From Deltaproteobacteria bacterium (GTDB taxonomy: Bacteria > Desulfobacterota > GWC2-55-46 > JADFVP01): 64,000 nucleotides of DNA. Below, one piece after another: positions 1 to 64,000 of this stretch. The position numbers and the translations under genes are program-made. The notes beneath the pieces were generated by a model. The model saw nothing but the letters and a program-made list of their open reading frames with translations, was not told the DNA's origin and searched no databases. The DNA is taken from contig JAJCZH010000006.1 in NCBI GenBank assembly GCA_029262515.1, forward strand, positions 1-64,000. The letters are read 5' to 3'. Position 1 is the stretch's first letter. Every line of letters starts with the position of its first letter.

Positions 1-136
1 GGTAATGCCCGGAGACAATGTCAACCTTGATGTCGAGCTGATTGCCCCGATAGCGATGGAAGAGGGCCTTCGTTTCGCGATACGCGAGGGCGGCAGAACG
101 GTTGGATCCGGTGTTGTAACGAGCATAATAGAGTAG
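1..136 (+). CDS. tuf: Elongation factor Tu, 3' end only (partial)
   Basis: The window opens inside the last 44 codons of a tuf gene, coding the end of beta-barrel domain 3 (ending in VVTSIIE). EF-Tu carries aminoacyl-tRNA to the ribosome as a GTP complex. The sequence equals the 3' end of the complete tuf at 16862-18061 except for one silent change at position 100 (ACG against ACT, both Thr). The identity continues 17 bases past the stop codon. A tuf copy just before rpmG and tRNA-Trp is the usual arrangement in former Deltaproteobacteria. The 5' end lies outside the window. Confidence 0.97.
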
Positions 137-231
137 GGTTCGCGGACTTTTCCTGAACCCATTAATTTTTTTAGTACTTAAGGCGTCGTCTTTACAGGCA
201 ACGCAAACAGTGCTACGGAGTAAAAAGTACG

Positions 232-381
232 ATGAGTGATATAATTACGCTTGCATGCACAGAATGTAAGCGCAGAAACTATTCGACTACCAAGAACAAA
301 AAGACGATTCCTGAGCGGCTGGAGCTTAAGAAGTTCTGCAAGCATTGCAGAAAGCATACGCCTCATAAGGAAACGAAGTAG
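232..381 (+). CDS. rpmG: 50S ribosomal protein L33, zinc-binding form
   Basis: This 49-residue protein is a small basic component of the large subunit, near the E site. Two CxxC pairs are visible (CTEC near the N-terminus and CKHC near residues 36-39), which is the zinc-binding (C+) version of L33. The ATG at 232 is preceded by GGAG about 10 bases upstream. It sits between tuf and tRNA-Trp, the usual place in this type of cluster. It is too short to be found by a 60-codon ORF cut-off. Confidence 0.95.
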
Positions 382-469
382 ACAGGAGCCGAAGTAAGCC
401 CCTTTGCCTGTTCCGGTCGATCGGGAGCCGGGTAAAGGAGCATCGGTCAAAAGGCAGCTAGACAGGCCC

Positions 470-498
470 TTGACACGAAACCGGGAACGGGGACGATA
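470..498 (+). promoter_or_regulatory. Weak candidate promoter for tRNA-Trp
   Basis: A perfect TTGACA hexamer lies at 470-475. Seventeen bases later is ACGATA (493-498), a poor -10 match. The predicted start would be close to the tRNA 5' end at 506. The -35 is good and the -10 is not, so the tRNA may instead be cut from a tuf-rpmG transcript. Confidence 0.25.
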
Positions 499-505
499 GC
501 ACCAC

Positions 506-582
506 AGGCCAGTAGCTCTAACGGCTAGAGCGGCGGTCTCCAAAACCGCATGTTGGGGGTTCGAATCCCTCCTGGCCTGCCA
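506..582 (+). tRNA. trnW: tRNA-Trp (anticodon CCA), 3' CCA encoded
   Basis: The sequence folds as a full cloverleaf. The acceptor arms AGGCCAG (506-512) and CTGGCCT (572-578) pair. The D-arm is GCTC/GAGC. The anticodon stem GCGGT/ACCGC encloses the loop CTCCAAA with anticodon CCA at 540-542. The T-arm carries GGTTCGAAT. Discriminator G579 is followed by encoded CCA (580-582) and then seven T. A tRNA-Trp directly before secE-nusG is a conserved bacterial arrangement. Confidence 0.97.
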
Positions 583-657
583 TTTTTTTACTCCACCCGA
601 GGCTGGTATCGGTCATTGGATGTATGGGTTGATTGGCGCTTCAGGAACTTTTTTATG

Positions 658-686
658 CCGGCTCCGCATTGAGCTGGTTGGTTTTT
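658..686 (+). terminator. Candidate intrinsic terminator between tRNA-Trp and secE
   Basis: CCGGCTC (658-664) pairs with GAGCTGG (671-677), including one G-U pair, across a six-base loop. Five T follow at 682-686 after a short gap. It would separate the tuf-rpmG-tRNA transcript from secE-nusG. The offset of the T-run makes it a modest candidate. Confidence 0.4.
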
Positions 687-767
687 ATTGAGTTACACGA
701 GTGCTCTGCGCTTTTTTCGAATATTTGCTCGCCGTACGTTACGGTGTAGAAAAATGAACGGGTTGGT

Positions 768-959
768 ATGTTTTCTATAGGTAATGCAAAACAGTTTATA
801 ACCGAGGCTCGCAGCGAACTCAGGAAGGTTACTTGGCCTACAAAGCAGCAAACCATGAGTTCCACCTGGGTCGTAATAGTTGTGACCTTTGTGCTCGCAG
901 CTTTTCTCGGTCTTGTTGACCTCTTCCTTTCAAAAGGAATTGGATTTATCATTAAGTAG
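768..959 (+). CDS. secE: Preprotein translocase subunit SecE
   Basis: SecE clamps the SecY channel in the inner membrane. At 63 residues this is the short, single-span form. An amphipathic stretch (TEARSELRKVTWPTKQQ, about residues 12-28) precedes one transmembrane helix (about 33-57). The motif KVTWPT is the family hallmark. It lies directly before nusG, as in nearly all bacteria. SecY, its partner, is at 27685. Confidence 0.95.
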   Translation: MFSIGNAKQFITEARSELRKVTWPTKQQTMSSTWVVIVVTFVLAAFLGLVDLFLSKGIGFIIK

Positions 960-1042
960 CTATTTAGCCTGAAAAAGGCATATGCCCTTCTGTCCTCCAA
1001 GTTGTGAGGACCTGGTATCGGGGGCTACAAGTCAGGAGCGGT

Positions 1043-1579
1043 ATGGAGAAGAAGTGGTACGTGGTTCACACTTACTCTGGGTATGAGGACAAGGTAAAAG
1101 CTGCGCTCGAAGAGAGTATTCTGAATGCCGAGAAAGAGGAACTTTTTGGTGAGATACTTGTTCCTTCGGAAAAAGTCGTTGAGATGGCCAAGGGCGTTAA
1201 AAAAACGACCATGCGCAAGTTCTTTCCGAGTTATATAATCGTCAACATGGTTCTAAACGACGAGACATGGCACATAGTAAAATCTACGCCCAAGGTTACC
1301 GGGTTTGTCGGCGGTCAGGACACAGAAATGCCGCCTGCCGTACCGGAGTCCGAGGTTATGCGTATAACCCATCAGATGGAAGAGGGTGCGGTAAGGCCGA
1401 AGCCGAAGGTTCTTTTTGAGCGTGGTGAGAACATAAGGGTTATAGACGGCCCGTTTACCAACTTCACAGGCATAGTAGAAGAGGTTAAGCCGGACAAGGG
1501 CAAACTTCGCGTGCTCGTAAGTATCTTTGGCCGTGCTACTCCTGTTGAACTCGATTTTATTCAGGTAGAGAAGTCATAA
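1043..1579 (+). CDS. nusG: Transcription termination/antitermination factor NusG
   Basis: NusG binds RNA polymerase and links it to Rho or to ribosomal protein S10. The 178-residue protein has the NGN domain ([11 protein letters not shown] at residues 5-15) and a C-terminal KOW domain (from about residue 122, with VIDGPF). An in-frame ATG at 1004 exists. The start at 1043 is preferred because AGGAG lies at 1034-1038 and the protein then begins [13 protein letters not shown], as in the family. A small hairpin (GTCCTC 992-997 with GAGGAC 1006-1011) precedes it. Confidence 0.96.
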
Positions 1580-1661
1580 CTGTTATTTAGTGCGTGTGCC
1601 GTGTGAGTGGCGGTGCTGCAATTGAGTCGTGTATTAGGTCGTAAAGAAAGGTATTGAAAAG

Positions 1662-2087
1662 ATGGCAAAGAAAGTTTTAGGGCTTATAAAGCTCCAGATT
1701 GCGGCAGGCAAGGCGAACCCGTCACCGCCGATAGGCCCTGCACTCGGACAGCATGGCGTAAATATAATGGATTTCTGCAAGGCCTTCAATGCCAAGACGC
1801 AGAAAGAAGGGGATACCGTTATTCCGGTCGTAATTACCGTTTATGCCGATAGGTCCTTTTCATTTATAACAAAGACGCCTCCGGCACCGGTACTGCTTTT
1901 AAAGGCGGCAGGTATCGCCAAGGGTTCGAAGGAACCGAACAAAGAGAAGGTCGGTAAGGTGACAAGCAAGCAGATAGAGGAGATAGCGAAACTTAAGACT
2001 CCTGACCTGTCAGCAGGCAGCCTTGAGGCCGCGATGAAGACTATTGCCGGTACCGCCAGAAGTATGGGCATTAACGTAGAGGGGTAA
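1662..2087 (+). CDS. rplK: 50S ribosomal protein L11
   Basis: L11 forms the GTPase-associated centre with 23S rRNA. It has the usual length of 141 residues. The proline-rich N-terminal segment [16 protein letters not shown] (about residues 20-35) is the thiostrepton-contact region. The C-terminal rRNA-binding domain ends with TAxSMGI. It is followed after 5 bases by rplA, so the two form the usual L11-L1 pair. AAAGAAAGG lies upstream of the ATG. Confidence 0.97.
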
Positions 2088-2092
2088 CAGAG

Positions 2093-2788
2093 ATGGGTAA
2101 GAAGTATAGCGCGGCGGCTGAGAAGGTAGAAATAGACCGCATATACGGCATAGATGAAGCTTTTGAACTCGTAGCACAGCTCGGTGTTGCCAGGTTCGAT
2201 GAGACCGTAGAGGTCTCCGGGCGACTCGGCGTTGACCCGAGACAGGCCGATCAGATGGTCAGGGGTACGGTTGTTCTTCCCAACGGTTCAGGTAAGGATG
2301 TGCGGGTACTGGTCTTTGCCAAGGGCGAGAAGGAGGCCGAGGCGCTTGCAGCCGGAGCAGATTATGCCGGAGCGGAAGAGCTGGTAGAGAAGATCAAGAA
2401 GGGCTGGACAGACTTTGACAGCACGGTTGCCACGCCGGATATGATGGTGGAGGTCGGCAAACTAGGTAAGGTGCTCGGGCCGAGGGGGCTTATGCCTAAT
2501 CCTAAGCTCGGAACCGTAACCTTCGAGGTAAAGAAGGCCGTTGAAGAGCTCAAGGCCGGTAAGGTCGAATACAGGGTTGACAAGGTCGGCAATATTCATG
2601 TGCCGATAGGCAAGCTTTCTTTCGGAGCGGATAAGCTTAAAGAGAACTTCTCCGCACTGCTCGAAGCTGTCAGCAAGGCAAAACCGTCGGCGAGCAAAGG
2701 CACGTATATAAGAAGCCTCTTCCTCTCTTCCACAATGGGGCCGTCGGTAAAGCTTGATGTAGTAGAGGTGAAAAAGTCCTACAAGTAA
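2093..2788 (+). CDS. rplA: 50S ribosomal protein L1
   Basis: L1 builds the mobile L1 stalk that moves deacylated tRNA. In E. coli it also represses its own mRNA. The 231-residue length is normal. The segment [18 protein letters not shown] is the family signature (about residues 124-141). The gene starts 5 bases after the rplK stop and has GAGGGG upstream. An L1 target on the mRNA could not be identified with confidence in the rplK leader (1580-1661). Confidence 0.97.
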
Positions 2789-2972
2789 CCTGGCTTATTT
2801 ATATAAACCGGGCCTGTTTTAGTTAACTGGGCTTATTTTAGCTATAGAGCTTATCGTAGTTAACGGGTGCTTTTTCGGGTATAAGGTTTTAAAGGCTGGT
2901 ATGAATACGTTTTTTTTAGCTTGTCCGGCCTGCTAGCGTAGAGTTTTAAATAAAGAAGATAAACAAGCATGG

Positions 2973-3025
2973 TCAGAGACAGCAGGGGCCGCAAGGCGTA
3001 AAACCAAAACCCTGCCGAGACCGGG
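2973..3025 (+). promoter_or_regulatory. L10-type ribosomal protein mRNA leader
   Basis: The 373-base gap before rplJ contains the L10 leader core. It has GAGACAGCAGGGGCCGCAAGG near 2977-2995, then CCTGCCGAGACC at 3011-3022. GCAGGG pairs with CCCTGC, and the flanking purines form the kink-turn that binds the L10(L12)4 complex in other bacteria. A second hairpin, GCGGTT/AACCGC at 3058-3073, follows but has no T-run. The expected role is feedback repression of rplJ-rplL translation. Bases 2789-2940 hold AT-rich sequence with repeated TTAGTTAAC/TTATTTTAG-like words and no assignable function. Confidence 0.8.
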
Positions 3026-3161
3026 AATGTAATTATAACGAAGGTACCGTTGTTCGTGCGGTTAAAGAACCGCCTGTAAGTTTTACGGTATCGACTTATG
3101 TATTTATCCCGCTGTCTTTGCCAGAACAGACCGTAGAGACAGAGAGGGGGGAGAAAAGAGT

Positions 3162-3686
3162 TTGGAACGTACAGATAAAGCAAAGTTTATTGATGAACTT
3201 AGCCAGAGCGTTGAGAAGGCTAAAGCGGCTTTCGTTACCGAGTACCAGGGTATCACTGCCGTAGAGATGGACGCGTTTCGCAAGGATCTTCGTGAGTCAG
3301 ACATAGACTTCAAGGTTGTTCGCAATACGCTTGCGCTTCGTGCCATAGCTGGAACCGGCTGCGAGAGTTTCAAGGAGCATCTTGTGGGTCCGGTAGCCAT
3401 GGTCTTCGGCTTTAAGGATGCAGCCAATACCGCCAAGAAGCTTGTTGAGTTTGCCAAGGAGCAGCCGAAGCTTAAACTCAGGATCGGAGCTATCGGGGAT
3501 AGTACTTTAAACCTTGATGAGATAAAAGCGCTGGCGGAGTTGCCGAGCAAGGACGTTATGCTGGCCAAGGTGATCGGCTCTATGAATGCGCCGGCTTCCG
3601 GTTTTGTCAACGTGCTCAGTGGAGTGCCGAGAGCGTTGGTGTATACTCTCAGCGCAATACGCGACGCGAAGGAGAGCGCGGCGTAA
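3162..3686 (+). CDS. rplJ: 50S ribosomal protein L10
   Basis: L10 anchors the L7/L12 dimers at the base of the ribosomal stalk. The 174-residue protein begins at a TTG codon (MERTDKAKFIDEL...). The strong purine-rich site GAGGGGGGAG just upstream supports that start. Family features include TEYQGITAVEMDAFR (about residues 26-40), VVRNTLA (52-58) and the helical C-terminus that binds L7/L12. It is preceded by the L10 leader and followed after 97 bases by rplL. Confidence 0.96.
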   Translation: MERTDKAKFIDELSQSVEKAKAAFVTEYQGITAVEMDAFRKDLRESDIDFKVVRNTLALRAIAGTGCESFKEHLVGPVAMVFGFKDAANTAKKLVEFAKEQPKLKLRIGAIGDSTLNLDEIKALAELPSKDVMLAKVIGSMNAPASGFVNVLSGVPRALVYTLSAIRDAKESAA

Positions 3687-3783
3687 GAGGTCTCTGTTCG
3701 TTCTATTGAACTTAGGCCGTATTGAACTTAAAAAGATAATTCAATTTAGAATAGATTAATAGTCAAGAAGAGGAGAAACGGAA

Positions 3784-4164
3784 ATGGCAGATGTAACAAA
3801 AGAAGATGTAGTTAAATTTCTTGAGAATATGAGCGTACTTGATATGGCCGAGCTCGTAAAAGAGCTCGAAGAGAAGTTCGGTGTTTCGGCGGCAGCCCCG
3901 GTGGCCGCAGCAGCAGCAGCCCCAGCAGCAGGCGGAGCAGCAGCTGAAGAGAAGACCGAGTTCGATGTCGTACTCAAGAGCTTCGGAGCCGAGAAGATCA
4001 AGGTCATTAAAGAGGTTCGCGCCGTAACCGGGCTCGGACTCAAAGAGGCCAAGGAGCTTGTCGAAGGCGCACCTGGAACACTTAAAGAGGGTGTTGATAA
4101 GGACGAGGCCGATAAGATTAAGGCCCAGCTCGAAGCCGTAGGCGCCGAGATCGAAGTAAAGTAG
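3784..4164 (+). CDS. rplL: 50S ribosomal protein L7/L12
   Basis: This is the stalk protein that recruits translation GTPases. The 126 residues show an N-terminal dimerisation domain (1-35), a long Ala/Pro/Gly hinge (about 38-57), and a conserved C-terminal domain with [23 protein letters not shown]. The ATG has AGGAGAAACGG upstream. It ends just before a strong hairpin-terminator at 4171. Confidence 0.97.
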
Positions 4165-4170
4165 TCTTTT

Positions 4171-4210
4171 CCGTCTGCCCCGCTTACTAGCGGGGCAGAC
4201 GGAGCTTTTT
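4171..4210 (+). terminator. Strong intrinsic terminator/attenuator between rplL and rpoB
   Basis: A perfect 12-bp stem, CCGTCTGCCCCG (4171-4182) with CGGGGCAGACGG (4191-4202), encloses an 8-base loop and is followed by AGCTTTTT (4203-4210). It starts 6 bases after the rplL stop. In E. coli the rplL-rpoB interval holds a partial terminator that keeps polymerase subunits below ribosomal stalk levels, and the same role is likely here. No clear promoter follows it. Confidence 0.88.
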
Positions 4211-4403
4211 ACTTGTATATGTTTTAATGGCAGTACAGCAGTGGCAGTAGGTGTAGCATGTTCCAATTTTGACTGTCGGCCCGCCGAAGCGTATCGGTCA
4301 GCCGGCTGGGCAGTCAGTCCCGCAGCCTTCAAAACTACCGGGTTTCAGATAATGGTCTTTTCTCTTTTATTTATTGCAGCACAACTTATTTTCGGCGGTT
4401 TCA

Positions 4404-4426
4404 GCCCGCAGGACTGTCCTGCGGGC
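4404..4426 (+). promoter_or_regulatory. Hairpin in the rpoB leader
   Basis: GCCCGCAGGA (4404-4413) and TCCTGCGGGC (4417-4426) form a perfect 10-bp stem with a 3-base loop, ending 37 bases before the rpoB start. No T-run follows, so it is not a classical terminator. It could be an mRNA-processing or stability element. The AAGGAG Shine-Dalgarno of rpoB lies downstream and stays free. Confidence 0.6.
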
Positions 4427-4463
4427 GAAGTCGTTGAAGGGTTTTAATTAAGGAGCTTGTTAG

Positions 4464-8627
<4,164 letters not shown>

Positions 8628-8717
8628 AAGGTAGGGCCGCTTTTCTTGCTTGTCTTGTAACTTATTGAAGCTATAGGTCTTTTTTAGTGGAAGTTGGTTT
8701 TGCCAGATAGTACGTGT

Positions 8718-8791
8718 TTGATAAACAGAGTGAATGCTGCGTGTATATGTAAGGCTCGAAAGCATTCACTTGATAAAAAAAAGAGAATGCT
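8718..8791 (+). repeat. Direct repeats TTGATAAA...GAATGCT with an overlapping inverted repeat
   Basis: TTGATAAA followed six bases later by GAATGCT occurs at 8718-8738. TTGATAAA followed seven bases later by GAATGCT occurs again at 8770-8791. Between them, AGTGAATGCT (8729-8738) pairs perfectly with AGCATTCACT (8761-8770), a 10-bp stem with a 22-base loop. An A-run follows on the plus strand, so it is not a plus-strand terminator. Confidence 0.7.
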
Positions 8792-8894
8792 TATTCCTCA
8801 GGCAAAGAAGGGCTGGGTATCATGGGGATGGGGAAAAGAGGCAAAATAGTTCGGGATTTGTGAAGAGTTTCGGCGAATTTTGACGAATTACGGT

Positions 8895-8917
8895 GAGCCG
8901 TTTGAGATTTTCGGCTC
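8895..8917 (+). promoter_or_regulatory. Hairpin upstream of rpoC
   Basis: GAGCCG (8895-8900) pairs with CGGCTC (8912-8917) across an 11-base loop in the rpoC leader. It is a modest RNA structure of unknown role. Confidence 0.4.
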
Positions 8918-9102
8918 CAAATTGAGACTGAATCACGCATAAAAGAGCAGTTACAGTAGAGTCGGCCCGGTTTGACGGCACGTTTTACGAAAGATAGCGA
9001 GTTGGGCGGGCTGGGCAGTACGAGTTTAATAGAAACAGCGAACGCTGTTAGTCTGTAATGACCTTTGCGGCACGGGAGTGTCCGCATTATAAGGAGGTAG
9101 CC

Positions 9103-12100
9103 TTGGAAAGCCTCATGGCCTTGTTTGAAAAGCACAAAAAGCCGATGGACTTTAGCGCCATCCGTATATCGATCGCTTCCCCTGAGAGAATCAGACAGTG
9201 GTCTCACGGAGAGGTGAAGAAGCCAGAGACGATAAACTACAGGACCTTTAAGCCGGAGCGGGACGGGCTCTTCTGTGCGAAGATCTTCGGTCCGGTGAAG
9301 GACTTCGAGTGCAACTGCGGCAAGTATAAGAGAATGAAGCACAGGGGCATCGTCTGCGAGAAGTGCGGTGTGGAGGTTATACCGTCCAAGGTCAGAAGAG
9401 AGCGGCTCGGTCATATCGACCTTGCTACACCTGTTTCTCATATCTGGTTTCTCAGGAGCCTTCCGTCTCGTATAGGCGCGGTGCTCGATATGACCTTGAA
9501 GGAGCTAGAGCGCGTTCTCTACTACGAGAATTATATAGTTATCGACCCGAAGGAGACCGAACTTACGGTCGGTGAAGTCCTTAACGAGGAAAAGTTCCAG
9601 GAGGCGATGGAGCAGTGGGGTTTCGACAGTTTTGACGCCGGTATGGGCGCCGAAGCTATACGCAAGATATTGCGCTCACTCGAACTCGAAGAGATAGCCG
9701 TAACTCTTCGGGCCGAGATGAAGAAGACCGCATCCGACGCCAAGAAGAAGAAGATTGCCAAGAGGCTCAAGGTAGTAGACGCCTTTTTACAATCCGGCAA
9801 CAAGCCGGAGTGGATGGTACTGGAGGTTATACCGGTGCTTCCGCCGGATCTTCGTCCGCTTGTTCCTCTCGATGGAGGCCGTTTTGCGACTTCCGACCTT
9901 AACGATCTCTACCGCCGCGTGATCAACAGGAACAACAGGCTCAAGAGGCTTATGGAGCTTAGCGCTCCCGATATCATTATACGTAACGAAAAGCGGATGC
10001 TTCAGGAGGCCGTTGACGCGCTCTTTGATAACGGTCGCAGGGGACGCATAATCACTGGCCAGAACAAGAGGCCGCTTAAATCCTTGAGCGACATGATAAA
10101 GGGTAAAGGCGGGCGCTTCCGCCAGAACCTGCTCGGCAAGAGGGTAGATTACTCCGGCCGCTCGGTCATCGTCGTCGGGCCGGATCTCAGGCTCCACCAG
10201 TGCGGTCTTCCGAAGAAGATGGCGGTAGAGCTCTTTAAGCCATTTATCTATCAGAAGCTTGAAGAGAGGGGTTACGCAACCACGATCAAAAGCGCCAAGA
10301 AGATGTTAGAGAAAGAGAGGCCCGAAGTCTGGGATGTTCTCGACGAGGTTATACGCGAGCACCCGGTAATGCTAAACCGCGCACCTACGCTGCACAGGCT
10401 CGGAATTCAGGCCTTTGAGCCGCTCTTAATAGAGGGCAAGGCTATACAGCTTCATCCGCTTGTCTGTACGGCTTTTAATGCCGACTTCGATGGAGACCAG
10501 ATGGCTGTTCATGTGCCTCTGTCTATTGAGTCGCAGGTTGAGGCGCGCGTACTGATGATGAGCACCAACAATATTCTTTCGCCGGCAAGCGGCAAGCCTA
10601 TAATCGTTCCAACTCAGGATATAGTGCTCGGACTCTACTATATGACGCGCGAGAGGGTCGGGGTAAAAGGAGAGCATAGGAGCTACAGCTCTTTCGACGA
10701 GGTGCGGGCCGCGTACGATGGGGATGCCGCCCACCTGCAGGCCGCTATTAAGGTGCGCCACAACGGAGTTAATGTCGATACGACCGTTGGCAGGGTTATC
10801 CTCATGGAAATCATACCCGAAGCCATAGATTTTGAAGAGGTCAACAAGGTCATGGACAAGAAGCGCCTGGCCGACCTTATCGATACCTGTTACAGACAAT
10901 GCGGCAGCAAGGAGACGGTTGTTCTCGCTGACAAGCTTAAGGACTTAGGTTACATGTACGCCACAAAGGCCGGAATCTCTATCTGTATCGACGACATGAA
11001 GATACCTGTGAAGAAGGGCGAACTTCTCGACAGCGCATACGGCGAGGTTCAGGAGATACAGACCCAGTACCAGGAAGGCCTGATTACCGACGGCGAGCGG
11101 TATAACAAGGTTATCGATATCTGGGCGCAGACGACTGAAGAGATAGCTGATGAGATGTTAAAAGAGCTGAGCACCGATAATGTTGAGTGCGAAGACGGTG
11201 TGGTGCGTAAACTTCCGAGCTTCAATCCCATCTTTATTATGGCCGACTCCGGAGCCAGAGGTTCCGCACAGCAGATACGCCAGCTTGCAGGCATGAGGGG
11301 ACTGATGGCCAAGCCGTCGGGTGAGATTATCGAAACGCCTATTACGGCAAACTTCCGTGAGGGTCTCTCTGTGCTCCAGTACTTCATCTCTACTCACGGT
11401 GCGCGTAAAGGTCTTGCCGATACGGCCTTGAAGACCGCCAACTCCGGTTATCTTACCAGAAGGCTGGTTGACGTGGCGCAGGACGCTATTATTTCCGAGG
11501 TCGACTGCGGTACCCTCGATGGTATCTACATGACCTCGTTGGTAGAGGGCGGGGAGATCATCGAGGCGATAGGCGAGAGGATTCTAGGCCGTGTCGCGCT
11601 CGAAGACGTAATCGATCCGTTCTCGCAGGAGATGCTGGTAAAAGCGAACGAGGAGATAGACGAGGAGAAGGTAGAAAAGATAGAAGAGTCGGGTGTCGAG
11701 AAGGTGAAGATACGCTCGGTGCTCACCTGTCGTGCCACGCGAGGTATCTGTATAAAATGCTACGGCAGGGATCTCAGCCGCGGAATCATGGTCGACATGG
11801 GCGAGTCCGTCGGCGTAATCGCCGCTCAGTCTATCGGTGAGCCGGGTACCCAGTTGACTATGAGAACCTTCCATATAGGTGGTACGGCGTCAAGAAGGGC
11901 TGAGCAGACTCAGTTAGAAGCCCGTCACGACGGTGTGGTGAAGTACCATAATATCAAGGTCGCCGTAAACTCCAAGGGCGAGCATATAGTAATGAACCGC
12001 AACGGTGAGATAGCGATTCAGGACGATCAGGGACGCGACCGTGAGCGAGATGCGGTTATTTACGGAGCGCGGCTTGTTATAAAAGAGGGAGAGAGCGTCA

Positions 12101-13272
12101 AGTCCGGTACAGTTATTGCTGACTGGGACCCGTACACGATTCCGATTATTACCGAGGTTGGCGGTACTGTACGCTTCGGTGATATTGAAGACGGCAAGAC
12201 CATGCGCGAGCAGGTCGATGAAGTTACGGGCCTCTCCTCAAGGGTTATCGTCAGCTACAAAGAGGGCGATATGAGACCCCGTATTTCCATCAAGGATGAA
12301 GCGGGTCAGACCATGAAGATAGGCGGGTCGGATATTCATGCCCGTTATCTGCTGCCTGTCGGGGCGATTATGACGACTGTAGAAGGCTCCGAGCTCAAGT
12401 CCGGTGACCTGGTTGCGAGGATCCCGAGAGAGACCACCAAGACGAAGGATATTACCGGAGGACTTCCGCGTGTTGCAGAGCTTTTCGAGGCCCGCAAACC
12501 TAAAGAGTGCGCGGTTATCAGTGAGATAGACGGTCTGGTCTCCTTCGGCGCAGATACCAAGGGCAAGCGCAAGGTTGTTATCACGCCGGATGCCGGAGGT
12601 GAGAAAGAGTACCTTATACCGAAGGGCAAGCACATAAGCGTGCGTGAGGGCGACAGGGTAATCGCCGGAGAGCCGCTTATGGACGGTAGCGCAAACCCGC
12701 ATGACATATTGAGCGTGCTTGGCGTCAAGGAGCTGGCCAAGTATCTCGTTGATGAGGTGCAGGAGGTCTATAGGCTTCAGGGCGTTAAGATAAATGACAA
12801 GCATATCGAGACTATAGTCAGGCAGATGCTCCGTAAGGTCAAGATCAAGGATGCCGGAGATACCAACCTCCTGATTGATGAGCAGGTTGACCGTACCGTC
12901 TTTGAAGAGGCGAACGAGGCCGTACTACTGAAGGGCCTGATGCCTGCGGTTGCAGAACCGCTGCTTCAGGGTATAACCAAGGCATCTCTTTCAACCGAGA
13001 GCTTTATCTCCGCGGCCTCATTCCAGGAGACTACCAAGGTTCTGACCCAGGCTGCGCTTCAGGGTAAGATTGATTACCTGAGAGGGCTAAAGGAGAATGT
13101 TGTGATGGGCCGCTTCATTCCGGCCGGATCCGGCTTTAAGAAGTATATCGGCGTAAGGTCGCATGTCGAACCGGAGCCGGTTGTCGAGACCGAGCCTGAG
13201 TTGAGCCCCGAAGAATTGCTTGGGGAGGTTGTGTCGGAGCCTCAGGCCGATGGCGATCTTCAAAACGCCTGA
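9103..13272 (+). CDS. rpoC: DNA-directed RNA polymerase subunit beta-prime
   Basis: This 1389-residue catalytic subunit carries the absolutely conserved [16 protein letters not shown] loop (Asp461, Asp463 and Asp465 bind Mg). The N-terminal zinc finger is CNCGKYKR...CEKCG and the second is [13 protein letters not shown]. The trigger-loop region has [17 protein letters not shown] reading frame is open from ATG 9058. The TTG at 9103 is chosen because AAGGAGG ends 5 bases before it; the ATG at 9115 is badly spaced. The C-terminal tail is acidic ([19 protein letters not shown]). Confidence 0.97.
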
Positions 13273-13308
13273 ACCTGGTTTTTTCAGGTTTCCGGAGCTA
13301 ATAATCCC

Positions 13309-13337
13309 CCCTGCCCGGTTGGCTTTTAGGGGCAGGG
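13309..13337 (+). terminator. Possible weak terminator after rpoC
   Basis: CCCTGCCC (13309-13316) pairs with GGGCAGGG (13330-13337) across a 13-base loop, about 36 bases after the rpoC stop. No T-run follows, so termination here would be inefficient or factor-dependent. It precedes a good promoter at 13379. Confidence 0.4.
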
Positions 13338-13378
13338 CGGAAAAGATAAGAATAGGACAAGTATATGCAATTTACTTG

Positions 13379-13407
13379 TTGACAATGGTATGTAAAGCTG
13401 GTAAATT
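13379..13407 (+). promoter_or_regulatory. Sigma-70-type promoter of the str operon
   Basis: TTGACA (13379-13384), a 17-base spacer and TAAATT (13402-13407) form a good housekeeping promoter 43 bases before rpsL. It would start transcription near 13414 and drive rpsL-rpsG-fusA-tuf independently of rpoBC. Confidence 0.7.
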
Positions 13408-13449
13408 ATTGAACTTTACACCACTCGGAAAAGAACAAGAAAGCGAATT

Positions 13450-13821
13450 ATGCCAACTATAAATCAACTTGTCCGCAAGGGCAGGAAAAAGTCAACAAAA
13501 AAGACCACTTCACCGGCTCTTGAGAACTGTCCCCAGAAGAGGGGAGTCTGCGTAAGAGTCTATACGACAACGCCTAAGAAACCGAACTCCGCGCTTCGTA
13601 AGGTTGCAAGGGTAAGGCTCACAAACGGCGTTGAGGTTACTTCATACATTCCTGGTGTCGGACATAACCTGCAGGAGCACTCGGTTGTGCTTATCAGGGG
13701 CGGCAGGGTCAAGGATCTTCCGGGTGTCAGGTATCATATAGTTCGTGGTACGCTCGATACCGTCGGTGTTCAGGACAGGAAGCAGTCACGGAGTAAGTAC
13801 GGTGCCAAGCGGCCCAAGTAG
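13450..13821 (+). CDS. rpsL: 30S ribosomal protein S12
   Basis: S12 lies at the decoding centre and governs accuracy. At 123 residues the length is normal. The loops [16 protein letters not shown] (about residues 40-55) and [11 protein letters not shown] carry the wild-type lysines whose changes give streptomycin resistance. It is the first gene of the str operon, 43 bases behind a good promoter. The Shine-Dalgarno before the ATG is weak. Confidence 0.97.
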
Positions 13822-13917
13822 GTTTGGTTTTTGACGCCGTACGGCTTGTTCAGCAAGCGGCTTTTGATGTCTTTCGGTCCAGGGAAAACGTAAGATACTA
13901 TTTAAGGATGGAACTAG

Positions 13918-14388
<471 letters not shown>

Positions 14389-14493
14389 GGGGCAAGCTTG
14401 CAGGTATATTTGGCGAGATTTTCTCTCTTTAGCCTTGCCATTAGCAGCAAGAAGTAGAAATTAATCAGTACGAGAGTTTGAGGTTTTGCCGGC

Positions 14494-14526
14494 CATAGAG
14501 CCGAACAGTTACTGTGGGGCTCTATG
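14494..14526 (+). promoter_or_regulatory. Nested hairpin between rpsG and fusA
   Basis: CATAGAGCC (14494-14502) pairs perfectly with GGCTCTATG (14518-14526). Inside, ACAGT and ACTGT pair around a single T, separated from the outer stem by a GA/GG internal loop. No T-run follows. An internal loop of this kind could be a protein-binding site, for example for translational control of fusA by S7, which is only an inference. Confidence 0.55.
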
Positions 14527-14596
14527 CAGCAAATCGCTTCACAGACGATTGAAACAGGTAGACCGCCCTTTGTGGCGTGGTTGCGGAGAAGTGTCA

Positions 14597-16678
14597 GTGG
14601 CAAGAACGATACCAATAGAGAAACAGAGAAATATCGGCATAATGGCCCATATCGATGCTGGCAAGACGACCACCACCGAGAGGATCCTCTATTATACCGG
14701 TGTTACCTATAAGATCGGTGAAGTCCATGACGGCAACGCTACGATGGACTGGATGGAGCAGGAGAAAGAACGCGGCATTACAATCACATCAGCAGCGACA
14801 ACCTGTGCCTGGAAAGATCACTCAATCAATATAATAGATACGCCCGGTCACGTCGATTTTACTATCGAGGTGGAGAGGTCGCTACGCGTGCTAGACGGCG
14901 CTGTAGCCGTCTTCTGCTCGGTCGGAGGTGTAGAGCCGCAGAGCGAGACAGTCTGGCGCCAGGCCGACAGGTACGGAGTTCCGCGTATCGCTTTCGTAAA
15001 CAAGATGGATCGCACCGGGGCCGACTTCTATAACGTAGTTGATATGGTGGTAGACAGGCTCAAGGCCCGTCCGGTCGTTATGCAGCTTCCAATCGGCGCC
15101 GAAGAGAACTTTAAGGGAATCGTCGATCTCGTTACCGGCAAGGCCGTAGTATGGGAAGATGAGAACCTCGGGGCAAAGTACGAGATAGTAGACGTTCCGG
15201 CCGACATGGTCGATAAAGTCGCCGAGTATACAGAGAAACTGAAAGAGGCTGCGGCTGACTTCGACGAAGGCGTGATGGAGAAATACCTCGAAGGCGAAGA
15301 GATTACAGGTGAAGAGTTGAAGCTCGCTATACGCAAGGGCGCTATCTCTTTGGAAGTAACCCCCATCTTCTGCGGTACGGCCTTTAAGAACAAGGGCGTG
15401 CAGCTTCTGCTCGACGCAGTTATAGATTACCTGCCTTCCCCTATAGATATTGATGCGATGGTCGGTGTCAACCCTAAAACAGAAGAAGAAGAGCAGCGCG
15501 AACCAAAAGACGATGCGCCTTTCTCCGCGCTCGCTTTTAAGATAATGACCGACCCGTTCGTCGGCCAGCTTACCTTTTTCCGTGTCTATTCCGGTCGTTT
15601 GGAGTCCGGTTCTTATATACAGAACAGCACAAAGGGCACCAGAGAGCGCATAAGCCGTATCGTAAAGATGCATTCTAACAAACGTGAAGAGATCGAAGAG
15701 ATACTTGCTGGCGATATTGCCGCCGCCGTCGGGCTCAAGAGCACTACAACCGGTGATACCATCTCGGACGCGGACAACCCAATTATCCTTGAATCGATGA
15801 GCTTCCCGGACCCGGTTATGTCTATTGCCATTGAGCCGAAGACAAAAGCCGATCAGGAGAAGCTCGGCGTATCTCTTCAGAAGCTTTCCGTTGAGGATCC
15901 TTCATTCAGAGTTCAGACGGATGAAGAGACCGGCCAGACCATCATTTCCGGCATGGGGGAGCTTCACCTTGAGATTATCGTAGACAGGCTGCTTAGAGAG
16001 TTTAAGGTTGAAGCGAGTGTCGGTAAACCGCAGGTCGCTTACAAGGAAGCGATTACAAAGAACGTCGAGTCAGAGACCAAGTACGCAAAGCAGTCCGGCG
16101 GACGCGGACAGTACGGCCATGTTGTGTTGCAGGTCGGTCCGAGCGAACCCGGCGTCGGTTTCGAGTTTGTGAACAAGATCAAGGGTGGATCTATTCCGAG
16201 GGAATTTATTAGCCCTGTTGAGAACGGTATAAAAGAGGCGCTCGATTCCGGAGTGCTCGCCGGGTACCCGGTTGTTGATATCAAGGCTACTCTGGTAGAC
16301 GGCTCCTATCACGATGTCGATTCATCCGAGGTTGCCTTTAAGATAGCCGGTTCAATGTGCATTAAAGACGCTATGCGCAAAGCCAATCCGGTGCTGCTAG
16401 AGCCGATAATGGAAGTAGAGTCCGTGATGCCGGAACAGTTCATGGGCGACATTATAGGCGACCTCAACTCGAGGCGCGGCAAGGTGCAGGGGATGAACAG
16501 CAGAAGCGGCTTTCAGGTCGTAACAGCTCATGTTCCGCTCGCCAATATGTTCGGTTACGCTACAGACCTTCGCTCCATGTCGCAGGGCAGGGCCTCTTTC
16601 TCTATGCAGTTCCATGTATACGAGCAGGTTCCGGCTTCGGTTTCAGAGGTTATTACGGCCAAGGTGCAGGCCAAGTAA
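14597..16678 (+). CDS. fusA: Elongation factor G
   Basis: EF-G is the GTPase that moves tRNA and mRNA after each peptide bond. The reading frame is open from 14486. The GTG at 14597 is preferred because GGAG lies 8 bases upstream and the protein then begins [20 protein letters not shown], giving the usual 693 residues. The P-loop AHIDAGKT is at 17-24, followed by RGITITSAA and DTPGHVDFT in switch regions. Domain IV carries GGRGQYGHV. It is the third gene of the str operon. Confidence 0.97.
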
Positions 16679-16764
16679 CACCAGGCAGCACCAGGTAGCA
16701 GTAACAGTTTCGATTTTCCGGTAAATTTAAGTTGCCGGTTAGTTAATATACCGGTTAGTTAATA
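16679..16764 (+). repeat. Short direct repeats in the fusA-tuf gap
   Basis: Directly after the fusA stop the 10-mer CACCAGGYAG occurs twice in tandem (16679-16698). CCGGTTAGTTAATA occurs twice two bases apart (16735-16748 and 16751-16764). The remaining gap to tuf is AT-rich. The repeats may be binding sites or slippage products. No function can be assigned. Confidence 0.6.
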
Positions 16765-16861
16765 CAGAGGATGCCGGATCTTAGTGGTAATTTGCAGTGA
16801 AACCGGCTTTAGTGAATAATTTAGAAATAGCTTAAGACAAAAGATCGATTCGGAGGAGAAG

Positions 16862-18061
16862 ATGAGTAAGGAAAAGTTTGAAAGGAATAAGCCGCACGTC
16901 AACGTCGGTACCGTCGGTCACGTTGACCATGGTAAGACCACTCTGACCGCTGCCATAACACGTGTACTCAGTGCCAAGGGCTATGCTGATTTTCAGGGTT
17001 ATGAGAATATCGACAAGGCTCCCGAAGAGCGCGAGCGCGGCCTTACCATTTCGATCTCCCATGTTGAGTACGAGACCGACAACCGTCACTACGCCCATAT
17101 CGACTGTCCGGGCCACGCCGATTACGTAAAGAACATGATCACCGGAGCCGCTCAGATGGACGGCGCCATACTGGTCGTATCGGCCGCAGACGGCCCGATG
17201 CCCCAGACCCGCGAGCACATACTGCTTGCCCGCCAGGTCGGAGTTCCTTATATCTGCGTCTTTATGAACAAGGCCGACATGGTTGACGATCCGGAACTCT
17301 TCGAGCTCGTAGAGATGGAGATCCGCGAGCTTTTAGACCAGTACAAGTTTCCTGGCGACGATATTCCTATCGTCAAGGGCAGCGCTGTCAAGGCTCTTGA
17401 GTGCGGATGCGGAAAGCCCGAGTGCGAAGCCTGCGGCCCGATTCTTGAGCTCATGAACAACCTCGATACCTACATTCCCGAACCTGTACGCGATATTGAC
17501 AAGCCGTTTCTAATGCCTGTTGAGGATGTTTTCAGCATCTCCGGCCGCGGTACCGTTGTTACCGGCAGGGTAGAGCGCGGAGTTATCAAGGTCGGCGAAG
17601 AGATAGAGATAATCGGCATTAGAGATACCACGAAGACGACCTGTACCGGCGTTGAGATGTTCAGAAAGCTTCTCGATCAGGGTCAGGCCGGCGACAACAT
17701 CGGAGCCCTTCTCAGAGGCACCAAGAAAGAGGATGTTGAACGCGGTCAGGTGCTTGCGCACCCGGGTTCGATTACCCCTCATACGAAGTTCAAGGCCGAG
17801 GTCTATATCCTTACCAAGGACGAGGGCGGACGCCATACCCCGTTCTTCAACGGCTACCGTCCGCAGTTCTACTTCAGAACAACCGACGTAACCGGTATCT
17901 CGAACCTTCCAGAGGGAATCGAGATGGTAATGCCCGGAGACAATGTCAACCTTGATGTCGAGCTGATTGCCCCGATAGCGATGGAAGAGGGCCTTCGTTT
18001 CGCGATACGCGAGGGCGGCAGAACTGTTGGATCCGGTGTTGTAACGAGCATAATAGAGTAG
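16862..18061 (+). CDS. tuf: Elongation factor Tu
   Basis: EF-Tu delivers aminoacyl-tRNA to the A site. The 399-residue protein has the P-loop GHVDHGKT (19-26), [13 protein letters not shown] and [24 protein letters not shown] stands before the ATG. Domain 1 carries a cysteine-rich insertion, Cys181, Cys183, Cys188 and Cys191 ([11 protein letters not shown]), absent from E. coli EF-Tu and resembling a metal-binding knuckle. The last 135 coding bases plus 17 beyond the stop match the truncated tuf at the window start. Confidence 0.97.
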
Positions 18062-18127
18062 GGTTCGCGGACTTTTCCGTGGCTCTTTAAGTGTTAAAAG
18101 ACAGAAGACAGGTGTGGAGCGATAAGG

Positions 18128-18439
18128 GTGGAGAACCAGAAAATAAGAATAAGACTTAAGGCGTTCGACTACAGGCTGCTCGACAAGTCGGTCAGGGATA
18201 TAGTTGAAACGGCGCGCAGAACCGGTGCACGGGTCAAAGGACCTATTCCGCTTCCGACGCGTATTAATAAGTACTGCGTGCTTCGCTCGCCACATGTGGA
18301 TAAGAAGTCTCGGGAGCAGTTCGAGATCAGAACGCATAAGAGGCTCATGGATATTATTGAGCCGTCGCAGGGTACTGTAGACGCGTTGATGAAACTCGAT
18401 CTGCCGGCCGGAGTGGATGTAGAGATCAGACTGGACTGA
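18128..18439 (+). CDS. rpsJ: 30S ribosomal protein S10
   Basis: S10 (NusE) is a 30S head protein and a partner of NusG and NusB in transcription-translation coupling. It has 103 residues with the family segments [14 protein letters not shown] and GPIPLPTRI. The start is GTG at 18128 with GGAG 8 bases upstream. It opens the S10 gene cluster 66 bases after tuf. No separate promoter was recognised, so read-through from the str operon is likely. Confidence 0.96.
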
Positions 18440-18546
18440 GCCGGTATGCCGAAGTTACGACTTCTGTGCGTTACGGATTGCAGTGAACGGCAGTAGAGGG
18501 TACGAACACTCTCTATCGATGCCATAAAAAGGACTAGCCGCTTACA

Positions 18547-19185
18547 ATGACTAATGGATTTTTCGGAAAAAAGATCGGCATGACCCATATCTTTGCCGAA
18601 GACGGTACTCAGATTCCCGTAACCGTCATCAAGACCGACACCAATTATGTGGTTCAGCGCAAGGTCAAAGAGCGCGACGGTTACGAGGCGGTTCAGGTCG
18701 GAAGCATAGAGAAGAAAGAGCAGCGCGTGAACGCGGCCATGAAGGGGCACTTCAAGAAGGCCTCTACTCCGTGCCTCTATAATCTCGCTGAACTCGGTTG
18801 CGCAGCCGACGACGAACTTACGCCCGGCACCGAGATAAACTGCTCGGATGTCTTCAAAGTCGGCGACGTCGTAGACGTCAGCGGCACATCCAAGGGTAAG
18901 GGTTTTCAGGGTTCGATGAAGCGCTGGGGTTTTGGCGGCGGTAAGGCTACACACGGTTCCATGCACGGCAGGGGGCCAGGTTCCATCGGTCAGTCTGCAG
19001 ACTGTTCGCGTGTCTTCAAGGGGATGAAGATGGCCGGCCAGATGGGCAACAAGACTATTACGGTGCAGAACCTGACAGTAGTAGACATAAAAGCCGACGA
19101 GAAGATACTTCTGGTAAAGGGCGCTATTCCCGGGGCCACCAACAGTCATATATTAATTAAAAAAGCCGTCAAGACGCGCGGTTAG
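18547..19185 (+). CDS. rplC: 50S ribosomal protein L3
   Basis: L3 is an early assembly protein whose long loop reaches the peptidyl transferase centre. The 212 residues include [13 protein letters not shown] at the start, and [27 protein letters not shown] and PGSIGQS (the glutamine that is methylated in E. coli) in the loop. The upstream GGAC is weak. It follows rpsJ by 107 bases. Confidence 0.96.
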
Positions 19186-19224
19186 GAGGCCGGAGGCGAA
19201 GAGCCTGCCGGAGTTTTTACTACG

Positions 19225-19842
19225 ATGCAAATCGATCTTTTAAATACCAAGGGCGAGAAAGTCTCTGACCTTAAGCTCAGTACCGAGGTCTTCGAGGGTG
19301 AAGTCAAAGAGCACCTCTTCTACGAAGTAGTCAAGATGCAGCTTGCTAACAGAAGGCTCGGCACGGCTTGCACCAAGACGAAGGGCGAAGTCTCAGGAGG
19401 AGGCGCAAAACCGTGGAAGCAGAAGGGAACCGGCAGGGCGAGAACTGGCTCAAATCGTAACCCGCTCTGGAAGGGTGGCGGTACTATCTTCGGTCCGAAA
19501 CCGAGAGACTACTCTTATAAGGTTCCGAAGAAGGTTCGTAAAGAGGCCCTTAGGTCGGCTCTCAGGTACAAGGTAAAGGAGAACAGGTTAAAGGTCTTCG
19601 ATAACCTCAACCTAGATACTCCGAAAACCAAGAATGCTGTGGAAATATTCAACAGCAACAGCCTGAAGAGCGCGTTAGTCGTTATGGAGCCCGGCAATAA
19701 TAACCTTAAACTCGCTGTCAGGAATATCAAAGGTATCAAGGCGGTAGAGGTTGCGGGAATCAACATATTCGACATCTTGAAGTACGACGAGCTTGTAATG
19801 ACGCAAGGCGCATTCGAGAAAGTAGAGGCAAGCCTAAGATGA
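19225..19842 (+). CDS. rplD: 50S ribosomal protein L4
   Basis: L4 lines the exit tunnel and, in E. coli, is the autogenous regulator of the S10 operon. The 205 residues show the tunnel-loop motif GGAKPWKQKGTGRARTGSNRNPLWKGGG (about 52-79). Its last four bases overlap the rplW start (ATGA), which indicates translational coupling. Confidence 0.96.
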   Translation: MQIDLLNTKGEKVSDLKLSTEVFEGEVKEHLFYEVVKMQLANRRLGTACTKTKGEVSGGGAKPWKQKGTGRARTGSNRNPLWKGGGTIFGPKPRDYSYKVPKKVRKEALRSALRYKVKENRLKVFDNLNLDTPKTKNAVEIFNSNSLKSALVVMEPGNNNLKLAVRNIKGIKAVEVAGINIFDILKYDELVMTQGAFEKVEASLR

Positions 19843-20132
19843 ACAGCAGCCCGTATTCAATAATAAAATCACCCGTCGTGACCGAGAAGTCGATGACGAG
19901 GCTTTCGGAGAACAACCAGGTCGTGCTCTGGGTAGACGTCAGGGCGAACAAGACTCAGATAAAGGCAGCCGTACAGGAGGCTTTCGAGGTGAAGGTAGAG
20001 TCGGTAAACACCCAGAAGGTGCCTGGCAAGGTCAAGAGAATGGGCCGCCATGCAGGCCGCACTCCTGTTCGCAAGAAAGCGTACGTTACGCTCAAAGAGG
20101 GTGAAAAGATAGAGATGTTCGAGAACGTTTAG
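19839..20132 (+). CDS. rplW: 50S ribosomal protein L23
   Basis: L23 sits at the tunnel exit and docks trigger factor and SRP. The 97 residues include PVVTEKS near the start and KVPGKVKRMGRHAGRTPVRKKAYVTL in the second half. It starts inside the rplD stop codon (4-base overlap). AGAGGCAAGCC in the end of rplD serves as ribosome-binding region. Confidence 0.95.
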   Translation: MNSSPYSIIKSPVVTEKSMTRLSENNQVVLWVDVRANKTQIKAAVQEAFEVKVESVNTQKVPGKVKRMGRHAGRTPVRKKAYVTLKEGEKIEMFENV

Positions 20133-20276
20133 TCTCGAAAGCAACAACCTGGTCGGTTTTTGAGGCCGAGTCATATTTATAAAAAGAAGAATAGAGCGCA
20201 AGAGTTTAAGTGCGCAATCGACATTGAATAGCAATAATTACTTTACTGTTCGACCGTTAAAGAGTGAGATAAGAAC

Positions 20277-21104
20277 ATGGCAGTCAAAAAGTATAATCCA
20301 ACTTCACCGGGTATAAGAACGCGTACTACGCTCGACTACTCCGATATTACGAAGAAGAGGCCGGAGCGCGCCCTTACCGGGACGAAGACCCGGAGCGGCG
20401 GACGTAACAATAACGGCAGGATCACCATGCGCTGGATCGGCGGTGGTCACAAAAAGCTCTACAGGGTCATCGACTTCAAGCGTGACAAGCGTGATATTCC
20501 GGCACGTGTCTCGGCAATAGAGTACGATCCGAACAGGACAGCTAACCTCGCTCTTTTAGTATATGCGGACGGTGAGAAGCGTTACATACTCGCCCCTCAG
20601 CAATTGAAGGTGAATGACGTGGTATCCGCCGGCCCTGACTCGGACATAAAACCGGGCAACGCTCTTCCGCTCAGGCTTATGCCGCTTGGTACCCATGTTC
20701 ATAATATAGAAATGAAACCCGACAAGGGTGGGCAGCTAGTAAGAAGCGCCGGTGGTTACGCACAGCTTATGGCCAAAGAGGGCAAGTACGCAACCGTAAA
20801 ACTTCCGTCCAACGAGGTTCGTTATATTCCGCAGGAATGTTACGCAACCATAGGTCAGATAGGCAACATCGAGAGTGAGAACGTAAAACTCGGCAAGGCC
20901 GGTAGGAAGCGTTGGCTCGGTAAGGTGCCGAAGGTTAGGGGTGTCTGTATGAACCCGGTAGACCACCCGCATGGCGGTGGTGAGGGAAGAAGCAAGGGAG
21001 GCAACCACCCGACGAGTCCGTGGGGCACGCCTACCAAGGGATATAAGACTAGAAAGCGCTCCAAGAGCGACAAGATGATAGTAAGCAGAAAGAGGAGGAA
21101 GTAA
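20277..21104 (+). CDS. rplB: 50S ribosomal protein L2
   Basis: L2 is needed for subunit joining and supports peptidyl transferase. The 275 residues include [21 protein letters not shown] and the signature [14 protein letters not shown] with the conserved functional histidine. A 144-base gap separates it from rplW. The gap holds no gene. The C-terminus is basic and overlaps the Shine-Dalgarno (GAGGAAG) of rpsS. Confidence 0.97.
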
Positions 21105-21106
21105 CG

Positions 21107-21385
21107 GTGCGTTCTGCTAAAAAGGGGCCGTTTGTTGACGACCATCTGCTTAAAAAAATTGAGAAGGCCGAAGATTCGAGAAGCCGCAAAGTCATAAAGA
21201 CCTGGTCACGCAGGTCGATGATAACACCGGAAATGGTCGGTTTTACGATCGCGGTGCACAACGGCAAGAAGCATATACCGGTTTTCATAACCGAGAATAT
21301 GGTCGGGCACAAGCTTGGTGAGTTCTCTCCGACGCGTACCTATCACGGCCACGCGGCGCTCAAGAAGGTCAAGGGGGGTAAATAG
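21107..21385 (+). CDS. rpsS: 30S ribosomal protein S19
   Basis: S19 lies in the 30S head near the A-site finger. The 92-residue protein begins at GTG 21107, two bases after the rplB stop, with GAGGAAG upstream. [18 protein letters not shown] and [47 protein letters not shown] are textbook S19 segments. rplV follows after 2 bases. Confidence 0.96.
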
Positions 21386-21387
21386 GC

Positions 21388-21726
21388 ATGGAAACGACTG
21401 CAAAGGCTATGTACATAAAGGTCTCTGCTCAGAAGGCACGCCTTGTGATCGACCAGATACGCGGCAAGAAGATCGATACCGCTCTCTCATTACTTGCGCT
21501 CAGCAACAAAGCCGTCAGCAAAGACGTACGCAAGCTCTTGAAGAGCGCGGTGGCCAATGCCGAGAACAACAACAACCAGAACATAGATGATCTTTTCGTA
21601 AAGACAGCCTATGTTGACGAGGGTCCTACTCAGAAGCGGATGAGAGCCAGGGCCATGGGACGCGGCAATACGATCAGGAAGAGGTCGAGCCACATAACGT
21701 TAGTGCTCGACGAGAAGGGTTTATAG
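21388..21726 (+). CDS. rplV: 50S ribosomal protein L22
   Basis: L22 spans the exit tunnel with a long beta-hairpin (RMRARAMGRGNTIRKRSSHI, about 84-103) that affects macrolide action. The 112-residue length is normal. AAGGGGGGTAAATAGGC provides a strong ribosome-binding site inside the end of rpsS. Confidence 0.96.
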   Translation: METTAKAMYIKVSAQKARLVIDQIRGKKIDTALSLLALSNKAVSKDVRKLLKSAVANAENNNNQNIDDLFVKTAYVDEGPTQKRMRARAMGRGNTIRKRSSHITLVLDEKGL

Positions 21727-21815
21727 ACTCGGTGTGCCGGTCGGTTGACGTCGGTATTGCCGGTTGCAGATAGTCTGTTTATTTTGAAGTATCTATTTAA
21801 GACGGGAGGCGGTTC

Positions 21816-22475
21816 TTGGGGCAGAAAGTACATCCAATAGGTTTCAGGCTTGGCATTACCAAGGACTGGGACTCCAGGTGGTTCGCTGGAAAGAATTATT
21901 CAGAGTTTGTGCACGAAGATTTAAAACTTCGCACTTTCCTCAAGAAGAGACTCTTTCACGCGGGTATATCAAAGATAGAGATAGAGCGGACAGCCAGCAA
22001 GATTCGCCTGATCATACGCACTGCAAGGCCTGGTATAGTGATAGGCAAGCGCGGCTCCGAGATAGAGGTGATGAAGAAGGAACTCATCAAGATGCTCGGT
22101 AAGGATATAACCATCGACATTGTCGAGGTAAGAAAGCCCGATACGGATGCGCAGCTGCTGGCCGAGAACGTAGCGCTTCAGCTCGAGCGCAGGGTCTCTT
22201 TCAGGCGCGCTATGAAGAAGGCCGTTACCTCTTCGCTTAGGATGGGCTCCAAGGGAATCAAGATCATGTGCGCGGGCCGTCTTGGCGGCGCCGAGATTGC
22301 GCGCAGCGAGTGGTACAGGGAGGGCAGGGTTCCTCTTCATACGCTCCGTGCGGATATAGATTACGGTCAGGCCGAGGCCAAGACCACTTATGGAATTATT
22401 GGTATCAAGGTGCTTATCTACAAAGGCGAGGCTTCGCTTCGCAGAGGCACCATCGAAGAGAAACCGAGAACTTAA
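21816..22475 (+). CDS. rpsC: 30S ribosomal protein S3
   Basis: S3 forms the mRNA entry gate with S4 and S5. It starts at TTG 21816 with GGGAGG 6 bases upstream, giving 219 residues beginning [13 protein letters not shown]. The KH domain motif [15 protein letters not shown] (about 69-83) and the C-terminal segment [31 protein letters not shown] are intact. Confidence 0.96.
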
Positions 22476-22500
22476 GTCTTTCATATAAACAGGTGATGCT

Positions 22501-22914
22501 ATGTTAATGCCGAAGAAAGTAAAATTCCGCAAACAGCAGCGCGGCAAGCGCAGGGGACTCGCGCACAGGGGCTGCAACGTCAGCTTCGGTGAGTACGGAC
22601 TCAAGGCTCAGACCTGCGGTTGGCTCGATACTAGACAGATTGAGGCCGCGCGTATTGCGATGACCCGTTATATCAAGAGGGGCGGTAAGATCTGGATCAG
22701 GGTCTTCCCTGACAAGCCGATTACCAAGAAACCTGCTGAAACACGCATGGGTAGCGGTAAGGGAAGTCCGGAGAACTGGGTGGCTGTTATAAAACCCGGA
22801 CGCGTAATATATGAAATGGAAGGTGTGAGCGAGGAAGTGGCCAGAGAGGCGTTCCGCCTGGCGGCTCACAAACTTTCGATACCGGTTAAGTTCGTGAAGA
22901 GAGAGGCTGTATGA
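22501..22914 (+). CDS. rplP: 50S ribosomal protein L16
   Basis: L16 helps position tRNA in the A and P sites. The 137 residues begin [19 protein letters not shown], and [25 protein letters not shown] is the family signature. A second ATG two codons in (22507) cannot be excluded as the start. The end overlaps rpmC by 4 bases. Confidence 0.96.
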
Positions 22915-23114
22915 AGTCCAAAGAGATACGTGAGATGACGCTTGACGAGATCAAGGCAAAGGCTGTTGAGCTTGATAAAGAGATCTTCGCCCTTCGCATG
23001 CGCAATGTAACCTCCCAGCTCGAGAATCCGTTGAAGATTCGCAGCACCAGAAGGGATATTGCGCGGCTCAAGACAGTTATCGCCGAGAAGGAGAGGGCTA
23101 CACAGAATGGCTGA
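22911..23114 (+). CDS. rpmC: 50S ribosomal protein L29
   Basis: L29 is a small helical hairpin at the tunnel exit beside L23. It has 67 residues, with [14 protein letters not shown] at the N-terminus and [19 protein letters not shown] in the second helix. It starts in the rplP stop (ATGA), and its end overlaps rpsQ by 8 bases, so the three genes are tightly coupled. Confidence 0.95.
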
Positions 23115-23373
23115 TGCAAGGAAACAGAGAAAGACAATTACCGGCAGCGTCGTTGGCGCGGCAATGGATAAGACCGTAGTTGTAAAGGTGGAGAGGCTGG
23201 TAAAGCACCCGCGTTACGGTAAGTACGTTAAGAAGCGCGTTAAGTACAGCGCCCATGACGAGACCAACCAGTGCTCGGCCGGCGATAAGGTTACGATAGT
23301 GGCAACAAAACCGTTGTCCAAGACCAAAAGATGGCGTGTGGCTGAAGTGATTGAAAAGGCGAAGTTGGTCTGA
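23107..23373 (+). CDS. rpsQ: 30S ribosomal protein S17
   Basis: S17 is a primary 16S-binding protein with an OB fold. The frame is open from 23059. The ATG at 23107 is chosen because it gives [23 protein letters not shown], the normal N-terminus, and AAGGAGAGG lies just upstream. The protein is 88 residues long with [25 protein letters not shown]. It overlaps rpmC by 8 bases. Confidence 0.95.
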
Positions 23374-23438
23374 AGTCAGAAGCGCACTTAGCCAGATCAT
23401 ATAGATTTAGACGGTTAATTTTTTTGAGGTAAGAACCT

Positions 23439-23807
23439 ATGATTCAGATGCAGACAAAGCTCCGTGTTGCAGACAACTCGGGGGCAAAAAAAGTATCATG
23501 CATCCGCGTGGTCGGCGCAGGTAACAAGAGCGTTGCAAACGTTGGTGATGTTATCGTGGCCAACGTGAAAGAGGCTGTATACGATGCAAAGGTCAAGAAG
23601 GGCGAAGTGGTCAGGGCCGTAGTGGTTCGCACCCGCAAGGAGACCCGCCGCCCGGACGGAACCTACATCCGTTTCGACGAGAACTCGGTTGTGATAATTA
23701 ACAAGGATAATGAGCCGGTGGGTACCAGAATTTTCGGACCCGTTGCCAGAGAGTTAAGAGCAAAGAAGTTCATGAAGATAGTGTCGCTGGCCCCGGAGGT
23801 TCTTTAA
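23439..23807 (+). CDS. rplN: 50S ribosomal protein L14
   Basis: L14 lies at the subunit interface. The 122-residue sequence has [26 protein letters not shown] at the start and the [34 protein letters not shown] signature near the end. GAGGT precedes the ATG. It is 65 bases downstream of rpsQ. Confidence 0.97.
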
Positions 23808-23848
23808 GCTGGTGCCGTTTGAAGGAAAACATTTTTTAAGGTCAAATT

Positions 23849-24178
23849 ATGCAGGTTAAAAAATTAAAGATAAAGAAGGACGACCAGGTAATGGTCGTAA
23901 GCGGCAGGGATAAGGGCAAGACCGGTAAAGTAACGAATGTGCTTGTCAGCAAAGGCCGCGTTACAATCGATAAGCTCAATATGGTGAAGCGCCATACCAA
24001 GCCTTCGGCCAAGTTGAAACACGGCGGCATTATAGAGAAGGAGGCGCCGATGGCGATCTCCAATGTCATGATACTCTGTGAAAAATGTAAAGGCCCGGTA
24101 CGCGTCGGCAGAAAAAAACTCGACGACGGAAGCAAGGTTCGGTTCTGCAGAAAGTGCGGCGAGGTAATAGACAAATGA
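23849..24178 (+). CDS. rplX: 50S ribosomal protein L24
   Basis: L24 starts large-subunit assembly. The 109-residue protein has a KOW motif ([18 protein letters not shown], about 11-28). It also has two CxxC pairs in the C-terminal half (CEKC and CRKCGE), a zinc-ribbon feature common in L24 of many non-enteric bacteria. It overlaps the rplE start by 4 bases. Confidence 0.95.
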
Positions 24179-24717
24179 TACCGAGGATGAAAGAGCAGTA
24201 TAGTAAAGAGGTAGTGGCTACCTTGATGAAAGAGTTCAATTACTCCAACGTCATGCAGGTACCGAAGCTTGACAAGATTGTGCTTAACATCGGTCTCGGT
24301 GAGGCCGTTCGCGATGCGAAGGTCGTAGACGCGGCAACTCGCGACATGGCTGCTATTGCCGGGCAGAAGCCGGTGGTAACCAAGGCGAAGAAGTCGATAG
24401 CGACCTTTAAGCTCAGGACAGGCATGCCGATCGGCTGTGCGGTGACGCTGCGCGGAAACAGGATGTACGAGTTCTACGATCGCCTTGTTAACTTTTCATT
24501 GCCGCGTATCAGGGATTTCAGGGGTCTTAGTGATAAGAGCTTCGACGGTCGTGGAAACTATACGACCGGAATCAAGGAGCAGATTATCTTTCCGGAAATA
24601 GAGTATGATAAGATTGACAAGATTAGAGGCATGAATATTACGGTATGCACAACCGCCTCTACCGACGAAGAGGCCAAGGCGCTCTTGAAGCACATGGGAA
24701 TGCCGTTTAAAAATTAA
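24175..24717 (+). CDS. rplE: 50S ribosomal protein L5
   Basis: L5 binds 5S rRNA in the central protuberance. The frame opens at 24154 but the ATG at 24175, inside the rplX stop (ATGA), gives the normal 180-residue protein beginning [13 protein letters not shown]. Segments [15 protein letters not shown] and RVRDFRGL-like [10 protein letters not shown], and the ending [11 protein letters not shown], identify the family. Confidence 0.96.
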
Positions 24718-24761
24718 AGTTTAAATGGCCGGTCGCGAGATCGGCGGTTAGGGAGGTACCT

Positions 24762-24947
24762 TTGGCTAAGAAGTCGCTTATAGCTAAGGCCAAGAAGAAG
24801 CAGAAGTTCAAGGTCAGGGAGTATTCCAGGTGTCCGATATGCGGAAGGTCACGGGCGTACTACAGGAAGTTCGATATGTGCAGAATCTGCCTGAGGAGCA
24901 TGGCGTTAAAGGGCCTTCTTCCCGGTGTAGTCAAGTCGAGCTGGTAG
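24762..24947 (+). CDS. rpsN: 30S ribosomal protein S14, type Z (zinc form)
   Basis: This is the short, zinc-binding S14 of 61 residues, with the cysteine quartet [20 protein letters not shown]. It starts at TTG 24762 with GGGAGG upstream, giving [21 protein letters not shown]. The long zinc-free S14 of enteric bacteria is absent here. It lies between rplE and rpsH as usual. Confidence 0.96.
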
Positions 24948-24988
24948 AAATTAACCGGTTCAAGAAATTTAGTCGGAGATTATAAAAG

Positions 24989-25387
24989 ATGGCAATGACA
25001 GACCCAGTAGCGGATATGCTGACCAGAATCCGTAATGCCCTGCAGGCCCGTCACTCTGAGATAAAGCTTCCGTCCTCCACTCTGAAGGTCGAGATAGCCA
25101 GAATTCTCAAGGAGGAGGGTTACGTAAAGGACTATCGCGTCTCTACCGGAGACGAGAGGCCCCAGCTCGGAATACTGCTCAAGTATACTTCTGACAAGAA
25201 GGCTACCATAACAAGTATCAAGAGGGTCAGCAAGCCCGGCCTCAGAATCTATGTCAACAGCCAGAAGATTCCGAGGGTTCTCAACGGACTCGGCGTAGCG
25301 ATCGTCTCCACCTCAAGAGGTGTTATGACCGATAAGAACGCTCGCGAGGTCGGCGTAGGCGGAGAGGTTCTCTGCACGGTTTACTAG
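24989..25387 (+). CDS. rpsH: 30S ribosomal protein S8
   Basis: S8 binds the central domain of 16S rRNA and in E. coli represses the spc operon. The 132 residues begin with MTDPVADMLTRIRNA (a second ATG at 24995 would remove MA) and end with the signature STSRGVMTDKNAREVGVGGEVLCTVY. GGAG lies upstream. Confidence 0.96.
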   Translation: MAMTDPVADMLTRIRNALQARHSEIKLPSSTLKVEIARILKEEGYVKDYRVSTGDERPQLGILLKYTSDKKATITSIKRVSKPGLRIYVNSQKIPRVLNGLGVAIVSTSRGVMTDKNAREVGVGGEVLCTVY

Positions 25388-25459
25388 AGAGTAGATAGCG
25401 CTTAAAGTCGTATTAGATCTTTTTAGATACATTTTTTACGGATTAAGAGGAATAGAGAT

Positions 25460-26002
25460 ATGTCCAGGATAGGTATACAGCCGGTAGATCTGCCGGACGG
25501 AGTCAAGGCTACGCTTGACGGTAGTACTTTAACGGTACGGGGCAAAGGCGGCGAACTGAAGCAGGATATCAAAAGTGAGATATCTGTTGAGATCGCTGAA
25601 GGCAGTATTACCGTAAAGCGTGCAAATGATACAAGGCAAGTTCGTGCTTTTCACGGACTATTTAGAAGCCTTGTAGCCAATATGGTACAAGGTGTTTCGG
25701 TCGGTTTCGAGAAGAAGCTCGATATTGTTGGAGTTGGATACAGGGCGGATGTACAGGGCTCGGTAATGAACCTCGCACTCGGGTATTCGCATCCGATCAA
25801 ATACGATCTCCCTAAGGGTATAAAGGCCACGGTAGACAAGCAGAACAGCATACTTATTCAGGGCGCCGACAAGCAGATGGTCGGTCAGGTTGCAGCGGAT
25901 ATTAGGTCGATGCGTCCCCCGGAGCCGTACAAGGGCAAGGGGATAAAGTACTCGGATGAAATTATAAGAAGAAAAGCCGGTAAAGCCGGTAAGGGCGCGT
26001 GA
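25460..26002 (+). CDS. rplF: 50S ribosomal protein L6
   Basis: L6 lies near the sarcin-ricin loop. The 180-residue length is normal. [14 protein letters not shown] opens the first of two similar domains, and [26 protein letters not shown] is the C-terminal signature. AAGAGG precedes the ATG. rplR follows after 7 bases. Confidence 0.97.
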
Positions 26003-26009
26003 GGATAAT

Positions 26010-26375
26010 ATGTCTGGTAAAGTGATTAAAAAGAGCGGCTGGCAGAGAAGAAAAGAACGTGTCAGGAAGAAGGTGCACGGAACCGCCGAAAGGCCGCGTC
26101 TGAGTGTTTTCAGGTCGAACAAGCATACATATGCCCAGTTGATAGACGATTCGGCCAAGAGAACCATAGCGGCAGCTTCGAGTGAAAATAATACGCTTAA
26201 CGCCGATGCAAAGGCGAATAAGACCGAAAAGGCCAAGAAGGTCGGCGCTATCGTTGCAGAACTTGCCATCAAGAGCGGCGTAACGAGCGTAGTCTTCGAC
26301 CGTAACGGTTATCTTTACCACGGACGCGTTAAAGCGCTGGCCGAAGGCGCGCGCGAGGCCGGATTAAAGTTCTAA
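26010..26375 (+). CDS. rplR: 50S ribosomal protein L18
   Basis: L18 carries 5S rRNA with L5. The 121 residues include [29 protein letters not shown] and the C-terminal signature [37 protein letters not shown] upstream provides the ribosome-binding site. A 110-base gap to rpsE contains no gene. Confidence 0.96.
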
Positions 26376-26485
26376 CGCCGGTTGATACTTGTTTTTATCA
26401 TAGCAACTATTTTCGCGGTAGGTAATCGAGTCAGAACTTTTGTAATGAATAGATTGTAGTTAAGATAAATTAGGAGGAGCTTTCT

Positions 26486-26986
26486 TTGGAAAAGAGTGTA
26501 CCGGCTGAAGGGGAACTGAGAGACAAGCTAGTCTACCTCAACAGGGTGGCGAAGGTTGTCAAGGGCGGTAAGCGTTTCAGCTTCAGCGCCATAGTAGTGG
26601 TTGGCGACGGCGCTGGGCGCGTAGGCGCCGGTCTCGGCAAGGCCAACGAAGTGCCCGAGGCTATACGCAAGGCGATAGAGTCGGCCAAGGGCTCACTCCA
26701 CACGGTTCCGCTCTCTGCAGAAGGGTCGATCCCGTTCGGTGTTATAGGTAAATTCGGCGCGGGCAGAGTTATGCTCAAGCCGGCCTCCGAGGGTACGGGA
26801 ATAATCGCCGGCGGCGCTGTCAGGGCCGTTGTCGAGGTTGCCGGGGTTCATAATATACTTACGAAATGTCTGGGTACTCATAACCCTCACAATCTGGTCA
26901 AGGCTACGATAGACGCCTTAAAACAGCTCAAAAGTCCTGAGGAGATGGCAGCGATCAGGGGTAAGAGTCTTCACGAGGTCAGATGA
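26486..26986 (+). CDS. rpsE: 30S ribosomal protein S5
   Basis: S5 acts at the mRNA entry and in accuracy. The start is TTG 26486 behind an excellent AGGAGGAGC. The 166 residues include [21 protein letters not shown] (the double-stranded RNA-binding loop) and [31 protein letters not shown]. Its stop codon overlaps the rpmD start. Confidence 0.96.
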
Positions 26987-27174
26987 TGGCAGATAAAGAT
27001 TATATAAAAGTTACGCTCATAAAGAGCGGTATAGGTTACAGCTTAAGGCAGAAGAACACCCTCAAGGGGCTCGGTCTTCATAAAATGCACAGGCCGAAGG
27101 TTCTTATGGATACCCCTGAAATCAGAGGTATGGTAAACAAGGTAATACACCTTGTGAGCGTGGAGAAGGCCTGA
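26983..27174 (+). CDS. rpmD: 50S ribosomal protein L30
   Basis: L30 is a small large-subunit protein. It has 63 residues from ATG 26983, or 62 from the adjacent ATG 26986. Either start touches the rpsE stop. The sequence [28 protein letters not shown] is the family signature. The presence of L30 is informative because several phyla lack it. Confidence 0.95.
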
Positions 27175-27241
27175 GCACGTAGCCGGTTGCCTGACCTGCC
27201 GCGAAGTTGGAAAACAAGAAATTTCAAGGACTATAAAAGTT

Positions 27242-27682
27242 ATGCTCGACAGATTGAGACCCCCAAAAGGGGCACAGAAAAAGAAGAAGAGGCTTGGACG
27301 CGGAATGGGATCCGGGCTCGGCAAGACCTCCGGTAAGGGGCACAAGGGTCAGAACTCGAGGTCCGGCGGCGGAGTGAAAGCCGGATTTGAAGGCGGTCAG
27401 ATGCCGCTTCACAGGCGTCTGCCAAAGCGCGGGTTTTATAACAAGTTCCAGGTCAGATCCCGCATAGTGAACCTTTCCGAGATTTCAAGAGTCTTTGAGG
27501 CCGGTTCTCCGATAGAGCCTGAAACCCTGATAGAGAAGGGTCTTATAAAGGCACGCGGCGGTCCGGTAAAGGTGCTCGGCGACGGGGATGTAACCGGGGC
27601 TTACACGGTCAAGGCCAACCTTTTCAGTAAAAAGGCGATTGAGAAAATTGAGGCCGCCGGCGGTAAGGCGGAGGTAGTTTAA
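27242..27682 (+). CDS. rplO: 50S ribosomal protein L15
   Basis: L15 is a late-assembly large-subunit protein. Its 146 residues have a glycine- and lysine-rich extended N-terminus (KRLGRGMGSGLGKTSGKGHKGQNSRSGG) and a globular C-terminal half ending with EKIEAAGGKAEVV. GGAGG inside its 3' end is the ribosome-binding site for secY, 2 bases downstream. Confidence 0.96.
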   Translation: MLDRLRPPKGAQKKKKRLGRGMGSGLGKTSGKGHKGQNSRSGGGVKAGFEGGQMPLHRRLPKRGFYNKFQVRSRIVNLSEISRVFEAGSPIEPETLIEKGLIKARGGPVKVLGDGDVTGAYTVKANLFSKKAIEKIEAAGGKAEVV

Positions 27683-27684
27683 GA

Positions 27685-28986
27685 GTGGCTGCCCCTACCG
27701 CGAAAAAGGCACAATCCTCAGAGCTTAAGCGCAGGATAATCATAACCCTGTTTTTGCTCGCGGTCTTCAGGGTAGGAGTCTTTATACCGACCCCCGGAAT
27801 CGATGCCGAAGCACTTTCCGGCTTCTTCCAGTCCGCGAGCGGCACGTTACTCGACTTTGCCACCATGTTTACCGGAGGCGCGTTGGAGCGTTTCAGCGTT
27901 TTTGCCCTCGGTATCATGCCGTACATCAGCGCCTCGATTATCTTGCAGCTATTGACTGTAGTAGTGCCGACGCTTGAGAAGCTCTCAAAAGAGGGCGAAA
28001 GCGGCAAGAGGACCATCACCCAGTATACGCGTTATCTCACTATCGTGCTCAGCGTAATACAGGGTATGATGATAGCTATCGGGCTTGAGAGCATGAGCGG
28101 CCCGGCCGGAGAGCCTATAGTACTCGCGGCAGGCTGGTCGTTCCGCCTTATGACGGTAATTACACTCACGGCAGGCACCTCGTTCCTGATGTGGGTAGGC
28201 GAGCAGATTACAGAGCGCGGTATAGGTAACGGTATCTCGCTGATAATATTTGTTGGTATCGTTGCTAACCTGCCTTCGGCTGTTAATAACACCTATGCGC
28301 TTGCCAAGGCAGGGGAAATGAGCCCGATCTTCCTGCTCTTCCTAGCGTTCTTGATGATAGCGGTAGTCGCCTTTATCGTCTTTATGGAAACCGGGCAACG
28401 GCGAATTCCTATTCAGTACCCGAAGAGGGTGGTCGGGCGCAAGGTGCTCGGTGGCGGTACTCAACACCTGCCCCTTAAGGTCAACTCGGCCGGAGTTATA
28501 CCGCCGATATTCGCTTCGTCAATAATCGTTTTTCCGGCAACCGTCGTAAGCTTTGTCGATATACCGGCCATGAAGACAGTGGCGGACAGCTTAAATCCCG
28601 GCGGGTTGCTTTACAACGTACTCTTTGTTGCTGCCGTAATCTTCTTCACGTACTTTTATACGGCAGTACAGTTTAACCCGAAGGACGTTGCCGACAACCT
28701 TAAGAAGCAGGGCGGTTTCGTGCCTGGTATACGTCCCGGACCGAATACGGCAGAATATATAGATACCGTACTCTCAAGGCTTACGCTCTGGGGGTCTTTG
28801 TACCTTGCGGTTGTCTGTGTGTTGCCGTCCATACTTGTATCTCAGTTTAACGCACCGTTCTACTTCGGTGGCACGGCGTTGCTTATAGTTGTAGGTGTGG
28901 CAATGGATACGGCGCAGCAGATAGAGTCTCATATGCTTTCGCGCAGCTACGACGGCCTTCTTAAAAAGGGCAAGATAAAGAAGTAA
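27685..28986 (+). CDS. secY: Preprotein translocase subunit SecY
   Basis: SecY is the protein-conducting channel in the inner membrane. The start is GTG 27685, two bases after rplO. The 433 residues form ten predicted transmembrane helices. Family motifs include the plug region after FxxGVFIPTPGID, GIMPYISASIILQLL, and the cytosolic loop with QRRIPIQYPKR. Its partner SecE is at 768. Confidence 0.97.
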   Translation: MAAPTAKKAQSSELKRRIIITLFLLAVFRVGVFIPTPGIDAEALSGFFQSASGTLLDFATMFTGGALERFSVFALGIMPYISASIILQLLTVVVPTLEKLSKEGESGKRTITQYTRYLTIVLSVIQGMMIAIGLESMSGPAGEPIVLAAGWSFRLMTVITLTAGTSFLMWVGEQITERGIGNGISLIIFVGIVANLPSAVNNTYALAKAGEMSPIFLLFLAFLMIAVVAFIVFMETGQRRIPIQYPKRVVGRKVLGGGTQHLPLKVNSAGVIPPIFASSIIVFPATVVSFVDIPAMKTVADSLNPGGLLYNVLFVAAVIFFTYFYTAVQFNPKDVADNLKKQGGFVPGIRPGPNTAEYIDTVLSRLTLWGSLYLAVVCVLPSILVSQFNAPFYFGGTALLIVVGVAMDTAQQIESHMLSRSYDGLLKKGKIKK

Positions 28987-28996
28987 GGTGGCGACC

Positions 28997-29659
28997 ATGA
29001 GCGACATGATACTTTTAGGCGCACCCGGAGCCGGTAAGGGAACTCAAGGAGTCAACCTCTCCAAGCTCTATTCCATACCGCAGATATCGACCGGGGATAT
29101 TCTTAGAGAGAACGTTCGTAACAAGACTCCGCTAGGCGCCAAGGCCAAAGGTTTTATGGACAGAGGCGCACTCGTAACCGACGAAATTGTCGTGGACATG
29201 GTTATCGACAGGATTGCTAAACCGGATTGCGCGAATGGTTTTATGCTAGACGGTTTTCCGCGCAATATGGCTCAGGCCGAAGCGCTTGAGGCTATGCTCT
29301 CGAAGATGGAACGAGAGATCGACCACGTTATAGGTATTGAGGTACCTAACAAGGAGCTTTTAAGAAGGCTCACCGGCCGAAGAGTCTGCAGAAAATGCTC
29401 GGCAAGTTACCATGTAATCTTCTCTCCGCCGCTCAATATAGGAATGTGCGACAAGTGCGGAGATGAAATATATCAGCGCGACGACGACAAGGAAGATACT
29501 ATTGCCGAACGGCTAAAGGTGTACGAAGAAGAGACCCACCCTCTGATCAGCTACTATACGGAAAAAGGGCTGTACAGGGCTATAGACGGTATAGGCGGAG
29601 TGGATAGCATCACGGACTCCATTACAGAGGCCATAGACAGAGCCAGTGATAATTCTTAA
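28997..29659 (+). CDS. adk: Adenylate kinase, zinc-LID form
   Basis: This enzyme interconverts ATP plus AMP and two ADP. The start at ATG 28997 is chosen because AAGGTGG (28985-28991) is 5 bases upstream. A GTG at 28988 would overlap that site. The protein is then 220 residues with P-loop GAPGAGKGTQ. The long LID carries four cysteines (CRKC and CDKC), so it binds zinc. DGFPRN is intact. Its end overlaps map by 14 bases. Confidence 0.96.
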   Translation: MSDMILLGAPGAGKGTQGVNLSKLYSIPQISTGDILRENVRNKTPLGAKAKGFMDRGALVTDEIVVDMVIDRIAKPDCANGFMLDGFPRNMAQAEALEAMLSKMEREIDHVIGIEVPNKELLRRLTGRRVCRKCSASYHVIFSPPLNIGMCDKCGDEIYQRDDDKEDTIAERLKVYEEETHPLISYYTEKGLYRAIDGIGGVDSITDSITEAIDRASDNS

Positions 29660-30395
29660 GACACCGTCTGAGATTGAACGTATGCGCCGAAGCAACGTGA
29701 TCGTGGCAGAGATTCACCAGCTGCTTCGCGAGATGGTAAGGCCCGGCATAACGACGATGGATCTTGAACGGGTCGCCGAGGAAGAGACTCTGAAGAGGGG
29801 CGCTGTTCCGGCCTTCAAGGGTTACTCCGGGTATCCGTACTGCCTCTGTACATCCGTGAACGAAGAGGTTGTTCACGGTATGCCGTCGGAAAAGAAGGTT
29901 CTTCAAGAGGGTGACATCCTCTCGGTAGATTTCGGTGTTCTTCTCGACGGTTATTTTGGTGACGCCGCTATTACGCACCCGGTCGGTTCAATATCCGAAG
30001 AGGCCGCAAAACTTGTTAAAGTAACCGAAGAATCGCTCGGCAAAGCCATTGAGGCTTGTAAAGTCGGCAACAGGTTATATGATATCTCGCATGCAGTACA
30101 GTCCCACGTTGAGAAAGAAGGTTTTTCGGTAGTAAGGGACTTTGTAGGCCACGGCATAGGGCAGGAGCTGCACGAAGCCCCGCAGGTACCGAACTTCGGA
30201 GACCCGGGAATGGGGCCGAGGCTTAAGGCCGGAATGGTTCTTGCCATTGAGCCGATGATTAATATTGGTGGTCATGGCGTAAGGGTTTTAGAGGACGGCT
30301 GGACGGCTATAACTACCGACGGCAGCCTGTCGGCACACTTTGAGCACAGTATCGCGATTACGGACAACGGTCCATATGTACTGAGCAGGCTTTGA
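29646..30395 (+). CDS. map: Methionine aminopeptidase, type I
   Basis: This metalloenzyme removes the initiator methionine from nascent chains. It starts at GTG 29646, 14 bases inside the end of adk, giving 249 residues beginning MIILKTPSEIERMRRS. Metal ligands are in DFGVLLDGYFGDAA, FVGHGIGQELHEAP and the E of AIEPM and FEHSIAIT. There is no SRC-type N-terminal extension. The adk-map-infA order is standard for the spc/alpha junction. Confidence 0.96.
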   Translation: MIILKTPSEIERMRRSNVIVAEIHQLLREMVRPGITTMDLERVAEEETLKRGAVPAFKGYSGYPYCLCTSVNEEVVHGMPSEKKVLQEGDILSVDFGVLLDGYFGDAAITHPVGSISEEAAKLVKVTEESLGKAIEACKVGNRLYDISHAVQSHVEKEGFSVVRDFVGHGIGQELHEAPQVPNFGDPGMGPRLKAGMVLAIEPMINIGGHGVRVLEDGWTAITTDGSLSAHFEHSIAITDNGPYVLSRL

Positions 30396-30414
30396 TCTGA
30401 AGTAAGAGGGTATA

Positions 30415-30633
30415 ATGGCAAAGGAAGAGGCTATACAGGTAGAGGGTACGGTTTTAGAGACCCTGCCAAACGCCATGTTCACCGTAGAGCTTGAGAACGA
30501 TCATAAGGTTCTGGCTCACGTGTCTGGCAAGATGAGGATGCACTTCATCAAGATACTGCCTGGCGACAAGGTTACGGTAGAGCTTTCGCCGTATGATCTG
30601 ACTCGGGGCCGTATTACCTACAGGGCCAAGTAA
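30415..30633 (+). CDS. infA: Translation initiation factor IF-1
   Basis: IF-1 blocks the A site during initiation. It has the usual 72 residues and one OB fold, with [22 protein letters not shown] and the ending [16 protein letters not shown]. The ATG at 30415 has AAGTAAGAGGGT upstream. It lies between map and rpmJ. Confidence 0.97.
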
Positions 30634-30771
30634 AGTTTATCAAACGGCCTGTATGAGTTGCGGGACGTCCGAATAGAAAAGTTCCGGCGTCAGGGCAAGA
30701 GTACTGTTAACTGGACACGGATTCAGTATTTTACGAATTAATCTTTTATACAGCAGTGCAATGGTGAGACT

Positions 30772-30885
30772 ATGAAGGTAAGAAGCTCGGTAAAGAAGAT
30801 GTGTGACAAGTGCAAGATCATCAAGCGCAACGGTGTGCTGAGAGTGGTCTGCGAGAACCCGAAGCACAAGCAGAGGCAGGGTTAA
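30772..30885 (+). CDS. rpmJ: 50S ribosomal protein L36, zinc form
   Basis: The smallest ribosomal protein, 37 residues, begins [15 protein letters not shown]. The zinc ligands are two cysteines of CDKC, a third cysteine and the following histidine (CENPKH). GGTGAG precedes the ATG. It lies 138 bases after infA and 191 bases before rpsM, and is below the length cut-off of routine ORF listing. Confidence 0.96.
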
Positions 30886-31004
30886 TAAGTAACGTTCGCC
30901 AGGTAGCCACGGAATTCGCGGTCTTTGGCGCATGCCGGTTCTTGGTAGAGATTGTTGAGTCGTAAGGCCGTAGAGGTTTCGGTTTTAATGGTAGGCTTTT
31001 ATGC

Positions 31005-31044
31005 GGGGTTCTGCAACCCCAAGCAACCTGATCAACATAGGTTG
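31005..31044 (+). promoter_or_regulatory. Two tandem hairpins in the rpsM leader
   Basis: GGGGTT (31005-31010) pairs with AACCCC (31015-31020) around CTGC. CAACCT (31024-31029) pairs with AGGTTG (31039-31044). They end 17 bases before the rpsM Shine-Dalgarno AAGGAGG. In E. coli S4 binds a pseudoknot at the equivalent place to repress the alpha operon. A similar role here is inferred, and no pseudoknot was worked out. Confidence 0.45.
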
Positions 31045-31076
31045 GCAGGAAGTATCGTTATAAGGAGGTTTTTTCA

Positions 31077-31445
31077 GTGGCCAGAATATCGGGTGTCGAT
31101 CTACCCAAGAATAAAAGAATAGATATTGCCCTTACGAGGATCTTCGGACTCGGGCGCGTCTCGGCATGCAAGATCGTTGCCGAGGCAGATGTTGCTCCTG
31201 ATATAAGGACGCAGGATCTGACAGAGTCTCAGGTTGCCGCGCTCAGGAAAGTTATAGACACCGATTATACGGTAGAAGGAGACCTGAGGAAAGAGGTCTC
31301 TCTCCATATAAAGATGTTGGTGGATATGGGTGCTTATAGGGGTGTCAGGCATAGAAAGAACCTGCCTGTACGCGGTCAGCGCACCAGTACCAACGCGCGT
31401 ACCAGGAAGGGCCCGAAAAAGGGCGCCGTTTCAGGAAAAAAATAG
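31077..31445 (+). CDS. rpsM: 30S ribosomal protein S13
   Basis: S13 contacts P-site tRNA and the large subunit. It starts at GTG 31077 behind AAGGAGG and has 122 residues. [25 protein letters not shown] and the tail [28 protein letters not shown] are family signatures. A strong terminator follows at 31518 rather than rpsK directly, which is unusual. Confidence 0.97.
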
Positions 31446-31517
31446 ATAAATAACAGCTAGAAGTGTGTTATGATATTAAATTCCTGTCAGAAGCTGGGCA
31501 GAGTAAAAAAGACGGGG

Positions 31518-31546
31518 CCGGGTTCGGTACTCAGACCCGGTTTTTT
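31518..31546 (+). terminator. Intrinsic terminator between rpsM and rpsK
   Basis: CCGGGT (31518-31523) pairs with ACCCGG (31535-31540) across an 11-base loop and is followed at once by six T. This is a canonical intrinsic terminator lying 73 bases after rpsM and 57 bases before rpsK, inside what is normally one transcript. No good promoter was found between it and rpsK. Confidence 0.85.
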
Positions 31547-31602
31547 GATCGTTTTTTTATAAAGAGTAGAGTCTTATTTGAGAGCCGCTTTAGGAGGAGT
31601 AG

Positions 31603-31986
31603 ATGGCGAAAGTTAAAGGTAAAAAGAAGGAAAAAAGGTTGGTAGCAAGGGGCGTTGCCCATATAAAATCGACCTTTAACAATACCATGATAACCATAGC
31701 AGACCCGGCTGGAAACGTAGTGGCCTGGTCGAGTTGCGGTGCGAACGGCTTCAAGGGATCGCGCAAGGGTACGCCTTTTGCTGCTCAGGTCGCCGGAGAG
31801 ACGGTGGCTCGTAAAGCGATGGATATGGGCATGAAGAGCATTGATGTCTTTATTAACGGTCCTGGTTCAGGCAGGGAAGCAGCCTTAAGGGCGCTTCAGG
31901 CTGCAGGTTTCAGCATCGGTCTTATCCGTGACGTTACTCCGTTGCCGCATAACGGGTGCAGGCCGCCGAAAAGACGCAGGGTCTGA
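31603..31986 (+). CDS. rpsK: 30S ribosomal protein S11
   Basis: S11 forms the platform near the E site. The 127 residues begin with a lysine-rich tail ([12 protein letters not shown]). They include [27 protein letters not shown] and the C-terminal signature [28 protein letters not shown] precedes the ATG. The upstream terminator may attenuate its expression. Confidence 0.97.
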
Positions 31987-32036
31987 TTTTAAGAATTTTA
32001 TGAGTTAAAAGAATTAGTTAAGTAAGGGAGGAAAAG

Positions 32037-32663
32037 TTGGCCAGATATATAGGTTCTGCCTGCAAACTTTGCAGAAGAGAGGGAATGAAGCTCTTCTTTA
32101 AGTCAGACAGGTGTTATACCGACAAGTGTTCTTTCGACCGCCGCGGTTACGCCCCTGGACAACATGGGCAGTCGCGCTCAAAGACCTCTGAGTACGCTAT
32201 ACAGCTGAGAGAGAAGCAGAAGGTCAAGAGGGCTTACGGGCTTATGGAGACGCAGTTCAAGAACACCTACAAGAGGGCTGATAGGATGAAGGGCATAACC
32301 GGCGATCATCTCATCAGTCTGCTTGAGCGCAGGCTCGACAATGTCGTTTACAGGCTCGGTTTTGCCGGAAACAGACGCGAAGCCCGTATAATGGTCACGC
32401 ACGGCGCTTTCAAGGTCAATGGCAGAAAGGTCAATATCTGCTCGTACCAGGTCAAACCTAATGACACGGTAGAGGTCTCCGAGAAGAGGAGCAAACACCC
32501 GGCAGTACTGGAAAACCTTAAGACTGTCGAGCGGCGCGGCGTGCCTGAATGGCTCTCTGTTGATAAAGAGATAATGAAGGGCACCATACTGAGAGACCCG
32601 AAGAGAGACGACGTAACGTTGCCGATGAACGAACAGCTTATTGTTGAACTCTATTCCAAGTAG
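32037..32663 (+). CDS. rpsD: 30S ribosomal protein S4, zinc form
   Basis: S4 starts 30S assembly and helps accuracy at the mRNA entry. It starts at TTG 32037 behind GGGAGG and has 208 residues. The N-terminus carries four cysteines (CKLC near 9-12, then C and C near 26-31), the zinc-binding C+ form. An S4 domain with [25 protein letters not shown] is clear. Confidence 0.96.
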
Positions 32664-32698
32664 AATAAAAGAATTATTATAAACAGTGCGGGGGCACA

Positions 32699-33721
32699 AT
32701 GCAGAGAAATTGGCGGGATCTTATAAAACCGAAGAAGCTTGAGGTAGATCAGAAAACGATTACTGACACCTACGGCAAGTTTATCGCCGAGCCGCTTGAG
32801 AGAGGTTTTGCTGTAACTCTAGGTAATTCACTGAGAAGAGTGCTTCTCTCCTCGCTTCAGGGTGCGGCAATTACGGCTGTTAAGTTCGATAACGTGCTTC
32901 ACGAGTTCTCCACGATTTCCGGCGTTAAAGAGGACGTATCCGATATTATTCTGAACTTAAAGCAGGTAAAGATCAAACTCGAGGGCGAGGGCCCGAAGAG
33001 CCTTACGCTTAAGTCGGGCGGCAAAGAGGAGCTTACTGCCGGGGATATTGACTGCGATGCGGACACAACGATACTCAACCCGGAACTCCCGATAGCGACC
33101 GTTTCCAAGGGCGCCGAGTTCAGTTGCGAACTGATCATCGATTCCGGTAAGGGGTATGCGCCTGCAGAGTTGAACGCGGATCAGCAAACGGTCGTTGGCC
33201 TTATACCGATAGATGCGATCTTCCAGCCTGTTACTCGCGTCAACTTCAACGTAACGAATGCCAGGGTCGGGCAGACTACCGACTACGACAAGCTCACGCT
33301 TGAGGTATGGACCAACGGCGCCGTAGATCCGCAGGGTGCTGTTGCCATAGCTGCAAAGATCCTCAAGGATCAGGTGAGTGTCTTTATTACGTTTGAAGAG
33401 GAAGAGGAAGTCGCCGAAGTAGAGGAGACGGAAGAGAGCGCACCGAAGTTTAGCGAGAACCTCTACAAGACAGTAGACGAACTCGAACTCTCCGTAAGGT
33501 CGGCAAACTGCCTCAAGAATGCGGATATTAAGTATATCGGCGAGATGGTTCAGAAGACCGAGGGCGAGATGCTCAGGACCAAGAACTTTGGACGCAAATC
33601 GCTAAACGAGATCAAAGAGATTCTTCGCGGCATGGGCCTCGATTTCGGTATGGTGCTTGAAGGTTTTCCGGCACGGTCCGCACTCGACGAAGTGCATCAC
33701 AATGAAAAGGAATCGGCTTAA
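32699..33721 (+). CDS. rpoA: DNA-directed RNA polymerase subunit alpha
   Basis: Alpha dimers seed polymerase assembly and contact UP elements and activators. The 340 residues have the dimerisation domain ([24 protein letters not shown] near 38-61). An acidic linker (about 234-250, [15 protein letters not shown]) follows, then the C-terminal HhH domain with [29 protein letters not shown] precedes the ATG. Confidence 0.97.
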
Positions 33722-33733
33722 AGGTATTTTCTT

Positions 33734-34273
33734 ATGAGACACAATAGAGATAAAAAGAATTTTTCCAGGCAGGGCGGTCATCTGAGATGCATGCTCGCTA
33801 ACATGACCAACGACCTTATTGTTGAGGGCAGAATAAAGACCACAACACCGAAGGCGAAGGTTTTGCGCAGTTACGTTGAAAAGATGATTACGCTCGGCAA
33901 GGCCGGTACGGTAGCATCGAGACGCAGAGCGATGGCCTTTATGAGGAGCAAGAGCGCGGTGCATAAGCTCTTTACCGAGGTTGCTCCCCGTTTTACGGAA
34001 CGTCCCGGCGGTTATACCCGCATTATGAAGTACGGCTTCAGAGACGGCGATTGTGCCCCGATGTCGATTATCGAGCTTGTTGAGGATAAGGTCACGAAGG
34101 CGAAGAAGAAGCCGGCAAAGAAGGTAGCTGTTAAGAAGGCGGAAGCCGCGCCAAAGGCAGCAAAACCTAAAGCTGAGGCAAAGCCAAAAGCTAAAGCCAA
34201 ACCAAAGGCAGAACCCAAGCCAAAGGCAGAGATAAAAGCTGCAAAGAAGGCGGGTGCAAAGAGCGAAGAGTAG
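33734..34273 (+). CDS. rplQ: 50S ribosomal protein L17 with long Lys/Ala/Pro tail
   Basis: L17 sits by the tunnel exit. Residues 1-120 are a complete L17 (MRHNRDKKNFSRQGGHLRCMLANM...). Residues 121-179 add about 59 residues made almost only of Lys, Ala, Pro and Glu, in loose KPKAEAKPKA repeats. Typical bacterial L17 is about 115-130 residues, so the tail is an extension, probably disordered and RNA-binding or exposed near the tunnel. It is the last gene of the alpha cluster and is followed by a terminator. Confidence 0.95.
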   Translation: MRHNRDKKNFSRQGGHLRCMLANMTNDLIVEGRIKTTTPKAKVLRSYVEKMITLGKAGTVASRRRAMAFMRSKSAVHKLFTEVAPRFTERPGGYTRIMKYGFRDGDCAPMSIIELVEDKVTKAKKKPAKKVAVKKAEAAPKAAKPKAEAKPKAKAKPKAEPKPKAEIKAAKKAGAKSEE

Positions 34274-34363
34274 CTCTTTTTTTCCCGATGCGCTCACAGC
34301 GCTACTTAGTAACGGTGTGTGAGTTCTTTGAAGGTATGTTTGGGTGAGGCTTGAAAATTAGAG

Positions 34364-34404
34364 AAAGACCGGCAGAGGCTTCAGCCCCTTGCCGGTCTTT
34401 TTTT
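34364..34404 (+). terminator. Intrinsic terminator at the end of the ribosomal supercluster
   Basis: AAAGACCGGCA (34364-34374) pairs with TGCCGGTCTTT (34390-34400) across a 15-base loop, and the T-run continues to 34404. It lies 90 bases after rplQ and separates the plus-strand cluster from the minus-strand genes at 34452. The A-rich 5' side could also terminate on the minus strand. Confidence 0.9.
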
Positions 34405-34451
34405 CTTGTTTCAGGTTTCCGGTAGATTCTTGAGGGCTGAGTGTGGCGCTT

Positions 34452-34802
34452 TTAATCTGCTGTTTTGTTAGTTTTAAAGCGGTAGGAGTCCACTAGCCCG
34501 TTCTTTATGATCAGCTCAAGGCTATTGTGCTCGCTCTTTTTCTGCGAATCAACCTGTAGCAGCCCGCCAAAGTAGGTCGGTGTTTTATTCTCTTTATAAA
34601 CGTAAAGAAGCGTCTCTACACCGCCTGAGTGCGTTATCTCCGTCGGGTTGCCGAAGAGGTCTATTGCTGAGGACCTTGTCGTCACCCCGGGTTTGATCTG
34701 TATTACGGACTCGCTCTTGATGTGCTGCCCGCTGGACTCCGTGTCTACGGTTGCACAACCTGCAAGTGAGGCTATAAGGACGAACAGTAAGATCTTTTTC
34801 AA
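34452..34802 (-). CDS. Small BamE/SmpA-like lipoprotein
   Basis: The 116-residue protein starts at TTG (plus-strand 34800-34802) with AAGGA 9 bases upstream. It has a lipoprotein signal with lipobox LAGC at Cys16. The segment IKPGVTTRSSAIDLFGNPTEI followed by beta-strand sequence (ETLLYVYKEN) resembles the SmpA/OmlA (BamE) fold. BamE itself assists outer-membrane protein assembly, but this fold also occurs in other small lipoproteins, so the role is open. It follows the GGDEF gene by 27 bases on the same strand and is probably co-transcribed. Confidence 0.75.
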   Translation of the reverse strand: MKKILLFVLIASLAGCATVDTESSGQHIKSESVIQIKPGVTTRSSAIDLFGNPTEITHSGGVETLLYVYKENKTPTYFGGLLQVDSQKKSEHNSLELIIKNGLVDSYRFKTNKTAD

Positions 34803-34829
34803 CTCTCTTTTCCTTCTCAGTAGTGTCTG

Positions 34830-35897
34830 TTAAGCCTCGGCAACACCGTCGCGGTCTCTATTTTTTATCCTGTACATTGCCTTGTCGGCCATCTGAATGA
34901 GTTCATCCTTGCTCTTGGCGTCGACCGGAAATGAGGCCACGCCGAAGCTCGATGTGAGGCGGTACTTTATCCCCTCATCTACTAGAAACTCTTGTTTCTT
35001 TACTGCATTTCTGAGCTTGTTGGCCACATACAGCGCATTTTTTTTTGATGTCTCAGGCATCAATATTATGAACTCGTCTCCACCGTACCTGCAGACCATG
35101 TCGGTGTTACGGGTCTTGTGTATAAGGAGTTCTGCGACCTCTTTGAGTAATTTTGACCCCATGAGGTGGCCGTGTATGTCGTTGACGTTCTTGAAGAGGT
35201 CGAGGTCGAGAAAGATCATGGAGAGGTCGTAATCGAAGCGTTTTGCGCGCTTCACCTCGTAATCGACTCGCCCCTGAAGGAATCTCGAATTGTAGAGTCC
35301 GGTAAGGTCGTCGGTTATGGTAAGCTCTTCTACCTTTTGTATGAAGACTGCGTTCTCAAGGGCTATCGCGGTGTAGTCGCCCATGGTGGTGAGCAGCAGC
35401 AGGTCCTCTTCGGAGAAGCTCGACTCGTTTATGTTGTTGATCAGCTCTATGACCCCGTGGCAGTGGCCCCGTGCCACAAGGGGCACGCAGACCACGGAGT
35501 GGGTATTGAACTTTGTCAGTCGGTCTACTTTGGGCGAGAAGCGGGAGTCTTTGGATACATCCGGAACCAGTAACGGTTTCTGCTCTTTTGCCACCCATCC
35601 GGCAATGCCTTCACCGGAGGCAAGTTTTGTGCCTACCAGTTTGCCGGCATCTTCCCCGACGACTACCTTGAACGTAAGCCCTTCGGTCTCGGGGTCGATT
35701 AGGAGCAGCGACCAGTTCTTCGGTTCGAGCAACGCCTGAACTTTTTCAACCACGACATTGAGTATCTCGTCGACGTTGAGTGAAGAGGTGAGGGCCTTGC
35801 CTAGCTCGCTGAAAGTAGAGAGCTTCTGGAGTAACCTTTCTGATTCTAGTTCGGGCATATCACTCGGTTCTGGTCTGTATAGTACTGCCTTACCCAT
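34830..35897 (-). CDS. GAF-GGDEF diguanylate cyclase
   Basis: The protein is predicted to make cyclic di-GMP. Residues about 25-185 form a GAF sensor domain. Residues about 190-350 form the GGDEF domain with intact GGDEF at 272-276 and an RxxD product-inhibition site (Arg263-Asp266) exactly five residues upstream. There is no signal peptide or membrane span, so it is cytosolic. The listed start (355 residues) has almost no leader behind the promoter at 35913. Met14 (35858) is an alternative start, and neither has a strong Shine-Dalgarno. A PilZ-like protein at 59495 is a possible effector. Confidence 0.88.
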   Translation of the reverse strand: MGKAVLYRPEPSDMPELESERLLQKLSTFSELGKALTSSLNVDEILNVVVEKVQALLEPKNWSLLLIDPETEGLTFKVVVGEDAGKLVGTKLASGEGIAGWVAKEQKPLLVPDVSKDSRFSPKVDRLTKFNTHSVVCVPLVARGHCHGVIELINNINESSFSEEDLLLLTTMGDYTAIALENAVFIQKVEELTITDDLTGLYNSRFLQGRVDYEVKRAKRFDYDLSMIFLDLDLFKNVNDIHGHLMGSKLLKEVAELLIHKTRNTDMVCRYGGDEFIILMPETSKKNALYVANKLRNAVKKQEFLVDEGIKYRLTSSFGVASFPVDAKSKDELIQMADKAMYRIKNRDRDGVAEA

Positions 35898-35912
35898 AAA
35901 TTTATTTGTGTA

Positions 35913-35941
35913 AATTTACCCTATGTACGTATGAAAATCAA
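35913..35941 (-). promoter_or_regulatory. Sigma-70-type promoter of the GGDEF-lipoprotein pair
   Basis: Read on the minus strand, TTGATT (plus 35936-35941), a 17-base spacer and TAAATT (plus 35913-35918) make a good promoter. The start would fall near 35906, only about 10 bases before the first ATG of the cyclase gene. Confidence 0.6.
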
Positions 35942-36023
35942 CAGTTTTCAAGCTTTTCCTCAAGCAAGTCTCCAGTTATTGTATCTGAGAGTCCGGTATA
36001 ACTCGTTTTGGTTTAAAAACTAC

Positions 36024-36055
36024 TTGCAGGCGAGTAGCATTATTGGTACTATAAT
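36024..36055 (+). promoter_or_regulatory. Promoter upstream of rpmE-thyX
   Basis: A perfect TATAAT lies at 36050-36055. TTGCAG at 36024-36029 is 20 bases upstream of it, or 17 bases upstream of an overlapping TACTAT (36047-36052). Either reading places the start near 36060, giving an rpmE leader of about 160 bases. Confidence 0.55.
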
Positions 36056-36223
36056 ACATTAATATTTGCTGAAGAATGCATCCGTTCTATTATCATAAAA
36101 ACAACGGTACGGTTAGAGACGCAGCAGTACTTCTTGTAGCGCTCAACCCTTTCGGCAGATCCAAGAATAGCTTTTATTACGGGGTTTTATGGCCCCTGAC
36201 ACTCAATTTTACTGGAGGTAGAG

Positions 36224-36430
36224 ATGAAGGAAGGTATTCATCCAGAGTACAACGAGGCAAAGGCGCATTGCGTTTGCGGTAACGTGGTAGATACGCGTTC
36301 GACAAATAAAGAGATATCGGTTGAGATCTGTTCGAGCTGCCATCCGTTTTATACCGGTACGCAGAAGCTTGTGGATACTGCAGGTAAGATTGATAAGTTT
36401 AACAAGAAGTACCGCAACAAGGGTGCCTGA
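36224..36430 (+). CDS. rpmE: 50S ribosomal protein L31, zinc form
   Basis: L31 bridges the subunits. The 68-residue protein has Cys residues in HCVCG and [13 protein letters not shown], which is the zinc-binding type A form. TGGAGG lies 6 bases before the ATG. It leads the group rpmE-thyX-prfA-murA. rpmE before prfA is common in former Deltaproteobacteria. Confidence 0.96.
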
Positions 36431-36445
36431 CCACGAGGTGTTACT

Positions 36446-37132
36446 GTGCAGGTTACACTTCTAAATCATACCCCGGAGCCTGAAAAGACGGTCTGCCTTG
36501 CCGCACGCCTCTGTTATTCGGACAACTCTATCTCGGAGCTTGATGAGAAGGTCAGGGGTATCGACCAAGCTAAGTTCCTTTCTAAAATTGTAGGGATGGG
36601 GCATCTGTCCGTTCTTGAGCATGCCTCTTTCAGCTTCGGCATAGACGGTATATCGAGGGTAACGTCCCACCAGTTGGTTCGCCACAGGGTAGCCTCGTAC
36701 TCCCAACAGAGCCAGAGGTACGTTAAGTTTGACTCTCCTGAGTTTGTTCTTCCAGAAACCATCGGTTCGGACCCTGGAAGAAAAGCCCGCTTCGACGCTG
36801 CGCTCTCAAGCATCTATAAGCTCTATAGCGAGCTGGTAGAAGAGGACGTGCCTGCCGAAGATGCGCGTTACCTTCTGCCCAACGCCGCTTGCACCAAGAT
36901 AGTAGTTACCATGAACGCCCGTGAACTGCTGCACTTCTTTAGGCTTCGTGGCTGCGAGAGGGCGCAGTGGGAGATTCGCGAGATGGCTATAGAGATGATA
37001 AAGCTTGCAAAAGCGGCGGCGCCGATTATCTTTGCCGATACCGGCCCTGCGTGTGTAAGGGGCAGCTGTTCAGAAGGCAAGATGACATGCGGTAATCCCA
37101 TGGAGATTAGGGCCAAGTTCAAGTCGCTGTAA
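36446..37132 (+). CDS. thyX: Flavin-dependent thymidylate synthase
   Basis: ThyX makes dTMP from dUMP with methylene-tetrahydrofolate, FAD and NADPH. The 228-residue protein has the defining RHRx7S motif (RHRVASYSQQS, about residues 71-81) followed by QRYV. The start is GTG 36446 behind CGAGG. No thyA is seen in the window. It is 15 bases after rpmE and is probably co-transcribed with it. Confidence 0.95.
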   Translation: MQVTLLNHTPEPEKTVCLAARLCYSDNSISELDEKVRGIDQAKFLSKIVGMGHLSVLEHASFSFGIDGISRVTSHQLVRHRVASYSQQSQRYVKFDSPEFVLPETIGSDPGRKARFDAALSSIYKLYSELVEEDVPAEDARYLLPNAACTKIVVTMNARELLHFFRLRGCERAQWEIREMAIEMIKLAKAAAPIIFADTGPACVRGSCSEGKMTCGNPMEIRAKFKSL

Positions 37133-37308
37133 AGTCCACGCATGGTTGGCTGCCGCCTCCGGGTTCGCCTCTTAACAAACAATACCTTTCCGTACTATTC
37201 TTCCGGTTTGACTCAGGGCAGATACGCGTTGTAAGAGTCAGCCTTTTGCGGCTGGCAATCCGGTCGGAATTGGCCCGGTAGAGAGCAAGAGAGATATTTG
37301 TGCCGGCT

Positions 37309-37337
37309 TTTCCATGGCCCGGCTATTCATTTACAAT
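37309..37337 (+). promoter_or_regulatory. Candidate promoter upstream of prfA
   Basis: TTTCCA (37309-37314), a 17-base spacer and TACAAT (37332-37337) match 4 and 5 of 6 consensus bases. The start would be about 27 bases before prfA. The rest of the 238-base thyX-prfA gap shows only a loose inverted repeat (TGACTC/GAGTCA near 37209-37240). Confidence 0.45.
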
Positions 37338-37370
37338 TCATACGCGCTATTTTTTTAATTTAGAGAGCAG

Positions 37371-38444
37371 ATGATACGCAACAGGCTTATAGAGGTTGAA
37401 CAGAGGTACGAGGAACTCTCAGAGTTGCTTGCGGCGCCTGAAGTGGTTACGGACCAGGTGCTGTATCAGAAGTACGCGCGTGAGCATTCCACCTTGAACG
37501 AAATAGTAGAAAGCTACAGGGAACTCAAAGAGGTTGATGCCGAGGCCGAGGAGTACAGAGACGCGCTTGAGGGCAAGGATGAAGAGCTGAAGGAGATGGC
37601 CAAGGAGGAGTTGCCGGAGCTTCAGGACCGCGAAGAGGCTCTTGTGGAAAGGCTTAAGATACTGTTGCTGCCAAAGGACCCGAATGACGATAAGAGTGTT
37701 ATTCTTGAGATAAGGGCCGGGGCCGGCGGAGACGAGTCGGCACTTTTCGCAGCCGATCTCTACCGCATGTACTCGCGCTACGCCGAGCGCAAGGGCTGGA
37801 AGGTAGAGGTACTAAGTTCAAGCCCAACGGGGACTAACGGCCTCAAAGAGGTTATAGCCACCATAGAGGGCAAGGGCGCGTACTCCAGGCTCAAGTACGA
37901 AAGCGGAGTTCACCGCGTGCAGCGCGTGCCCGAGACCGAGACTTCCGGACGCCGTCATACCTCTACCGCCACTGTAGCCGTAATGCCAGAGGCCGAAGAG
38001 GTAGAGGTGGAGACGAGCCCTGACGAGTTCAGGGTCGATACCTTTCGCGCTGGCGGGCACGGTGGTCAGAGCGTGAACAAGCTCGAAACCGCGGTCAGGA
38101 TAACTCACTTCCCTTCCGGCATAGTGGTATCGTGCCAGGATGAGAAGAGCCAGCATAAAAACCGCGCCAAGGCGATGAAGATACTTCTGGCGCGCCTGCT
38201 CGACAAGATGACCAGAGAGCAGAACGACAAGATAGCGAGCGAGAGGAAGGGGCAGGTCGGTACCGGTGACAGGAGCGAGAAGATACGTACCTACAGTTTC
38301 CCGCAAAACCGCATAACGGATCACAGGATAGGTCTAACCCTCTACAAGTTGTCCGAGATTATGGACGGTGATCTTGTGGAGTTGACCGATAATGTTATTA
38401 CATACTACCAGACAGAGGCCTTAAAGAGCGCTGAAAGCGCTTAA
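37371..38444 (+). CDS. prfA: Peptide chain release factor 1
   Basis: RF1 reads UAA and UAG and triggers peptide release. The 357 residues contain GGQ in [21 protein letters not shown] (about 225-245). The stop-codon recognition tripeptide PxT is seen as PET in [15 protein letters not shown], which marks RF1 rather than RF2. AGAGAGCAG precedes the ATG. The methylase gene prmC/hemK, which often follows prfA, is absent here; murA follows instead. Confidence 0.96.
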
Positions 38445-38594
38445 GTTCCAAGGCCGATTTCTATTCTATTTAGGGCTCTAATGCTCTTTAATAAGTAACA
38501 AAGTAATAGACAAGAAAGGTCTTTGATGGTTTATTGTATCGAACCGGAACAGGTAAGTTTAACGGATTTAACGGTCGGAGATACGGTCGGAAAT

Positions 38595-39872
38595 ATGGAA
38601 AAAATAGTCATAGAGGGTGGTAACAGGCTTGTCGGAACGGTTGAGGTGAGCGGGGCCAAGAACGCGGTTCTGCCTCTTATGGCGGCCTCTTTGCTCGTAG
38701 ATGGCTGGACCACTATAACAAATGTTCCGTCTCTTCGCGATATCGCGACCTTCAACAGGCTTCTCTCCCATATGGGCGCCGAGGTCGAGTACGCCAAGGA
38801 GACCGGGGTGTTGAGGATCAGGACTCCGGAGATAACGGTTCCAGAGGCCCCGTATGATCTTGTTAAGACGATGCGCGCCTCGGTACTGGTACTCGGGCCG
38901 CTGCTTGCGAGAAACCATCGCGCGCGGGTCTCTTTGCCCGGCGGCTGCGCCATTGGGGCCCGTCCGATAGATCTGCACTTGAAGGCCCTTACGCAGATGG
39001 GAGCGGAGATAAGTGTTGAGCACGGTTATGTGGAGGCGAAGGCCGACAGGTTAAAGGGCGCCCGTATCCGCTTCGACTATCCAACCGTGACCGGCACCGA
39101 GAATATTATGCTTGCCGCTGTTTACGCCGACGGGCAGACCGTTATTGAGAATGCCGCCATGGAGCCGGAGATACTCTGTCTTGCGAATGCGCTGAACAGC
39201 ATGGGCGGTTTTGTTTCCGGCGCGGGCACCGATACGATAAAGATAGAGGGCGTTAAGGAACTGAGCGCAGTGGAGGTTGATGTAATACCTGACCGCATAG
39301 AGGCAGGCACCTTTATGATAGCCTCTGCTATGACCAAAGGCAATGTGCTGATCAAGAACTGCCCGATCACCTTTCTTGAAGCCCTGACGCTCAAGTTGCA
39401 GGAGGCCGGAACTTCAGTTGAGGTGTCCGGGAACGATGTGCGCGTAATAGGCGATTTTCCGGTAAGGAGCGTCGATATAAAGACAGGCCCGTACCCCGCC
39501 TTCCCGACTGATATGCAGGCGCAGATGATGGCCATGATGAGTATATCGAGCGGGCTTAGCGTTATTACGGAGACGGTCTTCGAGAACCGTTTTATGCATG
39601 TCGGAGAGCTCAAGAGAATGGGCGCCGATATTACCGTGGACGGAAAGAGCGCGGTGGTTAAGGGCGTAAGGTCGCTGAGCGGTGCTCCTTTGATGGCTAC
39701 CGACTTGAGGGCGAGCGCCTCGCTGGTGCTTGCGGGCCTTGTTGCCGACGGTATTACGGAGATATCCCGTATCTATCATCTCGATCGCGGGTATGAGACC
39801 ATAGAGAATAAGCTGATGGGCCTTGGCGCCACTATAAGCCGTGTCAGGGCCGATAGCGTGGTTCCGGCATAG
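38595..39872 (+). CDS. murA: UDP-N-acetylglucosamine 1-carboxyvinyltransferase
   Basis: MurA makes the first committed step of peptidoglycan synthesis, adding enolpyruvate from PEP to UDP-GlcNAc. The frame opens at 38523 but ATG 38595 gives the normal N-terminus [32 protein letters not shown] and 425 residues. The catalytic Cys118 ([10 protein letters not shown]) is present, so fosfomycin sensitivity is expected. hisG follows. Confidence 0.96.
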
Positions 39873-39903
39873 TACGGAAATAGAAAAAATACGGGGCAAA
39901 AGC

Positions 39904-40572
39904 ATGACCAGTAGCGCACTAGAGAGAGACATTCTTACTATAGCATTGCCGAAAGGGCGGATTCTTAAAGACGCTGCTGGCCTCTTCAGGGCTGCCGGCG
40001 TGGACTTCAGCCAGATATTTCAGGACAAGCGCAAGCTGATTTCCGAGACGTTGGCCGAGGGGCTAAGGTTTATGATCGTAAGGAGCCAGGACGTACCGAC
40101 TTATGTTGAGTACGGGGCGGCTGACCTGGGTATCGCAGGCTGCGATGTTCTGCTTGAGCAGGATCTTGACCTCTATGAGCCGCTCGATCTACAGATCGGC
40201 AAGTGCCGTATGATGATCGCCGAACCGGCGGAGCTTGCCGGGGTCGAGAGCCCGGCGAACTGGACTCATATGAAGGTGGCCAGCAAGTATCCGAATATTA
40301 CGACCAGGTATTTTCAGGAAAAGGGTGTTCAGGTCGAGATCATCAAACTTTACGGTTCCATAGAACTGGCGCCTCTGCTCGGCCTCTCCGACAGGATAGT
40401 AGACCTTGTGGAGACGGGTGAGACGTTGAAGAAGAACGGACTTGTCGAGGTAGAGACGATGATGGAGATAAGCTCTAAACTCGTCTGCAACAGGGCTAGC
40501 CTGAAGATGAAACCGAAGAGGATAAAGGGACTTGTTGAGAGGCTTGCAAGAGCCGTAGAGCAAGAGGGTTGA
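39904..40572 (+). CDS. hisG: ATP phosphoribosyltransferase, short form
   Basis: HisG joins ATP and PRPP in the first step of histidine synthesis. ATG 39904 gives 222 residues beginning MTSSALERDILTIALPKGRI. An earlier in-frame ATG (39841) overlaps murA and adds unrelated residues. The length marks the short form, which lacks the regulatory ACT-like domain and normally needs HisZ as partner. No hisZ is in this window. It heads hisG-D-B-H-A-F. Confidence 0.95.
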   Translation: MTSSALERDILTIALPKGRILKDAAGLFRAAGVDFSQIFQDKRKLISETLAEGLRFMIVRSQDVPTYVEYGAADLGIAGCDVLLEQDLDLYEPLDLQIGKCRMMIAEPAELAGVESPANWTHMKVASKYPNITTRYFQEKGVQVEIIKLYGSIELAPLLGLSDRIVDLVETGETLKKNGLVEVETMMEISSKLVCNRASLKMKPKRIKGLVERLARAVEQEG

Positions 40573-40581
40573 GGTCTGTTC

Positions 40582-41886
40582 GTGCAGATAAAGAGGTCTA
40601 AAAACAAGGGTTTCGCATCGTGGTTGTCGGGTATTACCGGGCGCGCAGAGTGTACTCCGGACGGCATTGAAGAAAGAGTAAGAGAGATTGTCGATACCGT
40701 TCGTTCCAATGGAGACAGTGCGTTACGCGAGTATACGCATAGGTTCGACTCTGTTTCTGTTAAGAAGTTCGAGGTATCAAAACGGGAGATAAAGTCGGCC
40801 TACGATTCGATACCGAAAAAAGACCTCGAGGTCTTGGACGTTGCAACTGAGCGGATAGAGGCCTTCCACATGAGGCTTTTAGAGGACTCGTGGTCGTATA
40901 CCGATGCCGACGGGTCGCTACTCGGAGTTATGGTCAACCCTATAGAGCGTGCCGGTATTTACGTGCCGGGAGGCAAGGCAGCCTATCCGTCAACCGTTCT
41001 TATGAACGCTATTCCGGCAGTTGTCGCAGGGGTTGACGAGATTATTATGACGACCCCGCCGTCACCGGACGGCATAAACCCGTATGTTCTGGCGGCAGCG
41101 AAGATGTCGGGCGTTGATACCGTCTTTCGCGTCGGCGGGGCGCAGGCGATTGCCGGACTCGCGTACGGAACCGAGAGTTTACCCGCGGTCGACAAGATAA
41201 CAGGACCGGGTAATATCTACGTGGCAACGGCAAAGAGGCTCGTGTTCGGCACGGTCGATATAGACATGGTTGCCGGGCCGAGCGAAATTCTGATCATCAA
41301 CGACGGCACGGGCGACCCGGCATGGATAGCTGCGGACCTGCTTTCCCAGGCAGAGCATGACGAACTCGCCTCGTCCATACTTATAACGACCTCTTTGAAG
41401 ATGGCGCGCGCGGTCAGCGCCGAGGTTGACTCTCAGTTAAAGAGGCTCAAGAAGCGCAAGATCGCTTCAGAGTCGATAGAGCGGTACGGGGCTATAATAG
41501 TCGTTAAAGACCTTGTCGAGGCGGTCGGCATATCGAACGGGATAGCGCCTGAACATCTCGAGCTCTTTGTGCAGAACCCGAGCGATCTGTTGCCGTGTAT
41601 TCGTCATGCCGGCGCGGTCTTCCTCGGTTCCGAGACACCTGAGGCATTGGGGGATTACCTTGCCGGGCCAAACCATACGCTGCCGACAGGCGGTACGGCG
41701 CGTTTCAGCTCGCCGCTCGGCGTCTACGACTTTTTAAAGAGGACGAGTCTGATAGGTTTTTCCGAGAAGGGCCTGAAGAGAATCGGCAGAACGGCCGCAC
41801 GGTTCGCGGATATAGAAGGGCTCGGGGCTCATGCCAGGAGCGTGAAGATCAGGCTTTCCGGCAAGAAGAACGGTTCCGTCAAGTAA
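40582..41886 (+). CDS. hisD: Histidinol dehydrogenase
   Basis: HisD oxidises histidinol to histidine in two NAD-dependent, zinc-dependent steps. The 434-residue protein starts at GTG 40582 behind GAGG. Signature segments include ERAGIYVPGGKAAYPSTVLMNAIPA, GGAQAIAGLAYGTE and the zinc site SQAEHDE. It is 9 bases after hisG. Confidence 0.96.
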   Translation: MQIKRSKNKGFASWLSGITGRAECTPDGIEERVREIVDTVRSNGDSALREYTHRFDSVSVKKFEVSKREIKSAYDSIPKKDLEVLDVATERIEAFHMRLLEDSWSYTDADGSLLGVMVNPIERAGIYVPGGKAAYPSTVLMNAIPAVVAGVDEIIMTTPPSPDGINPYVLAAAKMSGVDTVFRVGGAQAIAGLAYGTESLPAVDKITGPGNIYVATAKRLVFGTVDIDMVAGPSEILIINDGTGDPAWIAADLLSQAEHDELASSILITTSLKMARAVSAEVDSQLKRLKKRKIASESIERYGAIIVVKDLVEAVGISNGIAPEHLELFVQNPSDLLPCIRHAGAVFLGSETPEALGDYLAGPNHTLPTGGTARFSSPLGVYDFLKRTSLIGFSEKGLKRIGRTAARFADIEGLGAHARSVKIRLSGKKNGSVK

Positions 41887-41909
41887 TCTCTAAGAGAAGG
41901 GGCACGTAT

Positions 41910-42539
41910 ATGGCACGCACTGCCAAGGTTGAACGCAAAACCAAAGAGACCGAGATAACCCTGGAGCTCAATATCGACGAGGCCGGGAGTTCCGATATAT
42001 TTACTCCTATTCCGTTCTTTACCCACATGATAGATAATTTTTCGCGCCACGGCCTCTTTTTTATGAAGCTTGACGTAAAGGGCGACATTGAGGTCGATCT
42101 GCACCATACGGTAGAGGATGTCGGGATCGCTACAGGTACTGCCTTTAATGATGCGCTCGGTGACAAGTCCGGAATAAGAAGGTGCGCCTCGGCGAGCGTA
42201 CCGATGATGGATGCCCTGACTACAGTTGTGGTAGATATAAGCGGCAGGCCGTACTTCCGGTTCGATACAACGCGCAACTCGTACGCGGTTGCCGGCAAGA
42301 GCGTAGCTTCGGTTGTCGGCGCCTCACTGGAGAAGGCCTTCGATATAGACCTCACCTGCGAGTTCTTGAAAGCTCTCTCCAATAGCGCTGGTCTCGACCT
42401 CCATGTGAAACTCGAGTACGGCAGGGACGTACACCACTCGATAGAATCGATATTCAAGGCGCTAGGGCGCGCCCTAAGTGCTGCGGTCGAGCGTGATGAG
42501 AGGATAAAGGGCGTACCTTCTACAAAAGGGACGCTTTGA
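41910..42539 (+). CDS. hisB: Imidazoleglycerol-phosphate dehydratase
   Basis: This monofunctional HisB removes water from imidazoleglycerol phosphate. The 209 residues hold the metal-binding repeats HHTVEDVGI and HHSIESIFKAL. The usual second motif reads HHxxEAxFKA, so Ser replaces Ala here, a small change. There is no phosphatase domain as in the enteric fusion. AAGGGG precedes the ATG. Confidence 0.95.
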   Translation: MARTAKVERKTKETEITLELNIDEAGSSDIFTPIPFFTHMIDNFSRHGLFFMKLDVKGDIEVDLHHTVEDVGIATGTAFNDALGDKSGIRRCASASVPMMDALTTVVVDISGRPYFRFDTTRNSYAVAGKSVASVVGASLEKAFDIDLTCEFLKALSNSAGLDLHVKLEYGRDVHHSIESIFKALGRALSAAVERDERIKGVPSTKGTL

Positions 42540-42546
42540 AATTAAT

Positions 42547-43185
42547 ATGATAGCGGTAATAGATTACGACATGGGCAACTTAAGAAGCGTTGCCAAGGGG
42601 TTTGAGAAGGTAGGGGCAGAGGCAATTATAACGCGCGACCCGTCTGAGATAGAGAGGGCGAGTCATGTTGTGTTGCCGGGCGTTGGGGCCTTTAAAGACT
42701 GCATGCACAATCTAGAGGCCTATAAGCTGATCGACCCGATACTGGCAAGCATAGAGTCAGGCAAACCTTTTCTCGGAATCTGTCTCGGCCTTCAGGTATT
42801 ACTTGAAGAGAGTGACGAGTTCGGGCTGCACAAGGGGTTAGGGCTTATCGGCGGCAGGGTAGTCCATTTTCCGATTGATATGAAAGTAGACTCAAGTGCG
42901 GGCCCGGAGAGGCTCAAGGTTCCGCACATGGGGTGGAATGCGATAAATAAGCAGAAGGAGTCGCGTCTGCTCGATGGCATAAATGACGGCGAGTACTTCT
43001 ATTTCGTGCATTCTTATTACGCCTCTCCTGCCGAGGAGTCCGTAAAGCTCACAACCTCATCTTACGGTATTGAATTTACGAGTTCTATAGAGAAAGATAA
43101 TGTCATGGCCGTTCAGTTTCACCCGGAAAAGAGCCAGAGCGCGGGACTGAAGGTTTTGAAGAATTTTAGCCTTTTAGGTGTTTGA
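42547..43185 (+). CDS. hisH: Imidazole glycerol phosphate synthase, glutaminase subunit
   Basis: HisH supplies ammonia from glutamine to HisF. The 212-residue class I amidotransferase has the oxyanion and nucleophile segment PFLGICLGLQ. The catalytic His is in AVQFHPEKSQ, with Glu two residues on. It starts 7 bases after hisB and ends before hisA. Confidence 0.96.
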   Translation: MIAVIDYDMGNLRSVAKGFEKVGAEAIITRDPSEIERASHVVLPGVGAFKDCMHNLEAYKLIDPILASIESGKPFLGICLGLQVLLEESDEFGLHKGLGLIGGRVVHFPIDMKVDSSAGPERLKVPHMGWNAINKQKESRLLDGINDGEYFYFVHSYYASPAEESVKLTTSSYGIEFTSSIEKDNVMAVQFHPEKSQSAGLKVLKNFSLLGV

Positions 43186-43201
43186 AGAAGCGGAGACTTT
43201 T

Positions 43202-43924
43202 ATGATAGTAATTGCTGCGATAGACCTGAAAGGCGGCCAGTGCGTGCGCCTTACCCAGGGAGATATGGATAACGTTACGGTCTTTGGAGACGACCCTGCC
43301 GAGATGGCCAGAAAGTGGGAGTCGCTCGGAGCCTGCCTTATTCACGTCGTGGATCTCGACGGCGCCATTGAAGGCTCTGCAAAGAACTTCGAGGCCGTTA
43401 AAGCGATAGTGGAGGCCGTCAGCGTGCCTGTTCAGATAGGCGGAGGCATAAGGAACTTAGAGGTTGCCGAGAAGTACCTCGCCCTTGCCGGGGTAAAGCA
43501 GGTCATACTCGGAACAGCCGCTATCAAGGACCCGGAGTTTCTCATGGAGCTCGTCAAGCGCCATCCGAGGCGGGTAGCCGTAGGCATAGACGCGAAGGAC
43601 GGCCTTGTGGCGATAAAAGGCTGGGTAGAGGTCACGGACTTAAAGGCGGTCGATCTGGCAAAGCGGCTTGAGGGGGTAGGCGTGTCCTGTATTATCTACA
43701 CGGATATCTCCAGAGACGGCATGATGGCAGGGCCGAATGTCGAGGCCACGGCCGAGATTGCCGATTCCGTTACTATTCCTGTTATCGCTTCGGGAGGCAT
43801 CTCTTCCATCTCGGATGTCGAGAAGTATAGAAAGACATCCGTAGAGGGAGTGCTCATAGGCCGCGCGCTCTATACCGGGGATATAGATCTTGTTGAAGCG
43901 ATCAGGGTCGCCGAGGCGCTGTAG
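43202..43924 (+). CDS. hisA: ProFAR isomerase HisA
   Basis: HisA is the Amadori isomerase of the fourth histidine step, an eight-barrel protein of 240 residues. The frame opens at 43178, but ATG 43202 has GGAG 6 bases upstream and gives MIVIAAIDLKGGQCVRLTQG. The catalytic aspartates lie in AAIDLKGG and in TDISRDGM. Confidence 0.96.
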   Translation: MIVIAAIDLKGGQCVRLTQGDMDNVTVFGDDPAEMARKWESLGACLIHVVDLDGAIEGSAKNFEAVKAIVEAVSVPVQIGGGIRNLEVAEKYLALAGVKQVILGTAAIKDPEFLMELVKRHPRRVAVGIDAKDGLVAIKGWVEVTDLKAVDLAKRLEGVGVSCIIYTDISRDGMMAGPNVEATAEIADSVTIPVIASGGISSISDVEKYRKTSVEGVLIGRALYTGDIDLVEAIRVAEAL

Positions 43925-43955
43925 TCGGTTTTAATATTTATTGAAAGAGTAGCCG

Positions 43956-44759
43956 ATGCTGACTAAGAGAATAATACCGTGCCTCGACGTTAAGGACGGG
44001 CGCGTGGTCAAGGGCGTCAGTTTCGTTGAGCTTGTAGATGCGGGAGACCCAGTTGAGTCTGCGATTGCTTACGAGGCGCAGGGAGCCGATGAGCTGGTCT
44101 TTTTAGATATTACCGCCTCTCACGAAGAGCGCAAGACCATACTCGACGTTGTCAGGGAGACGGCCTCCGACGTCTTTATGCCCCTTACCGTAGGCGGCGG
44201 TATCCGTACGATAGACGATATAAGAGAACTGCTTCATGCCGGGACCGATAAGGTATCTATCAATACCACGGCCGTTGAGAATCCGGAGTTTATCAAAGAG
44301 TCTTCTCGCCGTTTCGGCAGCAGCTGCATAGTGGTTGCGATAGATGCCAAGCGGCGGCAGACCTCTGGTTCCGAGCCGATAGGGTGGGAGGTCTATACCC
44401 ACGGGGGAAGAAGGCCGACCGGACTCGACGCCGTTGAGTGGGCCGTAAAGATGGAAGAGTACGGGGCTGGGGAAATTCTGCTTACGAGCATGGACTGCGA
44501 CGGCCAGAAGCACGGTTACGATATAGAGCTTACGAGGGCCGTGGCTGACGCTACTAGAATTCCGGTAATCGCTTCTGGCGGGGCCGGAACATTGGCTCAT
44601 ATCGTTGAGGCCTTTACCGAAGGAGGAGCGGATGCTGCCCTTGCGGCCTCGATATTCCACTTCGGCGAGTTCACTATTCCCGAGACAAAGGAGTATTTGA
44701 GGAAAGAGGGAGTGGCGGTCAGGCCTCCGTCTACCTCAGGCGGGCCCGATACCATATGA
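43956..44759 (+). CDS. hisF: Imidazole glycerol phosphate synthase, cyclase subunit
   Basis: HisF closes the imidazole ring and releases AICAR. The 267-residue barrel has the acid/base aspartates in [16 protein letters not shown] and VVAIDAKR. Typical HisF is about 253 residues; here a short proline/serine/glycine tail ([12 protein letters not shown]) is added. Its last 4 bases overlap the next gene, so the two are coupled. Confidence 0.96.
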
Positions 44760-45217
44760 AAAAATCGGAGGGGTACCTAAAACTCATTATCCTTTACAAG
44801 ACGGTCATGGGGGTCAGTGAGCTTGTCTTCTCCGTAGTTCTTCTCAGGTTACTGGATAGAGACCTCAGTGTTCTGGTAACCGGAGTAGCCGATCTCTTTG
44901 GGCTCAATACCGATGGGCAGATAATCTCTTACCTTACCGAGCAGGCAATGGCTCTTGGAAACGGTGCGGTGCTCGCATCCTTGATGGTACTGGTTACTTT
45001 CGGAGTGCTCAACTTGATCGAGTCTTACGGGTTGCACAACAGAATGCGCTGGGCCGAGTGGTTGACGGTGATAGGCACCGGGGCCCTCATTCCTTATGAA
45101 GTATATGAAATATTTAAGTCTTTTTCGGCCATCAAGGTATTGGTTCTTATTATTAATTGCCTGATTGTCTACTTTCTGGCAAAACATAAGGAACTATTTA
45201 AGAGAAGACGTACCTAG
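44756..45217 (+). CDS. DUF2127-family membrane protein
   Basis: The 153-residue protein resembles DUF2127 by its pattern of a short charged N-terminus and the segment [20 protein letters not shown]. Four membrane segments are likely, at about 11-32, 69-90, 100-117 and 126-143, and a basic tail ends KRRRT. Function is unknown. It starts in the hisF stop region (ATGA overlap), so it is translated from the his transcript, but nothing ties it to histidine synthesis. Confidence 0.75.
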
Positions 45218-45231
45218 GCAGTCTAAAGCTC

Positions 45232-45260
45232 TTGATTTGATCTTTGAAAAGTAGTATAAG
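45232..45260 (+). promoter_or_regulatory. Sigma-70-type promoter of rpsF-rpsR-rplI
   Basis: TTGATT (45232-45237), a 17-base spacer and TATAAG (45255-45260) lie just after the DUF2127 gene. Transcription would start near 45267, leaving a structured leader of about 138 bases before rpsF. Confidence 0.65.
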
Positions 45261-45290
45261 TATCTATTCCTGAGCTACAGTATCGATTAA

Positions 45291-45318
45291 CTGGGCCGGT
45301 CGGTATGGTCCGGTTTTT
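45291..45318 (+). terminator. Candidate attenuator in the rpsF leader
   Basis: CTGGGCC (45291-45297) can pair with GGTCCGG (45307-45313), with two G-U pairs, across a 9-base loop, and is followed by five T. It lies inside the rpsF leader, so it could be an attenuator controlled by S6-S18 or may simply end upstream transcripts. Confidence 0.5.
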
Positions 45319-45347
45319 CTGTCTTGTAGACATAATCACAAATCCTT

Positions 45348-45386
45348 GTTCCGTTACCAACGGAACAAACCCGCTTGATGAGCGGG
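45348..45386 (+). promoter_or_regulatory. Candidate S6:S18 mRNA leader structure
   Basis: Two tandem hairpins precede the rpsF start. GTTCCGTT/AACGGAAC lies at 45348-45366 with a 3-base loop. CCCGCT/AGCGGG lies at 45370-45386 with a 5-base loop. They end 18 bases before the ATG, beside GGAACCGGAAGGAG. Many bacteria have an S6:S18-binding leader here for feedback control. Identity with that motif was not proven. Confidence 0.5.
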
Positions 45387-45404
45387 GAACCGGAAGGAGA
45401 AGTA

Positions 45405-45851
45405 ATGGACAGACGTTACGAAACAATCTGTATTATCAAGGCTGATATCGGCGAGGCCGATATCAAGGCTATAGTCACAAAGTCTTCGGAGTTGATTACC
45501 CGCGAGGCTGGTATTGTCAACACTGTTGACGAATGGGGTAGAAGGCGTCTCGCCTACCCGATTCAGAAGAAGAACGAGGGTTATTACGTGCTCTTCGACT
45601 ACAACAGCAACCCCACTGCAAGCAAGGAGCTGGAGCGTTCTTTAAAGATTAACGAGAACGTCGTAAGGCAGCAGACGGTTAAACTCGATACCGAGTACGT
45701 GGCTCCTGCCGTTGTGCCGGATCCTGTTGAAGAGCCTGCGGCAGTGGCAGCTCCGGCAGAGACAGCCCCGGCAGAGACAGTTGCTGAGACACCAACGGAA
45801 GAGACAACTAAAGAGACCGATAAGACGGAAGAAGGAGGCGCAGATGGATAA
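45405..45851 (+). CDS. rpsF: 30S ribosomal protein S6 with long acidic tail
   Basis: S6 binds S18 on the 30S platform. The frame opens at 45375, but ATG 45405 has AAGGAGA upstream and gives [19 protein letters not shown]. Residues 1-100 are a normal S6. Residues 101-148 are an added Ala/Pro/Glu/Thr-rich acidic tail. Acidic S6 tails that receive glutamates are known from E. coli, but this one is longer. It overlaps rpsR by 8 bases. Confidence 0.95.
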
Positions 45852-46155
45852 CAGAAGACCGGGCGGCTCAAGTTCCGCAGGCGGCAGGCCGGGCGGCGGA
45901 CGCCCCTCAGGTGGACCTCAGGGCGGCAAGGGTCGTTTCTTCCGCAAGAGAGTCTGCAGGTTCTGCAAGAGCGATGACGTGAAGATCGACTACAAGGACG
46001 CCAAGGCGCTAAGACCCTACCTGACCGAGCGCGGCAGAATCATGCCTAGCAGGATTACAGGCACCTGCGCCAAGCATCAGAGGGCGATAAGCACGGCGAT
46101 AAAGAGGGCGCGTAACATTGCGCTCATACCGTACACTACTATCAGCATGGGTTAG
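45844..46155 (+). CDS. rpsR: 30S ribosomal protein S18 with Gly-rich N-terminal extension
   Basis: S18 pairs with S6. ATG 45844 has AAGGAGG upstream and gives 103 residues. The first about 35 residues are Gly/Arg/Pro/Ser-rich ([16 protein letters not shown]). The S18 core follows, with CRFC and then [29 protein letters not shown], a cysteine-containing zinc-type core. It overlaps the rpsF stop by 8 bases. Confidence 0.95.
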
Positions 46156-46213
46156 GTCGCAAGGCCCTGAGGATATAATACTGTCCGGTCATTTTCCAGA
46201 ACGGATTAGAGCT

Positions 46214-46231
46214 GTTGATGAGGCCATCAAC
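46214..46231 (+). promoter_or_regulatory. Perfect hairpin before rplI
   Basis: GTTGATG (46214-46220) and CATCAAC (46225-46231) form a 7-bp stem with loop AGGC, ending 26 bases before the rplI start. A perfect TATAAT sits upstream at about 46176 without a good -35. The role may be mRNA processing or control of rplI. Confidence 0.4.
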
Positions 46232-46257
46232 GCCTATATAAAATAGTGGAGCAGTTT

Positions 46258-46737
46258 ATGAAGGTAATACTGAAGAAGTCGATGGAACGGCTCGGCGGTT
46301 ACGGCGACGAGGTTACCGTGGCCGGCGGGTACGGCAGGAACTATCTGATACCGAAAGGTATTGCAATAGAGGCTACGCCGGGTAATCTGAGGCAGTTGAA
46401 CTCTGAGAAAGAGGCGTACCTGAAGAAAGAGGCCGCAAAGAAGGCCGATGCGCAGAAGCATGCAGATAAGCTCTCCCTGGTATCTCTGAGCTTTGCCAAG
46501 AAGGTGGGCGAGGAAGGGAAGCTCTTCGGCTCTGTTACGGCTCACGATATCGAGGTTGAACTCAAGGCGCAGGGCTTCGAGCTTGAGAGGAAGGCGATTC
46601 AACTCGACGACCATATCAAGACCATTGGTAGCCATATCGTTACCATTAAGGTGGCCCCGGAAGTTAATGCCGAGATTACTGTCGAGGTAGTTAATGAAGA
46701 TGGACCGGAAGAATCTAAAGAAGAAGAGTCGGAGTAA
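46258..46737 (+). CDS. rplI: 50S ribosomal protein L9
   Basis: L9 has two globular domains joined by a long helix and limits frameshifting. A GTG at 46246 is in frame, but ATG 46258 has GGAG 6 bases upstream and gives MKVILKKSMERLGGYGDEVTVAGGYGRNYLIPKG. The 159-residue length is slightly above usual because of a short acidic tail (GPEESKEEESE). A strong hairpin follows. Confidence 0.95.
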   Translation: MKVILKKSMERLGGYGDEVTVAGGYGRNYLIPKGIAIEATPGNLRQLNSEKEAYLKKEAAKKADAQKHADKLSLVSLSFAKKVGEEGKLFGSVTAHDIEVELKAQGFELERKAIQLDDHIKTIGSHIVTIKVAPEVNAEITVEVVNEDGPEESKEEESE

Positions 46738-46745
46738 TGCGTTAG

Positions 46746-46792
46746 CCGCTCTAAAGATGCGGTCTTATAAAAAAGGGCCGCATCTTTAGCGG
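46746..46792 (+). terminator. Long hairpin between rplI and dnaB
   Basis: CTAAAGATGCGG (46751-46762) pairs with CCGCATCTTTAG (46778-46789). Three more base pairs (CCG with CGG, 46746-46748 and 46790-46792) follow a 2-base bulge. The loop is 15 bases and contains an A-run. No T-run follows, so it may be a weak or factor-dependent terminator or an mRNA processing site. dnaB begins 12 bases later. Confidence 0.55.
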
Positions 46793-46804
46793 TAAGTATC
46801 TTCC

Positions 46805-48208
46805 ATGGCTCTATTGACGCAAAAAAAAGCACTTCATAAATCCCCGCCCAACAACCTAGATGCGGAGCAGTCCGTTCTCGGCGGCATCCTCATAGAGAAG
46901 GATGCCATCAACTCCGTGCTTGAGGTTCTCGCGCACGACGGCAGCGACTTCTACCACGAGGCGCACGCGATGCTCTTTAACGCGATGGTCTCGCTCTCCG
47001 ACAAGTGCATACCGATAGACGCCGTTACGCTCGGCGATAACCTTAAGGGTTCGAGCGCCTTGAACGGAGTAGGTGGAATAGCTTACATCGGCGAGCTGGT
47101 TGAGGCTACGCCGACTGCGGCGAATATCTCTTACTATGCCAGAATCGTTAAGGAAAAGTCGCTGCTACGCAAAGTCATCGGGGCCGCAACCGATATAGCG
47201 GCGTCCGGTTACCAGGGGGTTGAGTCCGTAGAAGACTTTATCGACGAGTCGGAGCAGAAGATATTTGCCATAGCCCAGGACAAGACAAAACAGTCCTGCT
47301 ACGCCTTAAAAGACCTGATAAAAGACAGCTTCGAGACGATTGAGAAGTTGTATGAACGCAAGACCCATATAACGGGCGTGGCAACCGGTTTTAAAGACCT
47401 CGATAAGGTCACCTCCGGGCTTCAGGACTCCGACCTTATAATCATCGCAGGCCGTCCGAGCATGGGCAAAACCTCTTTCTGCCTTAATGTTGCCGAGTAT
47501 GCGGCGATTGAGGGCAGTATGCCGACCGCCGTCTTTTCGCTTGAGATGAGCAAAGAACAGCTTGTGCAGAGGATGCTCTCTTCACGCGCGCATGTCGATC
47601 TTCAGAGGATCAGAAGCGGTTTTCTGAAGGACTCGGACTGGGGCAGTCTCACTACTGCGGTAGGTAAACTGTACGAGGCGCCTATCTACATCGATGATAC
47701 CCCGGCCCAGAGCGTGCTTGAGATGAGGGCCAAGGCCCGCAGATGGAAGATCGAATTCGGGATAAAACTCGTAGTCATAGACTACCTTCAGCTTATGCGA
47801 GGCAGAAGGTCGAGTGATAACAGGGAGCAGGAGATTTCAGACATATCACGGTCTCTCAAGGCGATGGCCAAGGAGTTGCAGCTTCCGGTTGTGGCGCTCT
47901 CGCAGCTCTCGCGTATGACGGAGAGGCGCGAAGGCAACAGGCCTATGCTCTCGGATCTTAGGGAATCGGGCGCAATTGAGCAGGACGCAGACGTAGTCAT
48001 GTTCGTCTACAGGGAGTCGGTCTACAAGCCGTGCGAGTGCCCGCCCGATCTCTGCACCTGCGGACGCAGAAAGACCGCCGAAATAATCGTGGCAAAGCAG
48101 CGTAACGGCCCGACCGATACCGTAAAGCTAACCTTCCTGAATGAGTATACCCGTTTTGTGGATCAGGCAGCGAGTGAGTACGAGTCCGCAGGCGAGTGGG
48201 TCGAGTAG
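46805..48208 (+). CDS. dnaB: Replicative DNA helicase DnaB
   Basis: DnaB is the hexameric fork helicase. The 467 residues have the N-terminal primase-binding domain (NNLDAEQSVLGGILIEKDAI), the RecA-like domain with Walker A GRPSMGKTS, and the DnaB motif IDYLQLM. Near the end is a cysteine-rich insertion, Cys410, Cys412, Cys417 and Cys419 (CECPPDLCTC), just before the AEIIVAKQRNGPTDT loop. E. coli DnaB has no cysteines there. No intein is present. Confidence 0.96.
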   Translation: MALLTQKKALHKSPPNNLDAEQSVLGGILIEKDAINSVLEVLAHDGSDFYHEAHAMLFNAMVSLSDKCIPIDAVTLGDNLKGSSALNGVGGIAYIGELVEATPTAANISYYARIVKEKSLLRKVIGAATDIAASGYQGVESVEDFIDESEQKIFAIAQDKTKQSCYALKDLIKDSFETIEKLYERKTHITGVATGFKDLDKVTSGLQDSDLIIIAGRPSMGKTSFCLNVAEYAAIEGSMPTAVFSLEMSKEQLVQRMLSSRAHVDLQRIRSGFLKDSDWGSLTTAVGKLYEAPIYIDDTPAQSVLEMRAKARRWKIEFGIKLVVIDYLQLMRGRRSSDNREQEISDISRSLKAMAKELQLPVVALSQLSRMTERREGNRPMLSDLRESGAIEQDADVVMFVYRESVYKPCECPPDLCTCGRRKTAEIIVAKQRNGPTDTVKLTFLNEYTRFVDQAASEYESAGEWVE

Positions 48209-48358
48209 AGCAGGTTCCGGTACTGTAGCGCCTGGGGCCGGTTGTAGTAATCGATTAACAGTATCGGTCAACCGTTCTTTATTGATAAATATCTTTAAAG
48301 AATTGACATCCGGCTCCTCTTACCGGTTTCTCTTAAATGATCCCCCTTTCCGTCTATA

Positions 48359-48385
48359 ACCTGATATAAGTCTATAGAGTCAGGT
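48359..48385 (+). promoter_or_regulatory. Inverted repeat upstream of priA
   Basis: ACCTGA (48359-48364) and TCAGGT (48380-48385) form a small inverted repeat 41 bases before priA. The 218-base dnaB-priA gap has an isolated TTGACA at 48303-48308 but no matching -10, so the promoter is unclear. Confidence 0.3.
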
Positions 48386-48426
48386 ACTTCAAAGAAAACC
48401 CAAAAACACTTTATAAACGGAGCAGC

Positions 48427-50949
48427 GTGAAACCTCGGTTTGCAGATGTGGCAGTTGAGCTGCCTCTTGAGAGCACTTTTGTCTATTCGATTCCCGATAA
48501 TCTCGTTATCTCGGTCGGAACGCGCGTGCTGGTGCCCTTTGCGAGAAGGTCTATTACCGGTTACGTCGTCGGGCTGCGTTCTTCTTTAGAAGGTATCGAA
48601 GGGCTCAAGGAGTCATCGGTAAAGAGTATTCTCGATTCTCTCGATTCTGTTCCGCTCTTCGGCGATCTTCGGCTTAAGTTCTACAAATGGCTCAGCGCCT
48701 ACTACTTTGCCCCGCTCGGTATGGTTCTCTCTTTAATCCACCCGCCCGATGCCTCTTTGAAGAGTTTTCGTTGTCTCGCTGTTACAGAGAAGGGCTCAGG
48801 ACTGCTCTCTACTCCGGGAGAGTATAAAGGAAGTGCGGGAGACCTTGAGGTCTTGAACGCTATTGCCGCTTCAAAGTCGAAGGGCATAAAGCTCACTACT
48901 ATTGAGCGTAAATTCAGCGGCAAGGGCAAAGGCAAGCTTCCAGTCTATTCGATTATAGGCAGGCTTACCAGGGCCGGGTTTATCTCCGAGCTGGTTAAGC
49001 TCAAGAGCGGCGTTGCGACAAAGGTAGAGTCATTTGTCGAGCTCGCTTCCGGGACTTCTGCGCCTCAGCCCGAATTCGGGCGCGCTCTGCTTCAGGAGCG
49101 GATCTATTCATATATAGAGGAGCACGGAAGAAGCCCTTTACCTCTTCTCAGGCGCGAGCTCGGCGGAGTCGGCGGCGCGATAAAGGCGCTTGAAAAGAAA
49201 GGGCTGGTGGCAGTAACAAAGGAGCGTGTCTACAGGAACCCGTCTTCCGGCATCAGGCCAAAGGCGGCCGATCATGAGCCGAACCTTGAGCAGGCTACTG
49301 CTATCGGACGTATTGTCGAGGGTTTGGGCTCAGGTAAGTTTAAGCCGTTTCTGCTCTATGGGGTAACCGGCAGCGGCAAGACCCTCGTCTACCTAAAGGC
49401 CCTCGAAGAGGTGATCGCTACCGGAGGCTGCGCGCTCTTTCTGGTGCCAGAGACCGCACTGGCACAGTGGCCGGTCGCATATCTGGCAGACAAATTTCCT
49501 CACCGCGTTGCGGTTGTTCATAGCGCTCTTTCAGCCGGAGAGCGAATAGACGAATGGCAGCGAATAGTAGATGGCGAGGCCGATATAGTAGTCGGCGCCC
49601 GTAGCGCCCTCTTCGCTCCGGTGAAAAATCTCAAGCTTATTATCGTGGATGAAGAGCACGAGGCATCGTACAAGCAGGAGGATGGCGTGCGGTATCATGG
49701 CCGAGACTCTGCCCTTATGCTCGCCAAGACACTCGGAGTGACGATTGTTCTCGGCTCTGCAACGCCTTCTGTTGAGACCTTTTACAATGCCGGGGGCGGG
49801 GTCCCGGGCCGGAGCGTAAAAGAAGAACCGGGAGTTAAGCCTAAGCCGGGTAACAAAACCAAGATGGAAATGCTCAAGCTTACGCAAAGGGCAACGGGTG
49901 CCAGCCTGCCCGGTACCGAGATTATAGATATGCGCGGCAAGAAGGGGCAAGTATTCTCGGAGCGGCTTAGCAACAGGCTCAGCCATGTCGTAGGAGAGGG
50001 GCATCAGGCGATACTGCTCTTGAATAGGCGCGGTTTTTCTACCTCGATAATCTGCCGCGATTGCGGTCGAACCTTCGAGTGCCTCAACTGTTCAGTGACC
50101 CTTACGTTCCATAAAAGAAAACGCTCGCTTGTCTGCCATTACTGTGATTTTAGCCTACCGGCGCCCGAAGAGTGCCCGGACTGCGCCTCAACCGAGCTTG
50201 TGGAGCCGGGGGTGGGAACCGAGAGGCTCGAAGAGGAGGTACGGGCCCTTTTACCGGATGCGCGGGTTGCGCGGATGGATCGCGATACCACGCGTGCAAA
50301 GGGTGCGACCGCGAAGATAATAGAGGCGATGGAGAGGCGGCAGGCCGACGTGCTGGTAGGTACGCAGATGGTCTCCAAGGGGCATCACTTTCCGGGTACC
50401 ACGTTCGTAGGAATAGTTGCCGGGGATACCTCCCTGGCGAGACCCGACTTCAGGGCTACCGAACGTACCTTTCAGCTCGTTACGCAGGCGGCAGGCCGCG
50501 CAGGCCGGGGGGAGACGGAAGGCAGTGTCGTTATTCAGACGCTCAACCCGGAGCACTATGCCTTTATAACGGCCTCGGCCCACGACTACGACGCCTTTTA
50601 CGCTTCTGAGGTTCTGTTACGCGAGGAGGTAGGTTACCCGCCCTTTACGCGCCTGTGCTCCGTAAGGGTGGAGGCAACTGATGAGCAACGCGCGGAGAGT
50701 GCGGCAACTCAACTCGGAGCAATTGTCGCCTCAACGCGTGAGGCCAAGAGCTGTGCCGTGACGGTTCTCGGCCCCGTGCCGGCCTTTCTGGCCCGGGTTC
50801 AGGGTCGCTTCAGGTGGCAGATGCTTCTAAAGGCCGAACATGTCAAGGCGCTCCACTCCTGTGCAACTACACTCAAAGCCTCTTTTTATGCCAGGGAGTT
50901 GAAGGGCGTTATACTGACCATCGACATAGATCCAATTACCATACTATAA
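48427..50949 (+). CDS. priA: Primosomal protein N' (replication restart helicase PriA)
   Basis: PriA reloads the replisome at stalled forks. The start is GTG 48427 behind CGGAG, giving 840 residues, a little longer than the E. coli protein. Motifs seen in order: the N-terminal DNA-binding region; Walker A GVTGSGKT (about 310-320); DEEH in IVDEEHEASYKQ; a zinc region with paired cysteines (CRDC, CLNC, CHYC, CPDC); and helicase motifs with GTQMVSKGHHFP and QAAGRAGR. Confidence 0.95.
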   Translation: MKPRFADVAVELPLESTFVYSIPDNLVISVGTRVLVPFARRSITGYVVGLRSSLEGIEGLKESSVKSILDSLDSVPLFGDLRLKFYKWLSAYYFAPLGMVLSLIHPPDASLKSFRCLAVTEKGSGLLSTPGEYKGSAGDLEVLNAIAASKSKGIKLTTIERKFSGKGKGKLPVYSIIGRLTRAGFISELVKLKSGVATKVESFVELASGTSAPQPEFGRALLQERIYSYIEEHGRSPLPLLRRELGGVGGAIKALEKKGLVAVTKERVYRNPSSGIRPKAADHEPNLEQATAIGRIVEGLGSGKFKPFLLYGVTGSGKTLVYLKALEEVIATGGCALFLVPETALAQWPVAYLADKFPHRVAVVHSALSAGERIDEWQRIVDGEADIVVGARSALFAPVKNLKLIIVDEEHEASYKQEDGVRYHGRDSALMLAKTLGVTIVLGSATPSVETFYNAGGGVPGRSVKEEPGVKPKPGNKTKMEMLKLTQRATGASLPGTEIIDMRGKKGQVFSERLSNRLSHVVGEGHQAILLLNRRGFSTSIICRDCGRTFECLNCSVTLTFHKRKRSLVCHYCDFSLPAPEECPDCASTELVEPGVGTERLEEEVRALLPDARVARMDRDTTRAKGATAKIIEAMERRQADVLVGTQMVSKGHHFPGTTFVGIVAGDTSLARPDFRATERTFQLVTQAAGRAGRGETEGSVVIQTLNPEHYAFITASAHDYDAFYASEVLLREEVGYPPFTRLCSVRVEATDEQRAESAATQLGAIVASTREAKSCAVTVLGPVPAFLARVQGRFRWQMLLKAEHVKALHSCATTLKASFYARELKGVILTIDIDPITIL

Positions 50950-51090
50950 GAACCTTTCCGGACGGCCACCTTCCAAGTGTTACTCAAAACCGAACCAGCT
51001 ATGCAAATTTTTCATACCCTTGCGCACTTATTTCATTAAAGTCATCTTGCCTCATAACCGAAAAGTTATATATCTTGAATGTTTACATCT

Positions 51091-51107
51091 TTGGCATTAT
51101 CCTTGCA
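51091..51107 (+). promoter_or_regulatory. Sigma-54-type promoter upstream of the pilus genes
   Basis: TTGGCA (51091-51096) and TTGCA (51103-51107) are arranged so that the GG and GC pairs are 12 bases apart, the -24/-12 spacing of RpoN promoters. Only the two bases after TTGGCA differ from consensus. The start would be near 51118, about 80 bases before pilV. Pilin genes in Pseudomonas and Geobacter use RpoN with PilR, which fits. Confidence 0.65.
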
Positions 51108-51198
51108 GTATATTTAGGCAGACAGCAGATCATACTGTTGCCGTTTATGGATTTAACATAGGATGCTGGGGAAGTTGGGAAACTGGAGAAACGTTGTT

Positions 51199-51618
51199 AT
51201 GGTTAAGAGACGAGAGATACTTGGAACTGAAGACGGCTTTTCGCTCCTGGAGCTGATAATAGCTATCTCTATCCTTGCCATCGGCCTTGTCGCTGCAGCC
51301 ACCACTCTTTCGACCGGTATAGGCAGCAACCGCATGGCGCAGAGGCTTACCGTAGAGACGAACCTCGCTTACTCTGTACTCGACGAGTTTCTGGCCAAAG
51401 ACCCAGGAGATGTGCTCTTCGACGCAAGTAGCGCAGGTGTTGCCTACGATCTCGATACCGGCAGCGTTGCAGCCACAAGGGTGGTCAATGGAGTGACCTA
51501 TTCGGCGGTCTACAGTATAACCGTTAACAGCCCGGTTGCAGGTGTTTCACAGGTAAGCGTAACAGTTACCGGCGGCGGAAGAAGCGTAACTCTGACAACG
51601 ATCAAGAGGAATATCTGA
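51199..51618 (+). CDS. Type IV pilus minor pilin, PilV-like
   Basis: This is a minor pilin with a class IVa leader. Processing after Gly13 would expose GFSLLELIIAIS with the conserved Glu at mature position 5. The frame opens at 51163, but ATG 51199 has GGAG 10 bases upstream and gives a 139-residue protein with a 13-residue leader. The C-terminal part is beta-strand rich. It starts the pilV-pilW-pilX-pilY1 group and its stop overlaps pilW. Confidence 0.8.
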   Translation: MVKRREILGTEDGFSLLELIIAISILAIGLVAAATTLSTGIGSNRMAQRLTVETNLAYSVLDEFLAKDPGDVLFDASSAGVAYDLDTGSVAATRVVNGVTYSAVYSITVNSPVAGVSQVSVTVTGGGRSVTLTTIKRNI

Positions 51619-52571
51619 TGTTAGGCGTTAGGAAGATATCGGGCTCCAGCGGGGCCGGCCATATAAAGACTGCAGGTTTTACGATCCTTGAACTTTTGAT
51701 AGTTATGACTATCCTCGGGGTATTGATGGCGTCTGTCTTTGCTCTTTATAATACCCAGCACAGGATGACCTATATAGAAGAGGATGTAGTAGAGGTCCAG
51801 CAGAATCTCCGTATGGGTATGGATAGCCTTCTCAGGGATCTTCGTTACGGTGGAGTACTTGTTACCGGCGCCACGGCGCCAATTTCGGCTATAGGCAACA
51901 ATACCGGGCTCAATGGCACAGATACGGTAACTATAAATACCTCTTCGTCCTTCAATACCTTTGCGCGTGTCAATGTCGAGCTTACGACCAATGTAATAAC
52001 CGGTGTTGATATAACCTTAACAGTCGCTTCAGCACAGGAAGTTGACGGTTTTGCTGTCGGTGATCTCTTCAGGGTGCTAAATGCGAATGAGAAGTCAGAG
52101 CCGATCAGCACATACTTTACGGTCAGCGCCACCGACAGGACAGGGCCGACAATAACCGCGACTCCGGCGGCCACAGCCACGAATGTTCGCTTTATGCGGG
52201 GTCATATGATTGCAAAGACCGGTATAGCTGCGCCGGATACCTTTCCGAATACTGTTCAGTACTGCGTAGGGCCTAACGCTGGATGCGGTTCGGCCATAAC
52301 GACAGCGACCTGCACGGCAGGTAACTGCCTTATAAGGATAGCGAGCGATGCGCCGGTGAACGGCGGCGACGTGGTTGCGGAAAACATTCAGGACCTGCAG
52401 TTCAGTTATATTCTTGACAATACCACAGCTGAGGTCGCCACAACGGCCACTCCGGCTAACGTCAGGGCCGTAAGGATAAGCCTTACGGGCGTAACGGTCG
52501 ATACGGCGGCGCTTACGACAATGGTGAAGACCCGCAGTCTTACCGCCATGGCAAAACTTAGAAACAGGTAA
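51618..52571 (+). CDS. Type IV pilus minor pilin, PilW-like
   Basis: The 317-residue protein has a prepilin leader of about 20 residues ending in Gly, then FTILELLIVMTILGVL with Glu5. The continuation MASVFALYNTQHRMTYIEEDVVEVQQNLRMGMDSLLRDLRYGG is a PilW hallmark. The long, low-complexity, Thr-rich C-terminal region is typical. It overlaps the pilV stop by one base. Confidence 0.8.
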   Translation: MLGVRKISGSSGAGHIKTAGFTILELLIVMTILGVLMASVFALYNTQHRMTYIEEDVVEVQQNLRMGMDSLLRDLRYGGVLVTGATAPISAIGNNTGLNGTDTVTINTSSSFNTFARVNVELTTNVITGVDITLTVASAQEVDGFAVGDLFRVLNANEKSEPISTYFTVSATDRTGPTITATPAATATNVRFMRGHMIAKTGIAAPDTFPNTVQYCVGPNAGCGSAITTATCTAGNCLIRIASDAPVNGGDVVAENIQDLQFSYILDNTTAEVATTATPANVRAVRISLTGVTVDTAALTTMVKTRSLTAMAKLRNR

Positions 52572-52586
52572 ATTTAAGAGGCTGGT

Positions 52587-53048
52587 ATGATGAGTATGGA
52601 TAAAAGTGTGAAAATACTTAACAACGAAAAGGGTATGGCGCTGGTGCTGGTTCTGATGATGATGTTACTGCTCTCAGTGCTAGGTACTACTATCTATACT
52701 ACGTCTTCTACCGAGGTAAAAATTTCCAGAAACAACAGGCTGATGAACGAGGCTTTTTACGCTGCCGAGCGTGGAATAGAGTACGCACAGGTCGATGCCA
52801 ATATCTACTCAATTATCGGTACGGGAACGGCAGTCGTCCCGGCCACCGGCGTAAGCCTTACCTCCGGTTCTACAGACGCAACGGGCCTTGTGACCTATCT
52901 CTCACAAGGCAACCCGCCTCGTGGTTCGGGCGTGGATGCGATCAAGTTTCAGGCTAACTATTTTTTAATCGATACTACAGGTACCACTTCCTCGAATACG
53001 AGTGTAAGGCTTGAGAATAATGTGGGCAGAATAATACCGAGGCCCTGA
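52587..53048 (+). CDS. Type IV pilus minor pilin, PilX-like
   Basis: The 153-residue protein has the PilX N-terminal pattern EKGMALVLVLMMMLLLSVLGTTIYTTSSTEVKISRNNRLMNEAFYAAERGIEYA. As in other PilX proteins, the Glu5 of ordinary pilins is absent. It lies 15 bases after pilW and 37 bases before pilY1. GAGGCTGG precedes the ATG. Confidence 0.8.
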   Translation: MMSMDKSVKILNNEKGMALVLVLMMMLLLSVLGTTIYTTSSTEVKISRNNRLMNEAFYAAERGIEYAQVDANIYSIIGTGTAVVPATGVSLTSGSTDATGLVTYLSQGNPPRGSGVDAIKFQANYFLIDTTGTTSSNTSVRLENNVGRIIPRP

Positions 53049-53085
53049 GTACGAGTTCTTTTGTAGTGCAAAAAGAGGTGATACG

Positions 53086-56000
53086 ATGAAGAAACTCATA
53101 AGTTATATTGCAGTAACGGTGATGCTCCTTTTGCCGGTATCTTCTAATGCTTTCGACCAGTTCGTGGGCGATACGGCGATTTATGGGATCTCGACCGCTA
53201 CGGTACAGCCAAACGTCTTGATCATACTAGACAACTCGGGCTCTATGGGCGGTACGATCGATGTGGATCCTGGGGCGGCATACGACCCGGCAACGGTCTA
53301 CCCGGTAACGCAATCTTGCAATAAAGGTGATGATAATTGCCTGACTAACAAGGTTTATAAAGACAAGAAGGGTAAAGGCGAATGGACGGATTATATACCG
53401 GACTACACTACTATAAGCTGCACAAATGCTAAAAACTCCTTTAGTAGCACGGGAATGTATAACGGAAAGCTGCAGACCAGTGGTACTTGTAGTAAGAATA
53501 AAAGCTCTTATGCGATTGGTAATTACATAAACTGGCTCGCCCAGTCCGGCGGAACATCTAGGGAGAAGATGGCGGTCGCCAAGGAGGTGATAACCGATCT
53601 TGTAAACGCTACATATGGCGTAAAGTTCGGTGTTATGCTCTTTAATACGAATGAGGGCGGACACATTCTCGGCACGAGCGACAGTTACGGCTGGAGCGGT
53701 TACGAGGGACATGTAAAGGATATGGACGCCATATATACGGGCACTACTACCAACAAGACAGCGCTCTTGAACTCCATAGCGAATGTCTCACCGACCACAT
53801 GGACGCCTCTGGCCGAAACTCTTTACGAGAGTATGCTCTACTTTCAGGGCCTCTCCAGCCACTTTAACAGCGGTGTATCTTATACCTCGCCGATCGACTA
53901 CTCATGCCAGAACAATTACATTATACTCATAACAGATGGCGAGAGTACTGAGGATCAGAACTCGGTTCTCACTACTATCTGCGTTAGCGGCGACTGCGAC
54001 GGTGATGGCTTTGAAGCTGCTAATGACCCGTCGAAGAGTTACAGTTCCTCCGGTTCGGATTATCTTGACGATGTGGCCAAGCATATCTACGACACCGATA
54101 TGCTGCCTGACGATACTGCCATTGCCAAGACCACCGGCAAGCAGAACATCATTACCAATACAGTCGGTTTCGGCCTGGCTGGCAATGCTTCGGCCCTGTT
54201 GCTGCTTCAAGAGGCCGCATATAACGGCGGAGGAAATTACTACTCGGCTACTTCTACTGCCGGGCTCAGCGAGGCGCTGCGCCAGATACTCGCCTCCATA
54301 CTTCAGGACAATACCTCATTTGTCGCACCAGTGCTGCCGGTAAGCCCTGAGAACAGGACCTACTCCGGTACTCGCGTCTACATGGGTTTCTTCAAACCGC
54401 AGACAGAAGCGTTCTGGTACGGTAACCTCAAGAAGTACGGGCTCGATTCAACCGGTGCGGTTATGGATAAAAACGGCAATCCGGCCACAAATGCCGACGG
54501 CTCTATCCGCGATAACGCAATAAGTTACTGGAGCACGTCTGCCGACGGCGGCAACGTAGACGCCGGTGGCGCTGCGGAGCTTCTTCTTACCCGAAGCCCC
54601 GCGCGTAATATCTATACCTATTTAGGTACTTCGACGGCCCTTACGGACTCAACGAATGCCTTTACGACCGGCAATACGTCGCTTACGTTTACGACACTCG
54701 ATGTTACGGCCTCGGGGGATAAAGACAAACTTGTCAATTATGTTCACGGCATCGATGCCTATGATGAAGATACCAACGGCATTACGACCGAGAAGAGGGC
54801 ATGGATAATGGGCGATGTTCTTCACTCCAGACCCACGGTCGTCCATTATGCTACGTACGCGATAGCTGACGAGGCGAACTGCTCTGTCAACAAGTCTGTG
54901 ATATTCGTAGGGGCTAACGATGGAATGCTCCATGCCTTTAATGACTGTGACGGCTCGGAGGCGTGGGCCTTTGTTCCGCAGGACCTTCTGCCATACCTGA
55001 AGCACCTGCCTGGTAGCGCGCACACCTACTACATGGACTCCTCTCCGTCTATCTATACCTATGATGCCGATAAAGACGGCAATGTAGAGACGATAGACGG
55101 TGACAAGGTAATTCTTGTTACGGGCCAGAGGCGAGGCGGCGGTTACTACTATGCGCTTGATATTACGGACCCGACATCTCCGGTCTACATGTGGAGGTTG
55201 AGCGCCACAGAGAGTCCGTCCGGCACCAATACCGATTACGCAGAGCTTGGGGACTCCTGGAGCGAGCCTGTGATAGACAAGGTCTACGTAGACGTGAGCG
55301 GAACCGATACGGCTAAGGTCGTCATGTTGGTAGGCGCCGGTTACGATAATTTGGCCGAGGACGCAACAACTCCGCTTACGGGTACCGAGGGAAGAGGTGT
55401 CTATGTGGTGGAGATTGCCGCCCTTAGCAGTATGGGAGTGCCTTCATTCACCAATTCAGGGAACAAGGTATGGGGTTACACCAATGCCGACAGTGCCTTG
55501 CTTACGCACTCGATACCTTCGGAGCTTTCGGTTCTCGATATAGATTCCAACGGTTATGCCGACAGGATTTATGTCGGGGATACAGGAGGTAATATGTGGA
55601 GGTTCAATATAGCGGATACGAACACCGCTTCTTGGAGTATGAGGAAGATATTCGCCTCAAACCCAGGGGCCGATACGAGCACAGGAAGGAAGTTCTTCTA
55701 CCGTCCGGCCGTAACGCTCGAGATAGGCTACGAGCTGCTCTTCTTCGGTTCCGGAGACAGGGCCCACCCGACGGTAACCACTGCGGTGGACAGAATATAT
55801 GCCGTGAAGGATACCGGACAGACGGTAGCCAAGGTGGAGGGCGACCTTTCTGATGCCACCAGCTCTAATACGGTAAGCATAGCCTCTTCCGACGGCTGGT
55901 ACATCAAGCTAGCCACAAACGCCGGAGAGAAGGTGCTGGCCGATGCGGCGGTTATAAACAAGATAGCTTACTATACCACGTATGAGCCGGACGCCACTGT

Positions 56001-56310
56001 GTCGGCCAATGCCTGCGATACGGCAACGCGCGGAACAGCAAGGCTCTATTCGCTCAATTATCTCGACGCCGGTGCGGCCTATAATAACGATACCAGTAAT
56101 GATACGGTGGATTCATACGGTAACCCTGTTGAGGTTCTTGCGACCTCTGACCGCTCAGTTATACTCGGCACAGGTATACCGTCTGGCATAGTTATGGTTA
56201 TCAATCCGTCAGGTATCTCGGCGCTTATTGGCGTCGGCGGTGCCATGGTTACGCCTAATGTAAGTAATGTAGGCTCTAGTATACCAACGTACTGGAGGGA
56301 GGTGCGCTGA
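53086..56310 (+). CDS. pilY1: Type IV pilus tip-associated protein PilY1-like
   Basis: PilY1 proteins sit at the pilus tip and act in adhesion, calcium-dependent pilus control and surface sensing. The 1074-residue protein has a signal peptide (cleavage near residue 22, SNA/FDQ). It has a von Willebrand A domain with MIDAS motif DNSGS (Asp49, Ser51, Ser53). Two EF-hand-like calcium loops are visible, at Asp303-Asp314 (DCDGDGFEAAND) and Asp660-Asp671 (DADKDGN...D). The C-terminal half is a PilY1 beta-propeller (VIFVGANDGMLHAFND). It follows three minor pilin genes. Confidence 0.88.
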   Translation: MKKLISYIAVTVMLLLPVSSNAFDQFVGDTAIYGISTATVQPNVLIILDNSGSMGGTIDVDPGAAYDPATVYPVTQSCNKGDDNCLTNKVYKDKKGKGEWTDYIPDYTTISCTNAKNSFSSTGMYNGKLQTSGTCSKNKSSYAIGNYINWLAQSGGTSREKMAVAKEVITDLVNATYGVKFGVMLFNTNEGGHILGTSDSYGWSGYEGHVKDMDAIYTGTTTNKTALLNSIANVSPTTWTPLAETLYESMLYFQGLSSHFNSGVSYTSPIDYSCQNNYIILITDGESTEDQNSVLTTICVSGDCDGDGFEAANDPSKSYSSSGSDYLDDVAKHIYDTDMLPDDTAIAKTTGKQNIITNTVGFGLAGNASALLLLQEAAYNGGGNYYSATSTAGLSEALRQILASILQDNTSFVAPVLPVSPENRTYSGTRVYMGFFKPQTEAFWYGNLKKYGLDSTGAVMDKNGNPATNADGSIRDNAISYWSTSADGGNVDAGGAAELLLTRSPARNIYTYLGTSTALTDSTNAFTTGNTSLTFTTLDVTASGDKDKLVNYVHGIDAYDEDTNGITTEKRAWIMGDVLHSRPTVVHYATYAIADEANCSVNKSVIFVGANDGMLHAFNDCDGSEAWAFVPQDLLPYLKHLPGSAHTYYMDSSPSIYTYDADKDGNVETIDGDKVILVTGQRRGGGYYYALDITDPTSPVYMWRLSATESPSGTNTDYAELGDSWSEPVIDKVYVDVSGTDTAKVVMLVGAGYDNLAEDATTPLTGTEGRGVYVVEIAALSSMGVPSFTNSGNKVWGYTNADSALLTHSIPSELSVLDIDSNGYADRIYVGDTGGNMWRFNIADTNTASWSMRKIFASNPGADTSTGRKFFYRPAVTLEIGYELLFFGSGDRAHPTVTTAVDRIYAVKDTGQTVAKVEGDLSDATSSNTVSIASSDGWYIKLATNAGEKVLADAAVINKIAYYTTYEPDATVSANACDTATRGTARLYSLNYLDAGAAYNNDTSNDTVDSYGNPVEVLATSDRSVILGTGIPSGIVMVINPSGISALIGVGGAMVTPNVSNVGSSIPTYWREVR

Positions 56311-56672
56311 TGAGGTATTTAATAGATAAGATAGGTAAGGCTACTCTGTTAGTAGCGCTGATGCTTGCGCTTCCGTCCTTTGCGGGAGCCGACTCCGACA
56401 CCTACCGTTTTATTCTCGGTCACGTAAGCAGGGATGACGGCAGGACGCTTATAATCAATGAAGACATAAGGCTCAGGGTCAATAGTGAGACCAAGGTCTT
56501 TAATACACGGGGTAAGCAGATCAGCGCCCATACGCTACGCGGTCATAAATGGATATATGCCGAAGGAGAGGTAAATGAAGACGAAAGCGTTACTGCGGAG
56601 TCGATCTACCTTCTTCCGGGTTATGTCAACGAAAAGGTGAAGAAGAAATACCCGTTCATAAAGAGTTATTAA
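56310..56672 (+). CDS. Small exported protein of unknown function in the pilus cluster
   Basis: The 120-residue protein overlaps the pilY1 stop by one base (TGATG), so it is translationally coupled. It has a hydrophobic signal segment (about 10-25, LLVALMLALPSFAGA). A small beta-rich domain follows, with GRTLIINEDIRLRVNSETKVF and a lysine-rich end. The pattern recalls short OB-like periplasmic domains, but no family is recognised. The position suggests a role with PilY1. Confidence 0.6.
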   Translation: MRYLIDKIGKATLLVALMLALPSFAGADSDTYRFILGHVSRDDGRTLIINEDIRLRVNSETKVFNTRGKQISAHTLRGHKWIYAEGEVNEDESVTAESIYLLPGYVNEKVKKKYPFIKSY

Positions 56673-56679
56673 CCTTGTC

Positions 56680-56716
56680 GTTACTTTCCGGCCGCATTGG
56701 GCAGCCGGAAAGTAAC
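56680..56716 (+). repeat. Perfect 13-bp inverted repeat within the pilus cluster
   Basis: GTTACTTTCCGGC (56680-56692) and GCCGGAAAGTAAC (56704-56716) are perfect complements around an 11-base loop. It starts 8 bases after the upstream stop codon. No T-run follows. It could be an RNA-processing hairpin, or a factor-dependent terminator that lowers the downstream genes. Confidence 0.75.
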
Positions 56717-56732
56717 CGGTTATAGAGTAATT

Positions 56733-57662
56733 ATGAAGAGCCGCCCGACCGACAGATTAGGCATGACGCTTCTCTGCTTGATACTGCTCTTTGTCTCTGT
56801 TGCATGTGGGGACAGAGGTGGCGAGCGGGAGGTACAGGATGTAGACGAGAGCAGCGCTGCTGATGTTATTTCAGCCACAGGGCCTGTAGGGTTGGCCCTG
56901 GTGCCGGATGAGCCTACGGTTAAGAGTGATATAAAGGCCGTGGTCTCCGGCGAGGTCGGTTCTAAAGAGATAAGCTTCCGTTGGCGGGTTGAAGGTAAGG
57001 AAGTAGCAGGCGTAGGCGGTGATACTCTTGAGAGTTCTAACTTTACACGCGGGCAGAGTGTGGCTGTAACCTCTATAGTCGGCTCAGAGGTTCTTACAGC
57101 CAGAACCTCTGTTGTGAACTCGGCGCCTGAGGTGCAGAGTATCAGCCTCTCCCCGGACGGGATATACGCAGGTGTGGACGTTACCGTGGAGGTGGTCGGT
57201 TATGATGCGGACGGTGATGATATCGGTTATAACAGTACCTGGTTCGTAAATGGGAATGAGCAGGTAACTGTACTGAGCAACAGGCTCGAGGGGTTACAGT
57301 TTGCCCGAGGAGATGAAATCTCGGTTGAGGTAGTGCCGTATGATGCGGAAGGGGACGGCGAGCTGTATGCTCCGTTGCCAGTCACCGTTCCAAACGGCCC
57401 TCCTAGTTTCGTGTCGTTGCCCAGCCTCTCTTTTACCGCCGAGATGTATACCTATCAGGCGGAAGCCATAGACCCTGATGGCGATGAGCTGACCTATAGT
57501 CTCAATGCCGGACCGGATGGTATGAGCATTTCACAAGACGGGCTTGTTACATGGAAGATAGGAAGAACGGGCGTAGGCACTCATGAAGTTGAGTTAATCG
57601 CAACGGACTCGGAAGGGGCGGAGGCATTTCAGAGATATGAACTTGCTATTGAAATACGCTAA
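56733..57662 (+). CDS. Exported Ig-like repeat protein, probable lipoprotein
   Basis: ATG 56733 gives 309 residues. A hydrophobic segment ends in Ala-Cys at Cys25, an imperfect lipobox. Three Ig-like or cadherin-like beta-sandwich repeats follow, each with DADGD/DPDGDEL-type calcium-like signatures. The last resembles the putative Ig domain (He_PIG: FVSLPSLSFTAEMYTYQAEAIDPDGDELTYSL...). A TTG at 56697 is an alternative start. It overlaps the next gene by 26 bases and may help anchor or export pili. Confidence 0.65.
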   Translation: MKSRPTDRLGMTLLCLILLFVSVACGDRGGEREVQDVDESSAADVISATGPVGLALVPDEPTVKSDIKAVVSGEVGSKEISFRWRVEGKEVAGVGGDTLESSNFTRGQSVAVTSIVGSEVLTARTSVVNSAPEVQSISLSPDGIYAGVDVTVEVVGYDADGDDIGYNSTWFVNGNEQVTVLSNRLEGLQFARGDEISVEVVPYDAEGDGELYAPLPVTVPNGPPSFVSLPSLSFTAEMYTYQAEAIDPDGDELTYSLNAGPDGMSISQDGLVTWKIGRTGVGTHEVELIATDSEGAEAFQRYELAIEIR

Positions 57663-58167
57663 AGGCGAATTTTTGCTGCCTTTCAAGCGCAGAGGCTCCG
57701 GTGGTTTTACCATGATAGAGCTTCTTGTGGTGGTTACGATTATAAGTGTTGTAGCCGCAATTTCGCTGCCCTCTTTTCTTACATGGTCTTCTTCGGCCAA
57801 GTACCGTGATGTTGCCTTCGGTATCTCCGGCAAGAGTAAGCTCGCGCGCGCCAATGCGGTGACTAAAAATTTAGAGACCCGCCTAGAGCTCGATGTAAAT
57901 GCCAAGCGGTACAGGGTGGTGGAGGGTAATAGCGCGAGCGGATCGACTACATGGACAACAATCATCTCTCCCTGGGTTTCAGTTTATCAAGAGGTCTCTT
58001 GGCGAACAGGAGCCGCCTGCAACGGCACAGCAGACCTCAATATACTCTTCAACCCCAACGGCTCTTCGGACGGCGGTATAGTTTGCATTCAGGACCCCGC
58101 ACTTGCAGAGCAGTACAATGTAACTATTACCGCAGTAAGCGGCAGGGTAAGGATTGACAGGCCGTAA
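57637..58167 (+). CDS. FimT/GspH-like pseudopilin
   Basis: The 176-residue protein has FTMIELLVVVTIISVVAAISLPSF after a glycine, with Glu5 of the mature protein. From ATG 57637 the leader is 23 residues and the gene overlaps the upstream gene by 26 bases. A TTG at 57673 with AAAGG 7 bases upstream would give an 11-residue leader and no overlap. The C-terminal half fits the GspH/FimT fold. It closes the pilus cluster. Confidence 0.75.
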   Translation: MNLLLKYAKGEFLLPFKRRGSGGFTMIELLVVVTIISVVAAISLPSFLTWSSSAKYRDVAFGISGKSKLARANAVTKNLETRLELDVNAKRYRVVEGNSASGSTTWTTIISPWVSVYQEVSWRTGAACNGTADLNILFNPNGSSDGGIVCIQDPALAEQYNVTITAVSGRVRIDRP

Positions 58168-58212
58168 GCTTAACAACGTCACTTCTATATTTCGCGCGGA
58201 AGTCTTAAATGC

Positions 58213-58998
58213 TTATGCCGGGTAGGTTCCGCGTACCCTCTTCGATTTCGTCAGATATAGATACCAGATCGCCACGTAGATAACAGAGCGTGTGGAGGCT
58301 ATGACCATTACGCTCTGCATCTCTGCGCTCATCTCCTCAGGCAACCCGGACATGTTTGGCAGGAAGTATAGAATTGCCGAGTAACCGAGCACGGCGTATA
58401 GGTACTTCTTCGCCCTCTCGACTGCTCCTTCCATCCTTGTCCATAAGGAGAAACCTGCCCAGAGACTGAAAAGCCCGAGCGCGACGCTAAGAAAGGAGTC
58501 GATATTGTAAAGTGTTTTTAGGCCGGGGGTTGACTCGAAGAGTGTCTGGAGCTGGGAGTAACCGGCGACGAGGTTGTAGACGGTTGCAAGCGGGCCGAGT
58601 ATGGTTAACGAAACGCACAGAAGCAGTAGCCAGCCACCGACGCGATCGAACTGCTGAGGACTCTCTTCAAGACGAGGGGCTGAGGGTTCCGTATCTGCCG
58701 CTGCGGTGGTATCGGTATACGGGGTGCTTGTACCTGGTATACCGGTAGAATCGACGTGCTCGTCAGCTTCTGAAGCAGTTCCATCTGAAGACGATGATGG
58801 CGGTACGCTAAGCTCTTCGTCTGCTTCGTTCACACTCTCTTTGGGCTGTTCGGCCTCAGGCCGTTCGGCTTCTTCCTGTGTTGGCACGCTCTCTTCTTCC
58901 GGCTTGGGCGCAGGTGTATTGCTTGTGACAAACTCGTGGCCGCAAAAGCATGAGACTGCATGTTTTGCGGCCCTGATTCCGCATTTGGGACAGTTCAC
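58213..58998 (-). CDS. Zinc-ribbon and DUF2569-like membrane protein
   Basis: The 261-residue protein begins with a zinc ribbon (Cys3, Cys6, Cys17, Cys19). A long acidic, Ser/Glu/Pro-rich linker (about 24-112) follows, then a hydrophobic domain with about four membrane helices beginning GGWLLLLCVSLTILGPL, which recalls DUF2569. Function is unknown. It is convergent with the pilus cluster and divergent from the PilZ gene, with its promoter in the 58999-59494 gap. Confidence 0.65.
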   Translation of the reverse strand: MNCPKCGIRAAKHAVSCFCGHEFVTSNTPAPKPEEESVPTQEEAERPEAEQPKESVNEADEELSVPPSSSSDGTASEADEHVDSTGIPGTSTPYTDTTAAADTEPSAPRLEESPQQFDRVGGWLLLLCVSLTILGPLATVYNLVAGYSQLQTLFESTPGLKTLYNIDSFLSVALGLFSLWAGFSLWTRMEGAVERAKKYLYAVLGYSAILYFLPNMSGLPEEMSAEMQSVMVIASTRSVIYVAIWYLYLTKSKRVRGTYPA

Positions 58999-59110
58999 TT
59001 ATTAAACTCCAGTATAGGCGTAATCGTAAAGCCGATGGTTTGTGGGGCGGTGAGGTTCAATAGCCTACGGTGATCATGTCTACGACCGTTCAGACTAAAG
59101 AGCTTCTACT

Positions 59111-59143
59111 GCACATTTACGTGCTCTCAATCGCTTTGAGCAC
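59111..59143. promoter_or_regulatory. Paired dyads, possible activator sites
   Basis: GCAC (59111-59114) and GTGC (59121-59124) form a dyad with a 6-base centre. GTGCTC (59121-59126) and GAGCAC (59138-59143) form a second, overlapping dyad. They lie about 170 bases upstream of the sigma-54 promoter, a typical enhancer distance. NtrC sites have GCAC-N7-GTGC, so the spacing is one base short. Confidence 0.3.
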
Positions 59144-59149
59144 ACCTTT

Positions 59150-59155
59150 ATTATA
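59150..59155 (-). promoter_or_regulatory. Candidate -10 element for the DUF2569 gene
   Basis: On the minus strand the sequence is a perfect TATAAT. TTGTAT lies 15 bases upstream of it, or TTTGTA at 16, so the -35 is poor. The start would be near 59143, about 145 bases before the gene at 58998. Confidence 0.4.
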
Positions 59156-59291
59156 CTGCAATGGTAACAGATACAAAAGCTTGTAATCAAGGTGAATAAT
59201 TATTATGCAGATCCTTAAGGCTTTTGCTTAATTATTAAACAAAACCTTCTCATGGTGTTCCGTAAGTACCTGTAATGCTTGCTTTTTCACT

Positions 59292-59308
59292 TAGGCACGA
59301 ATATTGCT
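59292..59308 (+). promoter_or_regulatory. Sigma-54-type promoter ahead of the PilZ-glnB-glnA genes
   Basis: TAGGCACG (59292-59299), four bases and TTGCT (59304-59308) match the RpoN consensus YTGGCACG-N4-TTGCW at every defined base except one (A for T before GG). The GG and GC pairs are 12 bases apart. The start would be near 59319, leaving a leader of about 175 bases. Nitrogen-controlled glnB/glnA promoters of this class are well known. Confidence 0.75.
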
Positions 59309-59381
59309 ATTAATATATGGAGTTGTACGGCAGAATGCATGTTATGCTCAACCGGTTTTGAATTGAATAAGAAAAAGTCCC

Positions 59382-59411
59382 TTGACTCTACCTCGGCCCC
59401 TGAGTCATAAT
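59382..59411 (+). promoter_or_regulatory. Second, sigma-70-type promoter for the PilZ gene
   Basis: TTGACT (59382-59387), an 18-base spacer and CATAAT (59406-59411) match 5 of 6 bases in each box. The -10 lies inside the left arm of the palindrome at 59405-59442, so a protein bound there could block it. Confidence 0.6.
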
Positions 59412-59442
59412 GCAATATTATAATAATAAAATTGCATTATGA
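59405..59442. repeat. Perfect 12-bp palindrome overlapping the -10 box
   Basis: TCATAATGCAAT (59405-59416) and ATTGCATTATGA (59431-59442) are perfect complements around a 14-base loop of A and T only. It covers the sigma-70 -10 box. It could be an operator, or a hairpin in transcripts from the upstream sigma-54 promoter. The right arm ends 42 bases before the Shine-Dalgarno GGAGG. Confidence 0.7.
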
Positions 59443-59494
59443 GGTTCCATTTTCCAGGCGATTTCTATTGTGGCCTGTAGCCTTGGAGGTATGC

Positions 59495-60112
59495 ATGTTA
59501 AAGGTAGAGTGTCCGGAGTGCAAGCAGTGGTTGCACTCCAATATGCTTCTTGAGAAGAAGGAGACGACCTGCCCGACCTGTAACGTAAAGGTGGATGTTG
59601 ATGAACTCTATATCTCGGCAGGCCCGTACTCAATCAGTAGAGAAGTTCTCAGGAAGCACTTCTTCAAGTACAAGCGGCTTTTGAACGAGGCTTTCAAAGA
59701 GCTCGAAGAGCTCAAGAGTGAGAGTTCTGGCAGTAAGCCGTATAAAGTTACAGAAGATAACGTAGTAACTTTTATAGACAATTTGAAGGAGATGCTTGAG
59801 GGTTGTCGTGAAGGTTACAGGGTCTTCCCGGAAAACCAGAAAGTAGCATTTATCTTTGAAGACAAGCGGCATGAATGTGAGCTCGGAAACGTAAGTATAA
59901 CCGGAATCTGCATCAAGCTCGCTCCGGGTGTAGAGGTTCCAGGCAAGGGGACCGATGTTACTCTTGAGATTAAGAGTAATGGTTTCGATCTTGTGTTACA
60001 GGGGAAGACCGTCTGGGTACGGGAAGGCGGCGCGCTAGGGATACGATTCGAGGAGTTCGATGATGAACTCAAGACTGCTCTGGTCGGTTTTATAGAGTCT
60101 ATTGAAGATTAG
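59495..60112 (+). CDS. Zinc-ribbon protein with C-terminal PilZ-like domain
   Basis: ATG 59495 has GGAGG (59485-59489) upstream and gives 205 residues; the longer frame from 59432 includes the palindrome. The N-terminus is a zinc ribbon (Cys6, Cys9, Cys26, Cys29). A helical middle follows (about 50-115). The C-terminal part has the PilZ signature NVSITG before a beta-barrel (RKxxxR-like residues are only partly present). PilZ domains bind cyclic di-GMP. It sits 103 bases before glnB, sharing the sigma-54 promoter. Confidence 0.65.
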   Translation: MLKVECPECKQWLHSNMLLEKKETTCPTCNVKVDVDELYISAGPYSISREVLRKHFFKYKRLLNEAFKELEELKSESSGSKPYKVTEDNVVTFIDNLKEMLEGCREGYRVFPENQKVAFIFEDKRHECELGNVSITGICIKLAPGVEVPGKGTDVTLEIKSNGFDLVLQGKTVWVREGGALGIRFEEFDDELKTALVGFIESIED

Positions 60113-60134
60113 AAGAGTTTTTTTTGCAGTGTAA

Positions 60135-60554
<420 letters not shown>

Positions 60555-60671
60555 TTCGGTCATCAGGCGTTAAGTTTTTTTGGCTATTCAACCGGCGGCG
60601 CCTTTAATGGAAAGGTAGTCGCATGATCAGCGGGTTTTGGGTATTTATAGTAAAGTAAGGAGGATGTTTAG

Positions 60672-62084
60672 ATGACACCGAAGGAAGTTTTAAATTTTGC
60701 GAAAGAGAATAATACCAAGATGGTTGACCTCAAGTTTGTGGACTTTCTAGGTATATGGCAGCACTTTGCCGTTCCCGTCAGCGAGCTTGAAGAGGATCTT
60801 TTCGAGTCTGGCCTCGGTTTCGACGGTTCGAGCATAAGGGGATGGAAAGCTATTCATAACAGTGACATGCTCGTTATTCCCGACCCGGCTACCGCTATAA
60901 TGGATCCGTTTCCGGCCGTTCCGACATTGAGCCTGATCTGTGACGTCGTAGACCCGATCACCCGTGAGTCGTACGACAGGGATCCGAGGGCGATAGCCAA
61001 GAAGGCTGAGGCTTACCTAAAGAGCACCGGTATCGGAGACACTGCATTCTTTGGCCCGGAGCCGGAATTTTTTATATTTGACGATGTCCGTTTTTCCGAG
61101 GGTGCCGACCATAGCTATTATTCAATAGACTCCGAAGAGGGTGTCTGGAATACTGGCTCCGACGAGGGGCCGAACCTCGGGCACAAGCCTAAGCATAAGG
61201 GCGGGTACTTTCCCGTTGCCCCGGTAGACTCCCAGGACGATCTTAGAACAGAGATGACTCTGGTAATGGAGCAGATAGGTATACATGTTGAGTGTCAGCA
61301 CCACGAGGTAGCTACCGCCGGTCAGGCCGAGATAGATATGAAGTTCGATACTCTGCTTAAGATGACCGATAAGCTTATGTGGTTCAAGTACATAATCAAG
61401 AACGTTGCCCGCAAGAACGGCAAGTCGGTAACCTTTATGCCGAAACCGGTCTTTGGCGATAACGGTACGGGCATGCATACGCACCAGTCGATCTGGAAGG
61501 ACGGCAAGCCGCTCTTCGCAGGCGACGGTTACGGCGGCATGAGCGAAATGGCGATGCATTATATCGGCGGCATACTCAAACACGCACGCGCTCTCAACGC
61601 CTTCACAAACCCTTCGACCAACTCTTACAAGAGGCTTGTCCCGGGTTACGAGGCGCCGATAAATCTCGCGTACTCTTCGAGCAACCGTTCGGCCTCGATC
61701 AGAATACCGATGTACTCCTCTTCTCCAAAGGCCAAGAGAATCGAGGTCCGTTTCCCCGACCCGTCCTGTAACGGTTATCTCGCTTTTGCCGCCATGTTGA
61801 TGGCGGGCCTCGACGGTATCCAGAACAAGATAGACCCGGGCGAGCCGCTTGATAAGGACATCTACGGTCTTACACCCGAAGAGCTTAAAGACGTTCCTGC
61901 TGCCGCAGGTTCGCTCTCAGAGGCACTCGACGCGCTTGAGGCCGACCACGACTTCTTGCTAGGCGGAGATGTCTTTACAAAAGATGTTATAGAGACATGG
62001 ATAGAGTACAAGAGGCGCAACGAAGTAGCCGAGGTGGCGCTAAGGCCGACCCCGCACGAGTTTTACCTCTACTACGACTGTTGA
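60672..62084 (+). CDS. glnA: Glutamine synthetase, type I (adenylylation form)
   Basis: GlnA makes glutamine from glutamate, ammonia and ATP. The 470 residues have the ATP/Glu site [10 protein letters not shown], the Asp-rich KHKGGYFPV loop and NRSASIRIP. Tyr398 in [12 protein letters not shown] matches the adenylylation tyrosine of class I-beta enzymes, so covalent control is likely. AAGGAGGATG stands close upstream. The gap to glnB holds no clear promoter. A terminator follows. Confidence 0.97.
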
Positions 62085-62115
62085 TATAAGGCGTTTTCAG
62101 TTCGTTAGACGAAAC

Positions 62116-62160
62116 AAAAAAACCCCGATCATCACAAGTACTGATGAGCGGGGTTTTTTT
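62116..62160. terminator. Bidirectional terminator after glnA
   Basis: CCCCG (62123-62127) and CGGGG (62149-62153) flank an inner CATCA/TGATG pairing. Seven A precede the stem (62116-62122) and seven T follow it (62154-62160). It can therefore end the glnA transcript on the plus strand and the small minus-strand transcript that covers 62192-62293. Confidence 0.9.
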
Positions 62161-62191
62161 GCGGTACAAACGCGTTAAGTGCTATGAGAGC

Positions 62192-62293
62192 TTATGCAAG
62201 CAGTACGAATATAGCGAACATTGCAACAGTAGCTGCAAAGCAGAAGGTGACTATAGCGCTGTCTATATTGGATTCTGTTATATGAAGATGCAT
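62192..62293 (-). CDS. 33-residue single-span membrane peptide (unannotated small ORF)
   Basis: The minus-strand frame starts at ATG (plus 62291-62293) and ends TAA (plus 62192-62194). It encodes 33 residues beginning MHLHITESNIDSAIV, with one hydrophobic helix from about residue 14 (IVTFCFAATVAMFAIFVLLA) to the end. GGAG lies 8 bases before the ATG, and a strong promoter (62421-62448) and a terminator (62116-62160) bracket it. The family is unknown. The peptide probably sits in the membrane. It is far below usual annotation cut-offs. Confidence 0.6.
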   Translation of the reverse strand: MHLHITESNIDSAIVTFCFAATVAMFAIFVLLA

Positions 62294-62420
62294 TTTATTT
62301 TCTCCGTTAAAGAAAGGTTACTGGTACTTTGTATTCCTTTACTGTGACCCCAGTATACAGGGCACGTGATTAATGGAGGATTAGAAAAAGAAGGTTCCAA
62401 TAGTTACTTTTTAGAATGTA

Positions 62421-62448
62421 AATATATGATTTTTCAGGATATTGTCAA
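62421..62448 (-). promoter_or_regulatory. Strong sigma-70-type promoter of the small minus-strand gene
   Basis: Read on the minus strand, a perfect TTGACA (plus 62443-62448), 16 bases, and TATATT (plus 62421-62426) match 6 and 5 of 6 consensus bases. The start would be near 62414, leaving a leader of about 120 bases before the small ORF. It begins just past the hldE stop (62452), so the unit is separate from hldE. Confidence 0.7.
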
Positions 62449-62451
62449 TTA

Positions 62452-62940
62452 TTATCCTTTTAGTCTTGTAATTTTTTTTATAATATTCGTTGTAGATTTT
62501 CCTTCTACAAGCTTGACTCTGGCCACAGTTCCACCATTTTTTTTAACGATATCCGCTCCCACAATTTTTTCAGCCGACCAGTCTGCGCCCTTTGCGAGTA
62601 CGTCCGGCAGTACGGTCTCTATAAGCCGTATCGGAGTAGATTCATCGAAGAGGACTACGTAATCGACGGAGGCGAGCCCGAGCAGTACCTCTGCGCGCTC
62701 TCCTTCTGGCACTATCGGACGGTTGCGCCCTTTTATTTTTTTGACTGACTTGTCGCTGTTGAGCCCGACTATCAGTACGTCTCCTAGCCTCGACGCTTTA
62801 TTGAGGTAACGTACGTGGCCAGCATGAATGATATCGAAGCAGCCGTTGGTGAAGACGGTTTTTTGCCCTCCTGTTTTTAGTATTGAAAGCTCTTTTTTCA
62901 ATGTCCTTAACGAGACCGCCTTGTCTCTCTTCTTTTTCAT
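62452..62940 (-). CDS. hldE: ADP-heptose synthase nucleotidyltransferase domain (RfaE2/HldE C-terminal type)
   Basis: This stand-alone domain transfers ADP to heptose 1-phosphate, a step of LPS inner core synthesis. The frame extends upstream, but Met at plus 62940 has GAGG upstream and gives MKKKRDKAVSLRTLKKELS and 162 residues. The cytidylyltransferase-like motif TNGCFDIIHAGHVRYL with HxGH is intact. The kinase domain of bifunctional HldE is absent and may be elsewhere. It follows comF after 38 bases. Confidence 0.9.
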   Translation of the reverse strand: MKKKRDKAVSLRTLKKELSILKTGGQKTVFTNGCFDIIHAGHVRYLNKASRLGDVLIVGLNSDKSVKKIKGRNRPIVPEGERAEVLLGLASVDYVVLFDESTPIRLIETVLPDVLAKGADWSAEKIVGADIVKKNGGTVARVKLVEGKSTTNIIKKITRLKG

Positions 62941-62978
62941 ATATATTCCCTCATTCCTTTTATCTTTTTTAAAGTATG

Positions 62979-63758
62979 TTATGTGATTTTTGCGGCACGT
63001 GCGAGAGTAATTCCGTAAGGAATAGCCCCGGCGTCCCTTAAGAGAGCAGCGCATTCGCGCATCGTAGCGCCCGTTGTGTAGACATCGTCAACCAATAATA
63101 GGCACTTTCCTTTATACATATCGGGGTTGAGTAGTTTGAACGCCCCCTTCATATTGAGTGCTCTCTCGGCCCTGTTCAATCCTACCTGAGGACCGGTATC
63201 GCGTATCCTTACAAGTCCTCTGAAGTCTAATGGAACAGACAGGGCACGAGCAGCTTCGCGCGCCAAGAGCAGCGACTGGTTGAAGCTCCGCTTGCGCAGT
63301 CTGTTTCTGTAGAGCGGTATCGGCAGTAAAGCGATGGGACTGATATTCATCTTTTTAATATCCTGACTCAAGAGCCTTCCGAGCGGGTGTGAAATCGTTG
63401 TGTCGCCGCTGTACTTTAGCCTGTGTATCGCTTCGAGCACCGTCCCTTTATAGAGGTAGAGACTTCTGGCTTCAATGAACGGGGGGGCGCAAGAGGTACA
63501 GTGTATGCAGAGATGGTCGGAGGCCGACTGAGAGACATAGGGTTCTGAGCATGTGGGGCAGCACGGCCCTGAGAGACGCTCCTGTTCGAACTCTTCATAA
63601 CATGCGGGGCAGAGTACTTCGTTGATCAGGCTTTCGTTGCAGAGCGTGCAGACTGGAGGTAATATAATAGAGAGAAGCGCAGCGGCTACAGATGTCTCTA
63701 CTCTTTTTGAGGCTTCTATACGGTCAGGTTCCGGTCTCTTTCCGATAGCTCTCGTCAT
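62979..63758 (-). CDS. comF: ComF-family phosphoribosyltransferase
   Basis: ComF proteins act in DNA uptake and in other roles in non-competent bacteria. The frame is open to 63992. Met at plus 63758 gives 259 residues, near the usual 230-250, with GAGG 12 bases upstream. A four-Cys zinc region (CTLC, CPAC, CPTC, CIHC) leads to the phosphoribosyltransferase domain with LLLVDDVYTTGATM. The first residues are uncertain. Confidence 0.85.
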   Translation of the reverse strand: MTRAIGKRPEPDRIEASKRVETSVAAALLSIILPPVCTLCNESLINEVLCPACYEEFEQERLSGPCCPTCSEPYVSQSASDHLCIHCTSCAPPFIEARSLYLYKGTVLEAIHRLKYSGDTTISHPLGRLLSQDIKKMNISPIALLPIPLYRNRLRKRSFNQSLLLAREAARALSVPLDFRGLVRIRDTGPQVGLNRAERALNMKGAFKLLNPDMYKGKCLLLVDDVYTTGATMRECAALLRDAGAIPYGITLARAAKIT

Positions 63759-63885
63759 TGGACTTCGGGACCTCGACGCTTCGTTATACGTGTTGAAGTT
63801 CTGTAGGAGTGATGTGCGGTACACGCAAAAGTCTAACACTCTTTGTCTCTTCAAAGCAATGCTCTTTAGAGGTTCTGTTACTATG

Positions 63886-63916
63886 TTTATAGAAGCCCAA
63901 CTGGCTCGCGGTTCAA
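63886..63916 (-). promoter_or_regulatory. Weak candidate promoter for comF-hldE
   Basis: On the minus strand, TTGAAC (plus 63911-63916) and TATAAA (plus 63886-63891) are 19 bases apart, a long spacer. A start near 63879 would fit the shorter comF start at 63758 and exclude the long frame to 63992. Confidence 0.3.
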
Positions 63917-63967
63917 AGAAATAGAAAAATACCGGCGTTTGTGCTAAAAGTATTCTGCACTTATATT

Positions 63968-63989
63968 GTCGGCCTGATGCCGACTTTTT
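63968..63989 (+). terminator. Hairpin with T-run at the window end
   Basis: GTCGGC (63968-63973) and GCCGAC (63979-63984) form a 6-bp stem with a 5-base loop and five T follow. It reads as a plus-strand terminator, but the only gene before it on this strand is glnA, 1.8 kb away. It may end an antisense transcript or act for a minus-strand gene beyond the window. Confidence 0.5.
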
Positions 63990-64000
63990 CATTATGCAGG

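Follow-up and report, generated by a model that had tools for sequence, protein, structure and literature searches.

The window, as the whole stretch of 64,000 nucleotides that was analyzed is called here, contains on its minus strand a small gene that most probably (probability of about 0.72) encodes a 33-residue single-pass inner-membrane protein, which would be induced by a regulator of the OmpR family and would likely modulate a membrane protein. This reading builds on the computed conservation of the coding sequence and of the promoter, on the occurrence of the promoter box throughout the order, and on the link of this box to a regulator operon and to single-helix micro-ORFs. In the proposed mechanism, the response regulator of a [PepSY]-cytochrome b561-regulator-kinase operon would bind to TCTAATC-N4-ATTAATC at the −35 region and recruit RNA polymerase to TATACT. 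The resulting transcript of about 230 bases should end at the terminator common to this unit and glnA, and translation would start from GGAG/ATG. The peptide would subsequently enter the inner membrane and most likely modulate a membrane protein, candidates being a respiratory complex, the cytochrome b561, or the cognate kinase. Three parts of this mechanism are inferred from the sequence: that this very regulator binds the box, the orientation of the peptide in the membrane, and its target. A role in membrane stress, which the earlier sequence-only reading had suggested, is the direction to which the evidence points.

The window genome (G000) is a 2.5-Mb draft, which was compared with two congeners (G001 and G002) and another member of the family (G003). 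The features of the locus are as follows.

60672 to 62084, plus strand: glnA (glutamine synthetase), the convergent neighbor
62116 to 62161, both strands: bidirectional intrinsic terminator hairpin, common to glnA and the peptide unit
62192 to 62293, minus strand: 33-codon ORF MHLHITESNIDSAIVTFCFAATVAMFAIFVLLA for a single-transmembrane-helix peptide, ATG start, TAA stop
62294 to 62345, minus strand: predicted 5′ leader of about 52 bases, transcription start deduced from the −10 element
62302 to 62305, minus strand: Shine-Dalgarno (SD) sequence GGAG, 8 bases before the ATG, ACGGAG being kept in the three congeners
62352 to 62357, minus strand: −10 element TATACT, 10 bp after the box, kept in the congeners
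62368 to 62385, minus strand: direct-repeat box TCTAATC-CTCC-ATTAATC with an 11-bp period, putative response-regulator site over the −35 region
62421 to 62448, minus strand: TTGACA-N16-TATATT, the promoter named by the sequence-only reading, not conserved
62452 to 63054, minus strand: cytidylyltransferase-like gene of the rfaE2/hldE type (named by resemblance), adjoining the unit upstream on the same strand; an inner ATG may be the true start

The sequence-only reading had described a compact transcription unit with a 33-codon ORF at positions 62293 to 62192, a GGAG at 62305 to 62302, and a single-helix membrane peptide without a recognized family as its product, and all of this was borne out. 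Comparison with the congeners yielded one match each in G002 and G001, of exactly 33 codons and at the same place, with 64% and 55% amino acid identity, respectively; the ORF is a single-copy gene in each congener. Start, stop, and length are identical across the three species, the frame is intact at full length, and a fourth genome possesses a homologue. Pairwise differences between the three congeners at codon positions 1/2/3 were 9/7/19, 10/8/19, and 8/6/20, the in-frame amino acid similarity was higher than that of all 5,000 random placements of the same substitutions, and dN was below dS, with a dN/dS ratio of 0.18 in one congener pair and saturated dS values in the other pairs (dN of 0.24 to 0.25). 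Judged by this substitution pattern, the ORF is a genuine protein-coding sequence under purifying selection within the genus. Given its shortness, a frame of 33 codons could arise by chance in a single genome, behind a spurious or non-coding promoter, but it was kept here in four genomes with purifying selection and should therefore be more than chance; the identical borders in three species, the homologue in the fourth, and dN below dS leave such an explanation hardly any probability.

An RNA that is itself regulatory, with an incidental ORF, had also been considered for this unit, and four units with the same promoter and strong terminators but no membrane ORF (L113, L122, L123, and L037) would agree with it. 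On the other side, the leader is poorly conserved outside of the promoter and the SD sequence, the ORF evolves as a coding sequence, and a homologous frame with its own SD sequence exists at a different locus in G003. Since the changes are mostly at third codon positions and the frame survives elsewhere in the neighboring genus, a regulatory RNA is not favored and appears quite improbable. Rfam covariance models gave no credible match for the window unit.

The peptide begins with a polar N terminus of about 11 residues, followed by a helix up to the C-terminal end. Its 17-residue hydropathy window reached a value of 2.61, AlphaFold2 predicted a helix from residue 3 to 32 with a pLDDT of 84, and the peptide carries little net positive charge. 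No match was found in Pfam at E ≤ 10 and none in NCBIfam, PHROGs yielded only one member at 0.18, and comparison with solved structures gave chance matches only. Homologues were absent from the viral contigs searched, and a profile search in 63 genomes of the class did not find further credible relatives beyond G003.

Downstream of the ORF, the terminator hairpin at 62161 to 62116 yields about −23 kcal/mol when folded in either direction and is kept in three genomes, so that the proposed terminator common to glnA and the peptide unit is present and predicted to work both ways. The unit had been called antisense to the downstream region of glnA. It is indeed convergent with glnA and has the terminator in common with it, but there is no overlap with glnA. 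The gap between glnA and rfaE2 comprises about 365 bases at the window locus versus about 100 to 120 bases in four genomes from other parts of the order, where both genes are likewise convergent, and this shorter gap indicates that the peptide unit is an apparent addition in the window genus. A comF-like gene, again named by resemblance, comes after the rfaE2/hldE-type gene. The peptide could also be a leader peptide that attenuates translation or transcription of a downstream gene, and in other genomes similar micro-ORFs precede dnaK or the genes for a DEAD-box helicase, an ABC ATPase, or a Cache-domain sensor. In the three congeners, however, the strong terminator and the convergent glnA follow directly after the ORF, which means that no downstream gene is there to be controlled, and this function is very improbable.

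The promoter of the gene differs from the one first proposed. TTGACA-N16-TATATT is present at 62448 to 62421, but it is absent from both aligned congeners, and shuffled sequence contains a mean of 1.8 promoter-like sites per stretch of this length; this site is probably not the main promoter. In the three-congener alignment upstream of the ORF, the SD sequence and the terminator aside, a single conserved block was found, TTCTAATCYTCCRTTAAT-N9-TGTATACTG, followed by a weaker CAYAGTAA. This conserved promoter is located about 65 bases closer to the gene, and the leader shrinks accordingly from the proposed 120 bases to about 50. A direct repeat with an 11-bp period, positioned 10 bp ahead of a −10 hexamer, is the geometry of activator sites of the OmpR/PhoB family. 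The box plus −10 element occurred once in the window at ≤1 mismatch, at the peptide gene. With a matrix derived from regulator-operon sites only, the window box ranked 1 among 127,964 window positions, and it ranked 9th when the cytochrome sites were added; this test is partly circular because the regulator-operon sites of G000 to G002 had been found by a pattern from the window gene.

All six orthologous OmpR-family operons that were examined ([PepSY]-cytochrome b561-regulator-kinase) have the same box upstream, with ≤1 mismatch in G000, G001, G002, G005, and G013 and 2 mismatches in G003; the boxes in G003, G005, and G013 were found by inspecting the region upstream of the orthologues. The genes behind the box in G002 are those of an OmpR-family response regulator and a kinase; in G000 and G001, the gene for cytochrome b561 comes first and is followed by that of the regulator, the kinase gene being seen in G000. 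At ≤1 mismatch, the box was thus present at 5 of 6 orthologous operon loci and at 0 of 7 paralogous regulator loci, with a background of 1 box per about 199 kb. At least eight other genomes possess additional exact sites upstream of the orthologous regulator operon. G030 speaks against control by this regulator, as it has three exact boxes while the regulator remained unmatched at 1e−40; this genome is 93% complete and distributed over 600 contigs, so that the gene may have been missed, and the presence of the regulator was looked up in eight genomes only. The best NCBIfam match of the regulator was the CusR/CopR-type subfamily and that of the kinase was the corresponding heavy-metal sensor family, both below the cutoff; for some of the operons, PepSY was assigned from a weak Pfam match (E of 0.004) of a partial sequence. 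A metal, an oxidant, or the respiratory state would fit as the signal of the regulator. A literature search on a PepSY/cytochrome b561 two-component system, with subscription papers mostly outside its reach, found nothing relevant. Control by PhoB was rejected because the pst genes carry a different repeat in their promoters, CTGTAAC-N4-CTGTAAC (read by eye). Another OmpR-family regulator could read the box, since its consensus resembles other sites of this family, including the YTTAAK repeat of PmrA.

Across the order, the exact pattern TAATCN5TTAATN10-11TATANT gave 59 matches in 30 of 48 genomes and the reversed pattern none, and the downstream DNA was inspected for nearly all 59 sites. Judged by its box and −10 element, the window gene is one unit of this order-wide promoter class. 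Repeated targets were the regulator operon, a Cache-domain sensor (G000, G001, G029, G030, G037, G041, and G042), TlpA-like thioredoxins (two genomes), c-type cytochromes, and separate micro-ORFs of 28 to 40 codons. In the three congeners, the site is also found upstream of a secreted CxxCH cytochrome, again with 0 matches of the reversed pattern. An SD sequence, an ATG, and an ORF for 28 to 40 amino acids with a strong hydrophobic stretch followed 14 of 57 unique sites, the starts being 32 to 65 bases after the −10 element, compared to 4 of 302 other TATAAT/TATACT hexamers (P = 3e−9) and to 0.01 of 57 in a Markov control. Without the family of the window gene itself, 10 of 53 sites led to micro-ORFs (P = 2e−6). 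Two of the four control positives bear an imperfect box, the second peptide of L166 and L148 (here on the other strand), and a third is the L152 unit, recounted from another hexamer; a separate listing with more loci also contained the imperfect-box unit L090 of G003. Tandem pairs of micro-ORFs occurred in G003, G041, G037, and G034, and both tandem peptides are kept between the congeners G041 and G037 (dN of 0.10 versus dS of 0.27 and 0.11 versus 0.57). Peptides belonging to separate families of the order were not detectably similar, so that they need not act on a common molecular target.

The diverged homologue of the sister genus, in G003, was first found via the promoter alone, without use of its sequence. 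Here, the box, the −10 element, and the SD sequence precede MKKYTQKIELALVSFCFMTFIGLFVGLHMLPH (32 amino acids) at a locus away from glnA, and this peptide has the FCF motif and other positions in common with the window peptide. Its profile score was 5e−18, with the G003 sequence already being a row in that profile. Two paralogous 32-residue membrane peptides are also encoded in G003 (L139:5552-5908; L090, site at 1501): MSRQDKITAIFGIGLNVLVVSIVILVATNFFA is the second ORF in the unit of the window homologue, and the ORF of MNKTDKLTAVFGIGLNVAVAAIVIFAVTNLGI in L090 has a separate, imperfect box ahead of it.

Short hydrophobic peptides may also act like TisB, lowering the proton motive force and slowing growth under stress. 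The several unrelated helix peptides of 28 to 40 residues behind one promoter type, some in tandem and turning over between genera, would agree with membrane depolarization, as would the rapid change of these peptides from one family of the order to another, since the sequence would matter little beyond hydrophobicity. Nevertheless, purifying selection within the family, in which FCF and further positions are conserved, the small net positive charge, the single copy per congener, and the lack of a visible antisense promoter at the locus argue against a depolarizing peptide, which is unlikely. Type I toxins such as TisB and Hok have about 30 to 50 residues and a hydrophobic helix, and the window peptide is comparable in both respects; it differs in its box-driven promoter, its single copy, the purifying selection within the genus, and in that no antisense RNA was seen. 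The opposite strand was without a sigma-70-like site in a scan for this one promoter type. The designation as toxin-like found no positive support.

An inner-membrane modulator under OmpR-family control remains the preferred reading, and its closest precedents would be MgrB, PmrR, and KdpF, to which the peptide appears similar in kind but not homologous. MgrB (47 amino acids) belongs to the PhoP regulon and inhibits the kinase PhoQ (PMC8404706). Both are small single-helix inner-membrane proteins with a Cys conserved within the helix and with OmpR-family control, which is deduced in the case of the window peptide; this peptide is shorter, without a periplasmic tail or a family match, and the order contains many micro-ORFs driven by the box. 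PmrR is a membrane peptide driven by a PmrA box and inhibits LpxT (PMC8129183), and its gene likewise has its own promoter with a direct-repeat box of the OmpR-family type. The PmrA half-site YTTAAK (PMC10927774) is similar to the box described in this analysis, TCTAAT-N5-RTTAAT, whereas the regulator is nearest to the CusR/CopR-type subfamily and not to PmrA. KdpF (30 amino acids) is regulated by KdpDE and is part of KdpFABC (PMC3618439); size, single helix, and the presumed two-component control are similar, but kdpF is the first gene of a transporter operon, while the window gene stands alone.

In a wider reading, which is rather probable but less so than that of the window gene itself, one envelope/redox two-component system would have as a main output dispersed, rapidly diverging single-helix microproteins of 28 to 40 residues, including the window peptide, some in tandem and most of them driven by a separate box promoter each. 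What is conserved would then be the promoter rather than the protein sequence. Genes this small escape annotation and homology search. Here, they came to light through their promoter, which led to the G003 homologue and also to about ten unrelated micro-ORFs. This provides a search rule for uncultured bacteria: the box, 10 to 11 bp, TATANT, a leader of roughly 30 to 60 bases, a strong SD sequence, and a helix of 28 to 40 residues. Small membrane proteins are thereby linked to a cytochrome- and thioredoxin-associated two-component system, and the function of such peptides becomes directly testable.

Some further observations concern other units with the box. Box-driven micro-ORFs lie directly ahead of a DEAD-box helicase gene in two genera and of dnaK (L161, L166, and L145), which suggests a stress context. 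In G042 (L171:1586-1700), the micro-ORF ahead of the Cache sensor gene looks frame-broken relative to L168 of G026, and turnover of the box-driven peptides is visible from a comparison of these two sequences. The predicted short transcripts of L113:1532-1760, L122:514-760, L123, and L037, which end at strong terminators and contain no membrane ORF, may represent small RNAs within the same regulon; those of L113 and L122 have the sequence blocks GTGGCRTCCRGCCACTGTA and GTATCCTGCCGTAAGCGGAGGGGC in common. A multiheme cytochrome gene with the box has a long, highly conserved, and structured-looking 5′ leader in three species (L024:1533-1680, L088, and L089), with the conserved blocks CACGACGGGTCACAG...AGGCGATGARTGCC...GGTAGTATAGC...GGCATTTTTTT and a hairpin plus T run near its end; Rfam gave no credible match for this leader, which is a candidate for a riboswitch or attenuator. 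Control of nuo by the box was not counted, as the weak match there adjoins another palindrome. A conserved palindromic stretch, CTGTATACTGTATACAATATATACAG, is located just ahead of a TTGACA upstream of nuoA in G000 and G002 (L093 and L091) and is possibly another operator.
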